Below the pieces are notes generated by a model. It did no database searches, was not told the DNA's origin, and saw only the letters and a list, made by a program, of their open reading frames with translations. Shown one piece after another: positions 1 to 35,011 of a stretch of DNA of 35,011 nucleotides. The DNA is from Ramlibacter sp. (GTDB lineage Bacteria > Pseudomonadota > Gammaproteobacteria > Burkholderiales > Burkholderiaceae_C). The position numbers were made by a program, and so were the translations under genes. The stretch covers positions 1 through 35,011 of the forward strand of contig JAGRPN010000130.1 in the NCBI GenBank assembly GCA_019449555.1, read 5' to 3'. Within the stretch, counting starts at the first letter, position 1, and each line of letters starts with the position of its first letter.

Positions 1-3000
1 CGGCCAAACAGGTGGAGCGGCTGGTGGGTCGATCTCCATCTCAGCGGGCAACGACGTCCAGTTCGGTAATTTGCTCAGCTTCGGCAGCGACACCGTGTCC
101 TTGGGCAGCGGTGCAGGTGGCGCGGGCGGAAATGTATCCATTCTTTCAAGCCAGGGCAGAGTCAACGGGACCGACGTGTACGTGTGGGGCGGAAGCGGCC
201 AGCCCGGAGGCAATGGCGGGTCCATCAATGTGTCGGCGGGCGCCAACGTGCAGCTCGGCAACGTGTACGGCTATGGCGGCTACAGCGAAACCGCGGCACC
301 CGGCGGCGCAGGCGCAATAGTTTCGATCGGCTCGAGTACGGGCAGCCTCGATCTGGGCTACGTTTCCTCGCGCGGCGGCGGTGGCGTGCCCGGGGGCCCT
401 GGCGGAAATATCACCTTGTCCGCGCCAACGGGCTCGGTCGCTGCGCGGGCCGTCGACAGTTCGGGCGGGGATGCGTCGGGCAGTCCCACAGGGGGCGGAA
501 AGGGCGGCAACGTTTTGATCACCGCAGGCTCCGGCATCAGCTTCTCGCCGGTCGAAAGCGACGATGTCTATAGCCCGGGGGGCACTGGCAACGGCGGGGC
601 CGGCGGCATCGGCGGCGATGTGACGCTGTCCAGCGGCACGGGCGGCATCGTCATCGGCTCCGGAATCATCGCGTCCGGCGGCATCAACGTATTCAATACC
701 AACCCGTCGGTGGCGGGGAAGGTGAGTTTGTCAGGTGCTTCGCTCGACATCGGCCCATCCGCCTCGGTGCACGCCAGCGGCGTCCAGATGGCGGTCGATA
801 CGATCAGTTTGCAGGGGGCTCCAGGTTCGATCGACACTGGCACTGGGTTGATCTGGATCGCGACGCAAACCCCCGGGCGGGACATCGAACTCGGCGGTTC
901 AGGCCTCGTCGGCAGTTTGCAGCTGGGCGCCGCCGAGATCGACACGCTTTCGACCTCCGGGGTGGTCCGGATCGGGTCCGCCCTGAGCGGCTCCGCCTCC
1001 GGGAGCGTCCACGTCACAGACGCGATCGCGCCCCTGGGGGGCATCATGGGGGCGCTATCGCTGAAATCGGGCAGTGATATCACGCAAACGCCGGCCGGCG
1101 TGATCAGCTCCGGGAAACTCGCGATCGAAGCAAAGGGCGGTGTGATGCTGGACGCGGCCGCCAACAGTGTTTACAGCGTGACCGGTCGCTCGGGCAACTC
1201 CGACGACAAGGACTTCAGATTCAGCAATGGCGCCACCCCTCTGCAGGTTGGTGGCGCGCTCGATTTCATGCCCGCTGGCATTTCGGTTTCTGGGACCGCT
1301 GCCGGTTACGCCGGCGACACAGGCAGCGGCGCCGACGGGATTATCGCGCTGACTACGGGCAAAGCGCTGACGCAGGCGCCGAATGCGTTCTTGGCCGCCA
1401 AGGCAGTGTATGCCGAGGGCAAGTCCGTGGACCTGAGCGCATCGAATCCCACGGGCGTCATCGCAGGCCAAGCCACCGGCACCGCTTCCGGAGACATCTT
1501 CAGGTACTGGAGTTCTGCGGGGATCTTCCTGAACACGGTGAATGGGTTCAGCGGCATCCAGCAGGCCGATCTGGTCGATCCCGTCGGGATCTACCTGCGC
1601 GGCGCGAGCATCGGGCAGCAAAGCACCGCTCCGGTGGTTTCGCCTGGGGGGCTCGACCTGACGACCACCACCGGCTCTATTGCGCTGAACTCCACGGCCA
1701 ACAGCGTGGCCACCTTCAGTGCCAGCGGGCCGGGTCCGCTTGCCTTCAACAATGCCGCCGACCTGACGCTGAAAGCGATCTCGGTGAGTTCAAGCTCGAG
1801 TGTGAATATCGCGAGCGCCGGCGCTTTGACAGTGTCGCAGAACATCGACGTCGGCGCGGGGGTCGTGCTGAGTGCGCAGGGAGCCGGGAAGAGCCTGAAC
1901 GTGAACGCGCCGATCAATAGCACGGCGGGCGGTGACGCCGTCGTCCTGAGCGGCGCAAATTTCGTGAACTCTTATGGCACCGGTGCGGTCAGCGCGCCTA
2001 ACGGAAGATGGTTGATCTATTCCAGTGATCCGGCCTCCGACACATTCGGCGGCTTGCTTTCCGGCAACAGCGCCGTGTGGGGCGCCACTTACACAGCCAA
2101 TCTCCCCGGAAGCATTGCCGCTGGAAACCGTTACGTATTTTCAAGGCAGCCCACGGTCAGCGTCACTGCCAATCCGCAGAGCAAGATCTACGATGCGACG
2201 CCGACGTTTGCTTCGCCCACGTATTCGGCCTCAGGCATGGTTGACGCTTCGTTGTACGGCGGTGTATTTACCCAGGATGTGTTGACTGGCTCCCTGACAA
2301 TTGCCGCTCCCTCCAAGAACGTGGGCAGCTATTCCATCCAGCAGGGAAGTTTGACGCAGCCCAATGGTTACCAGCTCACTTTCACACCCGGCATCACTGC
2401 GACGATCACCCCAGCCTCGCTCACGGTCACCGGAGTTTCTGACAAGGTTTACGACCGGACGACGGTCGCGACGCTGAACGGCACTACTACTCTTGGCGGT
2501 GTGCTTGCGGCCGACAACGTCAATGTCAGCGCCGGCACTGTCGCCTTTGCCGACAAGAATGTGGGTACTGCGAAACCGGTAACAGTGACGGGCGTCACGC
2601 TGAGTGGCACGGACGCGAGCAACTACACCGTTTCAGCACCGACCGGGTTGACTGCGAACATCACCCCGGCGTCCGTGACATTGACTGGGATCACAGCGAA
2701 CCCCAAAGTCTACGACGGCACCACGGTGGCGGCCCTGAGCGGCACCGGGGTGCTCAGCGGCGTTGTCACGGGCGATAGCGTGAGCGTGAGCGGCGGCACT
2801 GGCAGCTTTGCCGATAAAAACGTGGGCACCGCGAAACCGGTATCGGTGACGGGTGTAGCCCTCACAGGACCAGACGCGGGCAATTACACGGTCACTGCGC
2901 CCAGCAGCCTGAGCGCCGACATCACGCAGGCCAGCCTGACGGTGACCGGCCTGACGGCTATGTCCAAAGTCTATGACGCGACGACCACGGCCACCCTGAG

Positions 3001-3898
3001 CGGCACCGGCCTGCTCAGTGGTGTTATCACGGGCGACAGCGTCAACGTGAGCGGCGGCACTGGCAGCTTTGCCGATAAAAACGTGGGCACCGCGAAACCG
3101 GTGTCGGTGACGGGTGTAGCCCTCACAGGACCAGACGCGGGCAATTACAAAGTCACTGCGCCCACCACCATCCTGAGTGCCGACATCACACCCGCCAGCC
3201 TGGACATCACTGCACTGGATCAGGCAAAACTCGAAGGTACGCTGTTCAGCTTTACTGGTATGGAGTTTTCAGCCGCTGGTTTGGTCGGTGGCGAACAGAT
3301 AGTTAGTGTCGCCCTGGCCAGCCCCGGCGCGGCCGTTTCCGCGCCGGTGGGAAGTTACGGCATTACAGCCAGCTCGCCGGGGGGCGCCTCAGGATTCCTC
3401 GCGTCCAACTACAACATCCGTTTCGCTGGTGGCACCATGCTGGTAAATGCTGCCGTCGCTCCGCCGCCGGACTCCACGCCACCGACGACTCCCGCCCCGA
3501 CGCCAGCTCCTACCCCGGCGCCGACACCTGCGCCCACGCCGGCACCGACACCTGCTCCCACTCCAGCGCCAACTCCCGCGCCGACACCTGCTCCCACTCC
3601 CGCGCCCACCCCGGCGCCCACGCCCGCACCGACACCTGCGCCCACGCCTGTACCCACGCCTGCACCGACCGCCGACCCGACATCCACCAGCACGGTGGAC
3701 AAGATCGTGGAAATCCTGCGGCAGGAAAGTCGCGCCGTGATCCAGGAAGCCGTGGCCGAACTCGATACCGGCGCCTTGAAGACGTTCGTGACGCTGCTCG
3801 TCAAGGAGGCCGAAGTGCAGGTGGCCGAAGCGGAGAAGAAAGCCGCGGACGAGAAGAAGGCGAGCGGACTGGCCGGCGACAACCAGTGCCGGCCCTGA
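1..3898 (+). CDS. Large secreted adhesin-like protein with MBG/YDG repeats (5' end outside window)
   Basis: The reading frame is open from base 2 to the stop at 3896-3898, about 1298 visible residues, so the true start lies upstream; the TTG at 71 is only an internal codon. The first 200 or so residues are glycine-rich (GGNVSI, GGSINVS type units), as in beta-helical haemagglutinin-type exoproteins. A long beta-repeat region follows, then one MBG-like unit (about 2150-2416) and three YDG-type repeats (2417-3196) with KVYDGTT and FADKNVGTAKPV motifs. After a further beta domain come a PTPAP tract (3488-3670) and a roughly 70-residue lysine/glutamate-rich helical tail ending in NQCRP. No autotransporter barrel is visible at the C-terminus, so export by a two-partner secretion pore is the likeliest route, though no partner is seen here. 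The family is known for surface adhesion; the exact ligand cannot be told. It converges on the glcD-like gene, 24 bp away. Confidence 0.85.
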   Translation, partial: GQTGGAAGGSISISAGNDVQFGNLLSFGSDTVSLGSGAGGAGGNVSILSSQGRVNGTDVYVWGGSGQPGGNGGSINVSAGANVQLGNVYGYGGYSETAAPGGAGAIVSIGSSTGSLDLGYVSSRGGGGVPGGPGGNITLSAPTGSVAARAVDSSGGDASGSPTGGGKGGNVLITAGSGISFSPVESDDVYSPGGTGNGGAGGIGGDVTLSSGTGGIVIGSGIIASGGINVFNTNPSVAGKVSLSGASLDIGPSASVHASGVQMAVDTISLQGAPGSIDTGTGLIWIATQTPGRDIELGGSGLVGSLQLGAAEIDTLSTSGVVRIGSALSGSASGSVHVTDAIAPLGGIMGALSLKSGSDITQTPAGVISSGKLAIEAKGGVMLDAAANSVYSVTGRSGNSDDKDFRFSNGATPLQVGGALDFMPAGISVSGTAAGYAGDTGSGADGIIALTTGKALTQAPNAFLAAKAVYAEGKSVDLSASNPTGVIAGQATGTASGDIFRYWSSAGIFLNTVNGFSGIQQADLVDPVGIYLRGASIGQQSTAPVVSPGGLDLTTTTGSIALNSTANSVATFSASGPGPLAFNNAADLTLKAISVSSSSSVNIASAGALTVSQNIDVGAGVVLSAQGAGKSLNVNAPINSTAGGDAVVLSGANFVNSYGTGAVSAPNGRWLIYSSDPASDTFGGLLSGNSAVWGATYTANLPGSIAAGNRYVFSRQPTVSVTANPQSKIYDATPTFASPTYSASGMVDASLYGGVFTQDVLTGSLTIAAPSKNVGSYSIQQGSLTQPNGYQLTFTPGITATITPASLTVTGVSDKVYDRTTVATLNGTTTLGGVLAADNVNVSAGTVAFADKNVGTAKPVTVTGVTLSGTDASNYTVSAPTGLTANITPASVTLTGITANPKVYDGTTVAALSGTGVLSGVVTGDSVSVSGGTGSFADKNVGTAKPVSVTGVALTGPDAGNYTVTAPSSLSADITQASLTVTGLTAMSKVYDATTTATLSGTGLLSGVITGDSVNVSGGTGSFADKNVGTAKPVSVTGVALTGPDAGNYKVTAPTTILSADITPASLDITALDQAKLEGTLFSFTGMEFSAAGLVGGEQIVSVALASPGAAVSAPVGSYGITASSPGGASGFLASNYNIRFAGGTMLVNAAVAPPPDSTPPTTPAPTPAPTPAPTPAPTPAPTPAPTPAPTPAPTPAPTPAPTPAPTPAPTPAPTPVPTPAPTADPTSTSTVDKIVEILRQESRAVIQEAVAELDTGALKTFVTLLVKEAEVQVAEAEKKAADEKKASGLAGDNQCRP
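2417..3196 (+). repeat. Three tandem YDG-type repeats within the adhesin
   Basis: Three units of 85, 87 and 88 codons start at 2417, 2672 and 2933. Each opens with an S-(L/V)-T-(V/L)-T-G strand, carries KVYD near residue 12 and FADKNVGTAKPV in the middle, and closes with an ITPA/ITQA turn. Units 2 and 3 share about 103 almost identical bases (2786-2888 and 3047-3149, offset 261, one difference seen), pointing to recent duplication or gene conversion. Confidence 0.85.
3488..3670 (+). repeat. PTPAP proline-rich low-complexity tract
   Basis: About fifteen 12-base units encode P-T-P-A with one V substitution near the end. Third codon positions vary between units (CCG, CCC, CCT; GCG, GCC, GCT, GCA), so the protein sequence is more uniform than the DNA. 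It probably forms an extended, stiff spacer between the YDG repeats and the helical tail. The antisense strand gives an artificial V-G-A-G repeat that should not be taken as a gene. Confidence 0.9.
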
Positions 3899-3922
3899 AG
3901 GTCCGCAGTTGCCTAGCTGCCG

Positions 3923-5416
3923 TCAGAACCGCGGCAGGTCCGGGTGCGCGAGCCGGCCCCCGCGCACCAGCATCTTGCCGTATTCGGCGCAGCGATTGAG
4001 CGTCGGGATGACCTTGCCGGGGTTGAGCAGGCCCTTGCCGTCGAAGCCGCGCTTGACGCCGAACATCTGCTCGCATTCGGCGCGGCTGAACTGCACGCAC
4101 ATCGAATTGAGCTTTTCCACGCCGACGCCATGCTCGCCGGTGACGGTGCCGCCCATCGCGACGCTCGTCTCCAGGATCTCGGCGCCGAACAGCTCGGCCC
4201 GGTGCAGCTGGTCGGCGTCGTTGGCATCGAACAGGATCAGCGGGTGCAGGTTGCCGTCGCCGGCGTGGAACACGTTGGCGCAGCGCAGGGCGTACTTCTT
4301 TTCCATCTGCTGGATCGCCAGCAGGATGTCGGCCAGGCGCTTGCGCGGAATGGTCGAATCCATGCACATGTAATCAGGACTGAGGCGCCCGGACGCCGGG
4401 AACGCATTCTTGCGGCCGCTCCAGAACTTCAGCCGCTCCGCTTCGTCGCGGCTCACCGCGATGGCGGTAGCACCGTGGGAGCGCAGCACTTCGCTCATGC
4501 GCCCGATCTCTTCTTCCACCTCGTGCGGCGTACCGTCGCTTTCGCACAGGAGGATGGCCTCGGCCGTCAGGTCGTAGCCGGCATGCACGAATGCTTCCAC
4601 GGCGGCCGTCATCGGCTTGTCCATCATCTCCAGTCCGGCAGGAATGATGCCCGCGGCGATCACCGCGGCCACCGCATCGCCGGCCTTGCGGATGTCATCG
4701 AAGCTCGCCATGATGCAGCGCGCCAGGATCGGTTTAGGGACCAGCTTGACCGTGACTTCCGTCGCCACCGCGAGCATGCCTTCACTGCCGATCACCACGC
4801 TGAGCAGATCGAACCCGGCGCAGTCGAGCGCTTCGCTGCCGAATTCCACCGGCTCGCCTTCCACCGTGAAGCCGCGCACCTTGAGCACGTTGTGCAGCGT
4901 CAAGCCGTACTTCAGGCAATGCACGCCGCCGGAGTTTTCGGCGACGTTGCCGCCGATCGTGCAGGCGATCTGGCTGGACGGGTCCGGCGCGTAGTACAGC
5001 CCGTAAGGCGCGGCCGCTTCGCTGATCGCCAGGTTGCGCACGCCGCACTGCACCCGGGCCGTGCGCGCGAGCGCGTCGAGCTTCACGATCCGGTTGAACC
5101 GCGCCAGCGACAAGGTGACGCCCATTGCATTGGGCATGGCGCCACCCGACAAGCCCGTCCCTGCCCCGCGCGCCACCACCGGCACGTCCAGGGCGTGACA
5201 GGTGCGCAGCACCGCTTGCACCTGGGCGTCGCTTTCGGGCAGGGCGACCACGAGCGGCCGCTGGCGATAGGCGGTGAGCCCGTCGCACTCGTAGGGCGTG
5301 GTGTCCTCGGGCTGCCATAGCAGGGCCTCCGGGGGCAGCACCGCCTGCAGGGCGCGCACGACCTGCGACTGGCGCTCGGCTCGTTGCAGGACGGCAGGGT
5401 CGGAGGCGGCGTTCAT
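3923..5416 (-). CDS. glcD: FAD-linked oxidase, glycolate oxidase subunit GlcD-like
   Basis: This 497-residue protein has the full vanillyl-alcohol-oxidase fold of GlcD and D-lactate dehydrogenases. The FAD-binding half carries GAGTGLSGG (residues 84-92) and IGGNVAENSGG (154-164); the C-terminal FAD-oxidase half carries HAGDGNLHP (from 384) and GEHGVG (from 427). The family oxidises 2-hydroxy acids such as glycolate or D-lactate, feeding electrons to the respiratory chain, usually with GlcE and GlcF. The ATG at 5416 gives a normal length. No glcE or glcF lies on either side: downstream is the convergent adhesin and upstream a divergent gene. The enzyme may therefore work with distant partners or be a solitary D-lactate or 2-hydroxyglutarate-type dehydrogenase; the fold is certain, the substrate is not. 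Confidence 0.85.
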   Translation of the reverse strand: MNAASDPAVLQRAERQSQVVRALQAVLPPEALLWQPEDTTPYECDGLTAYRQRPLVVALPESDAQVQAVLRTCHALDVPVVARGAGTGLSGGAMPNAMGVTLSLARFNRIVKLDALARTARVQCGVRNLAISEAAAPYGLYYAPDPSSQIACTIGGNVAENSGGVHCLKYGLTLHNVLKVRGFTVEGEPVEFGSEALDCAGFDLLSVVIGSEGMLAVATEVTVKLVPKPILARCIMASFDDIRKAGDAVAAVIAAGIIPAGLEMMDKPMTAAVEAFVHAGYDLTAEAILLCESDGTPHEVEEEIGRMSEVLRSHGATAIAVSRDEAERLKFWSGRKNAFPASGRLSPDYMCMDSTIPRKRLADILLAIQQMEKKYALRCANVFHAGDGNLHPLILFDANDADQLHRAELFGAEILETSVAMGGTVTGEHGVGVEKLNSMCVQFSRAECEQMFGVKRGFDGKGLLNPGKVIPTLNRCAEYGKMLVRGGRLAHPDLPRF

Positions 5417-5708
5417 GGACCGGACTTTAGGGCATGCGAGTCGCCCCGGGTATGAGCTTTTTGCATGGTGAAGCTGAAAAAACGCTTCCGTCAGCCCGTA
5501 GTCGGCCTCGGCGCCGGCCGGGGCCAGGATAGGAATGTTCCGACTGTGCGCTATGCGCTATGTCAATTCGGCACTCATCCGGCGCTGGCACCATCTCTTC
5601 ACGAGATTACGAGACAAGCAGCAAAAGGACGGAAAGGACGATCATGAGCAGTATCCAGCGTGAAAAGCCGGACCGCGTGGTTTCAGCAGGCAAAGAGGAG
5701 TCGGGACA
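5417..5708. other. Divergent intergenic region of 292 bp
   Basis: The region separates the divergent glcD-like and RquA-like genes, so it should hold promoters for both. I see no consensus sigma-70 pair that I trust. A short direct repeat, TGCGCTA twice in a row near 5546-5562, is present. Its right part holds the small ORF at 5644-5712. A 60-codon frame at 5465-5647 has no ribosome-binding site or recognisable sequence and is not called. Confidence 0.5.
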
Positions 5709-5712
5709 ATGA
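5644..5712 (+). CDS. Candidate 22-residue upstream ORF coupled to the RquA-like gene
   Basis: An ATG at 5644 preceded by AAAGGAC (a plausible ribosome-binding site, about 5632-5638) opens a frame of 22 charged codons. It ends in a TGA at 5710-5712 that overlaps the ATG of the next gene at 5709, giving an ATGA junction. That geometry is typical of translational coupling. The next gene also has its own GAGGAG site just before its start, inside this frame. It could be a leader peptide or chance; the peptide itself (begins MSSIQREKPD) is not recognised. Confidence 0.35.
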   Translation: MSSIQREKPDRVVSAGKEESGQ

Positions 5713-6497
5713 ATACCTGGATGAGCAATGCCGCCTTCGGCATCTTCTTCGTGTTGGCCGCCACGGGCCTGTTCTTCTTCGTGGTCACCCGCGGCGCGTT
5801 GATCGTGCGGGGCCTCGCCGGCGCGGGGCACGAGAGCTCGCACGTCTACCCGATCTACTCCAACATGGGCCTGATCAAGCTGGTCGATTACCAGCCCGTC
5901 ATCTCGGCCATCCTGCTGTTCCAGTATCCGCGCCTGGTCACGAAGATCGTCGAGGGCCTCAAGGCCACCGATCTGCGCAACAAGAAAGTGCTGGTCACGT
6001 CCTGCGCCTTCGGCAACGTGATTCCGCGCGTGGTGGAAGCGTCGCTGCAATCGGGCGCCGAGAAGGTCCTGATCGCGGACATCATCCGCAACGAGCTGAT
6101 CCACGCGAAAAGCAAGCTCGCCCATTATTCCGGCAAGGTGCAGTACATCGAGGACAACGCCACCGCGATGAAGCAGGAGGAGGGGCTCGCCGACGCGAAC
6201 GTGATGTTCTTCCTGCTGCACGAGCTGCCGCACCACCTCAAGGCGAAGGCGCTCAGCGAAGCCGGCCGCATGCTCAAGTCCGGCGGCAAGCTGTACCTGG
6301 GCGAGTTCCACAAGCCCGAACCCTGGTTGCTGCGCATCCTGAGCTGGACCTACTTCAAGGTGTTCGAGCCGCTCGGGCTGGCGCTGTGGGATTCGCACGA
6401 CCCCGTGCTGCTGCTGCAGGAAATGGGCGGCTGGTCGGTGGAACGCTCCACCTACTTTTTCGGCAATTTCCAGGTCATCACCGCAACCAAACACTAA
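5709..6497 (+). CDS. Membrane-anchored class I SAM-dependent enzyme, RquA-like
   Basis: The 262-residue protein starts with one hydrophobic segment (residues about 9-33), then a SAM-binding Rossmann domain. The usual GxGxG of motif I is replaced by VTSCAFGN (96-103), followed by IPRVVE. Later motifs are FFLLHELP (167-174), GGK (192-194), EFHKP (199-203), EPLGLALW (220-227) and TYFFGN (248-253). From family knowledge, this set (non-canonical motif I, FFLLHE-P, an acidic-aromatic-H-(K/R)P turn, EP..L.LW, TYF.G) resembles RquA, the enzyme that converts ubiquinone to rhodoquinone with SAM as amino donor. The membrane anchor would fit a lipid-soluble substrate. Start ATG 5709 has GAGGAG upstream. 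Transcription ends at the strong terminator downstream. It could instead be a paralogous methyltransferase; family placement is inference, so no symbol is given. Confidence 0.6.
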   Translation: MNTWMSNAAFGIFFVLAATGLFFFVVTRGALIVRGLAGAGHESSHVYPIYSNMGLIKLVDYQPVISAILLFQYPRLVTKIVEGLKATDLRNKKVLVTSCAFGNVIPRVVEASLQSGAEKVLIADIIRNELIHAKSKLAHYSGKVQYIEDNATAMKQEEGLADANVMFFLLHELPHHLKAKALSEAGRMLKSGGKLYLGEFHKPEPWLLRILSWTYFKVFEPLGLALWDSHDPVLLLQEMGGWSVERSTYFFGNFQVITATKH

Positions 6498-6547
6498 ACC
6501 GGAGGGCCGCACGGCACCGGCCCTGGATGGGCCGGCAAGCCGGGACC

Positions 6548-6591
6548 AGGACAGGTGCGCGGGGCACGCCCCGCGCACCTGTCCTTTTTTT
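6548..6591 (+). terminator. Strong rho-independent terminator
   Basis: A perfect 17-bp inverted repeat (arms 6548-6564 and 6569-6585, 4-base loop) is followed by a run of T to 6591. It lies 50 bases after the RquA-like stop and ends just before the convergent LysR stop at 6595. The T-run is only on the plus side, so it acts for the plus-strand gene. It is by far the best terminator in the window. Confidence 0.95.
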
Positions 6592-6594
6592 AGG

Positions 6595-7461
6595 TCAGAC
6601 GCTTTTTTTCAGCCACTCGGCGAAAGCGGCGCATTCCCAGCGATCCATCGTGCCGGTGCGCCAGCACAGGTAATGCGCGTGCGGACTGGGGACGTTGCGT
6701 TCCGAGATGCGCTCGAGGCTGCCATTGTCCAGCCAGGGCTGGCCCAGCTTCAGGCGCACCAGTGCGATCCCGAGTCCCTGCGCCGCCGCGTCGCACACCA
6801 GCCCGATGTCGTTGAAGGAAGACCCTTCGGCCGGTTCGGGCGCATCCACGCCATGCGCCAGGAACCAGGTGCGCCAGGGCTCGAGCGGTGTCTTGATGAG
6901 CTTGGCCGCCAGCAGCTCCTCGATCGTGTCGAACGGGCCGTTGGCGCGGATGTAGCTGGGCGCTGCCAGCGGCGTGACCTCGTCGGTCATGAGGCACAGG
7001 TGCTCGACGTCCGCATAGCGGCCGGTGCCGTAGCGGATCACCAGGTCCGCGTCTTCGGCCACCACGTCCAGTAGCGGAATCGAGACCTGCAGCGTCAGGT
7101 CGATCTCGGGATAGGCGTCGAGGAAGCTGCGCAACCGCGGCATCAGGATCGAGCGCGAAAAAGTGGGCGTGACTGCGACCCTCAATTTGCGTTTGCCTTG
7201 CGCGCTGTCCCGGCCCGGAAAGCGCTCCAGGCTGGCGAGTCCCTCGCGCACCTGGGCCAGGTATTCGCTGCCTTCGGTCGTGAGCGAGAAATCCGCCCGG
7301 CCGAACAATTTCGTGCCGATGATCTGCTCGAGTTGGCGCACGCGGTGGCTGACGGCGCTGGGCGTGACGCACAGTTCGTCGGCGGCCAGGGTGACGGAGC
7401 GCAGCCGCGCCAAGGCCTCGAACGTGAGCAGGCACTGGATCGGAGGAATGCGCACGGCCAT
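6595..7461 (-). CDS. LysR-family transcriptional regulator, GcvA-like
   Basis: The 288-residue protein has an N-terminal winged helix-turn-helix (residues about 5-65, with AADELCVTPSAVSHRVRQLE) and a LysR substrate-binding domain (about 90-285). The short spacing and the P-P-I-Q-C-L-L-T-F-E-A start match the GcvA subgroup, whose best-known member controls the glycine cleavage system. It starts 14 bases after the purU stop, so the two are probably co-transcribed. A regulator of one-carbon metabolism beside a formyl-THF hydrolase makes sense, but the target and ligand are inference. It converges on the terminator of the plus-strand gene. Confidence 0.85.
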   Translation of the reverse strand: MAVRIPPIQCLLTFEALARLRSVTLAADELCVTPSAVSHRVRQLEQIIGTKLFGRADFSLTTEGSEYLAQVREGLASLERFPGRDSAQGKRKLRVAVTPTFSRSILMPRLRSFLDAYPEIDLTLQVSIPLLDVVAEDADLVIRYGTGRYADVEHLCLMTDEVTPLAAPSYIRANGPFDTIEELLAAKLIKTPLEPWRTWFLAHGVDAPEPAEGSSFNDIGLVCDAAAQGLGIALVRLKLGQPWLDNGSLERISERNVPSPHAHYLCWRTGTMDRWECAAFAEWLKKSV

Positions 7462-7475
7462 GCGCGATTGTCACG

Positions 7476-8324
7476 TCACTTGAAGATCACCGTCTTGTGG
7501 CCGTTGATCAGCACCCGGTGTTCGCTATGCCACTTGACCGCGCGCGCCAGCACCTGGCTCTCCGTGTCGCGGCCCTGGGCCGTCAGGGCCTCGACGGTGG
7601 CGCTGTGATCGACGCGCGCGACGTCCTGCTCGATGATCGGCCCTTCGTCGAGATCGGCCGTGACGTAATGGGCCGTCGCGCCGATCAGCTTCACGCCGCG
7701 ATCGTGCGCCTGGTAATACGGCTTGGCGCCCTTGAAACTCGGCAGGAAGCTGTGGTGGATGTTGATCGCGCGGCCGGCGAGCTTGCGGCATAGATCATCC
7801 GACAGGATCTGCATATACCGGGCCAGCACCACGAGTTCTGCGCGTTCCGATTCGATGATCTCGAACTGGCGCGCCTCCACCTGCGCCTTGCCGGCGGCAG
7901 TGATCGGCAGATGGTGGAAGGGCACGTTGTAGCTCGCGGCCAATTGGTAGAACTCGCGGTGGTTCGAAATGATGGCGGCGATGTCCAGCCGCAGCAGGCC
8001 GCTTTTCCAGCGGAACAGCAGGTCGTTCAGGCAGTGCCCTTCCTTGCTGACAAGGATCACGGTGCGCACCGGCTCGACGGTGGCATGGAGCTTCCACACC
8101 ATCTTGAAAGGTTCGGCGAAGAATTTCAGCTGCGCTGTCAGGTCCTCGAAGGTCAGCTGGTCGCAGGCGAACTGCACCCGCATGAAGAACAGCCCGGTGT
8201 CGTGGTCGTTGTACTGGGCGGCCTCCTCGATGTTGCCGCCCCGCTCCAGCAGGAAACCCGAGACGGCATGCACGATCCCGGGGCGGTCCGGGCACGAAAG
8301 AGTCAGGATATAAGCTCGGTTCAT
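7476..8324 (-). CDS. purU: Formyltetrahydrofolate deformylase
   Basis: PurU hydrolyses 10-formyl-THF to formate and THF, balancing the one-carbon pool and supplying formate to purine synthesis by PurT. The 282-residue protein has an N-terminal ACT domain (about 1-85, beginning MNRAYILTLSCPDRPGI) and a formyltransferase-type catalytic domain (about 87-270). The catalytic Asn-His-Asp set is visible in NIHHSFLPSFKGAKPY and in TADLDEGPII. The frame is open 103 codons further upstream, but the family start is the ATG at 8324; the extension overlaps the divergent aminotransferase and shows no conservation. It is followed closely by the GcvA-like regulator. Confidence 0.95.
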   Translation of the reverse strand: MNRAYILTLSCPDRPGIVHAVSGFLLERGGNIEEAAQYNDHDTGLFFMRVQFACDQLTFEDLTAQLKFFAEPFKMVWKLHATVEPVRTVILVSKEGHCLNDLLFRWKSGLLRLDIAAIISNHREFYQLAASYNVPFHHLPITAAGKAQVEARQFEIIESERAELVVLARYMQILSDDLCRKLAGRAINIHHSFLPSFKGAKPYYQAHDRGVKLIGATAHYVTADLDEGPIIEQDVARVDHSATVEALTAQGRDTESQVLARAVKWHSEHRVLINGHKTVIFK

Positions 8325-8415
8325 ACGGAGTGAATTGTCGCAGGAGGCGCGCCGATGCCGCCGACCCGGCGCCGCGGTGCCAAAATGCCGTTTTCTGAAC
8401 GGACAGGATGTTCCC

Positions 8416-9750
8416 ATGGCCTTCAACGACTTCTCCATGGACAACCACTGGTTGCCCTTCACCCCCAACCGCCAGTTCCGCAAGGACCCGCGCATCTTCG
8501 TGGCGGCGGACGGCATGCAATTCACGACGCACGACGGCAAGAAGGTGATCGACGGCATCTCCAGCCTGTGGTGCGTGGGCGCGGGGCACAACCGCAAGCC
8601 CATCAACGAGGCGATCAAGCGCCAGCTGGACACGCTGGACTACGCCACCGCGTTCCAGGCCTCCAACGACAAGGCGTTCCGGGCGGCCGAAATGATCGCG
8701 GCCATGGCGCCGGGCGACCTGAACAAGGTGCTGTTCTGCAATTCCGGCTCGGAAGCGGCCGACACTTCGCTGAAGGTCGCACTGGCCTATCACCGCTCGC
8801 GCGGCGAAGGCCACCGCAACGTGTTCATCGGCCGCGAGAAGGGCTACCACGGCGTCGGCTTCGGCGGCATGAGCGTGGGCGGCATCCCGGCCAACCGCAA
8901 GGCCTACGGCACGGCCCTGCTGCCGCGCGTGGACCACATGCGTTTCATCCACGACCCGGTGAACAACGCATACATCCACAACCAGGAGCCGGTGTGGCAG
9001 GAAGACATCCTGGCCGAACTCGAAAACCGGATCCTGCCGCTGCACGACCCGAGCAATGTCGCCGCGATCATCGTCGAACCGGTCGCGGGCAGCGCCGGCT
9101 GGTATCTCCCGCCCAAGGGTTACCTGCAGCGCCTGCGCGAGATCTGCGACAAGCACGGCATCCTGCTCATTTTCGACGAGGTGATCACCGGTTTCGGCCG
9201 CATGGGCACCGCTTTCGCGTCGGATTTCTACGGCGTCGTGCCCGACATGCTGAACTTCGCCAAGTGCGTGACCAACGGCGTGATCCCGATGGGCGGCGTC
9301 GTGTGCCGCGACAAGTTGTACGACGCGATGATGAAGACCGAGGCGCCCGAGCACGTCATCGAGTTCTTCCACGGCTACACGTATTCCGGTCATCCGGTGG
9401 CGTGCGCCGCGGCCATCGCCACGCTGGAGCTGTACAAACAGGAGAACCTGTTCCAGCGCGCCGCTGAAATGGGCAAGGTGCTGGGCGACGCGTTCCACGC
9501 CACGTTCAAGGGGCTGCCGAACGTGATCGGCATCCGCAGCCTGGGGTTGGCTGCGGCGGTGGAACTGGCGCCGATCGCCGGCTCACCGGGCAAGCGCGGC
9601 TTCGATATCTACGTCGATTGTTTCCACAAGGGCGCACTGGTGCGGCCCGCCGGCGACGTGCTGGTGATCGCGCCGCCTTACATCGTCGAGAAACAGCACA
9701 TCGACACGCTGGTGAATACGCTGGCCGATTCCATCCGGAAACATGCCTGA
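8416..9750 (+). CDS. Omega-amino-acid:pyruvate aminotransferase (class III)
   Basis: This PLP enzyme of 444 residues transfers the amino group of beta-alanine or another omega-amine to pyruvate. Motifs include NSGSEA (109-114, PLP phosphate binding), YHG (144-146), DEVITGFGR (254-262, with the PLP-pyridine aspartate) and AKCVTNG, where Lys283 is the Schiff-base lysine. The ATG at 8416 (MAFNDFSMDNHW) is chosen over an open extension to 8335 because an ACAGGA site lies 9 bases upstream and the protein then has the usual length. It is divergent from purU with a 91-bp gap. Class III enzymes vary in amine specificity, so the preferred donor is not certain. Confidence 0.9.
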   Translation: MAFNDFSMDNHWLPFTPNRQFRKDPRIFVAADGMQFTTHDGKKVIDGISSLWCVGAGHNRKPINEAIKRQLDTLDYATAFQASNDKAFRAAEMIAAMAPGDLNKVLFCNSGSEAADTSLKVALAYHRSRGEGHRNVFIGREKGYHGVGFGGMSVGGIPANRKAYGTALLPRVDHMRFIHDPVNNAYIHNQEPVWQEDILAELENRILPLHDPSNVAAIIVEPVAGSAGWYLPPKGYLQRLREICDKHGILLIFDEVITGFGRMGTAFASDFYGVVPDMLNFAKCVTNGVIPMGGVVCRDKLYDAMMKTEAPEHVIEFFHGYTYSGHPVACAAAIATLELYKQENLFQRAAEMGKVLGDAFHATFKGLPNVIGIRSLGLAAAVELAPIAGSPGKRGFDIYVDCFHKGALVRPAGDVLVIAPPYIVEKQHIDTLVNTLADSIRKHA

Positions 9751-9767
9751 GGCTGCGCGCCGGGGCT

Positions 9768-10922
9768 TCAGCGCATCGCCTGGATCACCGACGCCACGCT
9801 GAACGCAATCAGCAGCCAGACCAGCCAGCGGCCCAAGCGGCCCTGACCGGGCTGCCGCTGCACGAGTGCCAGCGGCGCCGCGTCCAGATCGGCTGGCGGC
9901 GGCAGCCCGCCAGCTTCGCGCGCCAGGATCGCCTCGATCTCCTCGGTTGGCAGCGTTGCATCGGCGGCGGCTCCGGAGTGAGGCGCGGGACGAGGCGGGT
10001 CGATGAGTCGCGGTGGCGCGGGCCGGCGGGGGGCCCCCAGCCGGGCGGCGAGTGCCTGCAGCACCGATTCGAGCGGACCCGCGAAATCCAGCTGCGCGGC
10101 GAACCGCTGCGCCTGCTCGGCGCGCGCGCGTTGCTCGGCCTGCGACAGCAGCAACGCCCGGCAGGCATCGGCCAGGCCGTCAAACGGCGCGAAGACAATC
10201 CCCGAGCCCGACCAGTCGCTATGGGCCGACATGGCCGAAGTTTCGCAGACGATCGGCACGCCCTGCGCGATGGGCTGGAGAATTCGCGTCACCGGGAACA
10301 GGCCGGTATCGTAAAAATGCGCATGCAGCACCACGCGTGCACGCCGGATCGCCGGTGCGAGCTCGTCGGCGTAGGCGCCGGCCACCGACTCCACCCGCAG
10401 CCCGGCGTCCTCCAGCTGGCGCAGCAAGTACGCGCGGCGCTCGTTGAGCGAGCCGAAGAAAAGGACGTCCACGGTCTTCTCGGCCGGCAGGTCGGGCCGG
10501 AACAGGAGCGAGGCGCTTGGAACGATCGGCAGCTCCAGCGCCTGCTGGGCGGGCCCGTTGGCGCGGCGCAGGTGCTCCACGTTGTGGCTGTGGTAGTCCA
10601 GGACCAGCCGGTTGCGCAGCCAGTTCACGTAGTCTGCGCTGATCACGGCCGACGTGCTGCCAAGCTGCTCCAGGTTGAAGATCATCGTCTTGCGCGGATC
10701 GAGCTGCTCGAGCGGTTCCAGCAGCGGCGGCAGTGCGCCCAGGACGATGCAGATCGAATCCGCGTCCGCCACGTTCACGTAATGGTTCGATCCGAGCCCC
10801 GCGGCCCGGATCGAGTCGCGCAGGCACAGCGCCGCTTCCGTGAACACGAACGGCCGCGGCGCATGGCCGTTGAGCTCCACGACGTCGATCGTGAGCTGGG
10901 GAGAATTCGGCGGGCTCGCCAT
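9768..10922 (-). CDS. Glycosyltransferase-like protein with C-terminal membrane anchor
   Basis: The 384-residue protein begins with MASPPNSPQLTIDV. Its middle resembles a GT-B glycosyltransferase C-terminal lobe: VDVLFFGSLNERR near residue 170, then ARVVLHAHFYDTG and RILQPIAQGVPIVCETS, the nucleotide-sugar pocket pattern. After about residue 290 come a proline/arginine-rich stretch, an acidic segment and a final hydrophobic helix (LGRWLVWLLIAFSVASVIQ), so it is probably tail-anchored in the inner membrane. The frame is open 200 codons further upstream, but that part overlaps the ChaN-like gene antiphase and is not protein-like. Acceptor and sugar are unknown. It follows the ChaN-like gene by 62 bp on the same strand. 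Confidence 0.65.
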   Translation of the reverse strand: MASPPNSPQLTIDVVELNGHAPRPFVFTEAALCLRDSIRAAGLGSNHYVNVADADSICIVLGALPPLLEPLEQLDPRKTMIFNLEQLGSTSAVISADYVNWLRNRLVLDYHSHNVEHLRRANGPAQQALELPIVPSASLLFRPDLPAEKTVDVLFFGSLNERRAYLLRQLEDAGLRVESVAGAYADELAPAIRRARVVLHAHFYDTGLFPVTRILQPIAQGVPIVCETSAMSAHSDWSGSGIVFAPFDGLADACRALLLSQAEQRARAEQAQRFAAQLDFAGPLESVLQALAARLGAPRRPAPPRLIDPPRPAPHSGAAADATLPTEEIEAILAREAGGLPPPADLDAAPLALVQRQPGQGRLGRWLVWLLIAFSVASVIQAMR

Positions 10923-10984
10923 GCCCGATTCTGGCTCACCGGCTGCCCAGGTGCCGGGTCGCGCCCGCACCCGGCTGGCCGCGA

Positions 10985-11821
10985 TCACGGCTTCATTGGC
11001 TCGGACGCCTTCAACGCAGGCCGCGCCACCATTTCGGCGCAGTAATCCTTCGGCGGCACGGGGGGCGTGATCAAGGTGGCGTCCACGTCGGCGACGCTGC
11101 GCGGATCCTGCGGCGCCGCGCCGGCGTGCAGCGTGACGATCTTGGCGTGCAGCTGCGCAGGCAGGTGCAGCGGAACGCCCAGGCGCCGATCGACGTGGCG
11201 CGCCCCCGCCAGCAGCACCACCGTCTTGCCCGGCGCAGCGACCGCCGCCAGCGTCTGCGCCATCGAGCGGTCGCGGGCGATCTGGATGCGCGTCATCGGC
11301 CCCACCTGGGTCTCGGGCAGCTTGTCGCAGTGGCCGAGCCGGATCGCCTGCTGCTGCGCCTTGAGTGCCGGCCCCGGCAACAGCGCGTCCAGCTCGCTCT
11401 CGGCCATCGCGGCGCGCATCGAGGCGCGCGGCAGGTTCGCGCCCACCACGGGCACGCCAGCGCGCACCGCCGCCATGACGGCCGGCGCGTACGTGGGCCA
11501 GGGCCAGGATGCATCGCTCCATTGCAGGGCGGCCTGGACGGCGGTCTCGCCGGCGTCGCGGGGCAACCCGGCGGTCGAGCCGCCCCTGGGCGCCATCTCC
11601 AGCGCCACAGCGGCGAGAACGCCGCGCGCCGCGAGCGCATCGATCACTTCCCGGTGAATGCGCTGGTGCTCGGGGGCGTCGTGCTGTTCACCCAGCAGGA
11701 TCGCATCCGCGGGCAGCAGCGCCGCGACCTGGGCGGCCGCGTCGTCCGGTTTCGCGGCCGGCGCGGCACAGCCCGCAATGGCGAGGCCGGCAAGAAGCAA
11801 GGAGGCCAGGAAACGGTTCAT
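10985..11821 (-). CDS. ChaN-family haem-binding-type lipoprotein
   Basis: The 278-residue protein starts with a lipoprotein signal (MNRFLASLLLAG, lipobox IAGC with the cysteine near residue 20), so it should be attached to a membrane in the periplasm. The body is the ChaN/PF04187 type: LLGEQHDAPEHQRIH near the start, a central PVVGANLPR strand and VVLLAGARHVDRRLGVP near the end. Characterised relatives such as Campylobacter ChaN bind haem as dimers and are tied to iron uptake. ATG 11821 is used; an in-frame ATG three codons earlier (11830) is equally possible. No iron-uptake gene adjoins it, so the role is inferred from family only. Confidence 0.85.
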   Translation of the reverse strand: MNRFLASLLLAGLAIAGCAAPAAKPDDAAAQVAALLPADAILLGEQHDAPEHQRIHREVIDALAARGVLAAVALEMAPRGGSTAGLPRDAGETAVQAALQWSDASWPWPTYAPAVMAAVRAGVPVVGANLPRASMRAAMAESELDALLPGPALKAQQQAIRLGHCDKLPETQVGPMTRIQIARDRSMAQTLAAVAAPGKTVVLLAGARHVDRRLGVPLHLPAQLHAKIVTLHAGAAPQDPRSVADVDATLITPPVPPKDYCAEMVARPALKASEPMKP

Positions 11822-11993
11822 ACCCCGCATGCTAAGGGTTGCGGCACAGTCTTGCAGCGTACGCCGCATCCGCGCGCGGCGCGAGCGCAGCGTGGTCGCT
11901 GTCGTGCTGAATCGGGGGTACTCGCTTTCGGCGTTGGCCTGTGTCGTGTGGCGTGGTCCGGCTATCGATAACAGCTGTGCGGGTCGTGATCGG

Positions 11994-12266
11994 TCAGTGC
12001 ATGACCAGCGGGTTCTGCGCCAGCTCGGCATAGCCGTCCAGCGTGTCCTCGACTTCTTCCTGCGTCGGTGTGTTCAGCTGCCATGCATTGATCTGGCGCT
12101 GGAAAGCCTCGGCCCAGGAGCCGTCCAGATAAACCTCCTTGTTGGAGCGCTTGTCGACGATTTCGAAGCCGTGACGCACGATGCGCGGGGCGGGCTCGCC
12201 CTCCGCAGGTTCATTGGCCTGCATGTGCACGACGACGAACGAATCGGAGTCATAGAGCATTTGCAT
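11994..12266 (-). CDS. DUF3567 family protein
   Basis: This 90-residue cytoplasmic protein begins MQMLYDSDSFVVVHM and contains HGFEIVDKRSNKEVYLDG, the conserved pattern of DUF3567, a family largely confined to betaproteobacteria. No function is known. It has an excellent AGAAGGAA ribosome-binding site (12274-12281) and stands alone between the ChaN-like gene and the DUF3108 gene, with 107 bp upstream. Confidence 0.85.
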   Translation of the reverse strand: MQMLYDSDSFVVVHMQANEPAEGEPAPRIVRHGFEIVDKRSNKEVYLDGSWAEAFQRQINAWQLNTPTQEEVEDTLDGYAELAQNPLVMH

Positions 12267-12300
12267 AGGGAAATTCCTTCTGGCGTTTATCTGGCAACGT

Positions 12301-12315
12301 TTGAACCAGTTTCAA
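12301..12315. promoter_or_regulatory. Inverted repeat upstream of DUF3567
   Basis: TTGAA and TTCAA flank a 5-base centre. On the minus strand this sequence includes TTGAAA, a fair -35 box, with GATAAA 18 bases on (12286-12291). The predicted start of transcription would fall inside the ribosome-binding site, which weakens the promoter reading; an operator is the alternative. Confidence 0.25.
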
Positions 12316-12374
12316 GGTGTACCGGGCAAACGCTGAGAGGCTGTTCCACGCCTAAACATTAGGCGGCGGACCGG

Positions 12375-13394
12375 TCAACCCCTGTCGGTGGAGGACCACT
12401 GCTGGTCGACCGAATCTCCGTTCGGCTGTGTCAGACGCAGGCGCACCGGAGCGTAATCCATGGCGGGAGCCAGCCAAAGTTCCACCTTCTGGTCGAACTG
12501 CTTGCGCGGATTGCGGATGAGCTTGAGCGCGTGGACCGCGCCGCCGGGCAGCTGCAGCTCTTCCTCGCCCTCGACAGTGAACAGCCACTGCTCGGCGTCG
12601 TGGGTCCCCGCCGTCTGGATGGCGATCGTGGTGTCCGGTCCGAATCGCTGCGGATCGCCGGCGATCATGGCGCCCAGTTGCAGCAGCACGCTCAGGCGGT
12701 CCTGCGCGCCCGGCAGCAGCGGCGCGTCCGGCTGGTTGTTGCTGAAGCTCACCTTGCCCTTGTCGCGCTGGAAATGCGCGGCCTGTTCGCTGCGCGACTT
12801 GTCCGAAAACCGCAGCGGCGCCAGCCCCTCCGGCGTGATCCGGCCCGTGCTGCGCTGGCTGCGCGTGGGCAATAACGGCGCGCTGACCTCCAGGCTGGCT
12901 TCGTAGTCATGGCCGTCGTGGCGCCAGACGAGTTCGCCCTGGCCCGTCAAGCCGATGCCGCGCACACTCGCGCTCACCCGGTAATGCAGACGCATCGAGC
13001 CCGGAATGCTGAGGGGGACCGCACGCGCCGCGGCTGCGACTGTCGGCTCCTGCGAAGCCGGCGGATTCGACAATGCCACCGGCTCGAGCAAAGGAGCGGA
13101 CGATGCGGCGATCCGGCTGCGGGCCTTCGCGAGGGCGCGAGCGGGTGAAGCGGCCCGTCGGGGCTGGGCTGGCTGCAGCGCCTGCTCCGGTCGATGCGCC
13201 ACCGGCGGCAACGCAGGCGCGATGGGAGGCTCCGGCGCAAGCGCAACGGTGCGCGTGACGAATGGCTGCGCCGTCGCAGCCGGGGCCAGCACGAGCCGCG
13301 CGGGAGTCGCGCCCAGCAGTAGCAGGTGCGCCACGGCCACCACTGCGGCCAGCGGGAGCAAGCGCCAAAAACGGGAAAACGGGCGGGGGTTCAC
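12375..13394 (-). CDS. DUF3108 protein with TonB-like N-terminal anchor
   Basis: The 339-residue protein has one N-terminal hydrophobic segment (residues about 12-30, LLPLAAVVAVAHLLLLG), a long alanine/proline-rich linker (to about residue 125), and then a DUF3108 beta domain (LHYRVSASVRGIGLTGQGEL to KVELWLAPAMDYAPVRLRL). The layout suggests a periplasmic domain tethered to the inner membrane; function is unknown. I use the GTG at 13394, because it forms a GTGA overlap with the IclR stop (13391-13393); earlier in-frame starts lie inside the IclR gene. Coupling to an IclR regulator is unusual for this family. Confidence 0.75.
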   Translation of the reverse strand: MNPRPFSRFWRLLPLAAVVAVAHLLLLGATPARLVLAPAATAQPFVTRTVALAPEPPIAPALPPVAHRPEQALQPAQPRRAASPARALAKARSRIAASSAPLLEPVALSNPPASQEPTVAAAARAVPLSIPGSMRLHYRVSASVRGIGLTGQGELVWRHDGHDYEASLEVSAPLLPTRSQRSTGRITPEGLAPLRFSDKSRSEQAAHFQRDKGKVSFSNNQPDAPLLPGAQDRLSVLLQLGAMIAGDPQRFGPDTTIAIQTAGTHDAEQWLFTVEGEEELQLPGGAVHALKLIRNPRKQFDQKVELWLAPAMDYAPVRLRLTQPNGDSVDQQWSSTDRG

Positions 13395-14167
13395 GGCCGG
13401 TACCCAAGGTCGCTCGACAACTGCCGCGCCGCTGCGCGCAGCGGTTGGTCGATCGCGCCGTTCCATTCAGGGTCGAACGTCCCGAGGGGCCCGAGCGCCA
13501 CGATGCCCAGCGCGATGTGTCCGTCGGAATCGAACACGGGCGCACAAAAACCGACGATGCCCGGCAGCAATGTGTCCACGACGCGGGCTGCACCGCGCGC
13601 ACGCACCTCGTCGAGCAGCGCGCGTGCTTCGGCCAGCGAACCGGGCACGTCGGCGCGGCGCTGCTTCTGGCCCCGCGCGATCTCGTCCTTGAGCATCGGG
13701 GTGATCGCGTCCTTGGGCAGGTAGGCCGCGAAACAGCGTCCGGTCGCCGACGAGAGCAGCGGCATCACGTCGCCCAGCCGAAGGTTCACGGTGACCGCCT
13801 GCGGGGACTCTTCCCAATGCACGACTGTGGGCCCATGGTTGCCCCAGACGGCCAGCGCGACCGTGTGGCCGATCTGCTCGACCAGGGCGGGAACGCGCCC
13901 GCGGGCGAGCTTGACGGCCTCCAGGCGCGACAGCGAAGCAAGGCCCAGTTTGAGCGCCGCCGGACCGAGGTCGTAGCGCGTGCTGCCGGCGTCCTGTGCG
14001 ACGAGTTGCAGCCGCTGGAAGCTCACCAGGTAGCGATGCGCCTTGGCGGCGCTCATGCCCGCGGCGGCCGCAAGGTCGCGCAGCATGAGCGGCCCGGGGG
14101 CCTTCGAGAGAACTTCCAGCAGCGTGAAGCCGACCTCGACCGACTGGATGCCGGCGCGCTCCTTCAT
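13391..14167 (-). CDS. IclR-family transcriptional regulator
   Basis: The 258-residue protein has an N-terminal winged helix-turn-helix (about 8-65, with LRDLAAAAGMSAAKAHRYL) and a C-terminal IclR effector domain (about 80-250, with ATGRCFAAYLP and GIVGFCAPVFDSDG). IclR proteins usually control catabolic operons for aromatic or organic acids and bind the pathway substrate. It is divergent from the FAH-family hydrolase gene with a 98-bp gap, so that gene is the likely target. Its stop overlaps the start of the DUF3108 gene. Confidence 0.9.
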   Translation of the reverse strand: MKERAGIQSVEVGFTLLEVLSKAPGPLMLRDLAAAAGMSAAKAHRYLVSFQRLQLVAQDAGSTRYDLGPAALKLGLASLSRLEAVKLARGRVPALVEQIGHTVALAVWGNHGPTVVHWEESPQAVTVNLRLGDVMPLLSSATGRCFAAYLPKDAITPMLKDEIARGQKQRRADVPGSLAEARALLDEVRARGAARVVDTLLPGIVGFCAPVFDSDGHIALGIVALGPLGTFDPEWNGAIDQPLRAAARQLSSDLGYRP

Positions 14168-14185
14168 GGGCGGACGCTTCCGGTA

Positions 14186-14206
14186 GAATTACGATTAGGT
14201 AAATTC
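14186..14206. promoter_or_regulatory. Candidate IclR operator between iclR and the FAH gene
   Basis: GAATTAC and GTAAATTC form an inverted repeat (one extra A in the right arm) around GATTAG. The AT-rich 21-base site stands out in a GC-rich region and lies 19 bases before the iclR start. IclR proteins bind short palindromes of about this size, so autoregulation plus control of the divergent gene is a reasonable inference. Confidence 0.4.
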
Positions 14207-14265
14207 ATTTCACAATGCGTAACGTCTTGCGACTCTAGCGCATTCGACCGACAGGGGCAAACCCG

Positions 14266-15276
14266 ATGAAGCTCGCTACGTACAAGGACGGTTCGCGCGA
14301 TGGGCAACTGGTCGTCGTTTCGCGCGACCTGGGCACGGCGCATTATGCGACCGGCATCGCGGACCGGCTGCAGCAAGTGCTCGACGACTGGAGCTTCCTG
14401 TCGCCGCAATTGCAGGACCTGTACGAAACGCTCAACAGCGGCAAGGCGCGGCATGCGTTTCCGTTCGATTCTTCGCGCTGCATGGCGCCGTTGCCGCGCG
14501 CCTACCAGTGGGCCGACGGCTCGGCCTACATCAACCACGTGGAGTTGGTGCGGCTCGCGCGCCACGCCGAAGTGCCCGCCAACTACTACACCGAGCCCTT
14601 GATGTACCAGGGCGGCAGCGACGACTTCCTCGGCCCGCATGACGACGTGATCGTACCCAGCGAGGCGTACGGCATCGACTTCGAAGCGGAAGTCGCGGTG
14701 GTCACCGCCGACGTGGGCATGACGGCCACGCCCGAGCAGGCGCTGGAGGGCATCCGGCTGGTGATGCTCGCCAACGACGTCTCGTTGCGCAACCTGATCC
14801 CGGACGAGCTGGCCAAGAGTTTCGGTTTTTTCCAGAGCAAGCCGGCGACTTCCTTCAGCCCGGTCGCCGCGACGCTCGACGAGTTCGGCGACGCCTGGGA
14901 CCAGGGCCGGCTGCACCTGACCGTGCAAAGCACGTGGAACGGCCGCACCGTGGGGATGTGCGATGCCGGCAAGGAGATGACCTTCCATTTCGGCCAGTTG
15001 ATCGCGCACATCTGCAAGACCCGCAACGTGCGCGCCGGCAGCATCATTGGTTCGGGCACGGTGAGCAACCGGGCGGCCGAGGTCAACGGCAAGAAGGAGT
15101 GGACCAAGGGGTACAGCTGCATCGCCGAGAAGCGCGCGATCGAAACGATCCTCGACGGCAAGCCGGCAACTGAGTACATGAAGTACGGCGACACGATCCG
15201 CATCGAAATGAAGGGGCGCGACGGCCAGAGCATTTTCGGAGCGATCGACCAGAAGATCGCGCCGCTCTCCCGGTAG
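14266..15276 (+). CDS. Fumarylacetoacetate hydrolase family protein
   Basis: The 336-residue protein has an N-terminal region of about 75 residues and an FAH catalytic domain. Metal-binding acids are seen in GIDFEAEVAVV and in MLANDVSLRN, and the catalytic lysine region in FFQSKPATSFSPV. The family splits carbon-carbon bonds or decarboxylates beta-keto acids, with Mg or Mn, in aromatic and sugar catabolism. The length is between true FAH (about 420) and short MhpD-like members, matching the form often annotated as FAH or a 2-keto acid hydrolase in Burkholderiales. No homogentisate dioxygenase or maleylacetoacetate isomerase adjoins it, so the substrate is open. It is likely regulated by the divergent IclR gene. 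Confidence 0.85.
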   Translation: MKLATYKDGSRDGQLVVVSRDLGTAHYATGIADRLQQVLDDWSFLSPQLQDLYETLNSGKARHAFPFDSSRCMAPLPRAYQWADGSAYINHVELVRLARHAEVPANYYTEPLMYQGGSDDFLGPHDDVIVPSEAYGIDFEAEVAVVTADVGMTATPEQALEGIRLVMLANDVSLRNLIPDELAKSFGFFQSKPATSFSPVAATLDEFGDAWDQGRLHLTVQSTWNGRTVGMCDAGKEMTFHFGQLIAHICKTRNVRAGSIIGSGTVSNRAAEVNGKKEWTKGYSCIAEKRAIETILDGKPATEYMKYGDTIRIEMKGRDGQSIFGAIDQKIAPLSR

Positions 15277-15335
15277 CGCGCAGGCCGCCGGCGCCGAAAA
15301 ACCGGATACTGGCGCGCCACGAAAGCGCTTCGCCC

Positions 15336-17147
15336 ATGCTCATCTCTCCGGCCCCGGCCCGGCCCGCCACCCGCTGGGCCTGGCTGCCTGCGCAAGGCCA
15401 TTGGAAGTACCACCTGCTGCTGGCGGGCGTCGGCGTTTGCGTGCTGGGCCCGCTGGCCGGTGTCACCGCGGCATACATGAACTTCTCGCTGGGCTTTTTC
15501 GTGGGCGGGCAGGTGCTGGCCGGCCTGCTGGGCTCCACAGTCACGGCAGGCTACGGCAGCGACGGCAAGCACGGCGCCAATTACATCCAGACCGCGGCGG
15601 CCTCGGTCGCGAGCATGAGCGGCATGGGCGTGCTGCTGCAGGCGATGGTGTGGCTGGGCCTGCCGCAACCGCCGGCCTGGCGGCTGGCCGCGTACCTGTT
15701 GTGCATCGGCATGTTCGGCGCCGGCGTGGGCATGCTGTACACACCGGTGCTGGTGGACCGCATGCGTCTCGCGTTTCCCTCCGGGCTGGCGGTCGCGAAC
15801 ATCCTGCGGGCGCTCACGGACCCGGCGCTGCTGCGACGCTCGATCGGCAAATTGGGCGGCGGAGTGGTGGCCGGCCTGGGGCTCGGGCTCGCCGCCGCCC
15901 GGGTCCCGTTGCTGGGTGCCATCGAGCTGTCCGCCTCGACTTTCGGCGCGGGCATGGTGGTGGGCGCGCGCATCGGCATCCCGGCGGTGATCGGTGGGCT
16001 GACCGGCTGGACGCTGCAGCCGTATTTCGTGGCGATCGGCTGGCTGCAGGCCGGCGATCCGTTTCGCAAGATCATGTTCCTCATCGCGCTGGGCACGATC
16101 ATGGGCGCCGCGCTGGTCGATCTGGCGGTGATCTTCTGGCGAGTCGGGCAACAGTGGCGTTCGCGTTCCAACGCCGTGGCCAATGCGCAGCCGCCGGCCG
16201 ACTGGCAACGCGTGCACAGCGCACGCCTGCTCATGTGGATCGCATGCTGGGGCGCCGGCATCGTGGTCACCGGGCATTGGGTACTGGGGCAGCCGATGGG
16301 TTTTCTCGCGCTCGCCGTTGCGCTCGTGTTCGTGTTCGCGATGGTCAACGGCATTTCCGCCGGCGTCAGCGATTCCAACCCGATCTCGTCGGCATTCGTG
16401 ATGGCCATCGTGTTGATGGCGGCACTCGGGCTGAAGGACCCCGGCGTGGGGCTCATGGCCGGCGCGGTGCTGCTGGTCGGGGTCAGCGTGGCCGGCGACA
16501 TGCAGCAGGACCGCTCCACCGGCTGGCGGCTGGGCACGAACCGCGTCGTCCAGTTCCGCTACCAGGCGCTGGGCATCCTCATGGGCGCGTTGCTGGCGGT
16601 GGGCTTCGCGCGATTGTTCATGGACGCGTACCCTGTGTTGTTGCTGGACCAGACGGTGATGAAGGCCGGCCAGCAGCCGGCCGAGTGGAATGCAGCGATG
16701 ACCTACAAGTTCGTCGGGGTGTTGCGCAGCCTCACCGACGACAAACCGTTCCAGCGCACAGCCATTGCCGTGGGCATCGCCATCGGCGCCGCGATCGAGC
16801 TGCTGCGCAAAGTGATCCGCTCGCGCGCCGGCTACCAGCGCAAGGTGACTGCCGGCGGAGCGGCCCGCGTGTTCGACTTCGCGCTCGATGCGGTGGTCCT
16901 GCCGTCGCCGTACGCGCTGTCGTTCGGGGGTTTCGTCAACCTGCCGACGTCGCTGTGGTTCGGCGCGGGCGGGGTCGTGGCCAGCCTGCTGGAGACGCGC
17001 TCCCGCGGTGGCCGCAACGCCAATGCCGCGTTACCGCCGGACATGAGCGGCACCTCGCTGTTCGGCGGCGGGCTGATCTCGGGCGATGCGCTCGCCGCGC
17101 TGGCGCTGGGCGCCGCCGGGCTGTTCGCCGCCGTGGCCGCGACGTGA
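15336..17147 (+). CDS. OPT-family oligopeptide/metal-chelate transporter
   Basis: The 603-residue protein is almost entirely hydrophobic, with about 14 predicted membrane segments, and carries the OPT/YSL pattern: GVTAAYMNFSLGFFVGG near residue 45, RMRLAFPSGLAVANILRAL near 143, and NGISAGVSDSNPISSAFV near the middle. The family moves small peptides or metal chelates with protons. It begins 59 bp after the FAH gene on the same strand and may be co-transcribed, which would make it a candidate importer for the hydrolase pathway; that link is inference only. Confidence 0.88.
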   Translation: MLISPAPARPATRWAWLPAQGHWKYHLLLAGVGVCVLGPLAGVTAAYMNFSLGFFVGGQVLAGLLGSTVTAGYGSDGKHGANYIQTAAASVASMSGMGVLLQAMVWLGLPQPPAWRLAAYLLCIGMFGAGVGMLYTPVLVDRMRLAFPSGLAVANILRALTDPALLRRSIGKLGGGVVAGLGLGLAAARVPLLGAIELSASTFGAGMVVGARIGIPAVIGGLTGWTLQPYFVAIGWLQAGDPFRKIMFLIALGTIMGAALVDLAVIFWRVGQQWRSRSNAVANAQPPADWQRVHSARLLMWIACWGAGIVVTGHWVLGQPMGFLALAVALVFVFAMVNGISAGVSDSNPISSAFVMAIVLMAALGLKDPGVGLMAGAVLLVGVSVAGDMQQDRSTGWRLGTNRVVQFRYQALGILMGALLAVGFARLFMDAYPVLLLDQTVMKAGQQPAEWNAAMTYKFVGVLRSLTDDKPFQRTAIAVGIAIGAAIELLRKVIRSRAGYQRKVTAGGAARVFDFALDAVVLPSPYALSFGGFVNLPTSLWFGAGGVVASLLETRSRGGRNANAALPPDMSGTSLFGGGLISGDALAALALGAAGLFAAVAAT

Positions 17148-17199
17148 AACAGACACATCCCGTCGCACGCCGCGCGGCGGCGCGGAACACAATCGGGCC

Positions 17200-17622
17200 G
17201 TGAACGATGATCCGTACGACCTGCAGCGATTTGTCGAAGCGCAGGCGCCTTTCTACGAGGAGGCGCTGGCGGAACTGCGCGCCGGGCGCAAGCGCACGCA
17301 CTGGATGTGGTTCATGATTCCGCAGATCGCCGGGCTCGGTCACAGCGCGATGGCGCAGCGCTATGCCATCCAATCGCTGGACGAAGCCAAGGCCTATCTG
17401 GCGCATCCGCTGCTCGGAAGCCGCTTGCGCGAATGCGCGCATGCCGTGTTCGAGGTGCGGGACCGGTCGATCCACGAAATCTTCGGCGCGCCGGACGACC
17501 TGAAATTCCGCTCCTCGATGACGCTGTTCGAGCGCGCCGATCCGGCGGACCCGGTGTTCGCGCAATGCCTGAAGAAATATTTCGCGGGCGAGCCCGACCG
17601 CCAGACGCTGGCCCTGCTGTGA
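17200..17622 (+). CDS. DUF1810 family protein
   Basis: The 140-residue soluble protein contains DPYDLQRFVEAQ, THWMWFMIPQIAGLG, and the later HPLLGSRLRECAHAV, all hallmarks of DUF1810 (often mislabelled calpastatin). Function is unknown. The open frame begins at 17086 inside the OPT gene, but the family start fits the GTG at 17200 (VNDDPYDL); the first 38 codons are a shadow of the transporter. It converges on otsA, 25 bp away. Confidence 0.88.
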   Translation: MNDDPYDLQRFVEAQAPFYEEALAELRAGRKRTHWMWFMIPQIAGLGHSAMAQRYAIQSLDEAKAYLAHPLLGSRLRECAHAVFEVRDRSIHEIFGAPDDLKFRSSMTLFERADPADPVFAQCLKKYFAGEPDRQTLALL

Positions 17623-17647
17623 ACCGAACGCGGCGAAGCGCTCTTCG

Positions 17648-19066
17648 CTACAGCCGCAGCCAGGGCGTGCCGGTTTCTTCCGCCTTGGCTTTCGCGAGCA
17701 TTTCCAGGAACGTGTCGCACCACCAGTGCACGTCGTAGCGGCGGATCGTCGCCATCAGCGCCTGGTGCCGCGCACGCCGCTCTTCCAGCGGCATCTGCAG
17801 CGCCAGGTGAATGGCGTTGGCCGTACCTTCGATGTCGTACGGGTTGACCAGCAGCGCTTCACGCAACTGCTCGGCCGCACCGGCAAAGCGCGACAGCACC
17901 AGCACGCCCGGATCCTGCGGGTCCTGCGCGACGACGAACTCCTTGGCGACGAGGTTCATCCCGTCGCGCAGCGGTGTCACCAGCGCCACGCGGCTCGCGC
18001 GGTACAGGCCGGGCAGCCGCGTGCGCGCCACCGTGCGATGCATGTACCGCACCGGCATCCAGTCCAGTTCGCCGAAGTTGCCGTTGATCGAACCGCACAG
18101 GCTTTCCAGCTCGTGCAGGATGTCGTTGTAGGCGCTGACGTCCTCGCGGCTGGGCGATGCGATCTGGATCAGGGTCGCGCTGTTGTGGGTTTCGGGATAA
18201 CGCTGCAGCAATTCACGGAAGGCGCGCATGCGCTGCGGCAGGCCTTTCGAATAGTCGAGGCGATCCACGCCGACCAGCAGCTTGCGGCGGCAGTATTCGC
18301 GTCGCATGCGCTCGTGCATTTCGCGCCCTTCGGGGGCTTCGGTGAGCGCCGTGAATTCGTCCACGTCGATCCCGATCGGGAACGCGCCAGCCTGCACCGT
18401 GCGGTTGAAGGCGCGCCACCGGCCGTCGCCCAGATCCTGCGCGTGGGCCTCGGCTTCGACGTAGTTGCAGAAATGCGAATGGTCCGCGCGACTCTGGAAC
18501 CCGACCAGGTCGTAGGCGAACAGCGCGCGTATCAGCCAGTCGTGCCCCGGGATCGCCGCCAGGATCAGCGGCGGCGGCAGCGGGATGTGCAGGAAGAAGC
18601 CGATGCGGTGATTGCTGCCGAGCGCGCGCAGCTCGGCCGCGAGCGGGATCAGGTGGTAGTCATGGACCCAGATGATGTCGTCGTCGCGCAGCAGCGGCAT
18701 CAGGCGGCGCGCGAACAGCTGGTTCACGTGCCGGTAGCCCGCGATGTAGCCCGCATCGAAGTCGGCCAGGTCCAGGCGGTAGTGGAACACCGGCCACAAC
18801 ACGCCATTCGAGTAACCCAGGTAGTAGGCGTCGTGGTCCTGGCGCCCCAGGTCCATCGTCACCAGCTTCACCGGGCCGGCCTGCTGGGTGTGCAGCTTGC
18901 TTTCCTGCGCATCGCGGCCGTCGGACGGCTCGACGATGCGGCCGCTCCAGCCGAACCACAAACCCCCGGTGTTGTTGAGCACCTCGGCCAGCGCGACCGC
19001 CAGCCCGCCGGCCGCCGTCTTGCGTGGATCGGCAAGACGGTTGGAGACGACGACCAGGCGCGGCAT
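17648..19066 (-). CDS. otsA: Trehalose-6-phosphate synthase
   Basis: OtsA (472 residues, GT20) joins glucose from UDP-glucose to glucose-6-phosphate. Motifs include VVVSNRLADP at the N-terminus, the TAAGGLAVAL loop, WVHDYHLIPLAAELR, and the nucleotide-sugar site RDGMNLVAKEFVVAQ. It is the last gene of an otsB-GH15-otsA run; it starts 18 bases after the GH15 stop. The product is cytoplasmic and serves osmotic and desiccation tolerance through trehalose. Length and motifs are complete. Confidence 0.96.
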   Translation of the reverse strand: MPRLVVVSNRLADPRKTAAGGLAVALAEVLNNTGGLWFGWSGRIVEPSDGRDAQESKLHTQQAGPVKLVTMDLGRQDHDAYYLGYSNGVLWPVFHYRLDLADFDAGYIAGYRHVNQLFARRLMPLLRDDDIIWVHDYHLIPLAAELRALGSNHRIGFFLHIPLPPPLILAAIPGHDWLIRALFAYDLVGFQSRADHSHFCNYVEAEAHAQDLGDGRWRAFNRTVQAGAFPIGIDVDEFTALTEAPEGREMHERMRREYCRRKLLVGVDRLDYSKGLPQRMRAFRELLQRYPETHNSATLIQIASPSREDVSAYNDILHELESLCGSINGNFGELDWMPVRYMHRTVARTRLPGLYRASRVALVTPLRDGMNLVAKEFVVAQDPQDPGVLVLSRFAGAAEQLREALLVNPYDIEGTANAIHLALQMPLEERRARHQALMATIRRYDVHWWCDTFLEMLAKAKAEETGTPWLRL

Positions 19067-19084
19067 GGAAATTGCGGCGTCGGC

Positions 19085-20887
19085 CTAGATCACGGTGTCC
19101 CAGGGCGCCGACAAACGCACGGCGGCGTTGATCAGGCCGACCATGGAATAGGTCTGGGGGAAGTTGCCCCACATCTCGCCGGTGACCGGATGGGTGTCCT
19201 CCGACAGCAGCCCCAGGTGGTTGCGGCTCTTGAGCATCACCTCGAAGATCTCGCGGGCCTGGCCGCGCCGGCCGATGCGCGCGAGCGCGTCGATGCGCCA
19301 GAAGGTGCAGATGTTGAACGCGGTCTCCGGCTTGCCGAAATCGTCGGGGGCCTCGTAACGGCGCATGTACGGGCCGTCGCACAGCGAGCGCTCGAGCGCG
19401 TCCACCGTCGCGATGAAGCGCGAATCGTTCGGGTCGATGAAGCCGACCTCGACCATCAGCAGCGCGCTGGCATCCAGGTCGCGCCCGCCGAAGCTCTCGA
19501 CAAAAGCCTGGCGCTGTTCATTCCACGCCTCGCGCAGGATGCGCCCGCGCACGACGTCGGCGCGCTCGCGCCAGAAGCGGATCCGCTCGGGCAGCTTCAG
19601 CGTCGACGCCACCTTGGCGAGCCGGTCGCAGCCGGCCCAGCTCATCAGCGCCGACGACGTGTGGATGCGGGCGCGCGTGCGCAGCTCCCACATGCCTGCG
19701 TCGGGCTGGTCATAGACCCGAAACGCCTGCTCGCCCACGGCCTCGAGGTAGCCGAACTCGTTGCGCCCGGCGCGCCGGAACAGCCGGTTGTCATGGAACG
19801 ATTGCGACGCGCCCAGGATGATGTTGCCGTACACGTCGTGCTGGAAATGTTCCTGCGCCTGGTTGCCCACCCGCACCGGGCCCTGGCCGCGATAGCCGGG
19901 CAGGTGGTCCAGGATCGCCTCGGGCAACTGCTCTTCCTGGCCGATGCCGTAGAGGGGCTGGATATGGCCGCCGCGCGAACGCACCACGATGTTGTTGAGC
20001 CAGCGCAGGTAGTCCTCCATCGTGCCCACTTCCGACAGGCTGTTGAGTGCCCGCACCACGAAGAACGCGTCGCGCAACCAGCAAAAACGGTAGTCCCAGT
20101 TGCGCCCGCTGTTGGGCGCCTCCGGGATGCTGGTGGTCATGGCCGCCACGATCGCGCCGGTGTCCTCGAACAGCGATAGCTTGAGCGTGATGGCGGCGCG
20201 GATCACGGCCTCCTGCCATTCCAGCGGGATTGCCAGCCGCCGCGCCCAGGTGGCCCAATAGCTGGCGGTTTCCTGCTCGAACAGGCGCGCCGTTTCCTCG
20301 ATGCCGCCCATCAGCGTCTCGTCCGGTCCCAGGATGAAATTCATCTGGCGATCGACCACGAAGAAGGTTTCGGCCAGCACGTAATTGAGCGGCGCGTCGC
20401 TGGTCAGCCGCACGGTCTGCGGCGTGCCGACATAGCGGATGTGGTGGCTTCCCTGCGTGAGCGTGGGCAGCTGGCGGCCCCAGTCGAAGCGCGGACGCAT
20501 CACCACTCGCACCCTCGGCGTGCCGGAAATCACCTTCACGCGCCGGATGATCGTCAGCGGCCGGAACAGGCGGTCGCGGCTGCTGAAGCGCGGCGCGAAA
20601 TCGGTGATCTCGACTCCCTGCCCCTGGTGGTCGAACAGGCGCGTGCGCAGGATGGCGGTGTTGGGCCGGTAATCCTGTTCGCTGCGCTCGAAGCCCTCGA
20701 TCTCGAAGGCCCAGACGCTGCCGTTGTCGCTCGGATCGAGCAGTGCGTTGAACACGGGGTCGCCGTCGAAGCGCGGCAGGCAGCACCAGACCATCCGGCC
20801 GCGCTCGTCGATGAGCGCGCTGTATGCGCAGTTGCCGATCACGCCGAGATTCAGGGACGCCGGGACTTGCTCGAGGGGAGGGTTCAT
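19085..20887 (-). CDS. GH15-family glycoside hydrolase (glucoamylase/trehalase type)
   Basis: The 600-residue protein has an N-terminal beta domain (LGVIGNCAYSALIDERG; about 1-210) and a GH15 alpha/alpha barrel. Motifs are NWDYRFCWLRDAFF, then a glutamate-rich QEEQLPEAILDHLPGYRG region holding the likely general acid, VYGNIILG, and GEMWGNFPQTYSM with the likely base. GH15 contains glucoamylases, dextran glucosidases and mycobacterial-type trehalases. Placement between otsB and otsA suggests a trehalase that limits trehalose, or an enzyme supplying glucose from glycogen; I cannot separate these. The ATG at 20887 overlaps the otsB stop by 4 bases (ATGA), so it is coupled to otsB. No signal peptide is seen, so it is cytoplasmic. 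Confidence 0.88.
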   Translation of the reverse strand: MNPPLEQVPASLNLGVIGNCAYSALIDERGRMVWCCLPRFDGDPVFNALLDPSDNGSVWAFEIEGFERSEQDYRPNTAILRTRLFDHQGQGVEITDFAPRFSSRDRLFRPLTIIRRVKVISGTPRVRVVMRPRFDWGRQLPTLTQGSHHIRYVGTPQTVRLTSDAPLNYVLAETFFVVDRQMNFILGPDETLMGGIEETARLFEQETASYWATWARRLAIPLEWQEAVIRAAITLKLSLFEDTGAIVAAMTTSIPEAPNSGRNWDYRFCWLRDAFFVVRALNSLSEVGTMEDYLRWLNNIVVRSRGGHIQPLYGIGQEEQLPEAILDHLPGYRGQGPVRVGNQAQEHFQHDVYGNIILGASQSFHDNRLFRRAGRNEFGYLEAVGEQAFRVYDQPDAGMWELRTRARIHTSSALMSWAGCDRLAKVASTLKLPERIRFWRERADVVRGRILREAWNEQRQAFVESFGGRDLDASALLMVEVGFIDPNDSRFIATVDALERSLCDGPYMRRYEAPDDFGKPETAFNICTFWRIDALARIGRRGQAREIFEVMLKSRNHLGLLSEDTHPVTGEMWGNFPQTYSMVGLINAAVRLSAPWDTVI

Positions 20888-21627
20888 GCGCTCACCTTTG
20901 GGGCCTTGGCCGCCACGGCCCGTTGCAGCTCGAAACGCAGGTCGGCGGGGGACGCGATTCGATGCCATGCGACGGTGGAACCTTCGCCGACCTTGACGCC
21001 GAGGCCCTGCATGCGCTGCACGGTGGAGAAACCCACTTCATCGGTGAAATCTTCGCCGACGAACACCGGCAACCGGCCCGCCAAGGGCGGCTCCTGCAGG
21101 AACGCCTCGATCGCATGGCCCTTGCTTGCGCCGCCCGGCTTGGCCTCGACGACCATCTTGCCGCGCAGGAGCGTGAGCCCGGGCGACTCCTCGACAGCCG
21201 CCTGCATCGCGCCCAGGCACAGCGGCTCGAGCTCGGGCGCCTGGCGGTAATGCAACGCCACCGAGCCCCGCTTGTTTTCCACGCGCAGCAGGGGATGCTG
21301 GTCCTTCAGCGCCAGCGCCGTCTGCTCGACGAGTTGCAGCGGATGCGTCGCAAGCAGGCTCACCTCGCCGTCGGAGCGGCGCCGCTCCGTGCCGTGCACG
21401 CCGGCCACCGGCAGGCGCAGCGGATGCAGGAACGCGTCGATCTGTTCGATCGGCCGGCCGGAGATCAAGGCCAGCGCGCCGGCCAGATACTTGTCCAGTG
21501 ACTGCAGCGTGCTCACCAGTCCCGACGGCACGATCACGGCGTCGGGCTGCGGCGCCAGGTCCACCAGCGTGCCGTCGAAATCCAGGAACAGCGCGCACGA
21601 TGGGCAAAGAATGTCCACAAAATTCAT
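20884..21627 (-). CDS. otsB: Trehalose-6-phosphate phosphatase
   Basis: OtsB (247 residues) removes phosphate from trehalose-6-phosphate. It is a HAD phosphatase: DFDGTL at 16-21 (nucleophile Asp16), SGRPIEQI (motif II region), GVHGTERR, KMVVEAKPGGASKG and VFVGEDFTDEVGF (motif IV). The ATG at 21627 gives the family start MNFVDILCP; the open frame continues 23 codons upstream without conservation. It heads the trehalose operon, and its upstream region holds several inverted repeats. Confidence 0.95.
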   Translation of the reverse strand: MNFVDILCPSCALFLDFDGTLVDLAPQPDAVIVPSGLVSTLQSLDKYLAGALALISGRPIEQIDAFLHPLRLPVAGVHGTERRRSDGEVSLLATHPLQLVEQTALALKDQHPLLRVENKRGSVALHYRQAPELEPLCLGAMQAAVEESPGLTLLRGKMVVEAKPGGASKGHAIEAFLQEPPLAGRLPVFVGEDFTDEVGFSTVQRMQGLGVKVGEGSTVAWHRIASPADLRFELQRAVAAKAPKVSA

Positions 21628-21850
21628 GTTGTCTGACCCTAGCAGAGCCTGCGTACGAGGACTAGGCGGACCGCGCGCTTGCAGGCGTAGGACCAAGCCT
21701 ACGGTCCCATGGGAATGATGACCTCAAAAATGGAAGTTTGCAGCAGGCGAATACAAACTTCCGGCCGCCTTCCGGAGGCCCAGCACTTTGCGGGCGCGTG
21801 GCATAAGCTTCGCATGTTTTCAACGCCGGGTTGCCACCCACGTCACGACC
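21628..21850. promoter_or_regulatory. Divergent promoter region of the trehalose operon
   Basis: This 223-bp region lies between otsB and the divergent enoyl-CoA hydratase gene. It holds a perfect inverted repeat CGTAGG-ACCAAG-CCTACG (21686-21703) and a wider one, GGAAGTTTG (21732-21740) with CAAACTTCC (21754-21762). A degenerate second copy of the first site's left part, GCGTACGAGGA, lies at 21651-21661, 34 bases away. These are plausible operators for stress control of otsB, but no known regulator can be named and no clear -35/-10 pair was found. Confidence 0.45.
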
Positions 21851-22645
21851 ATGGACTATTCCAGCTATCGCACGATCGCCGTCACCCGCCGCGGCCCGGA
21901 GGGCACCGTGCTCGATCTGCAGATGCGTGCGCTCAACGGCAAGTTGCCCATCGCGGACCATGACGGCCATCGCGAGCTGGCCGAGATCTGGCGCGATGTC
22001 GGTGCGGACGACTCCGTGCGCTGTGCCGTGCTGCGCGGCGAAGGGCAGGGTTTTTCCGGCGGCGGCGATCTGGCTCTGGTCGAGGACATGGCTGCGGACT
22101 TCGCGGTGCGCACACGCGTGTGGAAGGAGGCGCGCGACCTCGTCTATGGCGTGATCAATTGCGACAAGCCGATCGTCAGCGCCATCCATGGCCCGGCCGT
22201 GGGCGCCGGCCTCGTCGCCGGCCTGCTGGCTGACATCTCGATCGCGGGCAAGAAGGCGAGGATCGTGGACGGGCATACCCGGCTGGGCGTCGCGGCGGGC
22301 GACCATGCGGCCATCGTGTGGCCGCTGCTGTGCGGCCTCGCCAAAGCCAAGTATTACCTCATGCTTTGCGAGAGCATCAGCGGCGAAGAGGCCGAGCGCA
22401 TCGGGCTGGTTTCCCTCGCCGTGGACGACGACCAATTGCTGCCGAAGGCGTACGAAATTGCCGATCGGCTGGCGAGCGGGTCGCAAAGTGCCATCCGCTG
22501 GACCAAGTACTCGCTGAACAACTGGCTGCGCCAGGCCGGACCCGCGTTCGACACCTCGCTGGCGCTCGAATTCATGGGGTTTGCCGGGCCCGATGTGAAG
22601 GAAGGCATCGCGTCGCTGCGCCAGCGCCGGCCGCCCAGATTCTGA
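21851..22645 (+). CDS. Enoyl-CoA hydratase/isomerase family protein
   Basis: The 264-residue crotonase-fold protein has the oxyanion-hole motifs [16 protein letters not shown] (about residue 61) and [20 protein letters not shown] (about 114), typical of CoA-thioester hydratases and isomerases. The canonical catalytic glutamates of mitochondrial hydratase are not clearly placed, so the exact reaction is open. The ATG at 21851 ([11 protein letters not shown]) is preferred; the open frame runs 21 codons further without conservation. It is divergent from otsB and followed by the PCuAC gene after 32 bp. Confidence 0.88.
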
Positions 22646-22677
22646 TGCCGATAATGGCGCACCGAAGGATGAATCCG

Positions 22678-23190
22678 ATGAAGAAGAACCTGTTCCGCCG
22701 TGTCGCGGTCGCCGCGACCCTGGCCATTGCTTCAGCCGCGCTCGCGCAGGTCCTGCCGCCGAAAGTCGAGGGCGCCTGGGTGCGCAGTTCCGTGCCCGGC
22801 CAGCAGGGCACGGGCGCGTTCATGAAAATCACGGCGCCACAGCCGCTTGAACTGGTCGGCATTTCCACGCCGGCCGCCGGCATCGCCGAGGTCCATGAGA
22901 TGAGGCTGGAGGGCGAAATCATGCGGATGCGCCCGTTGCCCAAACTCGAGCTTCCGGCCGGGCGCACCGTCGAACTCAAGCCCGGTGGCTATCACCTGAT
23001 GCTGCAGGATTTGAAGCAGCCGCTGCGCGCCGGCAGTACCGTGCCGCTCACGATGGTGTTCCGGGATGCCAAGGGGGCCGAAACGAAGCTGGAGCTGCAA
23101 GTGCCGGTCGGCACCACGGCCCCCGGCGCCAAAGCGGGTGCGCCGGCGAAGAGCATGGGCGAGCATTCCATGGATGCGCACAAACACTGA
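22678..23190 (+). CDS. Periplasmic copper chaperone, PCuAC family
   Basis: The 170-residue protein has a signal peptide (MKKNLFRRVAVAATLAIASA, cleavage near ALA-Q at 23/24) and a PCuAC domain. The copper site fits the family rule H-X10-M-X21-H-X-M exactly: His73, Met84, His106 and Met108. The family passes Cu(I) to cytochrome c oxidase, often with Sco. The C-terminus adds a His/Met-rich tail (GEHSMDAHKH), a possible second copper site. ATG 22678 is chosen since GAAGGA (22664-22669) is spaced 8 bases from it; ATG 22669 would overlap that site. No sco gene adjoins it. Confidence 0.93.
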   Translation: MKKNLFRRVAVAATLAIASAALAQVLPPKVEGAWVRSSVPGQQGTGAFMKITAPQPLELVGISTPAAGIAEVHEMRLEGEIMRMRPLPKLELPAGRTVELKPGGYHLMLQDLKQPLRAGSTVPLTMVFRDAKGAETKLELQVPVGTTAPGAKAGAPAKSMGEHSMDAHKH

Positions 23191-23261
23191 TACGGCTCGC
23201 CTCGCGGCGGATGGGCGCTTGGAGTAAGCTGTCCGGACAGACACTCGCAGCGGGGCCCGGC

Positions 23262-23963
23262 ATGAGCAACAACGAGAATTTCGGCTTCGGTAAGTTCGTG
23301 CCCGGTTTCGATTTCCTGCAGAACCTCGCCAAGGGGGCTTCGCAGGCTCTGCCACAGATGCCGAACCTGTCGAACTGGGTCGCGCCCACGCTCAACCTGG
23401 AAGAGCTGGAAAAGCGCATCGGTGAACTCAAGGCGGTCCATTTCTGGCTCGACCAGAACTCGAAGGCGCTCGGCGCCACCATCCAGGCGCTCGAAGTTCA
23501 GAAAATGACGCTTGCAACGCTCAAGGGCATGAATTTCAATATGGGCGACGTTGCGAACGCATTGAAACTCAAAGCGGCGGACACGATGTTCGCCGGGGCG
23601 CAAGAGGTCAGCGGCGGGGCGGCCGATGCGGCAGGGAGCGTCGCGGACGCGGCGGCTGGCGCCTCGGCGAAGCGCGCCGCGCACAAGAGCGGCAAGGCAG
23701 CGCAGGCGCGGGCGGCGTCCACCGGCGTGGTGGATCCGCTGCAGTGGTGGGGCGCCCTGACGCAACAGTTCCAGCAGATTGCCGCCACGGCAATGAAGGA
23801 TGTCGCCGCGCAAACGGCGGTGGACACGGCGCGCAGCGTGGCAACCGGGGCAGCGAAGGACGCCATGAAGACCGGCGCCGCCATGGTGAAAGCCGCGACC
23901 GGTGCGGGGCGCAAGACAGTGCCCCGGCGCCGGCCGTCGAAGAAAGCGGGCGCCGATCGCTAA
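23262..23963 (+). CDS. phaM: PhaM-type polyhydroxyalkanoate granule regulatory protein
   Basis: The 233-residue protein opens with FGKFVPGFDFLQNLAKG and continues WVAPTLNLEELEKRIGELKAV and IQALEVQKMTLATLKGMN, the signature of PhaM. In Ralstonia eutropha PhaM activates the PHA synthase, controls granule number and links granules to the nucleoid. A coiled-coil helix spans about residues 45-90, an alanine-rich middle follows, then a basic tail (GRKTVPRRRPSKKAG) that would bind DNA. No other pha genes are present here. The start at 23262 lacks a strong ribosome-binding site, though family similarity fixes it well. Confidence 0.9.
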   Translation: MSNNENFGFGKFVPGFDFLQNLAKGASQALPQMPNLSNWVAPTLNLEELEKRIGELKAVHFWLDQNSKALGATIQALEVQKMTLATLKGMNFNMGDVANALKLKAADTMFAGAQEVSGGAADAAGSVADAAAGASAKRAAHKSGKAAQARAASTGVVDPLQWWGALTQQFQQIAATAMKDVAAQTAVDTARSVATGAAKDAMKTGAAMVKAATGAGRKTVPRRRPSKKAGADR

Positions 23964-23980
23964 CGTGAGTGGCAGGCGCC

Positions 23981-25240
23981 GTGAAGCTCTTTCCCTTCGG
24001 TCACGCGACGCATCCGCAGTGGCAGATGGCGGCCGCGCTGGTGCTCGCGCAATTGCGCGCCCGCATGGCCTTGCCGGATTTCGCCCGCGCGCCGACGCTC
24101 GGGCTGCTGTACATCACCGACCACTACGCCGACGCGGCGCAGGAGATCCTCGACCACCTCGGCGCGGAACTGCCCGAGATCACCGACTGGTCGGGCACCG
24201 TGGGCGTAGGGATCGCGGCGTCGAACGTCGAGTATTTCGATGAGCCGGCGCTCGCCGTCATGCTGTGCGAGCTGCCGCCCGAGCAGTACCGGGTGTTTTC
24301 GGGTGTCGCGCCGCTGGCGGTGGGCGAAGGCATGGGGTTCGAGCCGTACACGGCGCTCGTGCATGCGGATGCCGCCACGCCGGACGTGTCGGAACTGATC
24401 GTGGAAATGGCTTCCCGCACGGCCACCGGCTACCTGTTCGGCGGCCTGGCTTCCAGCCGATCGGTGGCAGTGCAATTCGCGATCGGTGGCAACGGCAACA
24501 TCAAGGGCCAGGGCGCGGCCGGCGGTGTCTTTCGCGGCGGCCTGTCGGGCGTCGCTTTCGGCGAAGGCATCTCGCTCGTCTCGCGCGTGACGCAAGGCTG
24601 CCAGCCGATCGCCGCGCAGCGGATCATCACCGCGGCCCAGGCGAACCTGATCACGGAACTCGATGGGGAGCCCGCACTCGACGTGCTGCTGCGCGACGCC
24701 GGCATTTCGCTGGACGAGCCGGAAGCGGCCATGGCCGGCTTGCGCGCGACGCTCGTCGGCTTGACCGAAGCCGGCGGCGACGCGATCGGCCGCACCGGAA
24801 ACTTCGGCGCCGACGTCGTGGTGCGCCACATCATCGGCTTGGACCCCGGACGGCGCGGCGTCGCGATCGCCGACCGCGTCGCGACGGGAATGCGCATGGC
24901 CTTCTGCCGGCGCAACGTGCAGGCGGCGCGGGCCGACCTGGTGCGCATCTGCGCGGAGATTCGCGAAGAAATGGAGCCCGAGGAGTTGCCGTTGTCCGTC
25001 GCCGCGGCGGCGCACGGACCCGAAGCGCAGGCCGCGCGGCGTCCAGGCCGGCGTATCGCCGGCGCGATCTACGTCAGCTGCGCCGGCCGTGGCGGGCCGC
25101 ATTTCGGTGGCCCCAGCGCGGAACTTCAGATCGTGCGGCACGCGCTTGGCGACGTGCCGCTGGTGGGCTTCTTCGCCGGCGGCGAGATCGCCCGCCATCA
25201 CCTGTACGGCTACACGGGCGTGTTGACGGTGTTCCGCTAA
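23981..25240 (+). CDS. FIST-domain sensor protein
   Basis: The protein (419 residues from GTG 23981; 423 from GTG 23969) has an N-terminal FIST domain (LGLLYITDHYADAAQEIL, GTVGVGI, then TATGYLFGGLASS) and a FIST_C domain (GNFGADVVVRHIIGLDPG to YVSCAGRGGPHFGGPSAEL and LVGFFAGGEIARHHLYGYTGVLTVF). FIST is a predicted small-ligand sensor domain of signalling proteins; this one has no output domain. I prefer 23981 (MKLFPFGHATHP), with GGCAGG upstream, but 23969 is possible. It follows phaM by 17 bp, so the two may be co-transcribed; what it senses is unknown. Confidence 0.87.
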   Translation: MKLFPFGHATHPQWQMAAALVLAQLRARMALPDFARAPTLGLLYITDHYADAAQEILDHLGAELPEITDWSGTVGVGIAASNVEYFDEPALAVMLCELPPEQYRVFSGVAPLAVGEGMGFEPYTALVHADAATPDVSELIVEMASRTATGYLFGGLASSRSVAVQFAIGGNGNIKGQGAAGGVFRGGLSGVAFGEGISLVSRVTQGCQPIAAQRIITAAQANLITELDGEPALDVLLRDAGISLDEPEAAMAGLRATLVGLTEAGGDAIGRTGNFGADVVVRHIIGLDPGRRGVAIADRVATGMRMAFCRRNVQAARADLVRICAEIREEMEPEELPLSVAAAAHGPEAQAARRPGRRIAGAIYVSCAGRGGPHFGGPSAELQIVRHALGDVPLVGFFAGGEIARHHLYGYTGVLTVFR

Positions 25241-25251
25241 GCCGGCGCCGG

Positions 25252-25253
<2 letters not shown>
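25240..25253. terminator. Palindrome between the convergent FIST and tgt genes
   Basis: AGCCGGCGCCGGCT is a perfect 14-base palindrome covering the end of the FIST stop and reaching the tgt stop. Its position between convergent genes suggests a role in ending transcription, but there is no T-tract on either side and no loop, so this is weak. Confidence 0.25.
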
Positions 25254-27445
<2,192 letters not shown>

Positions 27446-27460
27446 GCTTGAGGGCTGCTT

Positions 27461-27480
27461 TGCATCGCGGTCACGATGCA
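27461..27480. promoter_or_regulatory. Inverted repeat in the queA-recG divergent region
   Basis: TGCATCG and CGATGCA form a perfect 7-bp inverted repeat around six bases, 16 bases before the queA start. The 109-bp region should carry both promoters. A second, wider pair CTTGGC (27488-27493) and GCCAAG (27525-27530) is nearer recG. The role of both is unknown. Confidence 0.3.
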
Positions 27481-27554
27481 TTCTCTGCTTGGCCCTTGTG
27501 GCTGCGCGGAGTGCGGACACCCGTGCCAAGTGGAGGAGAGGGCAGAATTGTCCC

Positions 27555-29690
27555 ATGCCCGAAACGAAGGCCGTGTCTGGACCTCAAAAAGCCCTGGCCA
27601 AGCTGGGCCTGGCGCGCGACATCGACCTGGCGCTGCATCTGCCCCTGCGCTACGAGGACGAAACACGCGTGGTGCAGCTGCGCGATGCCCGCGAAGGCGA
27701 CACGGCGCAGATCGAGGCCACCGTCACCGCCTGCGAGATCGTGTACCGGCCGCGCCGCCAGCTGATGGTGAGGGTCGACGACGGCAGCGACACCTGCGTG
27801 CTGCGCTTTTTCAGCTTCTATCCTTCGCAGCAGAAAGCGCTGGCTGTGGGAGCGCGCCTGCGAATTCGCGGCGAACTGAAGGGCGGTTTTCTCGGCTGGC
27901 AGATGGTCCATCCCTCCTTCAAGCCCGCCGGAGGCGAGTTGCCGTCGGCGCTGACGCCGGTGTATTCCACTGTCGCCGGCTTGCCGCAGGCCTACCTGCG
28001 CAAGGCGGTGCTGGGCGGCCTTGCGCGGGCCGATCTCTCGGACACCTTTCCGCCCGGCGTGACCGAGACGCTGCGGCCCGCGGTATGGGGCTTGCGCGAA
28101 GCTCTGTCGTTCCTGCACCAACCGGCGCCGGATGTGGCCCTGGGCACGCTCGAAGATCGAAGCCACCCGGCCTGGCAACGATTGAAGGCGGAGGAACTGC
28201 TGGCGCAGCAGCTGTCGCAGCTGCAAAGCAAACGCGAGCGCGAGGCGCTGTGCGCACCGGCGCTCACGGCGCGGCCGGGTGGACTGCACGAGCAACTGCT
28301 CGCCGCGCTGCCTTTCCCACTCACCGCGGCCCAACGGCGCGTCGGAGAGGAGATCGCGCGCGACCTCGGGCGCAGCGTGCCGATGCACCGGCTGCTGCAG
28401 GGCGACGTCGGCTCGGGCAAGACGGTGGTGGCGGCGCTCGCGGCAGCGATCGCGGTGGAGGCCGGCTGGCAATGCGCGCTGATGGCGCCGACCGAGATTC
28501 TCGCCGAGCAGCATTTCCGCAAGTTGATCGGCTGGCTGGAGCCGCTGTTCGCGCCCAAGGGACTGCGAGTCGCCTGGCTGACCGGCAGCCAGAAGAAAAA
28601 GGAACGCAACGAAATGCTGGCCCTGGTGGCCAGCGGCGAGGCGGCGCTGGTGGTGGGCACGCACGCGGTGATCCAGGAGCAGGTGCAGTTCAGGAGCCTG
28701 GGCCTCGCGATCATCGACGAACAGCACCGATTCGGCGTCGAACAACGATTGGCACTACGTGCCAAGATGAACCGTGATTCGGAACCCTCCCCCCGTCGGG
28801 GGAGCGGCGGGGAGGGGGCGAGCACTGAAACCTCGAATGGGGTTGGCGCGCAGCGCGAACCTCATCTGCTGATGATGAGCGCGACGCCGATTCCCCGCAC
28901 CTTGGCGATGAGCTATTACGCCGACCTGGACGTGTCCACGATCGACGAGTTGCCGCCCGGGCGCACCCCGGTCGTGACGAAGCTGATTGCCGACAGCCGC
29001 CGCGACGAGGTCACCGCACGCATCCAGGCCCAGGTGGCGCAAGGCCGGCAGGTGTACTGGGTCTGCCCGCTGATCGAGGAGAGCGAGGCGCTCGACCTGA
29101 CGAATGCGACCGCGACGCACGAAGCGTTGAGCGCCGCACTGCCGGGCGTGATGGTCGGCCTGTTGCACTCGCGCATGCCGCCGGCGGAAAAGAAGGCGGT
29201 GATGTCGCTCTTCACCGGCGGGCAGATGGCCGTGCTCGTGTCCACCACCGTGATCGAAGTGGGGGTGGACGTGCCCAACGCGTCGCTCATGGTGATCGAG
29301 CACGCGGAGCGCTTCGGCCTGTCGCAGCTGCACCAATTGCGCGGGCGCGTCGGCCGGGGCGCCTCGGCTTCGGCCTGCGTGCTGCTTTATTCCGCGGGAG
29401 AAGCGGGCCGTGTGGGAGAAACGGCTCGCGCCCGCTTGAAAGCCATGGTGGAAACGGCGGACGGCTTCGAGATCGCCCGCCGCGACCTGGAGATTCGCGG
29501 CCCGGGCGAATTCCTGGGCGCGCGGCAGTCCGGCGCGCCGCTGCTGCGGTTCGCCGACTTGGCCACCGACACTGCGTTGCTGGACTGGGCGCGCAAACTG
29601 GCGCCGCTCATGCTGGACCGTTATCCGTCGCTGGCACAAAAGCACGTCGCCCGCTGGCTCGGCGGACGTCAGGAATTCCTGAAGGCCTGA
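27555..29690 (+). CDS. recG: ATP-dependent DNA helicase RecG
   Basis: RecG (711 residues) reverses stalled forks and branch-migrates Holliday junctions. The N-terminal wedge domain carries an OB fold (about 45-125). Helicase motifs: Walker A GDVGSGKT (283-290), DEQH box (388-391), [11 protein letters not shown] (442 onward), then [17 protein letters not shown] and [12 protein letters not shown] 27555 is chosen; the frame is open 169 codons further upstream through queA antisense. Between [17 protein letters not shown] and [10 protein letters not shown] there are about 24 extra residues (410-434), encoded by a GC-rich hairpin insertion. The insertion keeps the frame. RecG is followed by oxyR after 54 bp, a conserved betaproteobacterial order. 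Confidence 0.96.
28783..28860 (+). repeat. REP-like GC-rich hairpin insertion inside recG
   Basis: Within recG, CTCCCCC and GGGGGAG (28787-28793, 28798-28804) make a perfect 7-bp hairpin, and a G-rich stretch CGGGGAGGGGG follows to about 28818. A second inverted part GGTT...AACC (about 28841-28861) closes the segment, and GAACC occurs near both ends. It codes for low-complexity residues absent from the E. coli linker. It looks like a small dispersed repeat inserted in frame, which only a whole-genome comparison can confirm. Confidence 0.55.
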
Positions 29691-29722
29691 ACGATCACCT
29701 TTCCTGGCGGCTGTACGCGACA

Positions 29723-29739
29723 ATCAGGGCGGACCTGAT
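29723..29739. promoter_or_regulatory. Inverted repeat just upstream of oxyR
   Basis: ATCAGG and CCTGAT flank five bases, ending 5 bases before the oxyR start. It might be an autoregulatory element or an RNA hairpin masking the weak ribosome-binding site. It does not match the long spaced OxyR operator that I know from E. coli. Confidence 0.25.
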
Positions 29740-29744
29740 CTCAG

Positions 29745-30698
29745 ATGACTCTGACTGAACTCAAGTACATCGTCGCCGTCGCCAGGGAAAAACACTTTGG
29801 CAAAGCCGCCGAAGCGTGCTTCGTTTCCCAGCCGACGCTCTCGGTGGCGATCAAGAAGCTCGAGGACGAGCTCGAAGTCAAGCTGTTCGAGCGCAGCGCC
29901 AACGAAGTCACTGTGACTCCCCTGGGCGAAGAGATCGTGCGGCAGGCGCAAAGCGTCCTGGAGCAGGCGGCCAGCATCAAGGAAATCGCCAAGCGCGGCA
30001 AGGACCCGCTGGCCGGGCCGCTGAAGCTGGGCATCATCTACACGATCGGTCCCTATCTGCTGCCGGACCTGGTCCGCCAGGCGATCGCGCGCACGCCGCA
30101 GATGCCGTTGATGCTGCAGGAGAACTTCACCGTCAAGCTGCTCGAGATGCTGCGCACGGGCGAAATCGACTGCGCCGTCATGGCCGAGCCGTTCCCGGAC
30201 ACGGGGCTGGCGGTGGCGCAGTTGTACGACGAGCCGTTCCTGGCGGCGGTGCCCAGCAACCATCCGCTCGCAACGCACAAGACGCTGACCGCGCAGGAGC
30301 TGAAGAGCGAAACGATGCTATTGCTGGGCACCGGCCACTGCTTTCGCGATCACGTGCTGGAGGTCTGCCCGGAATTCGCCCGTTTCTCCAGCGACGCGGA
30401 AGGAATCCGCAAGAGCTTCGAAGGCTCCTCGCTCGAAACCATCAAGCACATGGTCGCCGCCGGCATGGGCGTGACGGTGGTGCCGCAACTTTCGGTCCCC
30501 AGGGAAGCCTTCCAGTCGCGGCCCAAGCGGCGCAAGGAAGACCAGGCTTTCGTCAAATACATTCCATTCGACGGCGATCCGCCCACCCGCCGCGTCGTGC
30601 TGGCCTGGCGCCGCAGCTTTACCCGCTATGAAGCAATCGCCGCGCTGCGCAACGCGATCTACGCGTGCGAGCTGCGGGGCGTGAAGCGCCTGTCGTGA
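29745..30698 (+). CDS. oxyR: Hydrogen-peroxide-sensing regulator OxyR
   Basis: OxyR (317 residues) is a LysR-type regulator activated by peroxide through a disulphide. Winged helix-turn-helix at about 1-60 (FGKAAEACFVSQPTLSVAIK) and redox domain at about 90-300. The two switching cysteines fall at Cys199 in GTGHCFRDH and Cys208 in LEVCPE, the same positions as in E. coli OxyR. The gene follows recG closely and is likely part of the same transcript. Targets are probably catalase, peroxiredoxin and Dps genes elsewhere; next to it is only a remnant peroxidase. Confidence 0.96.
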   Translation: MTLTELKYIVAVAREKHFGKAAEACFVSQPTLSVAIKKLEDELEVKLFERSANEVTVTPLGEEIVRQAQSVLEQAASIKEIAKRGKDPLAGPLKLGIIYTIGPYLLPDLVRQAIARTPQMPLMLQENFTVKLLEMLRTGEIDCAVMAEPFPDTGLAVAQLYDEPFLAAVPSNHPLATHKTLTAQELKSETMLLLGTGHCFRDHVLEVCPEFARFSSDAEGIRKSFEGSSLETIKHMVAAGMGVTVVPQLSVPREAFQSRPKRRKEDQAFVKYIPFDGDPPTRRVVLAWRRSFTRYEAIAALRNAIYACELRGVKRLS

Positions 30699-30725
30699 GT
30701 TGTTGAAAATTTTCCCATCGACACG

Positions 30726-30980
30726 ATGAAACCAACGAGCAAGCTGTACCAACCTGGAATATTCGACTCCGTTCCCGCCGTGAGCATGCAGGCGGGCCTG
30801 ATGTTCGTCGCCTTCGGCAGGTCGTTCGACGCTTTCGAAGCGCAGATGCGGCGGATGGCCGGACGCGACGACGGCATTTCCGATGCCATGTTCCGTATCT
30901 CCAGGCCGGTTTCGGGCGCGTACTTCTGGTGCCCGCCTATGAGGCAGGGCAAGCTCGACCTGCGGCAATTGGGGCTGTGA
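30726..30980 (+). pseudogene. Remnant of a DyP-type peroxidase (internal deletion)
   Basis: This 84-codon frame ends with [37 protein letters not shown] and [12 protein letters not shown], which match the last about 65 residues of DyP/YfeX-type haem peroxidases. The first 15 or so residues ([12 protein letters not shown]) resemble the N-terminus of the same family. The haem-binding centre, including the GXXDG motif and the proximal histidine, is missing. The simplest reading is an in-frame deletion of about 200 codons joining the two ends. There is no clear ribosome-binding site, so it is probably not functional. It sits between oxyR and ubiA, 2 bases before the ubiA start. Confidence 0.65.
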
Positions 30981-30982
30981 CG

Positions 30983-31873
30983 ATGGAGGGGAAGCTGCGC
31001 CTCTATCTCGACCTGATCCGCTGGAATCGTCCGGCCGGATGGTTGTTGCTGCTGTGGCCGAGCCTGAGTGCGCTCTGGATTGCCGCCGAGGGCTTTCCGG
31101 GCTGGCACCTGCTGGCGGTCTTCACGCTCGGCACCATCCTCATGCGCAGCGCCGGCTGCTGCGTCAACGACGTGGCCGATCGCGAGTTCGACCGGCACGT
31201 CAAGCGCACGGCCCAGCGGCCCGTCACGCGCGGTGCCGTATCGGTCAGGGAAGCCTTGTCGCTGGGTGCCATGCTGGCTCTGGCGGCATTCGCTCTGGTG
31301 CTGACCACGAACGAGGCGGCCATTGCATGGTCGTTCGCGGCGCTGGCGATTTCGCTGGCCTATCCGTACGCCAAGCGCTTCGTTTCGATGCCGCAGGCGG
31401 TGCTCGGCGTCGCGTTCAGCTTCGGCATCCCGATGGCGTTTGCCGCCGTGCAAGGCGCCGACTCCTTCAGCTGGCCGGCCGTGCTGTCCGCAGTGCCGCT
31501 GTTGGCCTGGGTGCTGCTGTTGGGGAATCTCTTCTGGGTGCTCGCCTACGACACCGAGTACGCGATGGTGGATCGCGACGATGACCTGAAGATCGGCATG
31601 AAAACGTCGGCTATCACCTTGGGCCGAGCGGACGTGCCGGTGATCATGTTGTGCTATGCGAGTTATCTGGTCATCTGGGGCGCGGTGTTGGCCGCCCGGC
31701 TGCCGTTCTTGGTGCTGACAGTCACGCTGCTGGCCGCCGCCGCCCAGGCTGCGTGGCACTTCACGCTCATTCGGGACCGCGAGCGCGAAAGATGCTTCAA
31801 GGCCTTCCGCCTGAACCACTGGCTGGGCTTCACGCTGTTTGCCGGCATCGTCGCCGGCCATGCGCTCCGGTAG
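30983..31873 (+). CDS. ubiA: 4-hydroxybenzoate polyprenyltransferase
   Basis: UbiA (296 residues) attaches the polyprenyl tail to 4-hydroxybenzoate in ubiquinone synthesis. It is an inner-membrane protein with about nine helices. The two prenyl-diphosphate and Mg-binding motifs are NDVADREFD (62-70) and the later [15 protein letters not shown] 30983 ([17 protein letters not shown]) is preceded by GGGG at a proper distance; the frame is open 18 codons upstream, inside the peroxidase remnant. It converges on proC with a 5-base gap. Confidence 0.96.
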
Positions 31874-31878
31874 GCCGG

Positions 31879-32712
31879 TCAGCCGCCGAACTCGTCGCCG
31901 AGTTCCGCCGCTCGCCGCCGGGCGGCGTGCAGGGCCTTGACGAACAGCGCCTGGACCTGGTCTTCTTCCATCGACGTGATGGCCGCGTAGGTCGTGCCGC
32001 CCTTGGATGTGACACGCTGGCGCAGCACCTCGGGCGGGTCGCTCGAAGCGCGCGCCAACTCGGACGCGCCGGCAAACGTGGCCACGCCGAGCCGATAGGC
32101 CTGCTCGCGTGACAGGCCCATTTCGATGCCGGCCTGGGTCATCGCTTCGAGGAAGAAGAAGACATAGGCCGGCCCCGAACCCGAGAGCGCGGTGACGGCG
32201 TCCAGTTGCGCTTCGCCGTCCACCCAGAGCGACTCGCCCGTCGTGGCGATGACCTGTTCGACGCGCGACTTGTCTTCCGCGGAAACGCCGGGCCGTGCGT
32301 ACAACGCGGTGATCCCCCGGCCGATCAGGGCCGGCGTGTTGGGCATCGACCGGACGATGCGTTGTGTACCCAGCCACTGGGCCATGCTGTCGGAGCGGAT
32401 TCCCGCCGCGACGCTCAGGTGCAGCGCCGCCCGCGTGTGGGCCTGCGCCTGCGCCGCAGCCTCCTTGAATGTCTGCGGCTTCACCGCCCACACGACCAGG
32501 CCGGCCCGTTGCAGGGCCGCGCCGGCGTGCTCCTGCGCCGCGATGCCGAACTGATCCCGCAGCTTGTCGCGCGCCGGGGCGAACGGTTCCACCACCTCGA
32601 TATCGCCTGGGGGCCGGCCCTGGCGGACGAGGCCGCCGATGATGGCGCTGGCCATGTTGCCGCCCCCGATGAAGGCGATGGGCTGCGAGAGGGACGCTGC
32701 ACTGCGGGTCAT
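31879..32712 (-). CDS. proC: Pyrroline-5-carboxylate reductase
   Basis: ProC (277 residues) reduces pyrroline-5-carboxylate to proline with NAD(P)H. The N-terminal Rossmann motif is IAFIGGGNMASAIIGGL (12-28); the C-terminal dimer domain has LSGSGPAYVFFFLEAM and a VTSKGGTTYAAI signature near residue 230. Start ATG 32712 fits. It is divergent from glpD with 65 bp between, in which GGCCGCG (32713-32719) and CGCGGCC (32730-32736) form an inverted repeat directly upstream of the proC start. Confidence 0.96.
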   Translation of the reverse strand: MTRSAASLSQPIAFIGGGNMASAIIGGLVRQGRPPGDIEVVEPFAPARDKLRDQFGIAAQEHAGAALQRAGLVVWAVKPQTFKEAAAQAQAHTRAALHLSVAAGIRSDSMAQWLGTQRIVRSMPNTPALIGRGITALYARPGVSAEDKSRVEQVIATTGESLWVDGEAQLDAVTALSGSGPAYVFFFLEAMTQAGIEMGLSREQAYRLGVATFAGASELARASSDPPEVLRQRVTSKGGTTYAAITSMEEDQVQALFVKALHAARRRAAELGDEFGG

Positions 32713-32777
32713 GGCCGCGAGTCTATCGCCGCGGCCTGCGGCAGTGCACGCAATAGCGCGCCAGCCCGTCTGGGAAA

Positions 32778-34355
32778 ATGATGGAAATGAAAAGACAGCA
32801 ACTGATTGCGCAGCTCGCCCGCCCGGTGACGTATGACGTTGCGATCATCGGCGGCGGCGCAACCGGCCTGGGGGTGGCGCTGGATGCCGCTGCGCGCGGC
32901 TTTTCCGTGGTGCTGGTGGAGTCGCACGATTTCGCCAAGGGGACGTCCTCGCGCGCCACCAAGCTGGTGCACGGCGGCGTGCGCTACCTGGCTCAGGGCA
33001 ACATCGGCCTGGTGCGCGAAGCCCTGCACGAGCGCACTACGCTACTGCGCAACGCTCCGCACCTGGCCCAGCCGCTCCCGTTCGTGCTGCCGTCCTATCG
33101 CTATTGGGAGACGCCCTTCTACGGCGCCGGGCTGATGATGTACGACGCGCTCGCCGGCAAGGCGGGCCTGGGCGGCACCGAATTCCTCACGCGCCAACAA
33201 ACACTCGCCTGCCTGCCGACGGTCCGCACGCAGGGGCTCAAGGGCGGCATCAGGTACTGGGACGGGCAGTTCGACGACGCGAGGCTAGCGCTGGCGCTCG
33301 CGCGCACGGCGGCATCGCGTGGGGCCTTGGTCGTCAACTACTGCGCCGCCACTGGCCTGCGGCATGAGAACGGCAAAGTGGTGGGCCTGACCTGCCAGGA
33401 CCGCGAGACCGGTGCGGCTCACGAGATCGCCGCCCGCTGCGTGATCAATGCGACCGGGGTCTGGGTCGATGAATTCCGGCAAAAAGACGGCGAAGCGATC
33501 GGCCGGCCGGTGCGGCCCATAGTCGCTCCGAGCCAAGGCGTGCACGTGGTGGTGGACCGGGAGTTCCTGCCCGGCGACCACGCCCTGATGGTGCCGAAGA
33601 CGGCCGACGGCCGGGTGCTGTTCGGCGTGCCGTGGCTGGGCAAGGTCATCCTGGGCACGACCGACACGCCGCGGCAGGACCTGCCCGAAGAGCCGCGTCC
33701 GTTCCGGCAGGAGCTCGAATTCATCCTGGGCGAGGCGGGGCGCTACCTGCAGCGGGCTCCGCGCCCTGAGGACATCCGAAGCATGTGGGTGGGCCTGCGG
33801 CCGCTGGTGAAGCCCCTGGGTGATAACGGTGACGAGACCAAGGGACTCAGCCGCGAACACACGGTGCTGGTCAGCCGCAGCGGGCTCGTGACGGTGACCG
33901 GCGGCAAATGGACCACGTACCGCGCCATGGCGGAAGACGTGCTCGAAAAATGCGCGGACCGTCGTTTGCTGGAGCGAACCAGATCGGGTGTGACCACTAA
34001 CTTAGTTTTGGTCGGTGGCGAAGGCCTGACCAGCCGGCAGGCCCGGATCAGCGATGCGCAGGGCCCGCACTCATACGGCAGCGAACGAGGCGCGGTGATG
34101 GCGCTGCCCGGGGCCGACCGGGAACTGGGGGCTGGATTGACCGAGGCCATGGTCCGCTTCGCCGCACGCAGCGAATACGCGCGCACGGTCGAAGACGTCC
34201 TGGCCCGCCGCTGGCGCCTGCTGTTCCTGGACGCCCGGCTGGCGGGCTCCCTGGCCGCCGACGTGGGCGCGATCCTGCGCCAGGAGAACCGGTGCGACCC
34301 CCAGGTGGGCGCGTTCCAGGAATTGGCGCGCCTTTACCTCGCCATGCCCGAGTGA
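32778..34355 (+). CDS. glpD: Aerobic glycerol-3-phosphate dehydrogenase
   Basis: GlpD (525 residues from ATG 32778) oxidises glycerol-3-phosphate to dihydroxyacetone phosphate and passes electrons to ubiquinone at the inner membrane. The FAD site is IIGGGATGLGVALDAAARG (23-41); further motifs are GTSSRATKLVHGGVRYL, INATGVWVDEF, ILGTTDTPRQD and TVTGGKWTTYR. ATG codons at 32778, 32781 and 32787 are all in frame; 32787 (MKRQQL) has GATGGAA before it and may be the real one. No glpF or glpK adjoins it. Confidence 0.95.
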   Translation: MMEMKRQQLIAQLARPVTYDVAIIGGGATGLGVALDAAARGFSVVLVESHDFAKGTSSRATKLVHGGVRYLAQGNIGLVREALHERTTLLRNAPHLAQPLPFVLPSYRYWETPFYGAGLMMYDALAGKAGLGGTEFLTRQQTLACLPTVRTQGLKGGIRYWDGQFDDARLALALARTAASRGALVVNYCAATGLRHENGKVVGLTCQDRETGAAHEIAARCVINATGVWVDEFRQKDGEAIGRPVRPIVAPSQGVHVVVDREFLPGDHALMVPKTADGRVLFGVPWLGKVILGTTDTPRQDLPEEPRPFRQELEFILGEAGRYLQRAPRPEDIRSMWVGLRPLVKPLGDNGDETKGLSREHTVLVSRSGLVTVTGGKWTTYRAMAEDVLEKCADRRLLERTRSGVTTNLVLVGGEGLTSRQARISDAQGPHSYGSERGAVMALPGADRELGAGLTEAMVRFAARSEYARTVEDVLARRWRLLFLDARLAGSLAADVGAILRQENRCDPQVGAFQELARLYLAMPE

Positions 34356-34367
34356 CCCGCCAAGCGT

Positions 34368-34396
34368 TTGACACAGGCTGCAACCTTTGCCATAAT
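34368..34396 (+). promoter_or_regulatory. Sigma-70 promoter of the rplN operon
   Basis: TTGACA at 34368-34373 and CATAAT at 34391-34396 are separated by 17 bases: a perfect -35 and five of six at -10. Transcription should start near 34403, leaving a leader of about 120 bases before rplN. It lies 12 bases after the glpD stop and is the best promoter in the window. Confidence 0.9.
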
Positions 34397-34402
34397 CGCA
34401 GG

Positions 34403-34525
34403 CTGCGCTGTAAAAGGTGCACATCCGCCTAATCGAAATCGCCGTGAGTGGGTCACGGCGGCGCCGACAGGCCCAAGACTGATCCGAAGCCTGGGGGCTA
34501 CGGATACAAGTTGGGAATATTTGAA
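34403..34525 (+). promoter_or_regulatory. Structured 5' leader of rplN
   Basis: Two hairpins can be drawn. The first has a perfect 8-bp stem, CGCCGTGA (34440-34447) with TCACGGCG (34453-34460). The second pairs ATCCG-A-AGCC (34482-34491) with GGCT-A-CGGAT (34496-34505), nine pairs around a single A-A mismatch. Ribosomal operons are often autoregulated at such leaders, but I know of no named leader here and the link to L14 or another ribosomal protein is inference. Confidence 0.5.
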
Positions 34526-34894
34526 ATGATCCAGACAGAATCCCGGCTCGAAGTCGCCGACAACACCGGTGCGAAGTCCGTTCTTTGCATCAAGGTGCTC
34601 GGTGGCTCCAAGCGTCGCTACGCGAGCGTAGGCGACATCATCAAGGTGAGCATCAAGGAATGCGCTCCCCGTGGCCGCGTCAAGAAGGGCGAGGTCTACA
34701 GCGCCGTGGTGGTCCGCACCGCCAAGGGCATCCGCCGCTCCGATGGCTCGCTGGTCAAGTTCGACGGCAACGCCGCCGTGCTGCTCAACAACAAGCTGGA
34801 GCCCATCGGCACCCGCATCTTCGGCCCGGTCACGCGCGAACTGCGCACCGAGAAGTTCATGAAGATCGTGTCCCTGGCTCCCGAAGTTCTGTAA
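34526..34894 (+). CDS. rplN: 50S ribosomal protein L14
   Basis: The 122-residue protein begins [17 protein letters not shown] and contains the L14 signature ([19 protein letters not shown] to [17 protein letters not shown]), ending in [11 protein letters not shown]14 sits at the large-subunit interface near 23S rRNA. The ATG at 34526 gives the exact family length; the 26 codons upstream are the leader. It is the first gene of an spc-type operon under its own promoter. Confidence 0.98.
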
Positions 34895-34906
34895 AGAGGA
34901 CGCGTC

Positions 34907-35011
34907 ATGAACAAGATTCGCAAAGGCGACGAAGTCATCGTGCTCGCGGGCCGTGACAAGGGTAAGCGCGGCAAGGTCACGCTGCGCAAGGACGACGACC
35001 ACGTGCTGGTC
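34907..35011 (+). CDS. rplX: 50S ribosomal protein L24 (3' end outside window)
   Basis: The first 35 codons are present ([20 protein letters not shown] onward), with the KOW motif of L24, an early assembly protein of the large subunit. An AAGAGGA ribosome-binding site (34893-34899) overlaps the end of rplN, and the gene starts 12 bases after that stop, the normal order in spc operons. Confidence 0.96.

Follow-up and report, generated by a model that had tools for sequence, protein, structure and literature searches.

RquA converts ubiquinone to rhodoquinone using SAM and Mn2+, by an unusual SAM amino-transfer chemistry. In the accessible text of PMC11707229 and PMC13386864, bacterial rhodoquinone synthesis is attributed to this single protein, and quinone repertoires are predicted from genomes accordingly. 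The accessible sections of PMC9814641 report that RquA is necessary and sufficient in vitro and that a double alanine variant of D118 and D143, two aspartates of the SAM pocket, is inactive. The window, i.e. the whole stretch of 35,011 nucleotides analysed here, contains a gene whose product had been described in the original prediction as an RquA-like enzyme with an N-terminal membrane anchor. We assign it to a family beside RquA, hereafter the sister family. The features of the window that are relevant to this assignment are the following:

5709-6497, + strand: RquA-sister gene for a predicted membrane-anchored class I SAM-fold protein of 262 residues (open reading frame, translation, NCBIfam score, clade and structural model)
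5692-5700, + strand: AAAGAGGAG just 5' of the sister gene, a probable ribosome-binding site (letters read directly; the role is a plausible assignment)
5715-5819, + strand: N-terminal helix, residues 3-37, containing the hydrophobic membrane anchor (AlphaFold2 model, hydrophobicity counts)
5994-6017, + strand: motif I, VTSCAFGN, residues 96-103, of which C99, F101 and G102 match C-x-Y-G of RquA (residue table)
6078-6080, + strand: D124, at the position of the SAM-ribose aspartate (RquA D118 by motif position), invariant in the sister, RquA, INT and UbiE rows
6156-6158, + strand: N150, at the position of RquA D143 (residue table; numbering by motif position)
6207-6230, + strand: FFLLHELP, residues 167-174, of the RquA type FFLLHE-x-P (UbiE rows have an FGLRN-type sequence)
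6303-6317, + strand: EFHKP, residues 199-203, with H-x-P common to RquA and absent from UbiE and INT (residue table)
6366-6389, + strand: EPLGLALW, residues 220-227, with E-P and W common to RquA (residue table)
6450-6467, + strand: TYFFGN, residues 248-253, with G252, and Q255 just after it, common to RquA (residue table)
31049-31825, + strand: ubiA-family prenyltransferase gene (PF01040, 206.8 bits)

The reading frame starts with ATG, has its ends exactly at 5709 and 6497 and is intact, and the five motifs that had been pointed out originally (VTSCAFGN, FFLLHELP, EFHKP, EPLGLALW and TYFFGN) are all found in its translation. A pattern search yielded 167 matches, 114 of which code for a relative of the window protein; the best 80 of these 114 confirmed candidates, full length or nearly so, were retained and are 62-85% identical to it, the closest of those retained being from Ramlibacter (83-85%). 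The differences from one relative (L009) number 36, 23 and 81 at codon positions 1, 2 and 3, and among close relatives they lie mostly at third positions. Because relatives are conserved and differences are concentrated at third codon positions, we take the frame to be a real, conserved gene. No match to it was found among plasmid records.

Among the 15 NCBIfam models that match the window protein, the RquA equivalog model (NF038261) is the best, with 107.9 bits (6e-31) against a cut-off of 175. The UbiE model TIGR01934 gives 39.5 bits (cut-off 158.35), and the Pfam assignment is Ubie_methyltran with 42.1 bits. When 397 genomes from the GTDB family of the window were searched, scores above E 1e-18 fell cleanly into two groups, RquA at 281-318 bits and the sister family at 108-120 bits; the identity between the two families is 21-27%. 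In profile comparisons the sister family matches RquA with a probability of 99.8 (E 1.5e-29) and a second RquA-related family, here termed INT, with a probability of 99.7 (E 3.7e-26), whereas INT is closer to RquA than the sister family is (probability 100, E 3.7e-53). The INT family (L176-L192, e.g. L188:4965-5690, L184 and L180) scores 143-187 bits with NF038261; since this range straddles the NCBIfam cut-off of 175, the name RquA would be given to some of its members and withheld from close relatives. No consistent neighbour gene was observed beside INT genes.

In a tree of 87 rows the sister family forms a single clade (100/100) on a stem of 3.21 changes per column, and a group comprising the sister family, RquA and INT is separated from UbiE and the other methyltransferases (100/99). 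All 26 sister rows fall into this single sister clade, which lies outside the 26 RquA rows. With UbiE as the sole outgroup, represented by 10 rows that are all UbiE by TIGR01934, the values are 100/100 for the sister family, 95/95 for RquA and 66/91 for INT, in a tree for which the program warns of long branches meeting and whose bootstrap had not fully settled. In the best tree the support for joining the sister family to RquA is weak (81/72); by the AU test, neither the grouping of RquA with INT (p 0.41) nor that of the sister family with INT (p 0.28) is rejected. Sixteen of the 17 INT rows branch apart from RquA; the remaining one, L178, branches with it.

The predicted likeness to RquA is borne out by the best-scoring NCBIfam model, by the profile probability of 99.8 and by RquA-type residues that are absent from UbiE. 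The tree with RquA and UbiE that had been suggested as a check likewise places the protein with RquA apart from UbiE, but outside the RquA clade. That it might be a true RquA is not supported, as its score lies below the cut-off, it falls into a clade of its own and it carries Asn at the position equivalent to D143; the alternative offered at the time, a sister family not yet described, fits better. Membership in RquA proper was thus rejected on score, tree and residues, and a UbiE-type methyltransferase on score, motifs and tree. Judged from sequence, the window protein belongs to a branch of its own within the RquA superfamily and is not an RquA equivalog. In the titles and abstract openings on RquA and rhodoquinone that were searched, with supplements, preprints and most subscription papers outside this scope, no description of the sister family was found, nor is one given in the accessible text of PMC9814641, PMC5953543, PMC11707229, PMC13386864 and PMC6529003, so that a membrane-anchored sister of RquA appears to be an undescribed family.

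A column-by-column comparison of 26 sister, 26 RquA, 17 INT and 10 UbiE rows identified C99-x-[F/Y]101, FFLLHE-x-P, H201-x-P203, E220, W227, G252 and Q255 as features of both the sister family and RquA that UbiE lacks; G102, D124, R187 and P221 are common to all families compared. The sister family thus resembles RquA in the class I SAM fold, C-x-[FY]-G, the Asp at the D118 position, FFLLHE-x-P, H-x-P, E-P...W and the C-terminal G..Q, and also in that complex II genes adjoin in some genomes. With UbiE and Coq5 it shares the overall fold, but the GGTG motif I is replaced by CAFG and the FGLRN-type sequence by FFLLHE. The INT rows share C-x-Y-G, FFLLHE-x-P and a segment resembling D-x-QP-I-I-x-AIL-F-x-QY with the sister family, but have neither the membrane helix nor H-x-P and keep the YWWAY of RquA. 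Where RquA has the N-terminal YWWAY...FERxWLVN, the sister family has HVYPIYSNM...DFQP, the latter part reading DYQP in the window protein. The RquA residues D118 and D143 (R. rubrum numbering) were placed by motif position in an alignment without the R. rubrum sequence; by this mapping the window protein has D124 at the D118 position and, at the D143 position, N150, which is preceded by D149. The equivalent of D143 is Asn in 73% of the sister rows and Asp in 88% of the RquA rows. The residues retained in the sister family and RquA and not in UbiE (C-x-[FY]-G, HE and H-x-P) would be candidates for catalysis and Mn2+ binding, and we propose H171, E172 and H201 as candidate metal ligands. Residues that differ between the sister family and RquA are candidates for a role in substrate choice.

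The AlphaFold2 model of the window protein (mean pLDDT 92.1, pTM 0.88) consists of one continuous helix from residue 3 to 37 followed by a class I methyltransferase fold, in agreement with the SAM-type fold that had been predicted. Its top match among solved structures is SAM-bound yeast Coq5 (E 5.3e-11, TM 0.65). A single-sequence search found no solved relative at E 0.01, and a profile search of solved structures matched 17 chains, mostly named methyltransferases. The anchor was scored as a window of 19 residues with a mean Kyte-Doolittle value of at least 1.6 within the 45 residues preceding a fixed motif, in frames read from stop to stop, so that a few residues may precede the true start. 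Such a segment is present in all 95 scored sister rows (82 distinct) and in none of the 61 scored RquA rows (56 distinct) or the 16 scored INT rows. Rows without the fixed motif, 8 of 103 in the sister family, 4 of 65 in RquA and 1 of 17 in INT, were left unscored; in the 8 sister rows concerned, such a hydrophobic segment was also found within the first 110 residues of the frames. The N-terminal membrane anchor of the original prediction is hence confirmed as a trait that sets the sister family apart from RquA. RquA itself is described as probably monotopic, with its first 40 residues dispensable, in the accessible sections of PMC9814641; as an association with the membrane has already been proposed for RquA, the anchor of the sister family would be an addition to it.

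The sister family co-occurs strongly with RquA. Among the 397 genomes of the same GTDB family RquA over the cut-off was found in 31, the sister family in 14 and both in 12 (Fisher test by genome, p 4e-13); by genus, RquA is present in 6 of 7 genera with the sister family versus 19 of 126 (p 3.5e-5). The two carriers with no RquA over the cut-off, G025 and G194, are rated 99% and 100% complete, and 19 of the 31 RquA genomes do not have the sister family. The order sample (399 genomes) contains two carriers, the window's own genome and G688, both with RquA; in the class (370) and phylum (299) samples the own genome is the sole carrier. These samples overlap partly, and the sister family was sought in them with the RquA model. 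A set of 79 carrier genomes was reached by way of the sister loci, all of them consequently chosen for having the sister family and at least seven also present in the family or order samples. RquA exceeds the cut-off in 60 of the 79 (37 of 50 and 23 of 29); of the others, one has a truncated RquA match and 18 have none. As a crude marker of anaerobic ubiquinone synthesis we used the U32 family, which includes UbiU and UbiV as well as other peptidases. Among U32-positive genomes the sister family is present in 11 of 24 with RquA versus 2 of 232 without it (p 2.8e-11). A generic anaerobic marker was judged insufficient as an explanation, since the association with RquA persists within this crude control. 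The own genome has one U32 match only, G015 has none and 4 of 14 carriers have fewer than two, so that not every carrier shows evidence of anaerobic ubiquinone synthesis. Gene numbers vary among individual genomes: Ramlibacter lithotrophicus (L019, L046) has two sister copies plus RquA, and the genome G1423 (L171, L172, L029) has three RquA genes and two sister genes.

Six of 80 sister loci are flanked by fumarate reductase genes (8 of 103 rows, including two repeats), as are 38 of 65 RquA rows, with at least three weak matches among these 38; no frd genes were found in the examined flanks of the other 74 sister loci, nor in those of 18 extra loci. In L022 and L036 the sister gene is followed in tandem by RquA next to frd, and in L052, L053, L057 and L059 it immediately adjoins frdABCD, in the same orientation. 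In the assemblies of these last four loci RquA was not found, but as the assemblies are mostly MAGs and contigs under 3 kb were excluded, single absences are weak evidence. L053, L057 and L059 form one clade in the tree, so that the linkage to frd in genomes lacking detectable RquA rests on two lineages. FrdA of L059 and L053 reaches 940-941 bits against a cut-off of 854. FrdC and FrdD have Pfam matches in L052 and L053. With curated models FrdD scores 90.2 against a cut-off of 60; FrdC exceeds the cut-off of Pfam but stays below that of NCBIfam. By these scores the frd genes examined are classed as quinol:fumarate reductase. FrdB of L059 is 89-91% identical to the FrdB beside RquA in five loci (L098, L099, L104, L132 and L135; Rhodoferax-type) and 76% identical to that in L127. 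Since FrdB is only about 54-61% identical between L022/L036 and L052/L053/L059, there are two Frd lineages, and the linkage arose with more than one type. MenD, taken as the marker for menaquinone, with the futalosine route outside the scope, was over the cut-off of 244 in none of the 35 tested carriers, L052, L053, L057 and L059 included, and in 7 of 14 control genomes. Weak MenD matches of at most 91 bits in 33 of the 35 carriers are taken to be related thiamine enzymes.

Upstream of the sister genes a perfect FNR box was found in 19 of 90 regions, and one with at most one mismatch in 28. On a non-redundant basis boxes with at most one mismatch are present in a median of 11 of 52 sister regions versus 3 of 107 control genes (p 3e-4), after 18 regions shared with divergent control genes had been dropped; before this step the controls gave 7 of 121 (p 0.005). 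With six other palindromes of the same shape, the 52 regions yielded no perfect match and, over all six, just one region with one mismatch. The window's own sister gene has no FNR box, its best candidate having 3 mismatches of 10. Of 57 regions upstream of RquA genes, 12 contain an FNR box with no more than one mismatch, and FNR sites have been reported upstream of ubiTUV in the accessible text of PMC11707229.

We consider it probable that the sister family represents a membrane-tethered SAM enzyme which converts ubiquinone to a low-potential quinone for quinol:fumarate reductase when oxygen is scarce. The N-terminal helix would hold the class I SAM-fold enzyme to the inner membrane, ubiquinone would be modified with SAM, substrate and use of SAM being assumed to be as in RquA, and the low-potential product would presumably serve quinol:fumarate reductase at low oxygen. 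Given such a role in quinone metabolism, the prospect that the product is rhodoquinone itself falls only a little short of even; a variant or further-modified aminoquinone appears rather improbable, and a protein that mainly assists RquA slightly more so. That the gene is linked to frd where no RquA was detected speaks for an activity of the sister protein's own; that most carriers have also retained RquA speaks for a product or step outside the reach of RquA and against simple equivalence of the two. These estimates are not exclusive, as two of the alternatives discussed below, an alternative synthase and a partner of RquA, overlap with the membrane-tethered quinone-modifying enzyme that we prefer.

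It is possible, if on balance doubtful, that the sister protein is an alternative rhodoquinone synthase, isofunctional with RquA, tethered to the membrane and perhaps tuned to another oxygen level. This reading would readily accommodate the four genomes in which the gene lies directly against frdABCD with RquA not found and MenD not over the cut-off, the close similarity of FrdB in L059 to the FrdB proteins beside RquA, the active-site-type motifs common to both families and the nearly complete or complete carriers G025 and G194. It is at odds with the 60 of 79 carriers that have kept RquA, with the scores far under the RquA cut-off and the long stem of the clade, and with the Asn at the D143 position and the different N-terminal segment. 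A partner of RquA, serving as a membrane dock, as a delivery subunit or as the enzyme of a step that follows rhodoquinone, would instead agree with the strong association of the two families across genomes, with their tandem arrangement in L022 and L036 and with a conservation of the sister family tighter than that of RquA (mean column identity 71% versus 61%, for row sets that differ). We regard such a partner as unlikely, however, since 19 of the 79 carriers have no RquA over the cut-off (one with the truncated match) and four of the loci without it are frd-linked, since 19 of the 31 RquA genomes manage without the sister family, and since RquA alone is reported to suffice in vitro. An ordinary SAM methyltransferase, UbiE-like or acting on another substrate, whose co-occurrence with RquA would reflect nothing but an anaerobic lifestyle, is very improbable: the Pfam assignment, the generic fold and the unrelated neighbours at most loci would be compatible with it, but the UbiE signatures are replaced, the family groups with RquA apart from UbiE, and the association with RquA persists among U32 genomes, crude as this marker is.

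The sister family thus tracks RquA, adjoins frd in a few genomes in which RquA was not found and often has FNR boxes. This pattern suggests either that there is another way to a low-potential quinone or that the known pathway has a component so far overlooked, and the sister protein may be a second enzyme of low-oxygen respiration that has escaped notice. It might tentatively be hypothesized that it is a second, independent bacterial enzyme that converts ubiquinone to rhodoquinone or to an undescribed aminoquinone at the membrane beside fumarate reductase, enabling fumarate respiration in organisms with neither RquA nor MenD detected, such as the Rhodanobacter-like MAGs and Polaromonas RGN.1. 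If so, the capacity for a low-potential quinone would extend to genomes that have been judged to lack it. The sister family also provides a natural comparison set for the SAM amino-transfer chemistry of RquA. The UbiE-like R. rubrum gene Rru_A2553, which according to the accessible text of PMC6529003 is induced without oxygen and whose deletion caused no significant quinone change, was considered as a possible counterpart of the sister gene.

The genome from which the window derives has a genuine RquA on another contig (C214; 294.9 bits) adjoining frdA, to which the sister protein of the window is 26% identical. The use of rhodoquinone by the organism, as originally suggested, is therefore supported by a gene other than the one on which the suggestion was based. 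Six genomes were listed for the genus of the window (g1); RquA and the sister family are both present in the window's genome and both absent from the other five. The sister gene of the window has no frd neighbour; it is flanked by genes for an FAD oxidase, a LysR regulator and an aminotransferase, neighbours that recur only in a few Ramlibacter-like loci, and this neighbourhood gives no functional clue. The ubiA gene noted earlier elsewhere in the window is indeed present, and no evidence was found for a link between it and the sister gene. The genome has three UbiA-family prenyltransferase genes, this one and one each on the contigs C125 and C244. The frame at 71-3898 of the window is large, repetitive and rich in Gly and Ser, and a long Pro-Thr-Pro-Ala repeat lies close to its C-terminus; several Ramlibacter-like loci have long frames at the corresponding place.
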